Below are positions 1-51,314 of a stretch of 51,314 nt of DNA, piece after piece. Origin of the DNA: Deltaproteobacteria bacterium (GTDB lineage: Bacteria; Bdellovibrionota_C; UBA2361; OMII01); NCBI GenBank assembly GCA_947488865.1, contig CANLCB010000003.1, forward strand, positions 1 through 51,314, written 5' to 3'. Below the pieces are notes generated by a model. The model did no database searches. It saw only the letters and a program-made list of their open reading frames with translations, and was not told the DNA's origin. Each line of letters opens with the position of its first letter. Position 1 is the first letter of the stretch. The translations under genes and the position numbers were made by a program.

Positions 1-271
1 CGACTTAACGTCTACCGGAAACTCTGGGAATACCGCTGACACGAACTCAACCAACGGCAGTTCGTCCCAAGGATCTTCGTTAGAAGACAAAGAGGAACCT
101 AGCGGCGCCATCACTAAATTCTCGCTAGGGGATGGTACAGTCTTCACCTGCCCTTCTGGCAACGTGGGATTCAGAGTCGTTGGGAGTGACTCTATCGAGC
201 GAGGATACTGTTGCCCTGCGGGAAGCAGTACCGTAACGGTCGGCACAAACCTTCAGGGTCAATGCGCATAA
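1..271 (+). CDS. C-terminal end of a secreted Ser/Asn/Gly-rich, Cys-containing protein (5' end outside window)
   Basis: The frame is open from position 2 to a TAA at 269-271 and encodes 89 visible residues. The first ~35 are a low-complexity Thr/Asn/Ser/Gly stretch. The rest forms a small Cys-rich tail with a CPSG motif, a CCPAG motif and a final Cys four residues from the end, a spacing that suggests disulfides in an exported protein. No family was recognised. The composition resembles the Gly/Ser- and Cys-rich exported protein encoded at 15300-16853, so the two may belong to the same broad class of surface proteins. A strong hairpin follows 53 bases downstream, consistent with a true gene end. 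The function is unknown and the start lies outside the window. Confidence 0.6.
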   Translation, partial: DLTSTGNSGNTADTNSTNGSSSQGSSLEDKEEPSGAITKFSLGDGTVFTCPSGNVGFRVVGSDSIERGYCCPAGSSTVTVGTNLQGQCA

Positions 272-324
272 TCGGAAAGTTCAGAGAAACTAATGTGATT
301 CGCTAAAAACCCGTTGATTTATAA

Positions 325-354
325 GGGTGGAGTATCGCAAAAAATACTCCACCC
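325..354. terminator. Hairpin between convergent genes, probable bidirectional terminator
   Basis: A perfect 11-bp inverted repeat (GGGTGGAGTAT at 325-335, ATACTCCACCC at 344-354) encloses an A-rich 8-base loop. It lies between the stop of the plus-strand gene ending at 271 and the stop of the minus-strand gene ending at 376. There is no clear U-tract on either side, so efficiency is uncertain. Confidence 0.5.
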
Positions 355-375
355 ATTACTTCCAGCACTACCTCC

Positions 376-756
376 CTAACCTAGGCAGAAAAAAGTCTCC
401 TCTAACTGCCTCAAGAGACACTCAGGAGTTACGCGGGTGTCCGGCCCATCGGTAGACATAACCACGCTGCGGGTCTTTTCAGAGTGATCGCCCCCAGTGA
501 TGGAGACCTCCACTTCATACCTTCGCTCGGCGAGCACTGGCGTTTCTCGAGGAATTATCGAGAGATTCCGCGGCAAATCTGGATGCCTCACGTGGATCCC
601 TTGGAGGGACCCCAGCGAAAACCATGAATAACGCGGAAAGTATCCCCTTTCACGAAGAAGTGTCACAAACCTCGATAAAAAGATTTGCGCCTCGCCAAAT
701 GAAAAAGGCTCATCCATCCAATACGGAGGATCCGGCTTTATCGAAAACCAAGCCAC
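376..756 (-). CDS. Hypothetical protein, 126 aa
   Basis: The start is a GTG at 754-756, preceded by a GGAAAGG Shine-Dalgarno-like sequence eight bases upstream on the minus strand. The protein is soluble, with no signal peptide or membrane segment. An aromatic-rich N-terminal half (several Trp, Tyr and Phe) is followed by a short basic segment and a C-terminus with one Cys. I do not recognise the family. It converges with the gene ending at 271 and is divergent from the nucleotidyltransferase-fold gene at 1045. A plus-strand frame overlaps it but has no ribosome binding site and poor composition, so the minus frame is preferred. Confidence 0.5.
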   Translation of the reverse strand: MAWFSIKPDPPYWMDEPFSFGEAQIFLSRFVTLLRERGYFPRYSWFSLGSLQGIHVRHPDLPRNLSIIPRETPVLAERRYEVEVSITGGDHSEKTRSVVMSTDGPDTRVTPECLLRQLEETFFCLG

Positions 757-866
757 CTCGACATCCTTTCCATCTTAGGCGCAGTCATCTCGATGACGGC
801 CTAAAACCACGCGGGACACTCCACATGCCTCGCGAAAAACCGACTGCTAATCACATTAGCGAGGGG

Positions 867-872
867 TATAAT
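867..872 (+). promoter_or_regulatory. Possible -10 element (TATAAT)
   Basis: A perfect TATAAT lies in the 288-base gap between the divergent genes at 376-756 and 1045-1866, pointing toward the latter. No good -35 hexamer is visible 16-18 bases upstream and no TG extension is present, so this is only a candidate. It would give a leader of about 165 bases. Confidence 0.25.
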
Positions 873-1044
873 GCTGCGACAGGGTGTAGTAGGCAACTAG
901 CCCCCCCCCTACAAACATGAGCGCTTGCAAGGCCCCTTTTGACCATTACTCTTTTCAGATACCTACAGATTCCGCGCAAAAAGTGGCGCAGATATGCGTC
1001 ATCTCGCCATACATGTGACATAACTGCTGTGAGGTATTTTTGTC

Positions 1045-1866
1045 GTGCTTAAACACTCGCCCAGTTCAGGATTCGAAGGACCATTAGTCCCGCCCTCGAC
1101 GAGCGAAGCCGTATCTCATGCGGTTCAAGAGGCGAACCACTCGTCAGAAATCGTCGAACTCTCGCGGTGGGTAGCCCAACACCTTAACCACCGATTCGTG
1201 GTAGACGACCGAAAACGCTCCGTGCCCCTCGATCAGCTTCATCTCTTAATCGATCCTCTCACAACCCGAATCCAGTCAGGACTCCTCCCTCCAAGAGAGA
1301 GTAACGTCCTCACATTCATATGCGGCGTAACGAACGGCGGACTTCCCCTGGACCTGTTCATTAAAAATCCTTGTTTAGATCTTTCGTTGAGTGACTCAAC
1401 AGCAATAGCGCATGGCAGGTGGCTCCCGCCCCATTTGAAAGAAAAAGCAACGAGGCTTCCCGATAACGAGGACGGATCTCCGGAGTTCAACAATCAGCAC
1501 TATCGAATCATCTCCGCGATTCAAAAGGCCCTCAGAGAGGTTAACCCAGAAATTCCTGTGTTCTTTCTGGGCTCCTCCGCGTCCCTAACCGCTCGATATC
1601 CAAACGATATCGATATAGGCACCAGCGCCGATCTCCGAAGCCAGTACTCCAATCCCAGTGATGAAATATACAAAAATGATTTCGATAAATTGGGATTTGT
1701 CATTCGCAAACATATGCGGGAGGGGAAACCCATAATCGCGCGACCGGATCATATCGGCGCTGTTTGGGAATATATGCCTCTCGCGCTCGGTGTAAGCGTT
1801 GCCCGTCACGGACGCGCCCTTCGAGTTACACCATCAGAGGTCTTTATTATTGAGGCCAAAAAGTAA
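1045..1866 (+). CDS. Putative nucleotidyltransferase-fold protein
   Basis: A 273-residue protein starting with GTG at 1045. Residues 172-192 contain a hydrophobic strand, then Gly176-Ser177, then Asp188-Ile-Asp190. This is the hG[GS]...DhD signature of the DNA polymerase beta-like nucleotidyltransferase superfamily. The C-terminus (after residue ~258) has the V-x-P-S-E-hydrophobic pattern often seen at the end of minimal NTase cores. The first 150 residues are a helical region with no recognised domain. The third metal-binding acid is not clear; Asp235 or Glu242 are candidates. No antitoxin (HEPN, MNT or AbiEi type) is adjacent, so the gene appears orphan. The neighbours are a small membrane protein and an Lrp-type regulator. 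The substrate cannot be inferred. Confidence 0.6.
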   Translation: MLKHSPSSGFEGPLVPPSTSEAVSHAVQEANHSSEIVELSRWVAQHLNHRFVVDDRKRSVPLDQLHLLIDPLTTRIQSGLLPPRESNVLTFICGVTNGGLPLDLFIKNPCLDLSLSDSTAIAHGRWLPPHLKEKATRLPDNEDGSPEFNNQHYRIISAIQKALREVNPEIPVFFLGSSASLTARYPNDIDIGTSADLRSQYSNPSDEIYKNDFDKLGFVIRKHMREGKPIIARPDHIGAVWEYMPLALGVSVARHGRALRVTPSEVFIIEAKK

Positions 1867-1983
1867 TCCTCTTTGGGCACTCTCACTGGTCGCTGTGTGG
1901 ACGACTCTCTCAGAATATAACCTGCATACCTTTCGTTACGAGAAGAGCGCCCACGAATCTGTAAACTGGATTATGTCCAGCGA

Positions 1984-2121
1984 CTAGGAACGCGAGCCGA
2001 ATCTAGCGTCTTGCGCCGTCATGCCAAGGCAATCGATCGCAACAGCTAACATCAGTCCGAATACTAGAACACTCACTCCCACACGGAACCAAAACCGCAT
2101 CATTCTCTCTTGGTGAAGCAT
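1984..2121 (-). CDS. Small single-pass membrane protein, 45 aa
   Basis: The frame starts with ATG at 2119-2121, preceded on the minus strand by GAGGAAAAA, a good ribosome binding site, and ends at TAG (1984-1986). The N-terminus is basic (two Arg and an MMRF segment). Residues ~14-29 form one hydrophobic helix rich in Val, Leu, Gly and Met, and a short polar tail ends in Arg-Ser. This positive-inside, single-helix layout is typical of real small membrane proteins. It is convergent with the NTase-fold gene and divergent from the Lrp-type regulator. No family was recognised. Confidence 0.5.
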   Translation of the reverse strand: MLHQERMMRFWFRVGVSVLVFGLMLAVAIDCLGMTAQDARFGSRS

Positions 2122-2414
2122 TTTTTCCTCTATGGCGAAACTCCAAGACCTACCATCACAACCGACGAGCTACGAAAGCCGTCCACACAGCCCAGAGGGA
2201 CGCCATACCCTATCAAAATGTCATTAACATTTCTGCTACGTTACACGTCGAAACCGCGGGAATTCACGCTCATAGCACGATATTCTGTCGCATTTTTCCT
2301 CTCTTTTCGCTTTACAGAGTCGCCATCAGTCGGTTTGCGTTCGTATCTCTTTTCGTTTAATAAAAATCGCTTCATTTATTTGCTTACCGTGGAAAATCCC
2401 TCAAACTGCTTGAT

Positions 2415-3383
2415 ATGCAATTCACGCCCGAGACACTGAAAATCTTATATCTGCTTGAATCAAACGCGGCGCTTTCTTTTCGCGCGATTGCCGATATGGC
2501 AGGCCTTGAGGAGCATAAAGTTCGCCGCACCTTCCACCGACTCGTTGAAATGAAGGTGATTACGGGGCGCGCTGTCTTCGTAGACTCGATGGCGCTTGGA
2601 TATGATGATTACGGTCTCTTCTTCTCTCTCAAATCGACGAACGCGAAAGAACAAAAAGCTTTGATTCGTTCACTCGCGGATTCTCCTTTGGTTCGATGGC
2701 TTGCGGATGTTGGGGGGAACTTTGATTACGCCGTGACGTTCCTTTCGAAATCTGGCCGAGAGGTACGGCAGGTGCTCGACCGCATTTCTCAGAAACACCA
2801 GGACGCTTTCGTGGGCAAGCAGTTATCCTTACGCACCTACATGATGCGCTACCCTAGACGGTACCTCTCTCCGAATACCAAAGGGTGCGACACATACATA
2901 ATGGGAAAGGCCACAGAAGAAACCAACATCGACCAGCTCGATCGCCATATCCTCAACGTCCTCAGTCAGGGACACTTTACCCCAGACAATGAAATCGCGG
3001 GGAAGCTTGGGGTCTCGGCCAGCACTATCGTGAGACGCGTAGCCGCGCTCAAGGAGACCGGAATTCTTTTAGGGGATACCTACCGTGTCAACGCCGGCGC
3101 CCTTGGCTACAGCTCCTATCGCCTCCTCATCACTATGAAGCGCCTAGGCACTGACATTCGTCGACGCATGATTCAGTTCTGCGACGAGGAGCTACCGGTC
3201 CGAATCATGGTGGAGAGCCTCGGAAGCTGGGATTACGAACTTGAGCTTGAAGTAGCGGACAACCGTGACATTAAACAGCTCGTTGGTCGCCTCTATGAAT
3301 CGTTTCCTCAAGATATCGTAAGCGTTAACGTTATCCCGGTCTTCCAGCATCTGAAGTATTCAGGCTTTCCAGTAGAAAAGTAG
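2415..3383 (+). CDS. Tandem Lrp/AsnC-family transcriptional regulator (two HTH-RAM modules)
   Basis: A 322-residue protein made of two consecutive Lrp/AsnC units. Residues ~5-50 form a winged helix-turn-helix and ~60-145 a RAM-like ligand-binding and oligomerisation domain. A linker of ~25 residues follows, then a second helix-turn-helix at ~175-222 (ending S-T-I-V-R-R) and a second RAM-like domain at ~232-318. Ordinary Lrp proteins are ~150-165 residues with one unit, so this is a duplicated form. Such regulators bind DNA and sense small metabolites, often amino acids; the effector here is unknown. The ATG at 2415 has no convincing Shine-Dalgarno sequence. The ~290 bases upstream (2122-2414) hold no other gene, and their last 110 are AT-rich, a plausible autoregulatory region. 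Confidence 0.8.
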   Translation: MQFTPETLKILYLLESNAALSFRAIADMAGLEEHKVRRTFHRLVEMKVITGRAVFVDSMALGYDDYGLFFSLKSTNAKEQKALIRSLADSPLVRWLADVGGNFDYAVTFLSKSGREVRQVLDRISQKHQDAFVGKQLSLRTYMMRYPRRYLSPNTKGCDTYIMGKATEETNIDQLDRHILNVLSQGHFTPDNEIAGKLGVSASTIVRRVAALKETGILLGDTYRVNAGALGYSSYRLLITMKRLGTDIRRRMIQFCDEELPVRIMVESLGSWDYELELEVADNRDIKQLVGRLYESFPQDIVSVNVIPVFQHLKYSGFPVEK

Positions 3384-3472
3384 GCTTTACGACGGGATCT
3401 TTTTTACCCACCTGCTCGAGAGAAATGGGACCTTCGTACAGCTGCTTTTTCGGACCAAGCGATCCCCGACAT

Positions 3473-3550
3473 AAAAAAGGAGCAAACGCCGTGGAGAACC
3501 TTTGAGAGTAATTGAATCACCTCTCTAGTCCCCACGACGTTTGAACTTTT
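3473..3550. terminator. Long hairpin between convergent genes, probable bidirectional terminator
   Basis: Bases 3484-3494 pair with 3532-3542 (10 of 11 positions), and GAGAG/CTCTC pairs inside the loop. On the minus strand the stem is followed by a run of six U (A6 at 3473-3478). On the plus strand it is followed by a short T-run at 3547-3550. It separates the Lrp-type gene ending at 3383 from the minus-strand gene ending at 3549. Confidence 0.5.
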
Positions 3551-4457
3551 ACTGGTTCATCATGCGCTGCCAGGGAACTTCGAGATCAACGACCTGCTCC
3601 TTGCCATCATATTTGATGACTAAACAAGAGCCTATAACCTCCAATTCAGCTCCGAGATTGCGAGCTTCGGCAATCACAAATTGGGCGTAGGCGTAACTCA
3701 TGTGCCGATAGAAGCTTTTGAGCTCACTAGCCCCTGTCACTACGCCAAAAGAAACCACCCCAATGGTGGCTCCCTCCGCGTTTTCAAGAGGATCGTAATT
3801 ATCGATGGCAGTGAGCATGGTTTCCAACGATGCCTCAGCCAAGGGCTTTAACCCCCACGACTTAGCCAGGCCCACTCTACGCTTCACGGCCGAAACAGCC
3901 CGTTTCAGACGCCAAAGATGGTTACCTCTCGATATCTCACTAAGCCGCCTGGACCCGACATTGTCGAGAACTGTATGAATGGGGTCAGAGAGATTGCTCC
4001 ATCCCATGCGAGTAACCTCCTCACAGCATTTTTTCAATTGCGAACGCAGAAGGAGGATATTCAAAGAGACATCTGGATAGCGAATAATCTCGAAAGCCGC
4101 CCCAATCGCACCCCGGAGTTCTTCAAGAGCGGCAAGAGCTGATGTCCGCGACTCACTGTCTCCCTCATCCTGCACAACGCTCACAGCCTCCTCAACCGCG
4201 CTTTGGAGCGCTTCCAGTAAGGGTAGACCGATCCGACCATCATCATCCGTATATTCAGCGACCACGGTGCGAATATACTCCGCTGGGTTCAAGGTATCTC
4301 GATACAGGAGCGCTATCTCCAGGTCTCTAATGGCCATCTCTAGAGTGACCTTTGAAGACACGCTCTTGCCACGTTCGAGTGACACACAATTCTCAAGCTG
4401 AAAACCGACCAATCCCCTTCCCGAGAGAACCCGTTGAAGTTGGCTCACAATTCCCAT
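3549..4457 (-). CDS. Hypothetical protein, ~302 aa
   Basis: The frame could begin at a GTG at 4517 (322 aa). The ATG at 4457 is preferred because it follows GAAAGG eight bases upstream, whereas the GTG has no ribosome binding site. The protein is predicted soluble and largely helical, with many Leu, Glu and Arg and no signal peptide. The last ~90 residues are mixed alpha/beta and end with two beta-like strands (IGSCLVIKYDG and QVVDLEVPW). I do not recognise the family. It stands alone, convergent with the Lrp-type gene. The repeat element at 4685-4813 lies upstream. Confidence 0.55.
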   Translation of the reverse strand: MGIVSQLQRVLSGRGLVGFQLENCVSLERGKSVSSKVTLEMAIRDLEIALLYRDTLNPAEYIRTVVAEYTDDDGRIGLPLLEALQSAVEEAVSVVQDEGDSESRTSALAALEELRGAIGAAFEIIRYPDVSLNILLLRSQLKKCCEEVTRMGWSNLSDPIHTVLDNVGSRRLSEISRGNHLWRLKRAVSAVKRRVGLAKSWGLKPLAEASLETMLTAIDNYDPLENAEGATIGVVSFGVVTGASELKSFYRHMSYAYAQFVIAEARNLGAELEVIGSCLVIKYDGKEQVVDLEVPWQRMMNQ

Positions 4458-4684
4458 TGCAAGGACCTTTCTATCAGAGAGTGAACAGGAAAAACCTTCA
4501 GACGTTTGCTCCGTCACATCACATGGATCTAGTCATGTGACGCAGCTAACTAACCCCCTCTACCCATATAACAAAGTGCTTCGAAAGAACGAGAGGCGGA
4601 TCCTTTGCCAAGGCGCGCGGATGGCTGCCTCGGAGAGTGTTAGAAACCCACACTCTCACGGAGCAGTGTACGCGGAGTTTATTC

Positions 4685-4813
4685 CTAGAACTGGCCTCCA
4701 CAGTATCTTCTGCTGCGGTTGACGATATGCGGACTGCAACTTCGTGAAGTTTTTCTCGTTTCGCCGCACACCTCGCCGACTCGAGACGAAACTACTTTTG
4801 AGGCCAGCTCTAG
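4685..4813. repeat. Dispersed repeat element, copy 1 (terminal inverted repeats, MITE-like or structured RNA)
   Basis: This 129-base element is bounded by imperfect inverted ends (CTAGAACTGGCCTC left, GAGGCCAGCTCTAG right) and matches a second copy at 17095-17269. The left 59 bases agree at 54 positions. The right ~58 bases align with one gap and several changes, sharing blocks such as TTCTCGTTTCGCCGC and GACGAAACTAC. An internal hairpin AACTT/AAGTT (4738-4751) becomes AAGTT/AACTT in copy 2, a compensatory swap. It fills part of the gene-free stretch 4458-4967, downstream of the minus-strand nitrilase gene. Nothing else was recognised in the rest of that stretch. Confidence 0.7.
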
Positions 4814-4967
4814 TCAAAAAGTCAGGTTGCAACGCTACAAATACGCGTGTAGCGAAGGCAAATTGGAGTTTTGCGACAATTAAAACATCGACTGGCAGCC
4901 TGCCATTACTTGAAGTGTGCGCATGTAAAGGAGAACCTCGAAATTCGCAAAACCGGAGCGTAAGGTT

Positions 4968-5834
4968 TTAAAAGGTCCAAGGAGCGAGGCGTCTATCACT
5001 CCAAGGTCTCGCGTCGCCTGTCGACCTGCATTGAGCCAACGCATCAAAATCAACCTCCGCTACCGCAATCGCCTCTGTATTGAGAGGACTCTCCGCCAAT
5101 ATCGCACTCGCCGGAAAAGGCTCCTTACTCGGCGCAATGATGGAGCTCTGTCCGTAGCCTGTTCCTAGCCCGAAACATTCTATTTCGCCCACGATGCAAG
5201 ACTGCGCTACGAATATTTCATTCTCAATCGCTCGAGCTTTACAACTCCAGTTTACCCTCTGATAGCCGTGCTGCGATTCTGTATAGCTCGGGACACAGAG
5301 AAGCTCTATCCCGGCCTCCGCAACGGCCCGTGCAGCCTCCGGGAACTCGGAATCATAACACACCAGCACTCCCAGGCGTGGGTTAGGGAACCGCTGCAAA
5401 CCAAACTGCTGTTGGAGTCCCCACGGCTCTATCTCCCACTGAGTTCGACAATTTTTGGGCTGAAAGTAAAGCGCGCCATCGGGGAAAGCGACGGCAGAGA
5501 CGTTAACAATCCCCACCTCTGAGCTTCGAAGATACGATCCCCCGATAATTGTGATGTGCAGCGATTGCGCCAATCGTCTTAAAGTATCATCAATAAGCGT
5601 CGCAAACGGAGCGAGTTTTGTCGCCACCGCATGTGTAGGCCCATCTGGCATAGTTTTAAGCAGCTCGACCTCGAATAGTTCTGGCAGAAGCACCACAGAA
5701 CCTCCCCGTCTCGCAGCATCTTCAACCAAAGCGCAGAGATGCTGGAAGAATTCATCCACTCCCTTAATTGGCGCTACTCCCCATGTAATTGAGGCCACCC
5801 GCGCGCAAGAATCTTTTTGGGGAGCGTCCTTCAT
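4968..5834 (-). CDS. Carbon-nitrogen hydrolase (nitrilase superfamily)
   Basis: A 288-residue protein with the nitrilase-superfamily catalytic triad in order: Glu52 in LLPELFE, Lys127 in QPKNCR, and Cys159 in VLVCYDSEFPEAAR. It is a single-domain enzyme of the family's usual length. Members cleave or condense non-peptide C-N bonds through a cysteine thioester; the substrate here is unknown. The ATG at 5834 follows GGAG six bases upstream and lies three bases after the stop of the GNAT gene (5838-6830), so the two are almost certainly co-translated. GNAT and carbon-nitrogen hydrolase domains are also known fused in one protein in many bacteria, which suggests that the two products work together. 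Confidence 0.88.
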   Translation of the reverse strand: MKDAPQKDSCARVASITWGVAPIKGVDEFFQHLCALVEDAARRGGSVVLLPELFEVELLKTMPDGPTHAVATKLAPFATLIDDTLRRLAQSLHITIIGGSYLRSSEVGIVNVSAVAFPDGALYFQPKNCRTQWEIEPWGLQQQFGLQRFPNPRLGVLVCYDSEFPEAARAVAEAGIELLCVPSYTESQHGYQRVNWSCKARAIENEIFVAQSCIVGEIECFGLGTGYGQSSIIAPSKEPFPASAILAESPLNTEAIAVAEVDFDALAQCRSTGDARPWSDRRLAPWTF

Positions 5835-5837
5835 GCG

Positions 5838-6830
5838 CTACTCCGCCCAGCAAGAGTCCGAGTTATCATCATTTCTCGCCATAAAGGAGCGAGATTCGGT
5901 AAGATTCTTCAACGCTATCGGCCGTCCTCGGTACGGCTCCAACAACCGACTCATCTCCTCTCGCGTCTCAAGTATTGGAGCAATGTGCCTGAGAGGGAGG
6001 TAGTAGGCATCCCAAATCTTCATCACGGTTTCGCCAGTTATCATGAGCGGTTTCGAGCCGCCAATTTCATGGACCGTAAGCATCGTGTAATCTACCGGCG
6101 ATAGCCCCTCCGCGGTAGCGGGTTGGACCCAGGGCACATCCAACATACGGCGCCCCTGCTTTGACCAGAACTTCAATCTGGCGTCCGGATCCGTACCTGA
6201 CTTTTTGTCTATCGTTTGTTGGGCGAGATCCATAAGGCGTGGGTCATTTATCTCACCGAAATGAGCGCTTATCCCAAATTGGTCTCGACGATGTTCAATC
6301 GTTGTGCGGTACACAAGCGGTCCGATCCCTAATCCCTTCATCCGATTATCGATACAGAGATAGTCTCCGAGACTGTAGGTCTCCCCATCAATTTTCGCCA
6401 CGTGCGTTTGATAACCGCCTATAATTCCGCGCTGGTCGGTGAAGACATCGACATCGATGGAAAATCGAGAATCCCTCACGAGACGCACGATTGTATCAAA
6501 CGGAAACCGCTCGTCAGGATCTGGGAAAGACGCGCAATAAACTGGATAGTATCTCTCGAGGAGCTCGAAAGCTTTCACTGGACTATCGGCCATCAAGACA
6601 CGCAGGCTCGTCGAATTGAAGAAAATAGCGGGCCCCTCACCTTTGATTCCACACGGACGCTCAATTCGATGGGTAGCTCGCTCACCCTCCAAAGATTGGA
6701 AAAATCGCGCATCTGGACAGGGCACAGGACGCTCCCAATCACGCCCGACACGAACTTCCTGCTGCCGGAAATCGTAAGCCGGCGTAAAAAAGGACATGGC
6801 ATGAAATGGGGTATCTGCCGCGGGAGGCAT
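5838..6830 (-). CDS. GNAT-family N-acyltransferase paired with the nitrilase
   Basis: The frame extends upstream to a TTG at 6977 (379 aa). The ATG at 6830 (residue 50 of the long form) is preferred because GGAG lies ~12 bases before it, with a GTG directly preceding it. In long-form numbering, residues ~125-285 carry a GNAT-like fold. The acetyl-CoA loop is visible at N211-RMKGLGIG, and a late FWSKQGRR...PWVQP segment resembles the YxxxGF region of acetyltransferases. The ~80-residue C-terminal tail is not recognised. The gene is directly upstream of, and probably translationally coupled to, the carbon-nitrogen hydrolase, and divergent from the deacetylase-like gene at 7559. The acceptor substrate is unknown. 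Confidence 0.75.
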   Translation of the reverse strand: MPPAADTPFHAMSFFTPAYDFRQQEVRVGRDWERPVPCPDARFFQSLEGERATHRIERPCGIKGEGPAIFFNSTSLRVLMADSPVKAFELLERYYPVYCASFPDPDERFPFDTIVRLVRDSRFSIDVDVFTDQRGIIGGYQTHVAKIDGETYSLGDYLCIDNRMKGLGIGPLVYRTTIEHRRDQFGISAHFGEINDPRLMDLAQQTIDKKSGTDPDARLKFWSKQGRRMLDVPWVQPATAEGLSPVDYTMLTVHEIGGSKPLMITGETVMKIWDAYYLPLRHIAPILETREEMSRLLEPYRGRPIALKNLTESRSFMARNDDNSDSCWAE

Positions 6831-7558
6831 CACAGAAAACTGCTCCGTAGGCGGAGAATCCTGGTGAAGCGTCTCCGCCCCCGGTTGAACTATTTTTACT
6901 GAAAATAAGGACTGATCGAGACTAGCCGTTTGACGGCCGGTTGCATGATATACCAATTCCTTTCTTCTGCTCCTCAAGGGGACCCTGCGGAAGATTCACG
7001 CGAACGCCGTCGGCGTCGCACAAATCAACGGGTCGAACCCCCACGAACGAGACCCGGCCAAGGGAACCCCCAACCCGGAAATCTCTCAGTTACACGGCCC
7101 TCGGCAAGAACCAGCTTGGCTCTCACTGTAGCTCTTTTAAGCTCGAGCGTGTCCTCAAATCGTTCCGACTCTGTGTCGGCTTGGGAGATTGAAGAGGCAA
7201 CTGACCTCGACTGACTTCTAACAACTCATCAATCGCGCAAACAAAATTTGCTTGCCTACTTTTGGAATTAAAGCAAATGGGCCCTCTAGTCAACCCTACA
7301 TGACATTTTTTAGGACCACAGGAGCGCGGCTCACGTCGAGACAGCGAGAGCAAGCACCAAGACCGCTCCTACGCGCGGAACAAGCGATTGGTATAAGAGA
7401 AACCATTCAATCAGCCGCTCCTTTGCTCTCAACCACCGAGCCAAGTATTGCCAGCTCGCCCCCATCCTAGTCAGTTGGTACACTCCATCCCTAGCGTAAG
7501 GACTGTCGCGTTTTGTACATTTCGAGCGTAAAACCAGGCTTTTTGGCGAGGGTTTTGT
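6831..7558. other. Long non-coding stretch between divergent genes
   Basis: About 580-730 bases, depending on the GNAT start, separate the divergent GNAT and deacetylase-like genes. No frame here has a convincing ribosome binding site and composition. Two short matches to the right end of the dispersed repeat (7256-7264 and 7284-7293) are too short to call another copy. The region presumably holds the promoters of both flanking genes, but no clear -35/-10 pair was found. Confidence 0.3.
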
Positions 7559-8761
7559 ATGTGCGCCCTTCGAATCATCTCCAATGCGGACCTTTGGACC
7601 ATTTCTGACAACCAGAAACGGTTTGGACATCTAGGAACTCGAGATCGCGCGAACCCATCCATCAGCTACGACCATCCCGGCAAAACGAACGCCCTTCTCA
7701 CGGCGGCTCAGAGTCTTCAGTCAGCTATCGCGGCTGGAATTTTCCACACTCACCTCGCTCCCCTTTCAATGACCATCTCGACTCGGTACGCCACTAGCGC
7801 CGAGGCCTTACGAGCGCACCCAGAGGAGTACCTCAACAGCCTGGAGACCGCCTCGTCCGACGCGTTAGAACGGGCAAAGCGAGGAGAAGATCCGATTGCC
7901 CCCTTTGGCAAAGAGGCGGACGTCAGCCCAGGCACCTACAATGCGGCGCTCCGATCTGTGGGAGCAGCCTTAGACGCGGTGGATACAGTTCTGTCTGATG
8001 CGAGCGATACGGCTTTCGCCTTAGTGTGGCCACCAGGTCACCATGCCGAACCAATCCAAGCCATGGGATTCTGCTACCTCTCAACCGCAGCCATCGCCGC
8101 ATTGTACGCTCGAGACCATTCCGTACAGATACGAGCAGGTCATAAAAATAGAGTGGTCCTTATCGACATCGATCATCACCGCGGAAATGGCTCCGCGGCC
8201 GTACTTGCCAACCAGCCAGAGGTTCTCTTTATTGACCAGGCGTATCGATCTCACTACGACCCGCGGCTACAACGTTACGTCGACGGCCCCTACGACCCGG
8301 CGACCGACACCTATGAAGGGGCTGGCAGAGAGTTTCCCTACGAACATACAGATAAGTTTCTTGGGGTAACGGCGCATCCCATGGCAAGTGCCCCCAATAT
8401 CCATAAGGTGGAGTTCGAGGGATTCCAATCAGCCGAAACTGTCATAAGGACTTTTTTTACCAGAGTGATGCCAGCCGTAAAGGAATTTAATCCCGACGTC
8501 ATCCTGTGGTCCGTCGGCCTCGACTCTGCCAAGGGAGACCCAGTGGGAGGGCTCGGATTGGAGCCTGAGTCCTTTTACACTTTCATCAAAGGGATGCGGT
8601 TGGCGTTTCCTGACATTAAGCATTGCGGCATCCTCGAAGGCGGATATCACCCTGAGCTTGGAGCGGCCTGCATCGTACCAACGCTACTTGGTTTTCACGA
8701 TGCGCCCGAGCAGATCTGCTACGACTCTTTCAGTCCCTACCAAGGGGCATTTAAGAAATAA
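7559..8761 (+). CDS. Histone deacetylase-like / acetylpolyamine amidohydrolase family protein
   Basis: A 400-residue protein starting at ATG 7559 after GAGGG (spacing six). It has the arginase/deacetylase fold signatures: PPGHHAEP with the catalytic His pair at 161-162, the zinc-site motif IDIDHHRGNG (Asp205 and His207 as likely ligands), the third ligand Asp322 in SVGLDSAKGDP, and LEGGYHPE near the end. The zinc motif reads D-H-H-R-G-N-G rather than the more usual D-x-H-H-G-N-G. Bacterial relatives remove acetyl groups from polyamines or other acetylated amines, and some act on proteins. It is divergent from a GNAT acyltransferase/nitrilase pair, so opposing acylation and deacylation of one substrate is possible but unproven. 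Confidence 0.85.
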   Translation: MCALRIISNADLWTISDNQKRFGHLGTRDRANPSISYDHPGKTNALLTAAQSLQSAIAAGIFHTHLAPLSMTISTRYATSAEALRAHPEEYLNSLETASSDALERAKRGEDPIAPFGKEADVSPGTYNAALRSVGAALDAVDTVLSDASDTAFALVWPPGHHAEPIQAMGFCYLSTAAIAALYARDHSVQIRAGHKNRVVLIDIDHHRGNGSAAVLANQPEVLFIDQAYRSHYDPRLQRYVDGPYDPATDTYEGAGREFPYEHTDKFLGVTAHPMASAPNIHKVEFEGFQSAETVIRTFFTRVMPAVKEFNPDVILWSVGLDSAKGDPVGGLGLEPESFYTFIKGMRLAFPDIKHCGILEGGYHPELGAACIVPTLLGFHDAPEQICYDSFSPYQGAFKK

Positions 8762-8772
8762 CAGCTGTTAAT

Positions 8773-9342
8773 TTACCCGCGGACGGCCCGCGCGACTTCG
8801 TCAGACAGACGATCCACCAACACACTAAGGGCCGCGACCCGGGCGTTATATCCTTTCCCCTCAATCGGCTCCTCAAGCACGGTGACGACACTCGTCGAGT
8901 CCTCGAATCTCTTGGTATCGGACACCGTATAATTGACGGTGAGATTCGCGAGCCCCCTCTGATTAACATCGAATCGAACCACATCGAGTTGGACTACTTT
9001 ACTTGGAAGCCGATCGGAATTCCCCGAAACGAATACAGCGCTAGACCCCAACCGAGCCGCAAGATCCTGAGCGAAGGTCCGCTGGAAATTCGTACCAAGA
9101 TCCTCCACCCACCGATTCGATTCGTCCACCCTCATCTCACGATCTAGACGGGTGACCATTTGCGGATTGTTGAGATAAGTCGGAAATCGAACTCGCCTCA
9201 CCTCAACAACCGGTCCAAGGGCGCTTCCCGTAAAACGAGCGGCCTCCGCTGAGGGCTGTAACGAATAGTACGTTACTGTCGGGCTCCAGCATCCTATCCA
9301 AGCGAGACACATCCCCAGCGACAAGCAAGAAATCTTCTTCAT
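8773..9342 (-). CDS. PqiC/YmbA-type auxiliary lipoprotein of an MCE transport system
   Basis: A 189-residue protein with an N-terminal hydrophobic segment ending at Cys18 (AWIGC), a plausible though imperfect lipobox. The mature part begins with the Y-Y-S-L-x-P pattern typical of the ABC-transport auxiliary lipoprotein family (PqiC, formerly DUF330). It continues with the VEVRRVRFPTYLNNPQMV segment that characterises the fold. Family members are outer-membrane lipoproteins that partner inner-membrane MCE proteins in lipid traffic. It begins three bases after the mlaD-like stop and is the last gene of the mlaE-mlaF-mlaD operon, which supports the assignment. Confidence 0.85.
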   Translation of the reverse strand: MKKISCLSLGMCLAWIGCWSPTVTYYSLQPSAEAARFTGSALGPVVEVRRVRFPTYLNNPQMVTRLDREMRVDESNRWVEDLGTNFQRTFAQDLAARLGSSAVFVSGNSDRLPSKVVQLDVVRFDVNQRGLANLTVNYTVSDTKRFEDSTSVVTVLEEPIEGKGYNARVAALSVLVDRLSDEVARAVRG

Positions 9343-9345
9343 GAC

Positions 9346-10230
9346 CTACTCCCTCTCCTTCCCAAGGATAACTGACTCTGGCTGTCTCTCAAGAAGATCA
9401 GCAAGACGACGAACAGCGCGCGACATGCCGGACAACTCTTCCAAGGCTTGCTGTGAATCACGAATAGCGGGACGAGCCTCTCGCATAGCGGCGTCTAGAT
9501 TTTTAAGCGTCGCGTCACCCGTTCCCGCCAGAGTGGACACTTCTTTCCCGAGTGCCGCGCTTCGCTGATCTATATTTTGAGCAAGAACACGAAGCTCCGA
9601 GATAAGCCCCTTAATATCGACAAGTCCAGCGTGCAACTCTGGGGACTCAACAAATCCATTCACTTTCTTGAGAATGCTCGCGACCTCAGCGATCATCTCA
9701 GAGAGAGGAATCGTTTCAAGGGTCATCTGGATCTTGTCCAAAGGAGACGGAGCCGTTGGAATTTCCGGATAGCGATCGTCATCCTCTTCGTTCAATTTAA
9801 CAGGCACAGTCGGCATAAAATCGAGCTGAACGTAGAGCTGTCCCGTAACGATACTATCAAGTCCAAGCTGAGCTCGTAGCCCTCGTTGAATCATACGATC
9901 TACGAGCGGAATCGCGCGCGTTTCTCCATCTGACGGCTGGATGCCCTTGATAGAATCCCCATTCAACTCAAGGAGTACAGGAATCTTTAGAGAGTCAGAT
10001 TGGCGATGATAGACGATCGAGATATCTCGGACGTTACCAACTTTGGCTCCTCGAAAACGCACCGGCGCTCCCGGAACCAATCCCTTCACCGAGCCAGAGA
10101 AATACGTGATGAATACGTATGTCCGATCGAAGAATTTGAATCGACCAAAAAACACAAGGCACGCGGCGGCCAAAACGATGCCACCAATAGTGAACATCCC
10201 GATCCATCGATATCTAGGCTCTTTACTCAT
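9346..10230 (-). CDS. mlaD: MlaD-family (MCE domain) lipid transport protein
   Basis: A 294-residue protein. Residues ~10-29 form a membrane anchor, ~38-115 a single MCE/MlaD beta-barrel domain (YFSGSVKGLVPGAPVRFRGAKVG is its conserved start), and the rest a long helical region. In Mla and PqiB-type systems, MCE proteins form hexameric rings in the periplasm that shuttle phospholipids between the membranes. The single MCE domain and ~300-residue length fit MlaD-like proteins with a helical needle. It sits six bases after mlaF and three before the PqiC-like gene. The pairing with PqiC rather than MlaC shows a mixed or divergent version of the pathway. Confidence 0.88.
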   Translation of the reverse strand: MSKEPRYRWIGMFTIGGIVLAAACLVFFGRFKFFDRTYVFITYFSGSVKGLVPGAPVRFRGAKVGNVRDISIVYHRQSDSLKIPVLLELNGDSIKGIQPSDGETRAIPLVDRMIQRGLRAQLGLDSIVTGQLYVQLDFMPTVPVKLNEEDDDRYPEIPTAPSPLDKIQMTLETIPLSEMIAEVASILKKVNGFVESPELHAGLVDIKGLISELRVLAQNIDQRSAALGKEVSTLAGTGDATLKNLDAAMREARPAIRDSQQALEELSGMSRAVRRLADLLERQPESVILGKERE

Positions 10231-10236
10231 CGCACC

Positions 10237-10998
10237 TTACCTCTGCCGCTCTCCACGAGTCAGAAACTCTATAACCTTAAGTTCTTTAGAACTCTCTAAC
10301 AACTCCTTAGGGGGACCAAAAGCGATACTTGTCTTCGAATCAGGGTCCAAAAAGATAGAGTTCTTGGCGATCGAGAAGATACTGGCCAACTCGTGAGTTA
10401 CCACAACCACCGTGGCCCCAGTGCTCTTGTTGAGCTCAATAATGAGGTCATCGAGAAGTTTGGAGCTCACTGGATCCAACCCCGCTGACGGCTCGTCAAA
10501 GAAGAGCACCTCTGGATCCAAGGCCATGGCTCGCGCGAGAGCCGCCCGCTTCTGCATACCACCCGATATTTCCGAGGGGTAATAGTCTTGAAAGCCCGAA
10601 AGCCCTACTAAAGCGAGTTTATAATCCACTATGTCCTGAATCTCTGTATCGGATCGCCCGGTGTACTGACGCAAAGGCATCGCCACATTCTCCGCTAGCG
10701 TCATGGATGTCCATAATGCCCCCTTCTGATAGAGGATCCCCATGCGCCGAAGCAGCGCCCCCTGCTCTTCCGAACTTGAATCCCAGAAGCTCGCGCCGTC
10801 GTAGAGTACTCGCCCAACGGCGGGCTCATACAATCCGATGAGGTGCTTCAGCAGTGTGCTCTTTCCACATCCGCTCCCCCCCATAATGACAAAAACGTCT
10901 CCGCGCTTGATCGCGAAGTTAAGATCTCGCTGAATGAGAAAATCACCATATTTCATGGTGAGGTTTTCAACGACGATATGGTTGCCTGGTTCGCTCAT
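10237..10998 (-). CDS. mlaF: MlaF-family ABC transporter ATP-binding protein
   Basis: A 253-residue ABC ATPase with Walker A GGSGCGKST (residues 40-48), signature SGGMQKR (145-151), Walker B LFFDEPSAGLD (Asp168, Glu169) and the switch His in VTHEL. The MQKR signature and the PSAGLDP context are characteristic of the MlaF subfamily. It powers phospholipid movement through MlaE and the MCE ring at the inner membrane. Its ATG overlaps the mlaE stop in a TGATG arrangement, indicating translational coupling, and mlaD follows after six bases. Confidence 0.93.
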   Translation of the reverse strand: MSEPGNHIVVENLTMKYGDFLIQRDLNFAIKRGDVFVIMGGSGCGKSTLLKHLIGLYEPAVGRVLYDGASFWDSSSEEQGALLRRMGILYQKGALWTSMTLAENVAMPLRQYTGRSDTEIQDIVDYKLALVGLSGFQDYYPSEISGGMQKRAALARAMALDPEVLFFDEPSAGLDPVSSKLLDDLIIELNKSTGATVVVVTHELASIFSIAKNSIFLDPDSKTSIAFGPPKELLESSKELKVIEFLTRGERQR

Positions 10999-12212
10999 CA
11001 GAACCCCAACACCTCACACAGCACCGCGAAGAACGCGTCGGAAATAACGATCGCGACGATGCCAGCTACCACTGCTGAAGTTACCGCCACACCAACCGCC
11101 GACGCGCTACGACCACACCGCATTCCGTACAGGCATCCAGAGATCGCTATCAGCACCCCGAATATACAGCTCTTAAACACTCCTAAAACCACATCTTGCA
11201 ACCGGACAGCCGTCAGAAGCTGTTGAAAGTAGCGCTCAAGAGAGATATCGAGGGTGAGCGAGGAGATGAGCGCTCCACCCGACATTCCAAGCACATCAGC
11301 GTAGATGCACAAGAGTGGCATCATCAGAACGAGCGCCACAACTCGCGGCACGACAAGGTACTCCATCGGAGAGAATCCAAATGTCTTGAGGGCGTCGATC
11401 TCCTCGTTTACCTGCATCGTTCCAAGCTGCGCGGCAAACGCCGCTCCTGTTCGACCGGCCATAATAATCGCCGCCATTATGGCCCCCATCTCTCGCACCA
11501 TGGCGATTCCAACCAGGTTAGCGACGTAGATCTCAGCGCCAAATTGACGAAGCTGTTGAGCGCCGATGAAACAGAGGATCACTCCGACCAAAACACTGAT
11601 AAGTGTTACGATTGGAAGAGCTGACGGACCACTCTCATCGAGCGTTATCCAAATATCGCTCACCGGAACCTTAGCTTTTCCACGACACGCCCGCCCGAGG
11701 GCCAGGAGAAGCTCGCCAACAAAATCACACCATGCGAGGAATGCGTCACGAAGAGCGATGACATTTTTACCAACGGTAACTAAAAAAGTGTCCCGGGAGC
11801 TAACGCGCCGGGCGCCCGCACGCTCTGGAACCTTCGATGCCAGAACGAGGAGCCCCTCTCCGACCGCTGGAATACCGCCGCGAATAACTTCATGCCCCTG
11901 AGCGCGGAGAATTGTCTCAAGTTTAAAGATCCAGCTCAGCACCCCAGAGTCCCAGGTCGTGACCGCTGAGCCATCAATTCGCACTCCCGCTTTGTAGGAC
12001 CCGAGCACTTTAAGAGCGACAGAAGGCGCGAGCGCTCCTTCCGGAGCGGCATCAGCAGACACGAGCTTAGCTACCGCGAGAACGCCAGGGGATGGAGCTG
12101 AAACTGTTACAAAAAAGGACATACGAAGGGGAGCGTATGGCACAACCCCTGACTCAACAATCCCCCAAACCGGGATTAGGAGGCAGTCTCCCTGCTCAGA
12201 CAGCCTGAGCAA
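10998..12212 (-). CDS. mlaE: MlaE-family permease with N-terminal STAS-like domain
   Basis: The frame is 404 residues from a TTG at 12212. An ATG at 12122 (residue 31) is an alternative, and neither has a strong ribosome binding site. Residues ~31-130 resemble a STAS domain, and ~150-404 match the MlaE/YrbE permease (MAGRTGAAFAAQLGTMQVNEEIDAL is its hallmark), with about five membrane helices. Members carry phospholipids across the inner membrane as part of the MlaFEDB complex. In E. coli the STAS protein MlaB is separate; here the STAS-like part is fused, as in other deltaproteobacterial-type MlaE proteins. It lies 23 bases after tex and overlaps mlaF by one base. Confidence 0.88.
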   Translation of the reverse strand: MLRLSEQGDCLLIPVWGIVESGVVPYAPLRMSFFVTVSAPSPGVLAVAKLVSADAAPEGALAPSVALKVLGSYKAGVRIDGSAVTTWDSGVLSWIFKLETILRAQGHEVIRGGIPAVGEGLLVLASKVPERAGARRVSSRDTFLVTVGKNVIALRDAFLAWCDFVGELLLALGRACRGKAKVPVSDIWITLDESGPSALPIVTLISVLVGVILCFIGAQQLRQFGAEIYVANLVGIAMVREMGAIMAAIIMAGRTGAAFAAQLGTMQVNEEIDALKTFGFSPMEYLVVPRVVALVLMMPLLCIYADVLGMSGGALISSLTLDISLERYFQQLLTAVRLQDVVLGVFKSCIFGVLIAISGCLYGMRCGRSASAVGVAVTSAVVAGIVAIVISDAFFAVLCEVLGF

Positions 12213-12235
12213 GGAGCTGCATTTGCGTCGGCCCC

Positions 12236-14704
12236 TTACCGCCCTTTTCCACCAAGCATCGATCCTAGATTCGCGAAGGGATTATTCCCGATGCTTTGAG
12301 GCTGAGACTGTACTGAAGATGGTCGAGTATCTCGATGGCCGCCATTTCGAGAGCGCGGGCCACCACCCTGTCCAGCTCCATGCCTAAAGTCGATTGAGTT
12401 GGACGCAGGTCTCGCTTCAGCGTTCTTTTTCATCGTAAGAGCGATCTGACGTTTTTCTAAATTAACCTCAAGTACGCGCACCTGTACTTTGTCGCCCGCG
12501 TTAACAACGGCTCGCGGATCCTTCACGAAAGAATCACTAAGCTGGGAGATGTGAACAAGCCCATCCTGATGAACGCCAATATCAACGAAAGCGCCAAAGT
12601 TAGTAACATTCGTCACCACCCCGGTACACAACATCCCAGGCTTTAAGTCGGAAAGCTCATGAATATCCTCGCGATACTTCACGTATTCAAATTCGGAACG
12701 AGGATCGCGACCCGGCTTTTCGAGCTCTTGAATGACATCGTTAAAGGTGAAGTCACCAAGCACCTGCTTAAGGGAGCTATTATTTTTCAACGACGAGACA
12801 CCAGTTCCAACAAGAGCCTCAAGAGTCTTTCCGCATTCCGTCGCGAAAGACTCCAGCGCCTTATAGCGCTCAGGATGAACGCCGGTGTTATCTAAGGGGT
12901 TAGCTCCATTTGGAATACGGAGGAACCCCGCCGCCTGCTCGAACGCGCGTTCACCGAACCACGAAACATTCATCAAGTCACTTCGAGACTGAAACAACCC
13001 GTTGCTCGCGCGGTGATCCACAATCGAACGAGCCAAAGATGGTCCGATTCCTGAAACGTAAGCCAAAAGGTGTCGTGACGCGGTATTGATATTTACGCCC
13101 ACGGTATTTACACACGATTCAACAACACGCTCCAATGCGCTCTTAAGAGCAGATTGAGAGACATCGTGCTGATACTGTCCAACTCCGATACTCTTCGGAT
13201 CAACTTTAACGAGCTCAGCCAATGGATCCTGCAGACGTCGAGCGATCGAAATAGCGCCACGAACCGTTACATCAAGGGTCGGAAACTCCTCACGAGCCAC
13301 TTCGCTTGCGCTGTAGATGCTAGCACCGGACTCGCTCACCATCACAACTGGAATCTGCAGTTTCATCTTAGCCACGGAGTCGCGCAGGAACTTCTCTGTC
13401 TCACGCGCTGCCGTTCCGTTTCCAACCGCGATCTCTTCCACCTTCCCATTCTCAAGAACGGTTTTGAGCTGATGAAAGGACTGAGCTTGCTGCTCCGGTG
13501 TAAGGAGGTGGATAACCCCACTTGCGACGTACTCGCCTGAGGCGTTAATGAGCGCGAGCTTACACCCAGTTCGCAGACCTGGGTCTACCCCGAGCACACA
13601 CTTACTTCCAAGCGGCGCGGAGAGTAGGACTTTTCGGACGTTCTCACTGAACACTTCGATAGCAGCCGCGTCAGCCACTTCTCGTAGCGAAGAGTGGATC
13701 TCGTTCTCAATAGAAAGAAGAACGTATACTCGAAGCGCCATTCGCGCGGCGAGCAGAAGAACCTTTTCGCCTGGAGAGCCTTTTGTTGGGCAGGCGCGCG
13801 TCTGATACATAGTCAACAGACTAGCCATCAACGCTTCGTTCTGAGGCGCTCCTCCAATTGAGAGAATGAGCTCCTCTTCTGACTGCCCTCTTCGGATCGC
13901 GAGATAGCGGTGACTATTCTCTCGCTTCATCAGTGCCGCGATCGATTCGCTATAATCGAAGTAACGGTCAAATTTACTTGGAATCTTGGCCTTCTCACCC
14001 TTCTGAGAGGCGAGCTGTCCGTTCGTCATCAGTTGATTTCGAACCTCCTGGCGCAACTCAGGGATCTCGGACAAACGCTCAATAAGAATCGACTCTGCCC
14101 CTTGCGTCGCCGCAGTCACGTCCGCGACCCCTCTCTCAGCATTCACGAATTCTTGCGCTTTAGCCTCAAGAGTCTCTTCCGGGCTCCACGCCGCCCCGTG
14201 AGCACAATCCCATATCCATTGAGCCAACGGCTCAAGCCCCGCTTCTCGTGCGACTGTAGCCTTCGTCTTTCTCTTACGCTTGTATGGGAGATATAGGTCC
14301 TCAAGCACGAGATAATCGAAAGTCGTTTCGATCCGCGCCCTAAGTTCTGGGGTTAATTTTCCTTGAGAATCAATCTCGGAAAGGATGAACGCCTTTCGCT
14401 CAACCAAATTCTTCCAGCGCTCAAGCGCGTCAATCACATTACCTATCGCGACCTCATCGAGGTTACCCGTCTGCTCTTTTCGATATCGAGCGATGAACGG
14501 TACCGTGGCTTTTTCAGAGGCGAGACGAATTACCGCCAACGCGGATCGAAAAGGAATAGCTGGAAACTGTTCTTGAAACCACCGAGCGAATTGAGTCGCG
14601 TCACCTGGGATCATCTCTTGCGACTGATTAGCCGCCCCAGACTCATTAAATACATAGGAAGTGGCTGGGGAGACTTGGGATTCAACTCGGACAGCATTAG
14701 ACAT
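12236..14704 (-). CDS. tex: Tex/YhgF-type S1 RNA-binding transcription accessory protein
   Basis: An 822-residue protein with the Tex architecture. An N-terminal helical domain runs to ~250, then comes a YqgF/RNase H-like domain with KCVLGVDPGLRTGCKLA, helix-hairpin-helix modules (IGPSLARSIVDHR), and a C-terminal S1 RNA-binding domain (VTNVTNFGAFVDIGVHQDGLVHISQL), ending in a Gly/Arg-rich tail. Tex proteins bind nucleic acid and affect transcription and stress tolerance. The length is slightly above the usual ~780 because of an N-terminal extension and the tail. The ATG at 14704 follows TAAGGAG. The mla operon starts 23 bases downstream and may be co-transcribed. Confidence 0.95.
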   Translation of the reverse strand: MSNAVRVESQVSPATSYVFNESGAANQSQEMIPGDATQFARWFQEQFPAIPFRSALAVIRLASEKATVPFIARYRKEQTGNLDEVAIGNVIDALERWKNLVERKAFILSEIDSQGKLTPELRARIETTFDYLVLEDLYLPYKRKRKTKATVAREAGLEPLAQWIWDCAHGAAWSPEETLEAKAQEFVNAERGVADVTAATQGAESILIERLSEIPELRQEVRNQLMTNGQLASQKGEKAKIPSKFDRYFDYSESIAALMKRENSHRYLAIRRGQSEEELILSIGGAPQNEALMASLLTMYQTRACPTKGSPGEKVLLLAARMALRVYVLLSIENEIHSSLREVADAAAIEVFSENVRKVLLSAPLGSKCVLGVDPGLRTGCKLALINASGEYVASGVIHLLTPEQQAQSFHQLKTVLENGKVEEIAVGNGTAARETEKFLRDSVAKMKLQIPVVMVSESGASIYSASEVAREEFPTLDVTVRGAISIARRLQDPLAELVKVDPKSIGVGQYQHDVSQSALKSALERVVESCVNTVGVNINTASRHLLAYVSGIGPSLARSIVDHRASNGLFQSRSDLMNVSWFGERAFEQAAGFLRIPNGANPLDNTGVHPERYKALESFATECGKTLEALVGTGVSSLKNNSSLKQVLGDFTFNDVIQELEKPGRDPRSEFEYVKYREDIHELSDLKPGMLCTGVVTNVTNFGAFVDIGVHQDGLVHISQLSDSFVKDPRAVVNAGDKVQVRVLEVNLEKRQIALTMKKNAEARPASNSIDFRHGAGQGGGPRSRNGGHRDTRPSSVQSQPQSIGNNPFANLGSMLGGKGR

Positions 14705-14956
14705 GGATAAACGTTCTACTCCTTAGCTTTGACCAACTGGCCGCATATGGCGAACGTGCTAGGTCACGTTTCAAAACCTCATCAGCCGAAGGAGGAGAAG
14801 TTACTGCGACCGGACGGAAGAGACTAGGAGAAAATGGAAGTTTTTTCTCAATCCGAAACAAGAAAAGAGAGAACGGGGAAATAGTTTTCCAATGCTCAAG
14901 GAACTGCGCTCGCCCCTCCCATTTACTTCAGTATGTACGCTTGATACAAAGCAGCC

Positions 14957-15250
14957 ATGGATCTGGCTGGTTTCATCTCTCTCTGCGATACCAACACACT
15001 GCCCGCCGATCTTTCTCTCCCATTACAGGCACTGTGGTACGACCGAAAGGGCGACTGGACTAGCGCTCACGAGGCGGTTCAAGACGGGAATGACCGCGCG
15101 AGCGCTGCTATCCACGCCTATCTTCACCGAAAAGAGGGAGATAATTGGAACGCGCGATACTGGTACTCTGCGGCGGGTCGAAAACCGTTCAGCAGGTCAT
15201 TGGATGAGGAGTGGGTGGAGCTCGCTATAGAGCTGCTAAAGAGCGTCTAG
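14957..15250 (+). CDS. Conserved hypothetical protein, 97 aa
   Basis: A small soluble protein of helical character. Its middle contains AHEAVQDGNDRASAAIHAYL and then NARYWYSAAGRK, a pattern I recall in a widespread short protein family of unknown function that looks like a degenerate TPR or Sel1-like repeat. No catalytic motif is evident. The ATG at 14957 lacks a clear Shine-Dalgarno sequence. The gene is alone, divergent from tex across a 250-base gap and convergent with the Gly-rich secreted protein. Confidence 0.7.
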   Translation: MDLAGFISLCDTNTLPADLSLPLQALWYDRKGDWTSAHEAVQDGNDRASAAIHAYLHRKEGDNWNARYWYSAAGRKPFSRSLDEEWVELAIELLKSV

Positions 15251-15279
15251 GGTCAGTAAAATCAAACCCCAGCAACCCG

Positions 15280-15301
15280 AGCGCTCTCGCGCTGTCTCTT
15301 T
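15280..15301 (+). terminator. Weak candidate terminator after the 97-aa gene
   Basis: AGCGC (15280-15284) pairs with GCGCT (15289-15293) around a TCTC loop, followed by GTCTCTTT. The stem is short and the U-run is broken. It sits 29 bases after the stop at 15250. Confidence 0.3.
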
Positions 15302-16853
15302 AAGGCCCTACGCTCCTCTCTCCCGCAGATCCACCATTAAAGGAACGACTAGATAAGCCGGAGTTGTTACCAGGAGGAATCACGCTGGATCCCGCCGAAA
15401 CACCGGCACCCGCGCCTGGAGCGCCACTCCCACCACCGGAGACCCCACTACCGCCGCTTGCGTTGCCACCAGGTTCAATTATCCTGCCTCCTCCTAGATC
15501 GCTACCACCAACGATTCTTCCAATGATACCACCTGAACCATTACCTCCGGATCCAGGCGAGCCGGCGGACGGTCCACCGCCGTTTGAACCTCCATTATTT
15601 GAAGGCTCACATTCGCATGTTAATGGATTTTGCTGTTGCCCCCGCGGGCAAGTGATCGTCGTGCAGACTCTTCCCCCGCTACCGTCACTTCCATTGCCCT
15701 CATTACCGCCTCCGGAGCCGCTCCCGCCACTACCAGCTCCTCCGGTCGTGCCGCCCCCCCCAGAGGACCCACCGCCGGTCGAACCACCAGTTCCGCCGCA
15801 ATCACTCGGACAGCTAGTCGCCGATTCTGGTTTAGGGCAATCACATGCCATGCACACAACTGCTTGGCAGATTCCATCGCCGCATTTATCGACACCGCAG
15901 GATCCGCCACCTCCGCCACCCGTGGAACCACCGCCTCCTGCACCAGTCGAGCCTCCGCCACCTGTTCCCCCTGCGCTCTTCGGCATACACACCTTCACAC
16001 GCGCGGGCATCCCAGTGTGGGAATAAAAGAGTTTGCCATGTTTTGCCTTCGTTCCGATTGTAACTGCCCCCTTGTATTGACCAAGATCTGCACTGTTCCA
16101 GGCAGGAGGAGTACGGGCTCCATGCGCGGAACGACACGTAGGATCCTTCCATCGCCTCCCATGACCCATTACAGCCGTGCATGCAAAGTCAGGACGAGTG
16201 ACACACTCTCCTTTTTTAGCATCTGGCTCTCCCTCTTTAACTGCTAGATATGGATAGTTAGTTTTTGCCGGATCCCCAACGTAATCGCACTCCGAGTTCT
16301 CCGCCGCGTTTGGTTGACATGAGAAGCGATAGAAATCCCCCTCCGCGTATCCAAGGATTGGAGATTCCGCCCGAGGGGACACTGTCGTCTCAGAGCTTGC
16401 TTTTGGGGCGCAGAATCCCCACGCTCCGTCTGTTTTCTTCAGCTCAACACCGGCGAATTTACCATCACAAAAATCGAGAGTCGTCGTAGCGATGCAGTCA
16501 TATCGAACGTCTCCGACAATTCCGAAGGTAGGACTGCCGCCATAGATATCACAGGGCGTTTTGTTGCTTTGGAGTGGCTTTGTCGATTTCGTACACCAGG
16601 CCGCGACAGGGGGATTCGTATTTGGACAGGTGATGAAGCGAGGTGGGTTGGCAACGCTGTTGTCAACGCTGATCGGTGGGATAGAGCGGCCCACGTCGTC
16701 GACTAACCCTGCGGGAATCCTTAGGGAACAACAGGGGGGATTTTGTATTTTCCCTCCTCCTTGAGCGCGAGCATCACTGTCTAGCCAAACGCAGACGATG
16801 AGCCCCATCAGGAACTTCAACGCCATACTCTTAACGATGCATCTATGCTTCAT
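15300..16853 (-). CDS. Exported Gly/Ser-rich, Cys-containing surface protein
   Basis: The frame reaches a GTG at 16877 (525 aa). The ATG at 16853 is preferred because GAGGGG precedes it. The N-terminus is a classical signal peptide (basic start, hydrophobic core, DARAQ cleavage region). The first ~300 mature residues are Cys-containing with no known domain. Then follow long (Gly)n-Ser/Thr/Ala runs interrupted by two Cys-rich islands: CGVDKCGDGICQ...CMACDC...CPSDC, which resembles the CGDGxC repeats of myxobacterial-type extracellular proteins, and CTTITCPRGQQQNPLTCEC. The C-terminal ~110 residues are Gly/Ser/Asn-rich. It is probably a secreted or surface-displayed structural or adhesive protein. 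No sorting signal was recognised at the C-terminus. Confidence 0.75.
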   Translation of the reverse strand: MKHRCIVKSMALKFLMGLIVCVWLDSDARAQGGGKIQNPPCCSLRIPAGLVDDVGRSIPPISVDNSVANPPRFITCPNTNPPVAAWCTKSTKPLQSNKTPCDIYGGSPTFGIVGDVRYDCIATTTLDFCDGKFAGVELKKTDGAWGFCAPKASSETTVSPRAESPILGYAEGDFYRFSCQPNAAENSECDYVGDPAKTNYPYLAVKEGEPDAKKGECVTRPDFACTAVMGHGRRWKDPTCRSAHGARTPPAWNSADLGQYKGAVTIGTKAKHGKLFYSHTGMPARVKVCMPKSAGGTGGGGSTGAGGGGSTGGGGGGSCGVDKCGDGICQAVVCMACDCPKPESATSCPSDCGGTGGSTGGGSSGGGGTTGGAGSGGSGSGGGNEGNGSDGSGGRVCTTITCPRGQQQNPLTCECEPSNNGGSNGGGPSAGSPGSGGNGSGGIIGRIVGGSDLGGGRIIEPGGNASGGSGVSGGGSGAPGAGAGVSAGSSVIPPGNNSGLSSRSFNGGSAGERSVGP

Positions 16854-17094
16854 CCGCCCCTCGCCCCTTTTCTTCACCGCACGGCTTCATAACTCAAGCC
16901 AGGTGCCCCACTTATGTATACCTCGGCAACTAACGGCAGACTTTGGATAAAACTTTAGAGTAGCGCTCGATAAACACTCTCTTGGAATTTCTGGAAACCG
17001 TTCAGAGACATTTCTCTGAGATTCAAGGACCTTAGCAACCCTAAGAGGCTCACTCGGATACCTAGAAGTAACGAGAACACACCCTCGCCTTATC

Positions 17095-17269
17095 CAGAAC
17101 TGGCCTCAAAAGTATCTTCTGCTGCGGTTAACGATATGCGGCCTGCAAGTTCGTCAAACTTCGCGAAAAAATCCTCCGTGGATACGCTTCCAGTTTTTTT
17201 GCTCGTATTTCTCGTTTCGCCGCGCATCTAGCCAACCTAGCGACGAAACTACTCTTGAGACCAGTTCTG
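17095..17269. repeat. Dispersed repeat element, copy 2 (terminal inverted repeats, MITE-like or structured RNA)
   Basis: This 175-base element is the second copy of the repeat at 4685-4813. Its ends pair as CAGAACTGGCCTCAAAAGTA (left) with a right end whose complement reads CAGAACTGGTCTCAAGAGTA, two mismatches in 20. Compared with copy 1 it carries ~45 extra bases in the middle (about 17157-17202). The small internal hairpin is kept with swapped bases (AAGTT/AACTT). It starts three bases beyond the stop codon of the minus-strand GNAT gene and fills most of the gap 16854-17272. The other half of that gap (16880-17090) shows no recognised feature. Confidence 0.7.
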
Positions 17270-17272
17270 CGA

Positions 17273-17899
17273 TCACTCAGTACGATTCCACGCGTAAACA
17301 ACGTCATCCGCTTTTTCATCGCTTATGTTTGGATACACCGCGCACTTGGTTCGCATACCAGCATAGGCCATACCAGCCGCTCGCATTACCTTCCCCGATA
17401 CCGGATTTTCAGGATGATGATGGGCCTCAATACGATGAACACCTGGGTCCGATTGCGCAACCTCAAGCAACCGTTTCCAAGCCTCGGTCGCATACCCAAC
17501 TCCCCAAAACTTCGGATTGAGAATATATCCACCCGTGACTTTTGTTTCATCGGAGGCTTCGAAACCCGCCGATCCGATATACTCACCCGTCTCCTTTAGC
17601 TGAAGCAGCCAGCTAAACATAGCCTTGCCGTTATGTCGCCCCGCGAAAGAATCTACTACAAGGCGCACAAACCCTTCCGATGTCTCAACCTTTCCATCCA
17701 CCTTGAAGGACATATATCGACAGGTATTGACGTCATTGGCGTAGAGGTCAAACAGCAACTGCCCATCGCCATGTTGTAGCGCTCGGAATCGAAGACGCGC
17801 GGTTTCAAATTCACGCGAAGGTATCGCAGTAAGAGGAGTTAAAATGTAGGAAGGTTGTTGCCGCAATGTTTCTTGCATCATGACGCCATAGTTTACCAT
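17273..17899 (-). CDS. RimJ/RimL-like GNAT acetyltransferase
   Basis: A 208-residue protein. After a ~25-residue N-terminus it shows the GNAT_3 pattern: FETARLRFRAL at the start of the domain, WLLQLKETGEYIGSAGF for beta strands 2-3, GGYILNPKFWGVGYATEAW for beta 4 and the acetyl-CoA loop (GVGYATEA), and a late RIEAHHHPENPVSGKVMRAAGM segment. Family members acetylate protein N-termini, aminoglycosides or small amines; the substrate is not predictable. The gene is monocistronic. The dispersed repeat lies immediately after its stop codon, so a read-through transcript would carry the element in its 3' region. Confidence 0.85.
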   Translation of the reverse strand: MVNYGVMMQETLRQQPSYILTPLTAIPSREFETARLRFRALQHGDGQLLFDLYANDVNTCRYMSFKVDGKVETSEGFVRLVVDSFAGRHNGKAMFSWLLQLKETGEYIGSAGFEASDETKVTGGYILNPKFWGVGYATEAWKRLLEVAQSDPGVHRIEAHHHPENPVSGKVMRAAGMAYAGMRTKCAVYPNISDEKADDVVYAWNRTE

Positions 17900-18142
17900 C
17901 AGAGGCCGGAGGCATGCGCGATAAAATGGCCTTTTTCTGAACCCTCTTGAATATTAAACATCCTACGAACCCTCCTCGTCTCTCAAGCCTGTAAGCCCCA
18001 GCACACTTTCTTGGGCGCTCGTATTTTCCTACCCAACCCGTTCTCTTCAACCTTCTCGCTTTCTTACCCAATATAAAGCTCCGATATCGACGCCTCCAGG
18101 CATCTCGTCTGAACCCCTTTCTGAAGGCTAGGACGAAACAAA

Positions 18143-18172
18143 TTGACTGAGATCTCTGACCCTAACTACTCT
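18143..18172 (+). promoter_or_regulatory. Candidate sigma-70-type promoter for the SLOG-like gene
   Basis: TTGACT (18143-18148) and TACTCT (18167-18172) are separated by 18 bases, 40 bases before the start codon at 18212. The -35 is good and the -10 weak. It lies in the 312-base gap 17900-18211, which otherwise contains no recognised feature. Confidence 0.3.
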
Positions 18173-18211
18173 TTAGGTGGGTGAATTAATTTCGTAGATG
18201 AGGGATTTTAC

Positions 18212-19048
18212 ATGCAAGCAGTAACACCAGTTCAGCCTCCATCCCAAGAGCTCCTAGCAGCCCTGGAGCAATTGCAAAAAAGCAATTTTCGAAAGCAGGA
18301 CGGTGGCTCCTTCAATCCCGATGCGTTAACACCATCTGCCAAGGCAGACCCAATTGGACAAATTCTTCTTAGCTGCGGCAATGGAAGACTTGGAGTTGAG
18401 GGCTACAGGCAGCTTCAGCGCCTCTATCCCGATGGCGTCGTAGGGGCAGGCTCTCTTCCGAATTTCTCAAACCTCAATCGAACAACGGGGACCGTCGGTC
18501 TAAACGAAAAACAAATTCTTATGATCGTGTGTGGCGGCCAGACGGGCGTGGATCAGGGAGCCCTGATGGCAGCCGAACTCTTGGGATACGAACGAGGAGG
18601 AATCGTTCCCAAAGACCGGGCCACCGCGGCGGGTCGGCTCAATGAAAGACACCCGATGACAGAGAACCATTCCAACGATGTAAACGATCGAACTCAACAC
18701 AATTTTACTGGCGCGGATGGAACGCTCGGGTTGTACCAAGGCAGTGAGCGTGACGGAACGACCCTCACAATCGTGGGTGCTTATAAAGTTGGGCGACCTG
18801 TCTTTATGGCTAGCATAGACGAACCGGTTACTGAATCTCTGGCACAAACCTTCGCTGAGTGGCTTCAGACCAACAAGATTCGATGCCTGAATGTCGGAGG
18901 TCCGAGACAGCCTTTGGACGCGAAAGAGAATCCAGAGAAAGACTTTCAAGCGAAAACAGTCAGGTTTTTGAGAGATTTACTTGGAAGAACCGAGGCCCAC
19001 TTAAAAACGGCATCGCCGTCCTTAGCTGACGCCAGCTTGCCGCGATAA
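18212..19048 (+). CDS. YpsA/SLOG-like protein of the putative molybdenum-carrier family
   Basis: A 278-residue protein starting at ATG 18212 after GAGGGA. Residues ~103-260 match the putative molybdenum carrier / circularly permuted YpsA branch of the SLOG superfamily: IVCGGQTGVDQGALMAAELLG (nucleotide-binding loop, residues 106-116), GGIVPKDRATAAGRL, a run of conserved His/Asn/Arg (HPMTENHSNDVNDRTQHN), GADGTLGL, and LNVGGPRQP near the end. Related proteins are often only ~150 residues; here ~100 extra N-terminal residues of unknown function precede the fold. Molybdenum binding has been proposed for the family but is not proven; SLOG proteins generally bind nucleotide-like ligands. The gene stands alone. 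Confidence 0.8.
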   Translation: MQAVTPVQPPSQELLAALEQLQKSNFRKQDGGSFNPDALTPSAKADPIGQILLSCGNGRLGVEGYRQLQRLYPDGVVGAGSLPNFSNLNRTTGTVGLNEKQILMIVCGGQTGVDQGALMAAELLGYERGGIVPKDRATAAGRLNERHPMTENHSNDVNDRTQHNFTGADGTLGLYQGSERDGTTLTIVGAYKVGRPVFMASIDEPVTESLAQTFAEWLQTNKIRCLNVGGPRQPLDAKENPEKDFQAKTVRFLRDLLGRTEAHLKTASPSLADASLPR

Positions 19049-19072
19049 TTAGAGGGGTGTAGCCCACGAATT

Positions 19073-19097
19073 GAGGCCCGAGTCCTTATCGGGCCTC
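19073..19097. terminator. Hairpin between convergent genes
   Basis: GAGGCCCG (19073-19080) pairs with CGGGCCTC (19090-19097) around a 9-base loop. The hairpin overlaps the last codons of the minus-strand SDR gene ending at 19086 and follows the stop of the SLOG-like gene at 19048. There is no U-tract, so it may be a weak terminator or a 3'-end stability hairpin. Confidence 0.4.
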
Positions 19098-19898
19098 TAA
19101 CATCGTTCCCAACTCCTTCTTCATTACGAGACGCGAAATGAAGAGAAGTAGTGACCGCGGAATGAAACGCGTTCCGTGCGAGAGAATTTTATTAAACCAT
19201 CCATCAACGACTATCGGCTGCTGACCTAAAGCCGAGAGAGCGCTCGCTACCACATGGTCAGCCGATCGATACGGCGAATGATACTCTCGCATCCCCGAGC
19301 CCGCTTGGAACTCAGTGCGGGTTAGACCCGGCAGCACCGTAAGCACATCAACGCCTGTGCCTTTACACTCTCCGTACAGGGACTCTCCGAAATAGAGGTC
19401 AAAAGCCTTGGTGGCGCTGTACGCTGAGAACCATGGCGCAGGAATAGTGCCGACCACGCTCGATAGGATAATTACCGCACCACGCTTTCTTGTCTTCATT
19501 CCAGGAAGAAACCGAAGTGTCATATCAACGACGGCCCGGCAGTTGAGATCAATCATCCCGATTGTTTTCTCTCGAGGCACCGTGTCGAGTGGCCCCAAAA
19601 AACCAACGCCGGCGTTATTCACTAGAACATCAACCGCTAGACCGCTCGACTCTACGGCCTTTACGACAAGTTCCACGCCGTCAGCTTGAGCAAGATCGGC
19701 AACAACTGGCACAAGACGGCCTTGGCCAGTCTTGGCCACAAAGTCCTGCAACTGACGCAGCCTCTCTTCACGCCGCGCCACAGCGATTACGGTCAATCCC
19801 TCTGCCGCGAGCCGCTTACAGAAAGCCTCTCCTATTCCTGAACTTGCTCCTGTAACGAGAGCAACAGAACCGTAGCGTTGTGAAATGTTGTGAATCAC
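19086..19898 (-). CDS. Short-chain dehydrogenase/reductase
   Basis: A 270-residue classical SDR. The NAD(P)-binding motif is TGASSGIGEAF, followed by the structural NNAGVG motif, the catalytic Ser in ILSSVVG, and Tyr-x-x-x-Lys in YSATKAF. The Arg in AVARREER, at the end of the second beta strand, suggests NADP preference. The C-terminal region (FIPRSLLLFISRLVMKK) is hydrophobic and basic, possibly membrane associated. The start is GTG at 19898, three bases after the DUF445 stop, making it the third gene of ssb-DUF445-SDR. The substrate is unknown. Confidence 0.9.
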   Translation of the reverse strand: MIHNISQRYGSVALVTGASSGIGEAFCKRLAAEGLTVIAVARREERLRQLQDFVAKTGQGRLVPVVADLAQADGVELVVKAVESSGLAVDVLVNNAGVGFLGPLDTVPREKTIGMIDLNCRAVVDMTLRFLPGMKTRKRGAVIILSSVVGTIPAPWFSAYSATKAFDLYFGESLYGECKGTGVDVLTVLPGLTRTEFQAGSGMREYHSPYRSADHVVASALSALGQQPIVVDGWFNKILSHGTRFIPRSLLLFISRLVMKKELGTMLEAR

Positions 19899-19901
19899 TC
19901 G

Positions 19902-20537
19902 TTAGCCGTTAAGAAGGTCGGGGATGAGCATGATACCCACCTGAAGCAGTCCCACGATAAATCCAAGCACTCCACCGAGAACTTCGATGGTTTTGAGCTC
20001 TCGAGCGGAGATTTCATAAATGAGGGACTCAAGCTTTGAGAGATCGAACGCCTCAATCTTGGATTGAACGATGGCGCTCACATCGAGACGGTGCTCCACA
20101 CGCTCAACGACGCGCTCCATGAACTGCGGGAAACGCTCGGTCATCTGCGATTGAAGCAGATTCTTAATTTGATCCAGAAGCGGCCCTTGAAGGAACGCCC
20201 CGATCATGGGGTTTTGAGAGATCATACGTTGAGCGAAAAGCTCAACCTGTTCAGAGAGAAACTTCGAGGCCTCTTCGGTCGTCTCCGCGCTCTGCAACGC
20301 TTCATGAATATCGTGATGAGAGAAGAGGTCACGCTCGATCATGGCGCCAAGGCTTGCGGCGATCTCTTTTTGTCGCTTCGGAACGAGCCCGTGAAAAGTA
20401 ATCCCCATAAGCCGAGTCGGCTTATGGGGTCTAAAGATCATCCGAACAGCAATGAAATTAGTAATGTAACCAATAAGCGCCGCGATCACAGGGATCGAAA
20501 TCAGCGCCCACAGGTTAGAATGGGATATCATCGTCAT
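19902..20537 (-). CDS. DUF445 family membrane protein
   Basis: A 211-residue protein with a hydrophobic segment at each end (residues ~8-35, ~190-208) and an amphipathic helical middle. The N-terminal IGYITNFIAVRMIFRPHKP and GLVPKRQKEIA motifs are diagnostic of DUF445 (YheB/YjiN-type). The function is unknown. Its ATG at 20537 lies inside the end of ssb, in a different frame, so the two overlap by 23 bases. This probably couples their translation. The SDR gene follows after three bases. Confidence 0.85.
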   Translation of the reverse strand: MTMISHSNLWALISIPVIAALIGYITNFIAVRMIFRPHKPTRLMGITFHGLVPKRQKEIAASLGAMIERDLFSHHDIHEALQSAETTEEASKFLSEQVELFAQRMISQNPMIGAFLQGPLLDQIKNLLQSQMTERFPQFMERVVERVEHRLDVSAIVQSKIEAFDLSKLESLIYEISARELKTIEVLGGVLGFIVGLLQVGIMLIPDLLNG

Positions 20538-21006
20538 CGAAGGTTACTGGTTCATCACGTACTGCCGACGAACGTCCACCGTTCGCGGCCTTCGGAAGAG
20601 CGTCTGCTGTTGGAATACCAGCGAGGACATTGTTGTTTGCCGCTTCGCCACCGAAATCCATATCAGCGCCTTCACCACGGCTACCGCCTACGAACTGAAT
20701 TGTGTCAGCGAGAACCTCTGTCGTGTAGCGATCTTTACCTTCCTTATCCTGCCATTTATTCGTGCGAATACGGCCCTCTACGAAAGCCTGGCGTCCCTTC
20801 TTGAGGAACTTAGCGCAGTTCTCAGCGGTTTTTCCGAAAGCGACGATATTGTGCCACTCGGTATGGTCTACCCACTGACCGCTCTGGTCTTTCTTACGCT
20901 CTCCTGTTGCCAACGAAAATCGGCAGATAGCCATCTGCTGCGGGGTGTAACGAACCTCAGGGTCCTTGCCCAAATTACCCAACAAAATTACTTTATTAAT
21001 GCCCAT
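20515..21006 (-). CDS. ssb: Single-stranded DNA-binding protein
   Basis: A 163-residue SSB. The N-terminal OB fold begins MGINKVILLGNLGKDPEVRY and includes WHNIVAFGKTAENCAKFLKKG and the VEGRIRTNKW segment. A low-complexity linker follows, and the C-terminal acidic tip DDDDIPF recruits repair and replication partners. The length is typical of bacterial SSBs. The ATG at 21006 follows GGAGG at eight bases. It is unlinked to rpsF/rpsR and instead leads the overlapping DUF445 and SDR genes. Confidence 0.96.
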   Translation of the reverse strand: MGINKVILLGNLGKDPEVRYTPQQMAICRFSLATGERKKDQSGQWVDHTEWHNIVAFGKTAENCAKFLKKGRQAFVEGRIRTNKWQDKEGKDRYTTEVLADTIQFVGGSRGEGADMDFGGEAANNNVLAGIPTADALPKAANGGRSSAVRDEPVTFDDDDIPF

Positions 21007-21195
21007 ACTGAAGCCTCCACAAATAGGTACCCTCTAATCGGTACCTTCCCCCGAAAGGTTGCTTGAAATCGGGGTTATAGCCCACTTTTGCACCACCTCA
21101 AAGAGTTGTTTGACGGGAAGTTTTAGTATTATTTTCCCTCCCCCAGAGGGGCTCTCTTGAGCTCTATATCCACTAAGGTACACTACCCCACAACC

Positions 21196-21738
21196 ATGAA
21201 AGTGTGCACAACCACCATACCCTTTACGGGGATGAACATTGAGGGAATTCTTCCTCTTGAGGCCCTTAATAGCCGACTCCAAGGAACCTCTGGTAGCCAG
21301 GAGATCGTCTTTCAGGAGCCACCGAAGGCGATCCTAACGCTCACCCGTACCCACGGGGGAATCCTGGTTAAGGGAACCGTCTCCGGCTCTTGCAAGCAGG
21401 ACTGCGCAAGCTGCGCTGACCCAGTGCCCCACTCCCTCACCATACCAATTGATTGGATTCTACAAACCTCAAGCGACCGCGCCGGTCCCGACGATGAGCT
21501 TGATGACCCTGGCGTGATTGTTTACGAAGGCGAGCACATAGACCTTGAGGAGCACCTCCAAGAGGCGCTTATTCTTGGGTTGAGCCCCTTCTGGCATCCA
21601 CCGCGAGACGAGCAAGACAAATGTACGCACTGCAATCGCGACTGCTCGGTTCGAGCCTGGGGTGAGAAGAAGGAAGCGAAAGCTTCTCCCTTCGGTGCTC
21701 TCCTGAAAGGCGCGCTCAGCGGGCAGAAGCCCCACTAA
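21196..21738 (+). CDS. YceD/DUF177 family protein
   Basis: A protein of 180 residues from the ATG at 21196. A TTG at 21157 (193 aa) with AGAGGGG five bases upstream is an alternative start. The central GGILVKGTVSGSCKQDCASCADPVPHSL and the later DLEEHLQEALILGLSPFWHP are typical of DUF177 (YceD). In other bacteria this gene usually precedes rpmF and has been linked to 23S rRNA biogenesis. Additional Cys pairs (CTHCNRDC) near the end suggest metal binding. No rpmF or plsX follows here. Instead the 3' end overlaps, tail to tail by 23 bases, the metallopeptidase gene on the other strand. Confidence 0.82.
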   Translation: MKVCTTTIPFTGMNIEGILPLEALNSRLQGTSGSQEIVFQEPPKAILTLTRTHGGILVKGTVSGSCKQDCASCADPVPHSLTIPIDWILQTSSDRAGPDDELDDPGVIVYEGEHIDLEEHLQEALILGLSPFWHPPRDEQDKCTHCNRDCSVRAWGEKKEAKASPFGALLKGALSGQKPH

Positions 21739-22720
21739 GCTCTGCCTTGGCTTCCCGTTGAAGGACTTTCGAGTCCCACCCAAACTTGTCCTTCAAGGCG
21801 GTGTACAACGAGCACTGTTTTTCTCGCATGAGCTGGTAGAGAGACATCAGACCCGATATCCCTTTCCTCGATACGATCGTCTCGAACTCAAGTTCAGCGA
21901 TGCCGTAGTCGCGCGCGCCTCCCGAAAATTCCACCTCGCCGACTAAATCAGTGTCACGAACTAAGAGATGGTAATCCCGCGCAATAGATCCTTGAGGAAT
22001 CTCGGACACATTTTTTGAGGCATACCCCTCGAACCAAGAGGCGAATCCTTCGGTTCGCTTTCGCTCTCCTAGAGTTGACACTCCATCCATAAGGGCAAAA
22101 TCAACCACATGCCCCATCTCATGCAGAAGAACTCGTAGCAACGCGGCATCATTTTCAGGAGTTGGCCGGCAGTCGGGAGCGACCGCATCCACGACGATGT
22201 AGATCTGATTCGGCGGGACCATAAAACCAGGATGTCCACCGAGAGATAAAGCCATCGGAAACTGTGATACAGCGCTCGCTCTATCAATCAGGATAAGCGA
22301 CCAATCTCGATGCTCCGTTTTAATCTCTGGCGAGAAACGCCCACCCTTTATCGCTCTGTTTACCGCAGACGCCGCTCGGGCGATAACTCGCGCGGGATTA
22401 CTACTAAAACATCGCTCGCTCTCTCTGAGCCAGCGGACGTCCATGCGCCCAAGGTCCGTACCAAATGAGCTTCCGCGCTGATTCCCCGCCAGCTTGACCT
22501 CTTCAGTTTGTGGGATCTCCTGGGGCTCCGAATCCTTACAGACCGCCTTAGACCGAAAAGAGAGCGGGACCTCTTTTAAAGTCTTCGCAGAGCGAATCTC
22601 CCCCTGGTCAGTAAGGTAGACACAGGCGTCATGAGCGACGGCACCACAAGGAAATAAGAACCATAGCGCCAGCGCCACACTCAACCGCCGCGCAAGGAAA
22701 TTCTCCTTTGACTGAGGCAT
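21716..22720 (-). CDS. Exported zinc metallopeptidase-like protein
   Basis: A 334-residue protein with an N-terminal signal peptide (basic start, ALALWFLFPCGAVAHD region). A zinc-binding motif LLHEMGHVVDF (His200, Glu201, His204) is followed ~20 residues later by Glu224 or Glu231 (TEGFASWFEGYAS), a gluzincin-like arrangement. The mature part has several Cys and a Trp/Arg-rich segment before the active site. The exact family was not recognised and the substrate is unknown. The gene starts five bases after the lon stop, so it is probably the second cistron of a lon operon; its own ribosome binding site is weak. An exported peptidase coupled to cytoplasmic Lon is unusual. Confidence 0.7.
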   Translation of the reverse strand: MPQSKENFLARRLSVALALWFLFPCGAVAHDACVYLTDQGEIRSAKTLKEVPLSFRSKAVCKDSEPQEIPQTEEVKLAGNQRGSSFGTDLGRMDVRWLRESERCFSSNPARVIARAASAVNRAIKGGRFSPEIKTEHRDWSLILIDRASAVSQFPMALSLGGHPGFMVPPNQIYIVVDAVAPDCRPTPENDAALLRVLLHEMGHVVDFALMDGVSTLGERKRTEGFASWFEGYASKNVSEIPQGSIARDYHLLVRDTDLVGEVEFSGGARDYGIAELEFETIVSRKGISGLMSLYQLMREKQCSLYTALKDKFGWDSKVLQREAKAELSGASAR

Positions 22721-22725
22721 GAGGC

Positions 22726-25164
22726 TTAGAGCTGAACCTCTTTTCGCTTAGCGCGAGCCTTCCCACCTTTAGCCGGCTTTTTGGCTCGAGCAAGCAGCGC
22801 GAGCGCAAGCACTTCACTCACATGCTTCACTGGAATGAATTGAATCTGCTTGCGTTGCTCCTCAGGTACCTCTTCAAGGTCTTTGATATTCTCAAAAGGA
22901 ATGATCACCTTCGTAATACCGTGCTGCAACGCCGCGAGAGCTTTCTCACGTAGCCCACCAACCGCCAAGATATTCCCTCGAAGGGTCATCTCTCCTGTCA
23001 TGGCGATATCCTTCGATATCTTTCGACCGGACAACGCGGACACAAGCGCGGTAGCGATTGTAATTCCAGCAGACGGACCGTCTTTTGGAATCGCGCCACT
23101 TGGAACATGCACATGGATATCGTATTTCGAATGGAAGTCCTGCTCTAATCCCAACACTGCCGCGTTGGCTCGAGCATAGAAGAGAGCCGCTTGCGCGGAC
23201 TCTTGCATCACGCTTCCAAGCTGTCCCGTGAGGGTTAGTGAACCTCCCCCCTTCGCCAACGAAACCTCAATCGGCATCAACTCTCCACCGAGGCTTGTCC
23301 ACGCGAGACCCCGCACAAGACCAACCGCTTCCGACCGCTCGGTTACCTCAGGATCGTACTTGGTTGGACCAAGGAGCGAAGAAACTCGCGCCTCATCGAT
23401 GACTCTATTAAGCTTCTTTTTTTCCGCAACTTCACGAGCGAGTTTTCTGCACAACGCTCCAATCTCTCTCTCAAGAGCGCGAACGCCGGCCTCTCGGGTA
23501 TATCGGTCCACAACGAGCTCAATAGCTTTATCCGTGAACTGAACTTTTTCCCCTTCAAGCCCCGACTCTTTGATCTGTCGCGGAATGATGTATTTGGTCG
23601 CGATCTTGTGCTTCTCCTGGGACGTATATCCCGGAATAGACAATATCTCCAAACGATCCATCAGCGGCTCAGGGATCGTGTCCATAGTGTTTGCCGTCGC
23701 CACAAACAACACGTCCGAGAGATCGAACGGAACATTCAGATAATGGTCGGAAAAATCCTGGTTCTGATGAGGATCTAACACCTCAAGGAGCGCTGAAGCC
23801 GGATCTCCTCGAAAGTCCGCGCCTATCTTATCGAGCTCATCGAGCACAAAAACTGGATTACGAGAGCCGCACTGCTTCAAGCCTTGAATGATGCGACCAG
23901 GCAACGCCCCGACATAGGTTCGTCGGTGACCACGAATCTCAGCCTCATCCCGCATACCGCCTAACGACATACGGCTAAAGGTTCGTCCGAGCGCGCGAGC
24001 GATAGACTTACCAAGAGAGGTCTTTCCTACTCCTGGAGGTCCCACGAAGCACAAAATCGGTCCTTTTGAGTCTGGGTTCAGAAGACGCACACTCAGATAC
24101 TCAAGGATGCGATCTTTAACTTTATCGAGACCAAAGTGGTCCTCATCGAGGATCTTCTTTGCTTTCTTCAAATCAAGCTGATCGATGGTTTTCGAGTGCC
24201 ACGGAAGATCCGTGATCCACTCAAGATACGTACGGAGCAACGCGAACTCACTTGATTCAGGACTCATGCGTTCAAGGCGCTTAAGCTGTTTGAACGCCTC
24301 TTCGTGAACCTGCTTCGGCAATTTAAGAGCGGTGAGCTTTTCTCGCACTGACGAAAGCTCTTCAGAGCCCATATCCGTCTCTCCAAGCTCGCGCTGAATC
24401 TGCTTGATCTGCTCGCGCAAGTAATACTCACGCTGCCCTTTGCTCATCTCGTCGCGCGCCTTGTCTTTAATTTTCTCGGCGAGGAGGAATTTATTCAAAT
24501 CATCGGTAATCGTCTGGTCCGTAAGACGGAGACGTTTAAGAGGATCCACCTCCTCCAACGCCGCCTGGGCGGCAGGAATCTCAATCTTGTAGTGAGCGAG
24601 GATTACATCTGTCAGAGTTCCTGGATCCTGGATCTCCTCGGTGATTATCAACATCTCCTCAGGGAGATGCTCATACTCCACGAGCACCTGAAGGTTTTGC
24701 CGAATGCGATTCATGATCGCCTGATTTTCAGCCGAGAGCTTTCTGGTGGCCGGGCCTGGAATCGGCTCAATACGACACGAGAGGAACTTTCGACTCTCAT
24801 ACTTTGTCGCTTGCGCGCGAACGAGCCCTTGAAGAAGGACTTTGTATCGGCCATCCGGGACTTGAAGCGTTCGAACAACGTGAGCGACAACACCCATCTT
24901 GTAGAGGTCTTTCCCCTTCGGGCTATCAACATCTGGATTCTTCTGCGTCACAACGAACGCCAAGCGCTCCTCCTCCATAGCAGCTTCCATGGCGCTGATA
25001 CTGTCGGAGCGGCTTAGATACAGCGACATCATCACCCCGGGAAACGGGACCATATCTTTGGCCGCAAGAACCGGAAGAACAGCGGGAACGACTACCGGCT
25101 CTGGATAACCTGACGACGACTCAGGAGAACGTGAGGATCTCTTGCCGGACTTTCGTTTCTTCAT
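22726..25164 (-). CDS. lon: ATP-dependent Lon protease
   Basis: An 812-residue protein with full Lon architecture. The substrate-binding N-domain runs from ~25 to 225 and a helical region to ~345. The AAA+ module has Walker A GPPGVGKT (375-382) and Walker B VFVLDELDK (~438-446). The protease domain has catalytic Ser698 in PKDGPSAG and Lys741 in GGLREKAL. Basic, Lys/Arg/Ser-rich extensions occur at both ends. Lon degrades misfolded and regulatory proteins in the cytoplasm. The ATG at 25164 lies 52 bases downstream (on the minus strand) of a 24-base dyad that may be a control site. The metallopeptidase gene follows after five bases. Confidence 0.97.
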   Translation of the reverse strand: MKKRKSGKRSSRSPESSSGYPEPVVVPAVLPVLAAKDMVPFPGVMMSLYLSRSDSISAMEAAMEEERLAFVVTQKNPDVDSPKGKDLYKMGVVAHVVRTLQVPDGRYKVLLQGLVRAQATKYESRKFLSCRIEPIPGPATRKLSAENQAIMNRIRQNLQVLVEYEHLPEEMLIITEEIQDPGTLTDVILAHYKIEIPAAQAALEEVDPLKRLRLTDQTITDDLNKFLLAEKIKDKARDEMSKGQREYYLREQIKQIQRELGETDMGSEELSSVREKLTALKLPKQVHEEAFKQLKRLERMSPESSEFALLRTYLEWITDLPWHSKTIDQLDLKKAKKILDEDHFGLDKVKDRILEYLSVRLLNPDSKGPILCFVGPPGVGKTSLGKSIARALGRTFSRMSLGGMRDEAEIRGHRRTYVGALPGRIIQGLKQCGSRNPVFVLDELDKIGADFRGDPASALLEVLDPHQNQDFSDHYLNVPFDLSDVLFVATANTMDTIPEPLMDRLEILSIPGYTSQEKHKIATKYIIPRQIKESGLEGEKVQFTDKAIELVVDRYTREAGVRALEREIGALCRKLAREVAEKKKLNRVIDEARVSSLLGPTKYDPEVTERSEAVGLVRGLAWTSLGGELMPIEVSLAKGGGSLTLTGQLGSVMQESAQAALFYARANAAVLGLEQDFHSKYDIHVHVPSGAIPKDGPSAGITIATALVSALSGRKISKDIAMTGEMTLRGNILAVGGLREKALAALQHGITKVIIPFENIKDLEEVPEEQRKQIQFIPVKHVSEVLALALLARAKKPAKGGKARAKRKEVQL

Positions 25165-25215
25165 GCGGACCTCTTATGCAGACAACCCTATTCCTCGCGC
25201 ATCCCCCAAATTACC

Positions 25216-25239
25216 GAGACAACAACTTGTTGTTATCTC
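25216..25239. promoter_or_regulatory. Near-perfect 24-base dyad upstream of lon
   Basis: GAGACAACAAC (25216-25226) and GTTGTTATCTC (25229-25239) form an 11-bp inverted repeat with one G-U type position and a two-base centre. It lies 52-75 bases before the lon start codon. With so small a centre it looks more like a protein-binding operator than a terminator. It does not match the CIRCE sequence bound by HrcA. Confidence 0.4.
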
Positions 25240-25423
25240 CCTGACAGAATATCCGGGAAGGCTGCTAGAGACGAGTCCGTTGTTTGAACGGATCTCCTCT
25301 CTGACTATTAAGATGACTATAGTCCCCTAGCCGATGGTGAAAAACTGGGTATTTGGGTGATTCCAGTTTTTCTTGAAAGTTCGGCACCCTAGCAAGCGTG
25401 CTCAGCGAGCTTTAAAGGGCGGC

Positions 25424-26617
25424 TCAGGCCGCTTGGTCGGCCATCTCAGGCGCTGTCCGAGGCAATCCCCTAACAGCCTCCACAGCCTGCCTCATGCGCT
25501 TGGTGTCTATCTCATGGACATCAACGCCGGCGCCAATCCGCTGGAGAAGCGTAATGGTAAGAACCCCTCCAAGATGCTCCTTAAACTCGCCAAGCGCGTT
25601 CTCAAGACGCTCCCCCTCCACAAGAAGGGAAAGATGGTCTCTCCATGTGGAGAACCCAAGCGCGTCGAAGAGAGTTGTAATACGAGATAAGTCCTCATCC
25701 GTGATCAGTCCAGCAAAATGCGAATAGGTGGCATCGAGCTCAATTCCGATCGCAACCGCTTCTCCGTGCCTGATTGCGTGCCCCGAGAGCGCCTCGATTT
25801 TGTGAGCCGCCCAATGTCCAAAATCCAATGGACGAGAAGACCCAAGCTCAAACGGATCTCCACCCCTTGAAATGTGGTCGAGATGAAGCTGCGCGCAACG
25901 ATGAATCACATACTGCATGGTCGGCATATCCCGACGGAGGAGCTCCTCGGCGTGCTTCTCCAGGTACGCGAAAAACATCGGGTCTTTAATGAGAGAGACC
26001 TTGACCGCTTCAGCGATGCCAGCGAGCCAGTCACGCTGAGGAAGAGACCGCAGAAAGTAGGAATCGTTGATGATGGCTCGAGCGGGAGCGAATGTGCCGA
26101 TGAAGTTCTTCTTACCGTACGCGTTGACACTATTTTTTACACCGATACCAGCGTCATTTTGCGCCAAGACGGTGGTTGGCACACGGATCAGCCGAACCCC
26201 TCGATGCGTCGTCGCGGCTGCGTAACCAACAGCGTCGATGAGCGCACCTCCGCCAATCACTACCGCGTAGGAATGTCGGCATATCTTCTCGTCGTGCAAG
26301 AAGTCATACAACCGTTGGAGGATCGCCGGGGTGTTTTTGGAATATTCACCTCCGGGCACTTCAATAATACCGGCACTAGAAAGCGCTCCTGGCAGTTGAG
26401 CGTCACAATACTGTCGAATGGAATTCACGAGTGCGGGATGATGCTTGGCGATCTCAGCCTCGACAACGAAGGCGATCTTGCTTCGGAACGGAATCGTTAA
26501 ATCCATCCCCTCCTGCACAACCTCACGCAAAAGAGGATTGGTGAGCTCAAAGAGCCCTTCCGTGAAGTGAACCGCATATGAATACGATACAGAGAACTCT
26601 TGGCGTAACGTCGTCAT
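25424..26617 (-). CDS. Sugar phosphate cyclase of the 3-dehydroquinate synthase superfamily, EboD-like
   Basis: A 397-residue protein. It has the NAD-binding loop VVIGGGALIDAVGYAAA and the metal-site residues of the family: Glu in GIAEAVKVS, His in DFGHWAAHKIE, and His in HGEAVAIG. The N-terminus (FSVSYSYAVHFTEGLFELTNPLLR) and the signature DAGIGVKNSVNAYGKKN differ from AroB and resemble, from memory, the EboD-type 3-dehydroquinate synthase-like proteins. These belong to the wider group that includes sedoheptulose 7-phosphate cyclases. The product could therefore be a carbasugar rather than dehydroquinate. None of the usual ebo partner genes is adjacent. A short hairpin (25419-25432) straddles the stop codon. 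Confidence 0.75.
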   Translation of the reverse strand: MTTLRQEFSVSYSYAVHFTEGLFELTNPLLREVVQEGMDLTIPFRSKIAFVVEAEIAKHHPALVNSIRQYCDAQLPGALSSAGIIEVPGGEYSKNTPAILQRLYDFLHDEKICRHSYAVVIGGGALIDAVGYAAATTHRGVRLIRVPTTVLAQNDAGIGVKNSVNAYGKKNFIGTFAPARAIINDSYFLRSLPQRDWLAGIAEAVKVSLIKDPMFFAYLEKHAEELLRRDMPTMQYVIHRCAQLHLDHISRGGDPFELGSSRPLDFGHWAAHKIEALSGHAIRHGEAVAIGIELDATYSHFAGLITDEDLSRITTLFDALGFSTWRDHLSLLVEGERLENALGEFKEHLGGVLTITLLQRIGAGVDVHEIDTKRMRQAVEAVRGLPRTAPEMADQAA

Positions 26618-27042
26618 TGTCGTGGCACCCCTTACAGAAGATCAAAACATGCGTTACAAGCGCTACAAAGCGAAAGGAAATCACGATGCGAATGCCGAAT
26701 CAAGACGGACTCAACAAAGGAAAGGCCACGATATGACCGCGAGCGATTCCTGTCACTGCGATAATTTTTAGAAACGAAGAGATAGGGGGAACAAGCTCGA
26801 AAGGAAACCCTTATAGCGCAGACACCAGAGCGACTGGCGGACGAACGCTCTGACCTCTTTAAGCCCTACTCAACGATACATCGAGATGGGCGGCTGCGGG
26901 GAAAAACGCGCAGGAATAGGCCACTACACAAGCTTCTAGTAACGCAACAATAAAGGGACTTATCACCCTCTCCTCTCATCCAAGCCAGAGAGCACCGAGG
27001 TCAGAGCGCTATAAGGGCCCGGCGACCCATACCGGTAACGGC
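26618..27042. other. Gene-free stretch, 425 bases
   Basis: Between the minus-strand cyclase start and the end of the LppC-like gene. A 40-codon plus-strand frame begins with ATG at 26649 but has no ribosome binding site, and its Arg/Lys-rich product is not convincing. No terminator, promoter or repeat was recognised. Confidence 0.3.
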
Positions 27043-28938
27043 CTAATAACCGCTCTCGACCTTCTCTTCTGGATTGATAAAGGTGCCTGTTGACGGGGCT
27101 GCAGCGCCTCCGCCTTGCGATACTAACGATCCTGGCAACCTCTCTTGGAACCCATTTGAGGAGACTTCTACGACATAAAATGATCGCGAAATATCATCAC
27201 CGGCTTGCGTCACTATAGAGCCAGTCACGCCCTCATACGGTGGGAGCTTCGATAGCGCTTCGTTGAAGCTGATATTATCCCGAGCCGCGCGGCGTATAGT
27301 GTTCAGCACCAACGTACCAACATCAAATCCCTGCGCGGCGAGAAAATTAGGCGCCGTCTTGTATCGAGCTTTATACGAATCAGAGAACTGGCGAACTATC
27401 ACGCGCGAACTTTGCGGGAAGAAAGGCGATACAAAGACAGCCCCCTCAAAGAGCGCTTGTGAATTAGCGAGCTTCGCCGGATTGTCCCACAACGCGGTCC
27501 CCAGTGGACGAACCTTTTTACGAGCTGAAGCGGGCAGGTTTGAGAGAATCTTCACGCTCGTCTCAATCGTATCAGGAATAAGAACGGCTTGTGCCCCAGA
27601 CGCCTCTAAACGCTGAATAGCCTCAAACAGCGACGCTTCATCGCTTGCTACGTATGGGGCCTCAAGAACGAGAGAGAGTCCGCGAGACTGTAGGGACTTC
27701 TTGTATACCTGCAAGAACTCCTGCCCATTTGCGCTCTCTGGATACATGATGGCGAACTGGGTGAGCTTGTAATCATCGGAGGCTGAAGTGACGAGCGCGT
27801 CAACTTGGCTTGAGGTTGTGGCACCAAGCCGCGCGACGCCTCCTCCCGTTCTAAAGGTCTCACTCTTTGAAAGCGATATCAGCGGAACTCTAACCTCTCG
27901 AGCGGTATCGGCAGCGGATACAGCGACCTCCGTAAGAAGTGGGCCAACGATAACCGAAGGCTTCGCCGTATTGACCAATTCGCGCACAGCAGCCGAAGCG
28001 GCGGAAGCGTCAACTCCAACATCACGCACTTCTACTTTAATTTTTGGTTGGCCCGAGTCAGCGGCTAGCGCCATCTCAAAGCCCTGCTTTGTGTCGCGGC
28101 CCAAAGAACCGAAACGATCGGACAAACTTAAAAGAACTCCGACTACAGGCGCAGAGGCTGAAGGGATCCCGGTGTCTGCGATCATGTTCGACGATCCTGA
28201 CTCTGGCGATACTATCCAGAAAGGAAGCCGAAGGTCTGTCTTAGTATCTCGTCCCCCTAACGAAGCTCGACGAGCCCGCTCCCTACCCATCAACTCGTTG
28301 ATAAAGGGATCACTACTCCAATCCAGAGCGACCGCCTCGAAGCTCTCCTGAGGTATCGTCCTTAACAAAAGAGACGCCCCTCGGTCCGAAGCTTGCGCAC
28401 CAATCCGCTCTCCCTGCTGAGCCTGTCGGTTCGCCTTAGAAAACCAAGCAAGCGACTGCTCCGTGTCTCCGTGACGTCCGTACGCGTAGGCAAGAAGGAG
28501 CGAGAAAGCCGTGCTCACGTCATTCTCTCCCATCCCCCGATTCTTAAAATAAGTACTCGCGACAGCGAGAGCTCTCGATGATTCATCAAGCGCGAGGTAT
28601 TGGCTCGCCGTTCTGAGCGCCGCAGCTTCCGACTCGCTATCCGACAACTTCATGGCGTTTGCTTTTTGATACGCCTCTAGCGCGGAGCGTCGCTTCCCCT
28701 TTTGAATGTACTCATCCCCAAGTAAGAGAGATGGATTGGTCAGTCGTGCGCCATGCTGATCATAAAAAGGTCGCCAAATCTCCCATGGCATTGGCTCAGA
28801 CGAAGCGGCAAGCGACATCTCTCGAGCGCTGCGCTCTGGAACTCGCCGACCATTAACTTTATCTGGCGTGACGGAACATCCCGAAACACCAAGAAGTAAG
28901 GACGCTGCGATGAAGATGTGTGTGCGGGGGTGAACCAT
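27043..28938 (-). CDS. LppC/LpoA-like penicillin-binding protein activator (lipoprotein)
   Basis: A 631-residue protein starting with a lipoprotein signal ending LLGVSGC (Cys21). Residues ~85-190 contain TPR-like helices (RRSALEAYQKANAMKL and following). Residues ~265-600 form a type 1 periplasmic-binding-protein fold (VVGVLLSLSDRFGSLGRDTKQGFEMAL is the typical start). TPR plus periplasmic-binding fold is the LppC/LpoA architecture; LpoA in E. coli is an outer-membrane lipoprotein that activates PBP1A. The same fold also occurs in branched-chain amino acid receptors, but the lipobox and TPR part favour LppC. The gene is monocistronic, downstream of dnaJ on the same strand. Confidence 0.82.
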   Translation of the reverse strand: MVHPRTHIFIAASLLLGVSGCSVTPDKVNGRRVPERSAREMSLAASSEPMPWEIWRPFYDQHGARLTNPSLLLGDEYIQKGKRRSALEAYQKANAMKLSDSESEAAALRTASQYLALDESSRALAVASTYFKNRGMGENDVSTAFSLLLAYAYGRHGDTEQSLAWFSKANRQAQQGERIGAQASDRGASLLLRTIPQESFEAVALDWSSDPFINELMGRERARRASLGGRDTKTDLRLPFWIVSPESGSSNMIADTGIPSASAPVVGVLLSLSDRFGSLGRDTKQGFEMALAADSGQPKIKVEVRDVGVDASAASAAVRELVNTAKPSVIVGPLLTEVAVSAADTAREVRVPLISLSKSETFRTGGGVARLGATTSSQVDALVTSASDDYKLTQFAIMYPESANGQEFLQVYKKSLQSRGLSLVLEAPYVASDEASLFEAIQRLEASGAQAVLIPDTIETSVKILSNLPASARKKVRPLGTALWDNPAKLANSQALFEGAVFVSPFFPQSSRVIVRQFSDSYKARYKTAPNFLAAQGFDVGTLVLNTIRRAARDNISFNEALSKLPPYEGVTGSIVTQAGDDISRSFYVVEVSSNGFQERLPGSLVSQGGGAAAPSTGTFINPEEKVESGY

Positions 28939-29111
28939 ACGATTGTCGCTTCGAATACGATCGGTAACGATGTCGACCCACTATACGACCGCTCAAGGCT
29001 GGTAGCCAACTACGAAATGGCGAGACCTCCCCTCCTTCACGCGACACCAGAGGAGACAAACTATCACTCGGGCACAACCGATATAGCCTACGCCCCTTCA
29101 TAACACGGTCA

Positions 29112-29152
29112 CAAAACGCAGTGGCGCTTCCAAAGACTCTTACGGAAGCACC
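29112..29152 (-). terminator. Probable rho-independent terminator of dnaJ
   Basis: On the minus strand GGTGCTTCC pairs with GGAAGCGCC (29144-29152 with 29123-29131, one G-U pair) around a 12-base loop, followed within seven bases by a short U-run. It starts ~12 bases after the dnaJ stop codon. Confidence 0.5.
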
Positions 29153-29163
29153 TCGGAGAGGTC

Positions 29164-30303
29164 CTAGGAGAACATATCCTTCACCTTATTGAAGAAGCCT
29201 TTGTCCGACTCATCTTCAATTGGGGAACCTTGAAGCGTTGCGAGCTTCTCAAGCAACTCTCGCTCCTCTTCAGAGACCTTCTTTGGCACATGCACGTAGA
29301 CACGCACATGTTGGTCACCTCGGCGCTGCGGATTGCTCCCGAGAATTGGAATTCCTTTATTCTTGATTCGGAAAACCTTGCCGGAAGGAGTTCCCGCGGG
29401 GATCTTAAGCTTCAACTTTCCATCAAGCGATGGCACTTCAAGCTCGGTTCCAAGCACTGCCGCCGTGAAGGCGATAGGTACTTCGCATATAACTTCATGG
29501 TCCTGACGCTGGAAGATCGGATGATCATCGATAAGAATCTGCACGTAGAGATCTCCACTCTGACCTCCAGCTAATCCAGCTTCTCCCTCTCCACGCATCT
29601 TGAGGCGTTGCCCGTTGTCGACACCGGCAGGCACCTTCACCTTTAGCTTAGACTCTTTCACCTTGAGTCCAACACCCGAGCACGCCGTACATGGGTTCTT
29701 TACGACCTCTCCAGCTCCACCACACGCGTGGCAGGTGCGAGCTAACGTAAAGAATCCTTGCTGAACTCGAATCTGACCGGCACCTTCACACTGCGGGCAT
29801 CGCTCACGAGCGCTCCCCTTTGCCGCCCCACTTCCCGAGCACGTATCGCATTTCGAACGGCGTCCAATTGTGATCTCTTTCTCGCAACCAAACGCGGCCT
29901 CTTCAAACAAGAGCTCCATATCGTAGCGAAGGTCGTTTCCAGCTCGGCCTCGACCACGACGAGGGTCGCCACCCATGCCGCCCATTCCACCACCGAAGAA
30001 GGTGCTGAAGATGTCGCCGAAGATATCCTCAAATCCTGAGAAGTCCCCGCTTTGGAAACCACCCGCTCCGCCACCCTGAGTAAATGCGGCGTGACCGAAT
30101 CGATCGTACTTGGCGCGGTTCTCCGCGTCGCTTAGCACGCTGTAGGCTTCTGTTGCCTCTTTAAACTTCTCTTCAGCCTCTTTGTTTCCTGGATTTTTGT
30201 CAGGATGAAACTGCACCGCCTTCTTGCGGTATGCCTTCTTGATGTCCTCAAGGGATGCCCCTTTGGCCACCTCTAAAACTTCGTAATAATCTCGCTTCGA
30301 CAC
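29164..30303 (-). CDS. dnaJ: Chaperone protein DnaJ
   Basis: A 379-residue type I DnaJ. The J domain has HPD in [11 protein letters not shown], followed by a Gly/Phe-rich segment ([20 protein letters not shown]). Four zinc-finger CxxCxGxG repeats ([32 protein letters not shown]) come next, then the C-terminal substrate-binding domains. It delivers unfolded clients to DnaK and stimulates its ATPase. The gene lies 176 bases after dnaK on the same strand. Confidence 0.97.
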
Positions 30304-30479
30304 GTCCTCACCTTAGCTCGAATAGCGCTCTTTGTCTTTACTTGGGGCCCAACAGGGCAGTGAAAAAGAGTTCCTTTTTTCAGCCCCCTGAAAGAATCCC
30401 GCCCGCCAAAGAGAAAGGCCCCCGAGTTCGACCGCTAAGTCGATACTCGAGAGCCTCCCCTTAACCCCTTAACGAGGGG

Positions 30480-32405
30480 CTACTTGCTGTCGCGAACCTC
30501 TTCATAGTCAGCGTCAACAACATCGTCCTTATCCGCGGCGGAAGCACCAGCGCCATTATGGCTCTCAGCTCCGTTTGCGGCAGCGCCCTGCTGTTGCTCA
30601 GCAGCTCGCTTGTAAGCCTCCTCAGAGAGCTTATGGCTAGCTTTCTCAAGAGCGGTAAACGCGCTCTTAATAGCCTCCACATCATTGCTCTCAAGAGCTT
30701 TCTTAGCGTCCTCAACGGCTGTGTTCACAGAGCCCTTGAGGTCAGCGGTTGCCTTGTCGCCAAGCTCGTTGAGGGTCTTCTCAGTCGCGTATACCATGCT
30801 GTCAAGCTTGTTACGCTCCTCAACCATCTCACGACGCTTACGATCTTCCTCAGCGTGAGCCTTCGCGTCGTTCACCATGCGCTCAATCTCTTCCTTAGAA
30901 AGACCCGAGCTTGCGGTGATCTTGATCGACTGCTCTTTGCCAGTTCCAAGATCCTTAGCGCCTACAGAAACGATACCGTTTGCGTCGATGTCGAAAGTAA
31001 CCTCAATTTGAGGAACTCCTCGTGGAGCCGCGGGAATTCCCACAAGCTCGAATCGACCAAGGGTCTTATTGTCCGCCGACATCTCACGCTCTCCTTGAAG
31101 AACGTGGATCGACACCGCAGGCTGATTGTCAGAAGCGGTAGAGAACACTTGCGACTTGCGGGTTGGGATCGTCGTGTTCTTATCGATGAGCTTCGTGGAC
31201 ACGCCACCGTATGTTTCGATACCAAGGCTAAGAGGAGTAACGTCGAGAAGGAGAACGTCCTTCACATCACCCTGAAGCACTCCACCCTGAACCGCGGCTC
31301 CGATCGCTACGGCCTCGTCTGGGTTCACGCTCTTCGAAGCTTCTTTACCGAAGATCTCCTTAACGCGCTGTTGAACCGCTGGCATACGGGTCATACCTCC
31401 GACGAGGATAACCTCACCAATCTCACTTGCCTTAAGCCCAGCGTCCTTCAACGCGGTGCGGCATGGCTCCTCAAGTCGACGAAGAAGGTCAGAGCAGAGA
31501 GACTCGAACTTAGCGCGCGAGATCTTCAAGTTAAGGTGCTTCGGACCAGACGCATCAGCCGTAATGAACGGAAGGTTGATGTCTGTTTCCATCGAAGATG
31601 AGAGCTCATGCTTTGCCTTCTCAGCAGCCTCTTTCAGACGCTGCAACGCCATCGTGTCCTTACGAAGGTCTATTCCTTGCTCCTTTTTGAACTCATCAGC
31701 GATGTAGTCTACAAGGATAAGGTCGAAGTCCTCTCCTCCAAGGAAGGTATCTCCGTTGGTGGACTTAACCTCGAACACGCCGTCGCCAAGCTCAAGGACC
31801 GATACGTCAAACGTACCTCCTCCGAGGTCGAATACAGCGATGGTCTTCTCATGCTTCTTATCAAGACCGTACGCGAGAGCGGCCGCAGTTGGCTCGTTGA
31901 TGATTCGAAGAACGTTAAGTCCCGCGATCTTTCCGGCGTCCTTCGTTGCCTGACGCTGCGCGTCATCGAAGTACGCTGGAACTGTAATAACAGCGTCAGT
32001 AACAGCCTCACCGAGGTAATCCTCAGCGGTCTGCTTCATCTTCGTGAGAACCATCGCGGAGACCTCTTGAGGGCTCTTTGACTCGTTCTTGAGCTTCACC
32101 CACGCGTCGCCATTTCCAGACGCCACGATCTCATAAGGAAGAACTCTCTTGGCCTTCTCCACCTCAGGAGCGTCAACCTTTCGGCCGATCAAACGTTTAA
32201 CAGCGAAGATGGTGTTCTTTGGATTTGTAACAGCTTGGCGCTTCGCAATCTGTCCTACAAGACGCTCACCAGCGTCGTTCACACCTACTACTGACGGTGT
32301 CGTGCGGCTTCCTTCACTGTTAGCGATAACCGTCGGGGTTCCACCTTCCATGACCGCTACGCACGAATTCGTAGTTCCTAAATCGATTCCAATCACTTTT
32401 CCCAT
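30480..32405 (-). CDS. dnaK: Chaperone protein DnaK (Hsp70)
   Basis: A 641-residue Hsp70. The ATPase domain starts [17 protein letters not shown], with the phosphate loops [17 protein letters not shown] and [15 protein letters not shown]. The substrate-binding domain has the linker region [15 protein letters not shown], followed by the helical lid and an acidic, Gln/Ala-rich tail ([11 protein letters not shown]...DADYEEV). It refolds proteins with DnaJ and GrpE. It lies 29 bases after grpE, so grpE-dnaK form an operon and dnaJ probably belongs to it. Confidence 0.98.
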
Positions 32406-32434
32406 AGCAACTCCTTACTAAAATCTTTATGTCC

Positions 32435-33028
32435 CTAGGCCTGCGTTCCTTCGCCTGTCACCGCTACAACTACCTCGCCGCAACGAATGAGCTTGTCTTT
32501 GTAGAAGTACGGCTTCTTGAGCTCCCCTACGATGACCCCAGCCTCAGCTCCTGGAACCTTGCTGATAGCCGCATGCTTCGCGGGATCGAACTGAGAGCCA
32601 ACGCTTACCTCTCCCCGAATATCCCACCGACCAAGCTTCTCTACGAAGAGCTTGTGAACCATCTCAAGCCCTGTCTTTAAAGAGGTCGGATCAGCCGAAC
32701 TGTGAGACAAAGCCAACTCTAGGTTGTCGAGCACCTCAAGGAGGTCGACGACAATCTTCTCTCCTTGGTACTTAAGCAGCTCTGACTGCTCCTTCAAGGT
32801 CCGCTTCTTAAAATTCTCAAAATCAGCCATCAAACGAACATAGCGGTCGCGAAGCTCTGCCACCTGTTTTTCAAGGGCGACCTTTTCAGCCTCAAGCCCT
32901 ACCGGCTCTCCAGCTCCATTAACATCCTGATTTGACTGATCTACACCTTCCGAAGGAGTGCCTTGATGTGCCTCCTCGCGCGCCTGCTCTTCCGTCATGC
33001 TTACTCTTTGCGTACGTCTAAAAATCAT
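32435..33028 (-). CDS. grpE: Nucleotide exchange factor GrpE
   Basis: A 197-residue protein. A charged, disordered N-terminus leads into a long coiled coil (EKVALEKQVAELRDRYVRLMADFENFKKRT). The C-terminal beta domain ends PYFYKDKLIRCGEVVVAVTG, the canonical GrpE close. The ATG at 33028 follows AGGAAGCGAGGGGG; a second ATG at 32998 has a weaker site. GrpE releases ADP from DnaK. It is the first gene of grpE-dnaK(-dnaJ) and divergent from recO. No hrcA or CIRCE element was found. Confidence 0.95.
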   Translation of the reverse strand: MIFRRTQRVSMTEEQAREEAHQGTPSEGVDQSNQDVNGAGEPVGLEAEKVALEKQVAELRDRYVRLMADFENFKKRTLKEQSELLKYQGEKIVVDLLEVLDNLELALSHSSADPTSLKTGLEMVHKLFVEKLGRWDIRGEVSVGSQFDPAKHAAISKVPGAEAGVIVGELKKPYFYKDKLIRCGEVVVAVTGEGTQA

Positions 33029-33060
33029 CCCCCCTCGCTTCCTTGGAAGGAACTCCTAAG

Positions 33061-33075
33061 GAGGCTTAAAGCCTC
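33061..33075. promoter_or_regulatory. Perfect 15-base palindrome between divergent grpE and recO
   Basis: GAGGCTTAAAGCCTC has seven paired bases on each side of a single central base. It lies 33 bases before the grpE start and ~22 bases upstream of the recO -10 element, where a regulator could affect both genes. No known operator was recognised. Confidence 0.4.
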
Positions 33076-33093
33076 TTTGTTTCTTTCAGTGTG

Positions 33094-33102
33094 TGCTATA
33101 AA
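33094..33102 (+). promoter_or_regulatory. Extended -10 promoter of recO
   Basis: TGCTATAAA is an extended -10 element (TG, one base, TATAAA) 20 bases before the recO ATG at 33123, giving a very short leader. No matched -35 hexamer is needed for this promoter class; TTGTTT at 33077-33082 has too short a spacing. Confidence 0.4.
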
Positions 33103-33122
33103 CACTGTCCGAGGCTTTTTCA

Positions 33123-33764
33123 ATGTCTACCCCCCTAAAGAACCCATTAAACCCCTCCGAACAGCTCAAAAGAGGGCAGGACGTGGCTGTGCCAGCGCTG
33201 GTCCTAAGGATTTATCCCTTCCGGGATAACGACCTGATGGCTCACCTCCTTACCCCCTCGATCGGGAAGATTTCCGTCGTCGCCCGACACGCTCGCGGCA
33301 GCCGAAAACGATTCCCGAGCTCTCTCGACATATTTGACCGGGGAACGGCGCGGCTAACTGTCGAGAAAAGCGGAGCGTTTGGAGTGAAGGAATTTACACC
33401 CTCACACTCTTTGACTCGCGTGCGCTATGACCTGGACAAGCTCACATTGGCGTCACTGTTATGCGAAGCCTTCGATGTCGTTATTCCGGACGAAGGCGAA
33501 GTAACGTCCCCGAGAATGTTTGAGGTGCTCGACTTAAGCCTCAACGCCATCGACGAATCGCCGGACGTAAAAGGCGCCCTGCGCGCGACCTTCATCGGAC
33601 TCGCCTCACTGGCTCAAGAGAGCGGGATAGCGGACATCGCAACCGACGCTCCTGGCAGTCGTGCCTTGATGATGGTCCTTGACGCGATAGAACGCTTCAC
33701 AGAGCGCAGGCTCATGACGAAAGCGTCGTTAAAAGACACGATTAAAAAAGCGGCAAACGCTTAA
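33123..33764 (+). CDS. recO: DNA repair protein RecO
   Basis: A 213-residue protein with the RecO N-terminal OB fold (VPALVLRIYPFRDNDLMAHLLTPSIGKISVVARHARGSRKRF) followed by an all-helical domain. RecO helps load RecA onto SSB-coated gaps. It is shorter than the usual ~240 residues and lacks the C-terminal zinc-binding Cys cluster found in many RecO proteins, a known variation. It is transcribed divergently from grpE and converges with the FmdB gene, 12 bases away. Confidence 0.85.
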   Translation: MSTPLKNPLNPSEQLKRGQDVAVPALVLRIYPFRDNDLMAHLLTPSIGKISVVARHARGSRKRFPSSLDIFDRGTARLTVEKSGAFGVKEFTPSHSLTRVRYDLDKLTLASLLCEAFDVVIPDEGEVTSPRMFEVLDLSLNAIDESPDVKGALRATFIGLASLAQESGIADIATDAPGSRALMMVLDAIERFTERRLMTKASLKDTIKKAANA

Positions 33765-33776
33765 GGCTATCCACCG

Positions 33777-34106
33777 TTAGTGGCAACCGCAGCCAGATCC
33801 ACACCCCTTCTTAGGAGTAGTCGTGGTCGAGTCAGCCGAAGTGGTCGAGTCAGAGGAGCTAGACGTCGAATCCGAACTCTTAGACTTTGGGCTCTTCTTG
33901 CCCGACGAAGAGTTGCCAGAGGAGTAATCAGTCTTGTACCAACCACTTCCCTTGAGGTGGAAGGCGGAGGCGGAGACCGCCTTCTGAACGGCACTCTTCT
34001 TGCCCTTCTCCTTACAGTGAGGACACTCCTTAAGCGGCTTGTCGCTGAACTTCTGAATAACCTCGAACCGTCCGCATTTTTCGCACTCGTACTCGTAAAT
34101 TGGCAT
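33777..34106 (-). CDS. FmdB-family zinc ribbon protein
   Basis: A 109-residue protein. The N-terminal ~45 residues are the FmdB zinc ribbon: MPIYEYECEKCGRFEV, then CPHC, with two CxxC pairs. A conserved KGSGWYKTDY segment follows. The second half is a low-complexity Ser/Thr/Asp/Lys tail ending in GCGSGCGCH, a possible second metal-binding site. The family is small and widespread; FmdB was proposed as a regulator in methylotrophs, but a general function is unproven. It is the last of a minus-strand series after YggU. Confidence 0.88.
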   Translation of the reverse strand: MPIYEYECEKCGRFEVIQKFSDKPLKECPHCKEKGKKSAVQKAVSASAFHLKGSGWYKTDYSSGNSSSGKKSPKSKSSDSTSSSSDSTTSADSTTTTPKKGCGSGCGCH

Positions 34107-34212
34107 ATGAGACTCACTACTGTAGAAATCGGTATTCCCGAAGGTGTTTTGCCAGTTTGGTCAGGCAAAGACGCCTATCGTACCCTATGGATAGCCATAG
34201 AGCTCTATTTTT

Positions 34213-34527
34213 TCAACTGACGGGGGCGTTTTCAATAACTTGGGCTATTTTTTCTAGGGTTACACCCCGTAAAAGCACCGATTTCCGGCGACTTGTATCC
34301 CCTCGAAGCATCTCGACAGACCTCGAAGGGAGGGTCAGCAGCTCACGCAAAAAATCAACGAGCTCCTGATTGGCCCTCCCCTCAACCGGCGGCGCCGCAA
34401 GCGCGACCTTCGGATACCCGCCGTGAAACCCCATCAAGCGGGTCTTCTTCGCTCGAGGCACGACAAACACCTCCAGAACAACACCATCACCGGAGGTGCG
34501 TAGATATGGTAAAGCGGCGCTTGTCAC
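34213..34527 (-). CDS. DUF167/YggU family protein
   Basis: A 104-residue protein starting with GTG at 34527; no good ribosome binding site is visible. Residues ~18-95 follow the DUF167 pattern: LEVFVVPRAKKTRLMG, KVALAAPPVEGRANQELVDFL, then VEMLRGDTSRRKSVLL. The fold is a small alpha/beta domain of unknown function found in almost all bacteria. It lies 80 bases after the BON-domain gene and 106 before FmdB, on the same strand. Confidence 0.87.
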   Translation of the reverse strand: MTSAALPYLRTSGDGVVLEVFVVPRAKKTRLMGFHGGYPKVALAAPPVEGRANQELVDFLRELLTLPSRSVEMLRGDTSRRKSVLLRGVTLEKIAQVIENAPVS

Positions 34528-34607
34528 ACGCGAGACAATACGCCGTCTTGGGGAATGAGAAAATACAAAGCGAGATTCGATCGAAACATGCTCGCCGCGA
34601 GCGCGTC

Positions 34608-35276
34608 TTACACAGTTACCACAATCTCATTTTTGACCTGAGTAACTCCTGGCGCCATCCACGCGGCGTTCTCCGCTTCTTTACGTTCAGCCCATGAGCG
34701 GACCTGCCCTCTAAGCGTGACCGTCCCGTCGGCCGACTCGACATCGATGTTTCGAGACTCCAAATCGGCGTAACGATGAAGAGCGGCCTTAATCTCGCCC
34801 TTAACCTCTCGAGATTTGATTTGAGGGGATACCGAGATTCGGTTTGTCACCCCTTTAACTCCAATCAGTTGTTCAACAGCCTTCTCAGCGGCCTCACGTT
34901 GATAGTTCCATTCAACACTCCCCTCAAGCGTCACCCACCCCTTACTTACAGAAAGAATGACATTCTCATCCGGGACAGCGGTACTCCACTTAAGCGCGTT
35001 AAGAGCCGCTGTCGCGATTCCAGAGTCAGTCCGTTCTGTAGTGGTGGGAAGTTGAACTTCAATGTCATTTGCGACCGCTCGAACACCGGCCACACGCTTA
35101 ACAATTCGTTCCGTATTCTGCTTTTGAAAATAGCTCGGAACACTACCCGTAAGGGTAATCACGCCAGTCGAAGCCGCCACCCCAATCTTAGAGGCGTCGA
35201 TACTTGGATCCCAGCGAAGATCGTCAATAACGTCCTGCTGGAGCTGCTTGTCATTTTTTACGGTTTTGTCAGTCAT
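34608..35276 (-). CDS. Protein with three BON domains (OsmY-like)
   Basis: A 222-residue protein of three consecutive BON domains (~8-75, ~85-150, ~158-222). Each has the pattern VTLxGxVxS/E-W...A...V...GVxxVxNxI (for example VITLTGSVPSYFQK, VTLEGSVEWNYQRE, VTLRGQVRSWAERK). No signal peptide is visible, unlike periplasmic OsmY, so it appears cytoplasmic. BON domains bind phospholipid or other BON proteins and are linked to osmotic and envelope stress. The ATG at 35276 follows GAGG. It is downstream of DUF5335 and CBS genes with small gaps, suggesting a stress operon. Confidence 0.9.
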   Translation of the reverse strand: MTDKTVKNDKQLQQDVIDDLRWDPSIDASKIGVAASTGVITLTGSVPSYFQKQNTERIVKRVAGVRAVANDIEVQLPTTTERTDSGIATAALNALKWSTAVPDENVILSVSKGWVTLEGSVEWNYQREAAEKAVEQLIGVKGVTNRISVSPQIKSREVKGEIKAALHRYADLESRNIDVESADGTVTLRGQVRSWAERKEAENAAWMAPGVTQVKNEIVVTV

Positions 35277-35316
35277 GGTTCCCTCACCTCGGTTCAGTTC
35301 TGGTAGCTACAATTCA

Positions 35317-35658
35317 CTAGGACGCTTGAAGAAGAAGTGGTGTCATAAAACGAACAACTTCTTGCGCGCCTCCCGCCGTGCGAACATCGAGCCGAGTCAA
35401 CCCAACCCCCTCTCCTTCAATTGAAATCACTTGTGGGGACTGAATCACGTGCTCCTGTTGACGACAGGAAACAATAAGCGCGTCGTCGTGCGGGTCGTAA
35501 GAAACTCCATTCAATTGCCACAACGTGCTCTGATGCATCTCCTGCTCTTTTGAGGAGATCGTTATATCGACTCCTTTACCCCTCAAATTGGATGATATGT
35601 TGTCAAAAAAAGGCTGCCACCTCTCTCTTGGTATCTCTCTGCCATGCATCTCAGCCAT
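35317..35658 (-). CDS. DUF5335-like hypothetical protein
   Basis: A 113-residue protein. The start EIPRERWQPFFDNIS and the middle WQLNGVSYDPHDDALIV match, from memory, the small DUF5335 family found next to BON, CBS and other stress proteins. The function is unknown. The ATG at 35658 follows GGAGG with four bases between. It starts 12 bases after the CBS gene and ends 40 bases before the BON gene. Confidence 0.7.
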   Translation of the reverse strand: MAEMHGREIPRERWQPFFDNISSNLRGKGVDITISSKEQEMHQSTLWQLNGVSYDPHDDALIVSCRQQEHVIQSPQVISIEGEGVGLTRLDVRTAGGAQEVVRFMTPLLLQAS

Positions 35659-35670
35659 AGTTCCTCCGCT

Positions 35671-36084
35671 TTAATGTTCAAGCTCTTCCCGTACAGTTCG
35701 AAGAATATCCTCATAACTGACAATCCCTCGAAGCTGATTGAGCGTGTCCGTAACGATAATTGCTCCGATCTTATTCTCAAGCATCAAGTCGATCACAGAA
35801 GGAAGGTCAGTACTCGGATCGACTGTTATAGGTTTATTCTGCATCACATCTGAAACCGCGAGGAATTTGCGGCGTACGCCGGTCGGGGTTTCCGTAGACT
35901 CACGGTAAACCTCCTCTAAGTAACTGCGAAGGTCTCGCTCGGTAAGCATACCAACCACCTCATTGTGAGCCACAACAGGAAGGTGGCGAATGTTGTGTTC
36001 GTTCATCAGCTCCGCCGCCTCTATGAGCGGCGTTTCAGGCGGCATTGAAAGAACTTTGCGCTCCATTATCTCCGAGACTTCCAT
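35671..36084 (-). CDS. Tandem CBS-domain protein
   Basis: The preferred start is the ATG at 36084 (137 residues) because GGGGAG lies seven bases upstream. The open frame continues to 36207, but the extra 41 residues are unlike CBS proteins. The product is two CBS motifs (~1-60 and ~75-135) forming one Bateman module; each ends in the expected turn (EVVGMLTERDLRSYL, QLRGIVSYEDILRTV). Stand-alone Bateman modules bind adenosyl nucleotides and regulate partners. Here it leads a CBS-DUF5335-BON gene set likely expressed in stress or energy limitation. Confidence 0.87.
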   Translation of the reverse strand: MEVSEIMERKVLSMPPETPLIEAAELMNEHNIRHLPVVAHNEVVGMLTERDLRSYLEEVYRESTETPTGVRRKFLAVSDVMQNKPITVDPSTDLPSVIDLMLENKIGAIIVTDTLNQLRGIVSYEDILRTVREELEH

Positions 36085-36308
36085 AGCCAGCTCCCCTAAT
36101 AGGCAGGCCCAATTATAAGTGTTCCTCGAGCGGCAAGGTATGAGAGCTATCACCGACTCCCGGCCGGAATCCCTCTGGAAAAGGAACAAAGCTCCCAAGG
36201 CCTTCAAACCTCACATTCTGCTCACTTGCGATAAGCCTACGTGAAGGTGATAACAGACGAGGAGTTACTCGAAGACGTCGAGCAAACTCCTTTGAACGAA
36301 GGATCTCG

Positions 36309-37043
36309 ATGCGTACCGTTCTCTTCATTCCGGTTTTCAACCAGATTCATGAGTTTCCACAGGTGCTACAGGAACTCAAAGCTCAACAGCTCGCGTGCGA
36401 TACCGTTCTCCTGGTTAACAACGGGTCAAACGATGGCTCCGAGATACTCGTTCGTGAGAGCGGCTATGAATACCTCGATCTGCCCCAAAACCTTGGGATT
36501 GGCCACAGCTTCATAAAGGCTACCGAGTGGGCCCTTGAGCGCGGCTACGACATCTTCTCGGTAATCGCGAGCAACGGCAAAATGCTCCCCTCCGAGCTTA
36601 GTCGCGTTGTCGAGCCAGTGGCGCGAGGGGAAGCTGACTACGTAACGGGAAGTCGGTTTCTCTCAGGGGGAGACTCCCCCAACCTTCCATCTTTCCGAAA
36701 ACACAGCATTCCGATGGTAAATAAATTTGTGAAGGCTCTCTATAACACGAGCCTCACCGACGCCACGTGTGGGTACAAAGCGTACCGACTAGACCTCTTC
36801 CGGCGCGCTCAATTTAATTGGCGAGCCTCTTGGCTTAACACGTACGGCTTTGAGTATTATCTCTACGGGAAAATAATTCTCGATGGCGAGATACGATACA
36901 AAGAGGTGCCAATAACAATGCGCTATCCGGCAAAAGGGAAGCGATACTCAAAAATAAAACCTTTTAGCGGCTGGTACGCCATGATAAAGCCTTGGGTAAT
37001 AGCTCGGCTTGATCGAAAGGGATTCTCCTCTCAACAATCGTAA
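36309..37043 (+). CDS. Family 2 glycosyltransferase
   Basis: A 244-residue GT-A enzyme. The start MRTVLFIPVFNQIHEFPQVL and VLLVNNGSNDGSEIL form the nucleotide-sugar binding half. In place of a DxD there is SVIASNGKMLPSEL, the N-G-K-M variant seen in one GT2 subgroup. Then come the DYVTGSRF segment and the acceptor-side TCGYKAYR. No membrane helices are present, so it is cytoplasmic or peripheral. The best-known relatives are polyprenol-phosphate sugar transferases and sugar-chain synthases; the donor is unknown. The acyltransferase gene begins 16 bases later and probably acts on the same glycan. Confidence 0.85.
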   Translation: MRTVLFIPVFNQIHEFPQVLQELKAQQLACDTVLLVNNGSNDGSEILVRESGYEYLDLPQNLGIGHSFIKATEWALERGYDIFSVIASNGKMLPSELSRVVEPVARGEADYVTGSRFLSGGDSPNLPSFRKHSIPMVNKFVKALYNTSLTDATCGYKAYRLDLFRRAQFNWRASWLNTYGFEYYLYGKIILDGEIRYKEVPITMRYPAKGKRYSKIKPFSGWYAMIKPWVIARLDRKGFSSQQS

Positions 37044-37058
37044 AATATAAATAATCAC

Positions 37059-37523
37059 ATGGCTCATCCAAAACTTCTCCACGTGGGAATCAAAGACGTT
37101 GAATGTGGAGAGAACGTCACTATTGTTGAACCCTCAAATGTGTACGGTTGCACCCTAGCCGATGGCGTATTCGTCGGACCGTTCGTTGAGATTCAGAAAG
37201 GCGTGTCTATCGGAAGACACTCCCGCGTTCAATCGCATACATTCATCTGCGAAGGAGTCTCTATCGGAGAAGACTGCTTCATCGCCCACGGCGTTATGTT
37301 CACAAACGACCTCTTCAAAAAAGGAGGAGCCTCTAGAGATCCGAGCGACTGGAAGACTACGCGCATAGGAGCGCGCGTCTCGATAGGCTCCGGCGCTACA
37401 ATCCTCCCCGTCTCGATCTGTGATGACGTTGTGATTGGCGCTGGAGCCGTAGTGACACGAGATATCAATGAGCCTGGAGTGTATCTAGGAACACCAGCCA
37501 AACTCCATAGAAAGCTCAAATAA
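37059..37523 (+). CDS. Left-handed beta-helix (hexapeptide) acyltransferase
   Basis: A 154-residue protein composed mostly of hexapeptide repeats ([LIV]-G-x4: CGENVTIVEPSNVYGCTLADGVFVGPFVEIQ and VSIGRHSRV, VSIGEDCFI, VSIGSGATI, VVIGAGAVV). His76, in FIAHGVMFTND, is a plausible catalytic base. It closes with GVYLGTPAKLHRKL, a motif frequent in WlbB/NeuD-like sugar N-acetyltransferases. It probably forms trimers and acylates an amino sugar nucleotide for a surface polysaccharide. It follows the GT2 gene by 16 bases, and no strong ribosome binding site is visible. Confidence 0.87.
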   Translation: MAHPKLLHVGIKDVECGENVTIVEPSNVYGCTLADGVFVGPFVEIQKGVSIGRHSRVQSHTFICEGVSIGEDCFIAHGVMFTNDLFKKGGASRDPSDWKTTRIGARVSIGSGATILPVSICDDVVIGAGAVVTRDINEPGVYLGTPAKLHRKLK

Positions 37524-37565
37524 CGCGCGTCAGAATCATACTGCCGCCGCAAGCCCGAACGTTAT

Positions 37566-38279
37566 CTAATTTCGTTCCCCGAATAGGGCGGTTCCCACAC
37601 GCACGAAATCCGCCCCTTCAACGATAGCGATCTCAAAGTCATTCGACATCCCCATACTCAGGAGAATGCGTCCTTCATGGAACAACACGGCGCGCCCCTG
37701 TTGCTCAAGAGCCTGCCGCAAACGGGACATTTTCTGAAAATGCGGACGACTTTTTTCAGGGTCTTCATCGTACGGAAGAATAGTCATCAGCCCTTCGAGC
37801 TGAAGGTGTTCACGTGACAGCTCTACTACCGCGAGAGCTTCTTCGAGTTCCGCCTCAGAGAAACCACTCTTGGCGTCATCCTGACCGATATTCACCTGAA
37901 GGAGAATTCGTTGAAGCTTGTTGATTTTAGCGGCCTCTTTGGCAATCAGTCCAAGCACCTTGAGCGAGTGAACGGACTCAATCACGTCACAAAACGAGAC
38001 GGCGTCGCGAACCTTATTGCTCTGCAAGGGGCCGATCATGTGCAATTCTGAAGAGGGTAAAATCTCAGGACGCTTTGCCTTAATCTCTTGGAGGTAGTTC
38101 TCACCGAAGACAACAGACTCCCCTCGCTCAAGCGCCACTCGCTCATACTCTTTCAATTCTGAAAGGGGCTGAGTCTTGGATACGGCGACAAGAGTTACAC
38201 TTTTCGGATTTCGCCCAACACTTTGTGCCGCCAGTTGAATCTGACTTCGAACATCACGAACTGTTTGCTCGATCGACAT
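37566..38279 (-). CDS. yggS: YggS/PLPBP pyridoxal phosphate homeostasis protein
   Basis: A 237-residue PLP-binding protein with the alanine racemase-type barrel. The Schiff-base lysine is in VTLVAVSKTQ; further motifs are GENYLQEIKAK, LHMIGPLQSNKV and the C-terminal LSMGMSNDFEIAI...VRVGTALFG. YggS binds PLP without catalysis and balances vitamin B6 and amino acid pools. It is the last gene of the operon IMP dehydrogenase, unknown gene, maf, yggS, with gaps of 8-14 bases. Confidence 0.95.
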   Translation of the reverse strand: MSIEQTVRDVRSQIQLAAQSVGRNPKSVTLVAVSKTQPLSELKEYERVALERGESVVFGENYLQEIKAKRPEILPSSELHMIGPLQSNKVRDAVSFCDVIESVHSLKVLGLIAKEAAKINKLQRILLQVNIGQDDAKSGFSEAELEEALAVVELSREHLQLEGLMTILPYDEDPEKSRPHFQKMSRLRQALEQQGRAVLFHEGRILLSMGMSNDFEIAIVEGADFVRVGTALFGERN

Positions 38280-38287
38280 AACAATTC

Positions 38288-38866
38288 TTACGAGTGCGCG
38301 CCTATCGCGACCAACTCACGCATGAGTGAGGTAATGTTGAGACCAACCACGTTCGAATACGAGCCTTCAATCGACTCTACGAATTGAAGCCCTAGCCCCT
38401 GGATAGCATAAGAACCGGCCTTATCCATCGGCTCCCCAGAGCTGACGTATCGCGAGATCGTCGCAGGGCTCATTGGAGACATGGCCACACGGGTAGAATG
38501 CGACCACACTCTTTCAATCCCCTTTTCACGGTTCAAAATAGCGATACCACCCCACACCTCGTGCGTGCGCCCTTGAATCTGTCCAAGCATGGAGTGCGCT
38601 TCCTCTACAGAGGAGGGCTTTCCGAGAGACTGTTCATCGATCCATACCGTGGTGTCGGCACCTATCACAAACGCGCCAGGATACTGGTCCGCTACCACGG
38701 CCGCTTTAACAACGGCGAGGCGCTCCACCATCTCCTTAACGGATTCACCAGGAACTGACGTCTCGTCACATCCCGAAACTATGATTTTAAAATCTACGCC
38801 CGCCTGAGACAGGAGTTCCTTCCTTCGCGGAGATGATGAGGCCAGAATAATTTGACGATGATCCAT
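38288..38866 (-). CDS. maf: Maf-type nucleotide pyrophosphatase
   Basis: A 192-residue protein with the Maf signatures: ILASSSPRRKELLSQAG at the N-terminus, VIGADTTVW in the middle (substrate pocket), and MDKAGSYAIQGLG and VESIEGSYSNVVGLN near the end. Maf proteins hydrolyse modified or canonical nucleoside triphosphates (dTTP, UTP, m5-pyrimidines) and affect cell division. It lies eight bases before yggS and seven after the unknown gene. Confidence 0.95.
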   Translation of the reverse strand: MDHRQIILASSSPRRKELLSQAGVDFKIIVSGCDETSVPGESVKEMVERLAVVKAAVVADQYPGAFVIGADTTVWIDEQSLGKPSSVEEAHSMLGQIQGRTHEVWGGIAILNREKGIERVWSHSTRVAMSPMSPATISRYVSSGEPMDKAGSYAIQGLGLQFVESIEGSYSNVVGLNITSLMRELVAIGAHS

Positions 38867-38873
38867 TACGCCT

Positions 38874-39284
38874 TTACCCCTCTTGGAAGTTTCGCTTAAG
38901 CACCGCGCGCAACACTAAGAGAAGCGCCTCATGGAGAGAACGGGCTGAGTGGCACTCAATACTATCTCTATGTTGCGCCTCAGCAACCCACTCTCTCTGA
39001 TCCTGACGAGACAAAGACATACATTGCGCGCCAGCTTTTTCTAGCAGCGTCGTAATCTCATCTACTGACGGGATCCAAAAAAAATGAAGGGCTGAATCGT
39101 CTTGCACCTGACTCACAGTTCCAGCTGTGAGGGATAGCAATTTTGGCCCTGGGAGAACCTGAAATTCCTCATGCCCAAGGTCCGCGAACCCACGCGCGAC
39201 GATATCCCCTGGCTCAAAGCGAGGCAGCAAGCCCCACTGCTTAAGCTCGTTACATATCGCGAACTGTTCTTTGGTGAACCACAT
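38874..39284 (-). CDS. Hypothetical protein, 136 aa
   Basis: A soluble protein of mixed alpha/beta composition. It begins MWFTKEQFAICNELKQWGLLPRF and ends in a helical, Leu/Arg-rich tail. It contains two Cys and many His, Trp and Gln but no recognised motif. The ATG at 39284 is preceded by GGGTGG. It is inserted between the IMP dehydrogenase and maf genes in a tightly packed operon, so expression is credible. The function is unknown; the position suggests nucleotide metabolism or its control. Confidence 0.6.
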   Translation of the reverse strand: MWFTKEQFAICNELKQWGLLPRFEPGDIVARGFADLGHEEFQVLPGPKLLSLTAGTVSQVQDDSALHFFWIPSVDEITTLLEKAGAQCMSLSRQDQREWVAEAQHRDSIECHSARSLHEALLLVLRAVLKRNFQEG

Positions 39285-39298
39285 GCCACCCGCCCCTT

Positions 39299-40813
39299 TT
39301 ACTCTTCGTTCGGACGCATTCGATCAAGCGTCTCAACGTTCGAGGTTCCACCCTCAACAACGGTCATCGCTGACACCTTCGTCAATCGAGCCTTCTCGTG
39401 GAACTCCTTCACACCGAGCACGCCAACGTTACACATAGTGGACTTCAACTTAACCACCGAAACGTCAACTTTGTCAGAGAGTCGTCCGCTGTATGGCACG
39501 TATGCGTCAACACCTTCCTCAAAGACGAGGTGCGCGGCGTCACTCTGCTTGTATCGCTGCCAGTTACGAGCTCGATTCGATCCCTCTCCCCAGTAAGGTT
39601 TGTAGAGACGACCCTTGTAGCTAATCTTCGCGGTTGGGCTCTCTTCAGTCATCGCGAAGTACTTACCCATCATCACGAAGTCAGCGCCCATCGCGAGAGC
39701 GACAATCATCTGAGTGTCTGTGTTGAGACCACCGTCCGAACAGATTGGAATGTAGACACCCGTTTCCTTCAGGTACTCGTCTCGAGCGCGCGCGACATCC
39801 ATAACTGCGCTTGCCTGTCCTCGACCGATTCCTTTCTGCTCACGAGTGATACAGATGGACCCACCGCCGATTCCCACCTTAACGAAGTCTACCTCTCCCT
39901 TCTCGGCGAGATAACGGAAAGCGTCAGCAGAAACGATATTACCACCACCCAAGATGATGGACTCTCCGTACTTCTTTCGAAGCTCCGTGGAAGCTTTCGC
40001 CTGCCACTCGCTGTATCCATCAGAGGAATCGAGACAGAGGCAATCTACGCCAGCTTCGATAAGCGCGGCGGCACGCTCCATATAATCAAAGGTGTTGAGC
40101 GCGGCAGCGACAACGAGGCGCTTACCACCATCAGTCAACTCGTCTGGATATGAATGATGATCGAAGTAGTCTTTGCGGAATACGAGGTACTTCAGGTTCC
40201 CCTGCTTATCTACGATTGGGAGGCACTCTTTCTTGTTCTTCCAGAGAAGGTTAGTCGCCTCTTGAAGCGTCACGCCTTCCTGAGCAAGCACAAGCTTCTC
40301 AAGAGGAGTGTAGAAACCCTTCACACATTGAGAGAGGTCGTCTTTGTATTCCCAGAAGTCCTTGTCAGTCAGAATTCCAAGAAGCTTTGAATTACGCTCA
40401 CCATTTTCGGTGATAGCGATCGTTGAGTGCCCTGTCTTCTTACGAAGCTTGAGAGCGTCAGCGAGAGTAGCTGTCGGAGCTAGGTTAGAGTCCGACTCAA
40501 CAAAGCCCGCCTTATGCTCCTTCACTTGCCTCACCATCGCGGCCTGAGCCTCAATCGACTGGGAGCAGAACACGAACGCGGCACCACCCTTTCGAGCCAG
40601 CGCGATAGCGAGATCTGGGCCAGAAACGGCCTGCATCGCGGCAGATACAAAAGGAATATTTAAATGTCCCTTCACCTCTTCCTTGCCAGGACGGTACCGC
40701 TGAATAGGAACCTTGAGCGATACGTTCGCTGGAACATGCTGCGCGGTCGTCAGACCAGGCAGGAGCAAATATTCGTGAAATGTATGGGAAACGTCGTCGA
40801 TGATAATGGCCAC
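39299..40813 (-). CDS. guaB: IMP dehydrogenase, Tritrichomonas-type subfamily
   Basis: The GTG at 40813 is preferred because GGAGG lies four bases upstream; the open frame starts at 40882. The protein is then 504 residues. It oxidises IMP to XMP with NAD, the committed GMP step. In 504-residue numbering the catalytic Cys is 321 in [18 protein letters not shown], the IMP-site Asp is 262 in CLDSSDGY, and the flap dyad is Arg420-Tyr421 in [12 protein letters not shown] subdomain is inserted at ~90-220. These motifs are close to the Tritrichomonas foetus enzyme (from memory Cys319, Arg418-Tyr419, ~503 aa) rather than to E. coli GuaB. It is the first gene of the operon with maf and yggS. Confidence 0.92.
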
Positions 40814-41021
40814 ATGACCTCCGATAAGTGAGAACAAGCCCTTGGCGACTTTTGGGTTGCAAGAGGGTACCTCAGACCCCATCCGGAATCAAATCGGAGG
40901 AAGGCGTTTCCCCCCTAACCCCTTAGAGCGAGTCACAAAAACTTTCATCTTGGAAGGCTGGTTGCAAATGCCCCGGCGGCATCTGCTGTCCAAAGCCCCC
41001 CGGCCGCAATCCTCATCCCCC

Positions 41022-42110
41022 TTAAAAGGAGGCCTCAGGTTTCGAGTAGGAGGACCACTGGTACTTCTGAACCTGCAGGATGTAGCAGTCACCGGCGTCA
41101 CTGGCAGGCCGAAGGTCTCCGACCGAGACCGAGATTGGCGAGGGTTCATTGCTCTTATGCACAGAAACCACATGACTGTAGTTCATGCGTCGAAGGTACC
41201 CCGCCCTATTTTGATGCTCTAGTAAAATGTTCAAACCTTGCGCGATATCGGCATTAGGCGCGAACCTGAAAAAATCGAATGGACGAGTTGGCCGGTATGA
41301 CAACTTAGGATCCGCGATATTCCCCACCATCTCATCTTTGACTGGAAGAGTTTCAGGCATCTCCGATGACGGTTGAATTTCCACCTTAGCCCTAACATTC
41401 CCCCGAGACGATTCATAGGAAGTTTTCGCGCCTCCCTGGACCGGGAAGTTTATCTCAGAGAGATAGTACGGAGACTGCTGAAGGTGCAGCGCTCGAGTAC
41501 CCGTCCTGCCTATCTGTTGATAGTGAAGGTTTCGCGGGCACACATAGACGCCCCACCCCACTTCAAGATCTTTCGGAGGAGGGATCGCGATGTAAAAAGA
41601 CGATTCACGCTGACCCTTAACCATTGTCTTGAGAGTTACCGGACGCTTCGGAACTAATTCAGCCAAGAATCCAGCGGCCTCGGCCGCACTCTCGGTATGT
41701 GAATGAACGATCTTTAATTTCGTTTTCTCGATTGAGAGAGCTAGCTCGAAAGAATTGAGAAGGGCTTTCGATTGATCGTCCGTTGTTGTTGAGCGAGAGA
41801 GAAGCTCGTCCATATTGGGCCGAAACTTCAGAACGATCTCACCAACAGACGAGAACACCTCAGTCTTAATCCCTGAAAACAACCCCGCTGGCGCCAATCC
41901 TACATTTTCCGAGGAATGGGGCGGAACCAACGTAAGCTGGAGTCCATTTTTCAGGCTATCTCGAAAGCGATCTACCTCCTCGTGGGACATCGGAGCGAAG
42001 TTTGCCTTCGGAGAAGGATCAGCGCGAACATCTCCAGAAGAAAACAATGTAGCGGCGCTTGCCGTTATGAAAAGCGCTCGAACCAATTTTGAATTAATCG
42101 CCAACCTCAT
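41022..42110 (-). CDS. Exported hypothetical protein, 362 aa
   Basis: A protein with a Sec signal peptide (MRLAINSKLVRALFITASAATLFSSGDVRADP, cleavage near ADP). The mature part, ~330 residues, is rich in beta-prone segments and contains two Cys far apart. No known domain was recognised, and it has no lipobox or transmembrane helix. It starts 40 bases after rodA on the same strand. It may be read with the mreB-rodA operon, in which case a periplasmic role near cell-wall synthesis is possible. That is inference only. Confidence 0.6.
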   Translation of the reverse strand: MRLAINSKLVRALFITASAATLFSSGDVRADPSPKANFAPMSHEEVDRFRDSLKNGLQLTLVPPHSSENVGLAPAGLFSGIKTEVFSSVGEIVLKFRPNMDELLSRSTTTDDQSKALLNSFELALSIEKTKLKIVHSHTESAAEAAGFLAELVPKRPVTLKTMVKGQRESSFYIAIPPPKDLEVGWGVYVCPRNLHYQQIGRTGTRALHLQQSPYYLSEINFPVQGGAKTSYESSRGNVRAKVEIQPSSEMPETLPVKDEMVGNIADPKLSYRPTRPFDFFRFAPNADIAQGLNILLEHQNRAGYLRRMNYSHVVSVHKSNEPSPISVSVGDLRPASDAGDCYILQVQKYQWSSYSKPEASF

Positions 42111-42150
42111 AAATCACCCCGCGAGCCCCTTCGACAGTGTACCACCGTTC

Positions 42151-43299
42151 TTATGAATATCGCATTCTTCTAATACTAACCCCCTGAACTAACCCCAAAC
42201 CGAACATTATGGAGAGCATGGAGGATCCTCCGTAACTCACGAGGGGGAGCGGAATACCCACCACGGGAAGAAGCCCGATAACCATTCCAATATTGATAAC
42301 CACGTGAGCAAATACTTGCGCCGTAATGCCAAAAGCGACCAGCGTTGAAAACCCGTCTCTCGCCCTCGCGGCTATTCTCAACATGGTCGCGAAGAGACCG
42401 AAAAAGAGCCCGATAAGAGTCACACATCCAACGAACCCCCACTCCTCCGCGAGCACTGAAAACACGAAGTCAGTAGTATGCTCCGGCAAAAACTCAAGCT
42501 GCGTTTGAGTACCTTGTCGATACCCCTTGCCAAAAAGCTCCCCAGAACCCACCGCAATCTTTGATTGTGTGATGTGATATCCACTTCCTCGAGGGTCCGA
42601 CTCTGGATCGAGGAGAACCAAGATTCGCCGCTGCTGATAATCATGAAGCATCTCCCACGCCGGGTACGCCAAAATCAGAACCGTAGCGACCACCGAAAGT
42701 AGAGCGCGCGGCCGAACACCCACAAAAAGGATCTGACTAACACCAACGATTCCTAGCGAGAGAGCGGTTCCAAGATCAGGCTGCTTCGCGATCAACCCCA
42801 TCGGCAAAGCTATCAGCAAACCAGGAATAAGAAGCTCACTGAGCGCGTAGCTGGATCCATTCTTGGGGGGACGTCGAGAGAGAACTCGAGCCATGGTCAA
42901 AATGATCCCCAATTTCATGAACTCAGCCGGCTGAAGATTAATACCTCCGAAGCTGAGCCACCGACGAGACCCATTCACCACAACTCCGAAGCCAGCTACA
43001 GCGACAAGCAGTATGATTCCTAAGCCGTACAGAAAAAACGCGTGGCGATTGAGCGCCTGCGTCGGAATAGCCATCGCTACCCCCATCACCACTAATCCCG
43101 CCAGAAGATACGTCGCTTGTTTTAAGCAAGCCGCGCTCGGAAACTCGACAGAAAACAGCCCGAACAGATCAACAGCCCGCTCCGGGTCGTATCCAGCGCT
43201 AAAGAGCACCACTAACCCGCACAACGGAATGAGCACTCCAAAAGTTAGGAACACCCAATCAAATCCGTTTAAGATTCCTCGCCCCACTCGAACGCTCAT
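42151..43299 (-). CDS. rodA: Rod shape-determining protein RodA (SEDS glycosyltransferase)
   Basis: A 382-residue SEDS membrane protein with about ten helices. The conserved elements are GSRRWLSFGGINLQPAEFMKLGIIL, LLIALPMGLIAKQPDLGTAL (the catalytic Asp region), LPEHTTDFVFSVLAEEWGFVG, and the C-terminal GIPLPLVSYGGSSML. RodA polymerises lipid II during side-wall growth together with PBP2. Its start overlaps the mrdA stop by four bases (ATGA), indicating tight coupling. Confidence 0.96.
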   Translation of the reverse strand: MSVRVGRGILNGFDWVFLTFGVLIPLCGLVVLFSAGYDPERAVDLFGLFSVEFPSAACLKQATYLLAGLVVMGVAMAIPTQALNRHAFFLYGLGIILLVAVAGFGVVVNGSRRWLSFGGINLQPAEFMKLGIILTMARVLSRRPPKNGSSYALSELLIPGLLIALPMGLIAKQPDLGTALSLGIVGVSQILFVGVRPRALLSVVATVLILAYPAWEMLHDYQQRRILVLLDPESDPRGSGYHITQSKIAVGSGELFGKGYRQGTQTQLEFLPEHTTDFVFSVLAEEWGFVGCVTLIGLFFGLFATMLRIAARARDGFSTLVAFGITAQVFAHVVINIGMVIGLLPVVGIPLPLVSYGGSSMLSIMFGLGLVQGVSIRRMRYS

Positions 43300-45170
43300 C
43301 GAGCACCTCGCTTAATCTTCTTCTTCTCTTCCACAACAGGCGGAGGCGGTTCATCTGGAATACCGAAGTACGCGGCGAAGATATCTTGAACTAAGGGCGC
43401 GGCCATAGCGCCTCCATGCCCAGCATTCTCCAGAATGGCCGCAACCACTATCTGAGGATCGTCCGCCGGAGCGTATCCAGCGAACCACGCGTGGTCGTCA
43501 TCTTTCACCCCGGATTCCTTGGAGGCCACCTGAGCGGTTCCCGTCTTACCACCAACAGAGATAGCGTAAATCTTTGGCAGAGCCGCTTTGTGACCAGTAC
43601 CGCGAGGATCCTCAACAACTCCCACCATCGCTTTGTTCATAGCCACAAAGATCGACGGGTCGATATCCACGGTGCGTATTACCTCTGGGTCTTTGGGCTC
43701 CTCCTCCAACACCCGTCCATCACTCGCCACAACGCGTCGAATCACACGTGGCTTTAAAACTTTTCCTCCATTCACCATAGCGGAGACACCACGCGCCACT
43801 TGAAGCGGGGTTGTCGTGATAGCCCCCTGCCCAATCGAAACGGGGAGGGTCTCTCCGGGATACCATTTCTTATCCGCCGGATTACGGAAGTATTTCGCTT
43901 TCCACGCGGTAGAGGGAATTAATCCAGCGCTTTCGTCGCCAATATCCACCCCCGTCGGCTCTCCAAATTCGAAGAAGTCGTGAGCGTATTTGTGAATGCG
44001 ATCAACACCGAGACGCTGTCCGATCGTGTAGAAATAGACGTCACACGATTGAACGATCGCCTCAAACATATTCACAGGTCCATGCCCCGAATGTTTGTGA
44101 CAATGGAATCTGCGCGAGCCGAACTTCAAATAGCCAGGACAACGCACCTTTTCATTCGGCGTTGTCACACCTTCAGCTAAAGCCGCCGCGGCGACAAAAA
44201 TCTTAAACACAGAGCCCGGCGGATATACGCCCTGCGTAACGCGGTTGGTCAACTTGTGATCTTTCCCCTCAATGAGGTCAACCCAGGTGTCGCGGGACAT
44301 CTCTGAGGTAAATACCGATGGGGAGAACCGCGGAGCCGCAGCCAACGCGAGGATATCCCCGGTCTTAGGGTTCATCGCCACGATCGCGCCCTTCTTTCCC
44401 TCAAGACTCTTATCGGCAATCTCCTGAAGACGCCGATCGATAGTGAGAACAACGTCACTACCTGACAACGCGAGATGCTCGTACGCTTCGCCGATTTTAT
44501 TTCCAGAGGCGTTTACAATAACCGCCTGAGAGCCGCGCTCACCTTGCAAGTAACGCTCATAACGAGCCTCGACCCCACTCTGCCCGATGAGATCACCCAT
44601 TCGATACCCAGAATACAGTGGGTTCTTTAACTGCTCTCCCGTGATCTCTCGGATGTACCCGATAAGGTGCGCCGCTAATTCTCCATTCACGTAGTCCCTG
44701 GCGGGCACGACACTGATGATAATTCCGGGCAATCGATGACGCTGCGCGGATATCTTAGCGACGTCATCTCGCGAAACATCTCGCAAAATAAGTTTCGGCT
44801 CGTACTTCAATCGCTTCCCTTGTCGAGAGAGCTTCTCAAGAAGTGGCGCGGGATCTTGCCCCACTATTTCGGCGAGCGTGGTAATCGTCTCAGTCGGATT
44901 AGGACTATCCTCGATAACGAGATCCACATTAAATGACGGGCGGTTGCGAACAAGGAGCTGCCCGTTTCTGTCAAGGATCAACCCTCGAGGTGGATGAACG
45001 TACACGGTGCGAAGCCGATTGTTCTCCGACCGCTCTCGGAAAAATGCTCCTTTTATGATTTGGAGGTGCCACAAGCGTAACGTCAGAGCGAACAGCGCCA
45101 CCGCGCACAGGCCAAGAGAGATCCAGACCCGAGGAGCTACATGCACACTGTTCCGTTCGTACGACGACAT
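43296..45170 (-). CDS. mrdA: Penicillin-binding protein 2 (MrdA, elongasome transpeptidase)
   Basis: A 624-residue class B PBP. An N-terminal membrane anchor (~14-32) is followed by a pedestal/dimer domain from ~55 (VHPPRGLILDRNGQLLVRN). The transpeptidase domain has the SxxK motif PPGSVFKIF, the SxN-equivalent SCD in VQSCDVYFY, and KTGT in GGKTGTAQ. The Pro/Lys-rich tail (EPPPPVVEEKKKIK) is not conserved in the family. It cross-links peptidoglycan with RodA in the lateral wall. It sits between mreD (three-base gap) and rodA (four-base overlap). Confidence 0.96.
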   Translation of the reverse strand: MSSYERNSVHVAPRVWISLGLCAVALFALTLRLWHLQIIKGAFFRERSENNRLRTVYVHPPRGLILDRNGQLLVRNRPSFNVDLVIEDSPNPTETITTLAEIVGQDPAPLLEKLSRQGKRLKYEPKLILRDVSRDDVAKISAQRHRLPGIIISVVPARDYVNGELAAHLIGYIREITGEQLKNPLYSGYRMGDLIGQSGVEARYERYLQGERGSQAVIVNASGNKIGEAYEHLALSGSDVVLTIDRRLQEIADKSLEGKKGAIVAMNPKTGDILALAAAPRFSPSVFTSEMSRDTWVDLIEGKDHKLTNRVTQGVYPPGSVFKIFVAAAALAEGVTTPNEKVRCPGYLKFGSRRFHCHKHSGHGPVNMFEAIVQSCDVYFYTIGQRLGVDRIHKYAHDFFEFGEPTGVDIGDESAGLIPSTAWKAKYFRNPADKKWYPGETLPVSIGQGAITTTPLQVARGVSAMVNGGKVLKPRVIRRVVASDGRVLEEEPKDPEVIRTVDIDPSIFVAMNKAMVGVVEDPRGTGHKAALPKIYAISVGGKTGTAQVASKESGVKDDDHAWFAGYAPADDPQIVVAAILENAGHGGAMAAPLVQDIFAAYFGIPDEPPPPVVEEKKKIKRGAR

Positions 45171-45173
45171 GGG

Positions 45174-45689
45174 CTACACCGCGGAAAGTGCTTGGCGCCT
45201 TCCGTGCGCGACAGAGGAGTGTCGACGCCCACGTTTGGTAAGTTTTCCAAGAAGGAACGGAGCCACCAGAGCGGTGACCATCGCCTGTCCGAGAATCTGC
45301 TTTGGATACTCCCACGTCATGCTTGGATACTCAGTGCCGAACAGCGAGAAAAGGATATTAGCCCCGACCACCGCTAAGAACGTAATCACCATCGCCGCGA
45401 TACCGGACTCAATAAAGAGACGCTGAGAGAGAACCGCTAACGTTCCGAACACTAAAACAAGCGCTCCTGCCCACGGACCAACAAGCACCGCTGACGAAAA
45501 ATCCATGACGAGGCCAAGCGAGAACGCCATCACGCAGCCAAACGTAGAAACCTCTGTAAACGCCAAGGCGATAATAAGAACCACTATCAACTGCGGAACT
45601 ACCGCTACCGGCATCCCCATGTGCAACAACGATCCTTGCACAACGCTCGCGAGAACACCCAAGAGAAGATAAAAAATCGCTTTTTTCAT
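45174..45689 (-). CDS. mreD: Rod shape-determining protein MreD
   Basis: A 171-residue polytopic membrane protein with about five helices, typical of MreD, whose sequence is poorly conserved. The strongest evidence is size, hydrophobic pattern and position between mreC (three-base gap) and mrdA (three-base gap). MreD helps couple cytoplasmic MreB filaments to the elongation complex. It ends in a basic, His/Arg-rich cytoplasmic tail. Confidence 0.88.
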   Translation of the reverse strand: MKKAIFYLLLGVLASVVQGSLLHMGMPVAVVPQLIVVLIIALAFTEVSTFGCVMAFSLGLVMDFSSAVLVGPWAGALVLVFGTLAVLSQRLFIESGIAAMVITFLAVVGANILFSLFGTEYPSMTWEYPKQILGQAMVTALVAPFLLGKLTKRGRRHSSVAHGRRQALSAV

Positions 45690-45692
45690 CGC

Positions 45693-46583
45693 CTACCTCT
45701 TCTCCCCTCGTCCACCATGTTGAAGAGGCGCCTTTATTGCTTGAGGCTCATCACCTTTTTGCTGACGTTCTCCCACAACGATGAGAACCTCCTCAAGTTT
45801 CGAAAAATCGACCGCTGGCTTGAGATCGATACGTTGCAGCAAGGTCCCGGTCTCGGGAGCCACGCGAGAGACACTTCCTATGTTCAACCCTTTCGGAAAA
45901 ACTCCGTCCATTCCCGAGGTGACCACAACATCCCCGGCCCGAACGACGGATTCTTTACCTACATACTTTAACTCACAACTAGAGGACCCGAGCCCTTCAA
46001 CAACTCCTCGCGCTCGTCCGTCTTGCACCAACGCGTCTACCCCACTCGCGTGATCGGTCATTAAAAGTACGCGAGAAAAATTAGGTCCTGATGAAACGAC
46101 CTGCCCCACAACACCTCGTGGATGCACGACCGCCATACCTTCAGCTACGCCGTGGGACGTTCCTTTATTCACAACGATGCCTTTGACCCACCCACTTGGC
46201 TCACTCGCCACTACAGAGGCCGCCACACCCTTAAGCTGCGACACCGAATTGAGTTCCAAGAGAGCGCGAAGCCGTTCGTTTTCTCGACGTTGCTCTTCAA
46301 AAGACGCCTGAGATGATTCTAATCGCGACACCTGCTCCGCAAGGGAGCGGTTCTGCTCCGCGAGCCCCACAAGATTGAAGTACCGTCCCCATGTTGACGA
46401 AACGCCATCAGCCACGGCGTCGATTCCTCCGTGAAGCGGGGAGACAATCTCCGACAACACGGTGGTTCCAATCCTAGCGAATGCTGGATTGCGAGCACTG
46501 TAAGCCGTAAGCAAAAGCGACACGCACAGAAGCGAGAATGATAACATCGCTATCTTTGCTCTTTCGGAGACACTCGCTCTCAT
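45693..46583 (-). CDS. mreC: Rod shape-determining protein MreC
   Basis: A 296-residue protein. It has one N-terminal membrane helix (~12-30), a coiled coil at ~75-115, and the periplasmic beta-barrel region with VVASEPSGWVKGIVVNKGTSHGV, PRGVVGQVV and GDVVVTSGMDGVFPKGLNIG, the classical MreC motifs. MreC scaffolds PBP2 and RodA in the periplasm. It begins 84 bases after mreB; mreD follows after three bases. Confidence 0.94.
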   Translation of the reverse strand: MRASVSERAKIAMLSFSLLCVSLLLTAYSARNPAFARIGTTVLSEIVSPLHGGIDAVADGVSSTWGRYFNLVGLAEQNRSLAEQVSRLESSQASFEEQRRENERLRALLELNSVSQLKGVAASVVASEPSGWVKGIVVNKGTSHGVAEGMAVVHPRGVVGQVVSSGPNFSRVLLMTDHASGVDALVQDGRARGVVEGLGSSSCELKYVGKESVVRAGDVVVTSGMDGVFPKGLNIGSVSRVAPETGTLLQRIDLKPAVDFSKLEEVLIVVGERQQKGDEPQAIKAPLQHGGRGEKR

Positions 46584-46667
46584 TGATGAAAAGATACCTT
46601 ACAGTTGAGGCCGCTACCCTAGCACGACCCACACTCAAATCTATGTGAAAAAACAGAAACCCGTCGC

Positions 46668-47708
<1,041 letters not shown>

Positions 47709-47798
47709 TCACGCTCACCGGGCGGAAGTAGAAAAGACACTCCGCTCAACCAAGATCATAATGGCAGGGGCTCGGATCTAATTTCAACGGTGAGGACA

Positions 47799-47818
47799 TA
47801 AAAAAAACCCACAGGGGT
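47799..47818 (-). terminator. Rho-independent terminator after the 106-aa gene
   Basis: On the minus strand ACCC-CTGT-GGGT is followed by a run of eight T. The stem is only four to five pairs, but the U-tract is strong. It lies ~55 bases after the stop at 47874 and ahead of the mreB leader, so it would separate the two transcripts. Confidence 0.45.
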
Positions 47819-47873
47819 CATCGGTTGTAATTCACCGAGCGCCTTGAGGGTTCGCGACGAAGAGAAGCGTTAG

Positions 47874-48194
47874 TTACGCAACTCCCAAAGCCAAAGATGA
47901 GTCCGCTGGAGTCTCCAATCGCACATCACTGAGCTTAACCGAGAGAAACGCTATCTGCTCATCCGGGCTCAAGCGACTATCGACGAAAATGAAACGTTGG
48001 GAGAGTGACCGACAGGCGCCACTAAGCACCTTCCAGCAGTGTCCTCGCTTAAGCTCCTCGCGACGGGTGACGAACCCCAACTGCTCTAGTTGCGCGACCA
48101 ACTCCTTATATCGAGCCGTCTGGGACTCGGTCCAAGATGGACGCAAACTCTTCTTCCGTTTAGCTTTTTTGATAATCGCGATACCAGCCTTCAC
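47874..48194 (-). CDS. Hypothetical protein, 106 aa
   Basis: The start is GTG at 48194, with GGGAG five bases upstream. The N-terminus is basic (KKAKRKKSLRPSW), followed by a helix (ARYKELVAQLEQLGF). A beta-rich second half carries GHCWKVLSGACRSLSQRFIFVDSRLSPDEQIAFL. The pattern of a short hairpin plus F-V-D-x-R-L-S-P-D-E-Q-I recalls a small conserved family of unknown function seen in several bacterial phyla. It is divergent from rplS and has a likely terminator. Confidence 0.6.
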   Translation of the reverse strand: MKAGIAIIKKAKRKKSLRPSWTESQTARYKELVAQLEQLGFVTRREELKRGHCWKVLSGACRSLSQRFIFVDSRLSPDEQIAFLSVKLSDVRLETPADSSLALGVA

Positions 48195-48257
48195 AGAAAC
48201 TCCCGTAATTTCAATAGGTTGACTATATTTACAGCCTCAAAACCTCTGCCAACTGAC

Positions 48258-48346
48258 CTAAAAAGCCAGCAGGCACTTCGATTGAACTGCTTTGGCGACT
48301 GTGATACAACCTTCCTCCATTGTTTGAATTAAGTGTGGCTTTTTAG
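48258..48346. repeat. 11-bp inverted repeat flanking the rplS promoter
   Basis: CTAAAAAGCCA (48258-48268) and TGGCTTTTTAG (48336-48346) are perfect complements separated by 67 bases. The candidate rplS promoter lies between them. They could be two half-sites for a regulator, or a DNA loop or cruciform. The second arm also falls inside the predicted transcript. Confidence 0.45.
48282..48310 (+). promoter_or_regulatory. rplS: Candidate promoter of rplS
   Basis: TTGAAC (48282-48287), a 17-base spacer and TACAAC (48305-48310), with TG at the extended -10 position. Transcription would start near 48317, leaving a leader of ~180 bases before the rplS ATG. Confidence 0.5.
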
Positions 48347-48367
48347 CAAGAGCCCAAGCTTCCTAAA

Positions 48368-48433
48368 GTCGGGAAAGATTTGAAAAATCACTTCCGACAC
48401 CACCGTTCTACCTGATAACGGCGAACCGTTATC
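48368..48433 (+). ncRNA. Two-hairpin structured leader of rplS (candidate r-protein leader)
   Basis: Hairpin A (48368-48398) pairs GTCGG...CCGAC with an inner GATTT/AAATC stem. Hairpin B (48414-48433) is a perfect 8-bp stem GATAACGG/CCGTTATC closed by a CGAA tetraloop. Both lie in the predicted rplS leader, 67 or more bases before the start codon. Leader RNAs upstream of L19 genes are known in other phyla; whether this is related cannot be judged here. Confidence 0.45.
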
Positions 48434-48499
48434 CAAGAGTGGAGGCCGCTTGGGAATATTAAGTTTGAGTCACGAAGTGCAGTACGCGGAGAGCAGGAT

Positions 48500-48943
48500 A
48501 TGACGACTGGTGAAGAGACAAAAACAGCAGCACCACAAACTAAGATTACCCTTGATGGCGCTATCAAGAGCATCACAAGCTCATTCGTTAAGTCGGACAT
48601 CCCTGACTTCAAGCCAGGTGACGTAGTTCGAGTTCACGCGAAGATCATCGAGGGAACAAAAGAGCGTGTTCAGCTCTTCGAAGGACTCGTTCTTAAGCGC
48701 AGCAAGGGAACACTCCCAGACGCGACCTTCACTGTTCGCAAAGTTTCTTACAACATCGGCGTTGAGCGAACATTCCCTGTTCACAGCCCACGTATCGAGA
48801 AGATCGAGCTTATTACACGAGCTAAGGTTCGTCGTGCTCGCCTCTTCTACATCCGACCACTTCGAGGAAAGGCTTCTCGTATGAAGACCCTCTTCACGAA
48901 CACTGCGGCGAAGACAGAAGGAACAGGCACTCAGGCAGCATAA
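48500..48943 (+). CDS. rplS: Large ribosomal subunit protein bL19
   Basis: A 147-residue protein. Residues ~30-125 match L19: [63 protein letters not shown] and [16 protein letters not shown]. It is longer than the usual ~115 residues, with a ~20-residue N-terminal and a ~20-residue Thr/Ala-rich C-terminal extension. The ATG at 48500 follows AGCAGGAT. It lies at the 30S-50S interface. Codon use shows the bias expected of highly expressed genes. No trmD, rimM or rpsP neighbour is present; it is monocistronic with its own terminator. Confidence 0.96.
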
Positions 48944-48963
48944 GCTCTCTGAGCGTCACCAAT

Positions 48964-48992
48964 AAAAAAGGCGGCCATGTGCCGCCTTTTTT
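48964..48992 (+). terminator. Strong rho-independent terminator of rplS
   Basis: GGCGGC (48970-48975) pairs with GCCGCC (48981-48986) around CATGT, followed by six T and preceded by six A. It may act in both directions; it lies between rplS and the convergent bactofilin gene. Confidence 0.9.
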
Positions 48993-49056
48993 ATTGCTAG
49001 TTTTCACGCTCTATCAGAACACCAACGCCCGAACACCAGCCAGGCAAAGTCGAACA

Positions 49057-49527
49057 CTACGCAGCTCGGCGCGGACCAATCGCCAATCGCGCGCCGGACA
49101 CTATCGCCCCTGGAGCGATTGAGATAACCGCCGCTTCAACATCGTCCTTAACGCAACCGCCCGCCCGTACATCCACGGACTCCTTCACGACAACAGGCTG
49201 CTCGACTACGCCCTCAACGGTCAGGGAATTGGTCGACACTGGCGCACTCAACACTCCGCTGGGCCCCACCGACACGGATGGCGCTGTAAGAGAATCCCCT
49301 GAGAGAACCCCCTCAACAACTACCGGCCTACCGGTCACAACGGTACCGGAAACTCGGTACCCCTTAGCGACCACGAAAGCCCCTAGCGGATGCTTACGGG
49401 TGCCATCGAGATTTTGAGGTGTTATCTCCAACTTAGAGCTTTGACTTGGGGCGACAGGCGCCTCCTTCGAACCCACAACTGGATTTCCGGTGGGCTCAAG
49501 ATCCAACTTTTTCGTTCTCCACAACAT
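49057..49527 (-). CDS. Bactofilin-like polymer-forming protein
   Basis: A 156-residue protein. After a ~45-residue disordered N-terminus there is a ~100-residue beta-rich repeat region: GTVVTGRPVVVEGVLSGDSLTAPSVSVGPSGVL, LTVEGVVEQPVVVKESVDV and AVISIAPGAIVSGARL. The regular hydrophobic/Gly spacing is that of bactofilins (DUF583), which form non-nucleotide filaments affecting cell shape or protein positioning. It is not part of the mre operon but lies close to it, convergent with rplS and divergent from the penicillin-binding protein gene. Confidence 0.75.
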   Translation of the reverse strand: MLWRTKKLDLEPTGNPVVGSKEAPVAPSQSSKLEITPQNLDGTRKHPLGAFVVAKGYRVSGTVVTGRPVVVEGVLSGDSLTAPSVSVGPSGVLSAPVSTNSLTVEGVVEQPVVVKESVDVRAGGCVKDDVEAAVISIAPGAIVSGARLAIGPRRAA

Positions 49528-49798
49528 AGCTTTCGGTGTACTGCACTCTTACTCCAACAGCAAGAGCGTTCTCTGTGATTCCTACTGAAAGAAACACCCA
49601 TCAAACACGCCCCACGACCGACATTTTCTCCAAGGAAAATAGGCGCAAAAACTAAGCTCCTCCAAACCTCATTCCGACTGCGTCACTTGGAGGTAAGAAT
49701 CGCTTTGGAGCTGACGTTTTGGGATTGTTGAAACCGGCGATTTCAGTCAGCATAAAGGCTTATCCAGTGCACGTTTTGAGAATTGTCCCCCAAAGCTC

Positions 49799-49863
49799 TT
49801 TCTCGGATTAAATTCCGAGAAAAAAGCGTCGAAATTTGTCGCAGGCGGCGCAAAGTTCGACGC
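49799..49863 (+). promoter_or_regulatory. Two adjacent hairpins in the leader/promoter region of the penicillin-binding protein gene
   Basis: In the 435-base gap 49528-49962, TTTCTCGGA (49799-49807) pairs with TCCGAGAAA (49814-49822). Next to it GCGTCGAA (49826-49833) pairs with TTCGACGC (49856-49863), extended by TTTG/CAAA after one mismatch. CGGATTAAAT (49804-49813) is also complementary to ATTTAATCCG at 49899-49908, allowing an alternative pairing that would exclude the first hairpin. No clear -35/-10 pair was found, so it is unknown whether this is transcribed. Confidence 0.45.
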
Positions 49864-49962
49864 GGTTGAGCATCATATCTCTATCGTTTTCGAGCGAGAT
49901 TTAATCCGGGGGAATTTCAGACGAGGGCGGACTAGGCAATCTCCTCTAAGGGTCGACACACG

Positions 49963-51314
49963 ATGGTGAATCTTCGGGCAGCTAAAAACATCCAGACGGT
50001 CTGCAAGACCCTCGCCCGTCACCTTTCGCCTTCTTCTCGCTTACCACTCACCCTAACCTCGGTAGCCGCATCCATCTTGTCTACAGGCGCGCATCAAGCC
50101 TCTTCAGCGTGGGCCGCTGATAGCTCGCCTAGTGATCAAACTCAACTCATCTCAACCGACCCTGTGGTGCAGGATCAGATCGACCGCTCTCTCAACAGAG
50201 CTCCTGTCGATCGAGTCGCCATGAAACAGGACTCTCGTACCGTTGGTCGAGTGTACCCGCCCCCACGACTTCGATACATCGAGACTCGAACAACGAACGA
50301 TGGGGATATTCGGCTCGCCGAGCGCCCAAAATTCGAAGACCGAATTGGTGGACGGTACGCCCACGCCACCTCTAACAACAACTTCATTTTTTACACACTA
50401 GATCCAGACCTCCAGGATTACGTTCGAACTGTAGTAGCAAGGGCTCAAGCGTCACACGTCGCGGTCGTAGCGATGGATCCATCCACGGGCGCCATCCTCG
50501 CCATCGCTGGAAAGTCCATCTCTGTGCCGGACATTGAGTATCACGCGGGATTCCCTGCCGCGTCGCTGTTCAAGGTAGTAACCGCCGCGGCCGCTGTAGA
50601 GCATGCCGGTATCGAAACACACTCGATGATTCCATTCCGAGGCGGCACGTATACCCTTAACCAGGCAAACTACAACCCCGACCCTCGCCTGGACCGTCGC
50701 GTGATGAGTGTTGGCGAAGCGCTTGGACGTTCGTGCAACCCCGTCTTTGGACACATCGGCCTTAAGTACCTTAACGGCGACATCCTCGCTAAATACGCTC
50801 GTCAGTTTGGATTCAATCGCGGACTCGCCTTAGAGGCCCCTCTCCCAGAGAGCTCCGCCTGGATTCCTCAAGACAACTCATATGAGCTAAGCCGAACCTC
50901 CGCTGGATTCGGAGAAGTACGAATCAGCCCAATTCACGCGGCCGCTCTCATGTCCGGAATCGCCAACGGCGGAGTGCTTCCAAAACCTCAGATGGTAGAC
51001 ACCATCGTAGACCAAGATGGAACCGTCATTCAGAAGCAGAAGCCCGAGATGCTTCAACGCATCGTTCAAAGCTCCACCGCGGAATCGCTCATGAAGATGA
51101 TGCACTACACCACGACTGTCGGTACATCACGCCGAGAGTTCATGCGCGGATCATCGCCAACGCTCGGCGCTATCGACGTCGCTGGAAAGACGGGAACACT
51201 CACTGGCGACAATCCTGTTGGCCTCAACAATTGGTTCATCGGAGCAGCGCCAATTCAGAATCCAAAGATAGCGATCGCGGTGATTACAGTCGATCCACAA
51301 CACTCATCGAAAGC
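49963..51314 (+). CDS. Penicillin-binding transpeptidase-domain protein (3' end outside window)
   Basis: The frame is open from ATG 49963 to the window edge (450 residues visible). Residues 1-52 look like an exported N-terminus with a long basic n-region and an SSAWAAD cleavage region. From ~140 a transpeptidase domain has YTLDPDLQDYV, the SxxK motif at Ser201-Leu-Phe-Lys204, SxN at Ser257-Cys-Asn259 and KTG at Lys409-Thr-Gly411. The usual class B pedestal/dimer domain is missing; only ~90 residues precede the core. It is therefore an FtsI/PbpA-like D,D-transpeptidase of reduced architecture. AAGGG lies ten bases before the ATG. It is divergent from the bactofilin gene and has a hairpin-rich upstream region. 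Confidence 0.82.
   Translation, partial: MVNLRAAKNIQTVCKTLARHLSPSSRLPLTLTSVAASILSTGAHQASSAWAADSSPSDQTQLISTDPVVQDQIDRSLNRAPVDRVAMKQDSRTVGRVYPPPRLRYIETRTTNDGDIRLAERPKFEDRIGGRYAHATSNNNFIFYTLDPDLQDYVRTVVARAQASHVAVVAMDPSTGAILAIAGKSISVPDIEYHAGFPAASLFKVVTAAAAVEHAGIETHSMIPFRGGTYTLNQANYNPDPRLDRRVMSVGEALGRSCNPVFGHIGLKYLNGDILAKYARQFGFNRGLALEAPLPESSAWIPQDNSYELSRTSAGFGEVRISPIHAAALMSGIANGGVLPKPQMVDTIVDQDGTVIQKQKPEMLQRIVQSSTAESLMKMMHYTTTVGTSRREFMRGSSPTLGAIDVAGKTGTLTGDNPVGLNNWFIGAAPIQNPKIAIAVITVDPQHSSK

Follow-up and report, generated by a model that had tools for sequence, protein, structure and literature searches.

The analysed stretch of DNA (51,314 nucleotides, hereafter called the window) is contig C3 of a 1.47-Mb genome (G000) that is 70% complete, and all three open reading frames of the original prediction were found at the positions given there (Table 1). 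The GNAT and nitrilase genes follow one another on the same strand, the stop codon of the former ending at 5838 and the ATG of the latter starting at 5834, so that the predicted 3-bp gap is confirmed by the sequence, and a GGAG motif lies 6 nt upstream of the nitrilase ATG. The HDAC-fold gene diverges from the GNAT gene, with 581 bp between them. According to Pfam searches, the genes flanking the pair encode an Lrp-like regulator, a protein without a Pfam match and the HDAC-fold protein; genes beyond position 8773 were judged by reading only. An Rfam scan of the window gave no match.

Table 1. Features of the nitrilase-GNAT locus and its divergent neighbour (positions in the window).
Feature	Position	Strand	Description and basis
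Nitrilase-superfamily amidase (CN_hydrolase)	4968..5834	-	288 aa; Glu52-Lys127-Cys159; Pfam PF00795, 11-relative alignment, tree
Large GNAT-family acyltransferase ('W type')	5838..6977	-	379 aa; N-terminal extension of ~110 residues; TTG start uncertain; GNAT-structure profile match
HDAC-fold amidohydrolase	7559..8761	+	400 aa; Pfam PF00850; neighbour, judged outside the module

The nitrilase gene product matched the Pfam CN_hydrolase model with E = 4.9e-23, and in a 12-row alignment Glu52 and Lys127 were invariant in all rows (12/12) and Cys159 nearly so, in agreement with the catalytic triad proposed for this protein. Domain and triad together indicate membership of the nitrilase superfamily, as far as sequence can tell. 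The nearest NCBIfam models scored far under their cut-offs. Among solved structures the closest relative was Nit2 (E = 2e-12), which we take to be an omega-amidase, and the identity to the nitrilase domain of six fused GNAT-nitrilases was 26-32%.

The GNAT gene product matched no Pfam or NCBIfam model and, searched alone, neither a solved structure nor a relative in a scan of genome contigs. For a family profile built from eight rows (the window protein and seven relatives, called W type here), the top-scoring PDB entry was a GNAT (E = 0.0011); the other PDB matches listed were mostly GNATs, with a few further proteins such as elongation factor G. Pfam Acetyltransf_1 was detected in four of the seven relatives (L006, 1.3e-9; L010, 2.3e-8; L009, 6.2e-10; L007, 2.3e-4) and was absent in the remaining three, including the orthologue from G009. 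AlphaFold2 predictions of the window protein, alone and together with one orthologue, had pLDDT values of 31.7 and 37.7, respectively, too low to define a fold. On the profile matches, the 379-aa protein is thus a predicted member of the GNAT superfamily. Between the window gene and its G009 orthologue the three codon positions differ by 28/20/64%, and amino acid identity is 51% even across the first 60 residues, from which it follows that the gene is coding, N-terminal part included, and that this long N-terminal part is real protein.

The divergent gene at 7559..8761 encodes, as judged from its sequence, an HDAC-like amidohydrolase, matching Pfam Hist_deacetyl with E = 7.6e-52. The residues HH 161-162, D205, H207, D322 and Y363, presumably the zinc ligands and catalytic residues including the tyrosine, were invariant across five orthologues, so the zinc motifs are as intact as originally described. 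Its best solved relative was HDAC6 (2.8e-51), followed by HDAC10 (1.7e-26), whereas the acetylpolyamine amidohydrolase 3q9b matched far more weakly (2.5e-17), and polyamine specificity is therefore not indicated.

A total of 57 genomes were searched, 12 of which (G000 included) belong to the genus of the window. Nitrilase orthologues were present in 4 of these 12, namely G000, G009 (77% identity), G007 (63%) and G001 (63%); matches of 33% identity or less, the sole ones in G002, G004, G005, G006, G010 and G011, were not counted as orthologues. In G009 a GNAT gene (64% identical) adjoins the nitrilase gene at a distance of 45 bp, in the same order and on the same strand as in the window. The pair was thus found in two of the 12 genomes (G000 and G009), and on these two the adjacency of a W-type GNAT with this nitrilase rests. 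The surroundings of the pair in G009 and in the window had no flanking genes in common, except for one 37% match ~6-11 kb away, and the recurrence of the pair within an otherwise different neighbourhood argues for more than a chance order of genes. Adjacency is not obligatory, since in G007 and G001 the nitrilase gene stands behind transhydrogenase-like and FKBP-like genes (identified by reading) without an adjacent GNAT; the nearest GNAT relatives there (36-38%) are encoded on a different contig from the nitrilase, next to a gene for a GINT1_N protein. The genus genomes with this nitrilase were exactly the four with the nearest GNAT subgroup, while more distant W-type members occurred in G001, G007 and G008 and, outside the genus, in G024. 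The four genomes occupied two separate places on a Lon tree, so that presence would have changed twice on a species tree that consists of Lon alone, the second marker, Tex, having been found in only 3 of the 12 genomes. This co-occurrence is consistent with the two genes being linked but is no proof of it, as at most two independent events are involved and statistical power is absent.

Seventy-eight nitrilase loci, three of them those of G009, G007 and G001, were collected from the scan of named genomes by nitrilase patterns and not by GNAT content. Profile searches placed a GNAT fused to or beside the nitrilase in 73 of the 78, which, with the recurrence in G009, supports the proposed coupling of GNAT and nitrilase. 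Three types of GNAT partner were seen. The F type was fused with the nitrilase at 59 loci, bearing out the statement that such fusions exist in other bacteria, and lay adjacent to it at five, all from Armatimonadota; the L type was adjacent at eight loci (Lysobacteraceae, Halomonas, Roseobacteraceae), and the W type at one (G009). The five loci without a GNAT were those of G007 and G001, L124, L135 and the outlier L141. At L072, Pfam itself detected both the GNAT and the nitrilase domain. An L-type pair is also present in Xanthomonas sacchari and Aeromonas caviae plasmids, where the genes are annotated as GNAT and carbon-nitrogen hydrolase and overlap by 4 bp. No L-type GNAT was found in the genus, an empty answer that carries no weight by itself.

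After 24 of the 78 loci had been set aside as near-copies or truncated, a nitrilase tree of 62 rows, rooted at the midpoint, with hardly any outside nitrilases (L141) and with long branches (L141, L070 and L140 among others), grouped the window protein with that of G009 (SH-aLRT 98%), these with G007 and G001 (99%), and the four with the five Armatimonadota pairs encoded by separate genes (99%). The window nitrilase is accordingly placed in the GNAT-coupled, YhcX-like lineage.

The original prediction had added the deacetylase as a third member, in a scheme where GNAT, nitrilase and HDAC-type enzyme would together build, trim and undo an acyl-amide carried by one molecule, for example a polyamine. 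The three genes do adjoin in the window and the zinc and tyrosine residues of the HDAC are intact; beyond the window, the distribution of the genes speaks against such a pathway, which we regard as very improbable. HDAC orthologues were found in 5 of the 12 genus genomes, G000 together with G004, G005, G006 and G010 (47-56% identity), the last four of which have no GNAT-nitrilase pair; the pair-bearing G009, for its part, encodes only a distant HDAC. Pair (2/12) and HDAC thus occur together only in the window genome (Fisher p = 1.0, 12 genomes), although single absences are uncertain because several genomes are incomplete (84% for G004 and G005, 70% for G000). Conservation of the three-gene neighbourhood in relatives, a test set beforehand, was accordingly not observed, pair and HDAC being found separately. 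A match to the HDAC profile was found at only 1 of the 78 nitrilase loci (L114; flanks of up to 8 kb per side), some kb away and on the opposite strand, and the 581-bp interval between the HDAC and GNAT genes is a further argument against a common module. The HDAC genes of G006 and G010 are found instead close to DUF1688, GTP-cyclohydrolase-II-like, methylmalonate-semialdehyde-dehydrogenase-like and Amidohydro_2 genes, which resemble a uracil-catabolism operon. A role of the HDAC in uracil catabolism was in turn set aside, DUF1688 being present in 9 of the 12 genus genomes as against 5 for the HDAC; the link is also weakened by G004 and G005, where HDAC orthologues occur and no DUF1688 was found. 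A different gene, for an HPPD-like glyoxalase, follows in G003 and G009. Given the lack of co-occurrence with the pair, the HDAC gene is best considered a neighbour.

Two further readings concern the pair itself. It had been described as a split version of the known fusion, and the nitrilase half of that description holds, the window nitrilase being homologous to the fused one, with the same nitrilase lineage standing beside a fusion-type GNAT in the Armatimonadota relatives, whose five loci are true split pairs. The GNAT half does not hold, for the window GNAT comes from a separate, longer family: the W-type profile scored fusion-type GNATs at E = 0.004 at best, as against 2e-71 or better by their own profile. 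Profile-profile probabilities were 89.5% for W against F, 62.6% for W against L and 96% for L against F (the L-type L042 having been kept out of the F-type set). As the types barely recognise each other, the window GNAT is a different partner and not the severed half of a fusion, and on sequence grounds the pair does not qualify as a split form of it. Fusion-type GNATs are moreover encoded apart from the nitrilase elsewhere in the genus (G011, G002, G009 and G001, with a weak match in G005), G009 having one in addition to its window-type pair; none was found in G000 (70% complete). That a single ancestral fused gene was simply broken in two is therefore unlikely. Slightly less unlikely, yet still improbable, is that an amidase and an unrelated acetyltransferase merely share a transcript, as might be suspected from G007 and G001, where the genes are unlinked and the GNAT relative has the GINT1_N gene as its neighbour instead. 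Such chance proximity would have to explain why order and strand agree in two genomes whose flanks differ, and why a GNAT is fused to or beside the nitrilase at nearly all loci of the lineage.

The reading we prefer, with a probability of about 60%, is that nitrilase and GNAT form a two-gene operon acting on one small molecule, with a GNAT that was recruited from another family as a replacement partner and with the HDAC gene as an independent neighbour. The pair is best read as a YhcX-like amide/amine module of two enzymes in which the GNAT partner has been exchanged. In this module the GNAT would move an acyl group from acyl-CoA onto an amine, and the nitrilase would cut an amide or similar C-N bond through a thioester at Cys159; in nitrilase-family enzymes the cysteine attacks an amide-like bond with the assistance of the glutamate and lysine. 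Fusion and co-location suggest that both enzymes act on the same molecule, and the relationship to Nit2 (an omega-amidase) would favour acylation as the first step, followed by hydrolysis of a distal amide.

More tentatively, the hydrolase may be the constant part of the system, with its GNAT partner exchanged at least twice between distant GNAT families (F, either fused or adjacent; L and W, both adjacent). If so, each GNAT would do the same acyl-transfer job, and the chemistry would then need CoA-dependent acylation beside C-N cleavage, whichever GNAT supplies it. That GNATs of three different families are encoded by separate genes in such pairs points to selection on the pairing as such. 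The two enzymes should also be easier to assay individually when they are separate proteins than when they are fused.

GNAT-nitrilase fusions, assigned to 'nitrilase class 12 / RimI-like', are already known and widespread, and YhcX is presumably one of them; what the window adds is an unusual GNAT partner in a recurring kind of pair. The likeness to the YhcX-like fusions lies in a homologous nitrilase domain coupled to a GNAT, and the difference in one protein as against two genes with a GNAT of another family. In B. amyloliquefaciens SQR9, a yhcX deletion mutant is reported to have 76% of the wild-type level of indole-acetic acid, a loss of 24% (PMC4558970), which may be taken as a weak lead on function; in the literature retrieved, available in part, no purified-enzyme substrate was found for any GNAT-nitrilase fusion. 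The Nit1C cluster likewise combines a nitrilase with a GNAT gene and is conserved together with biotin-synthase-related (COG2516) and AIR-synthase-related genes (PMC1199592). Against that description, identity with Nit1C was rejected on the Pfam assignments of the genes adjoining the window pair. Closest in layout are the F-type operons of Armatimonadota and the L-type operons of Lysobacteraceae, Halomonas, Roseobacteraceae and plasmids, which have the GNAT gene first, the nitrilase gene second and tight spacing as in the window, but whose GNATs are ~200 aa long and belong to two other families, compared with 379 aa for the window GNAT.

In the window, the protein with two AsnC/Lrp-type halves possibly acts as a regulator. 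The cpYpsA SLOG-family protein has a 37% relative in G009, the congeneric genome that also holds the GNAT-nitrilase pair, about 6 kb from that pair.

Coordinates of further genes in the window and at compared loci
Feature	Location	Remark
Protein with two AsnC/Lrp-type halves	window 2415-3383	~1.6 kb from nitrilase end
cpYpsA SLOG-family protein	window 18212-19048	
3-dehydroquinate-synthase-like enzyme	window 25424-26617	
W-type GNAT relatives, each followed by a 312-336 aa protein	L049:4944-7009; L050:6491-8810	two genomes
F-type GNAT and neighbouring acyl-CoA:6-APA acyltransferase-like hydrolase	L176:3164-4399 and 4549-5412 (G009)	PF03417, 1.7e-20
Uracil-catabolism-like operon by HDAC orthologue	L048 and L047/L053	DUF1688, GTP-cyclohydrolase-II-like PRK07198, UPRT-like, MMSDH-like dehydrogenase, Amidohydro_2

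The HDAC orthologue is adjoined by the uracil-catabolism-like operon in two genomes of the genus (G006, G010), with three transporter-like genes lying between them in G010; genes of such operons bear the names URC1/URC4.

The proteins downstream of the two W-type GNAT relatives are related to each other, and that of L049 matched GINT1_N (PF24793). The F-type GNAT of G009, with its PF03417 hydrolase, is a further case of a GNAT adjoining an amidase-type fold. Plasmid-borne L-type GNAT-nitrilase pairs were seen in Xanthomonas sacchari and Aeromonas caviae (L180, L181), the A. caviae plasmid being conjugative and carrying frmR and a gene for a formaldehyde-type dehydrogenase downstream of its pair.
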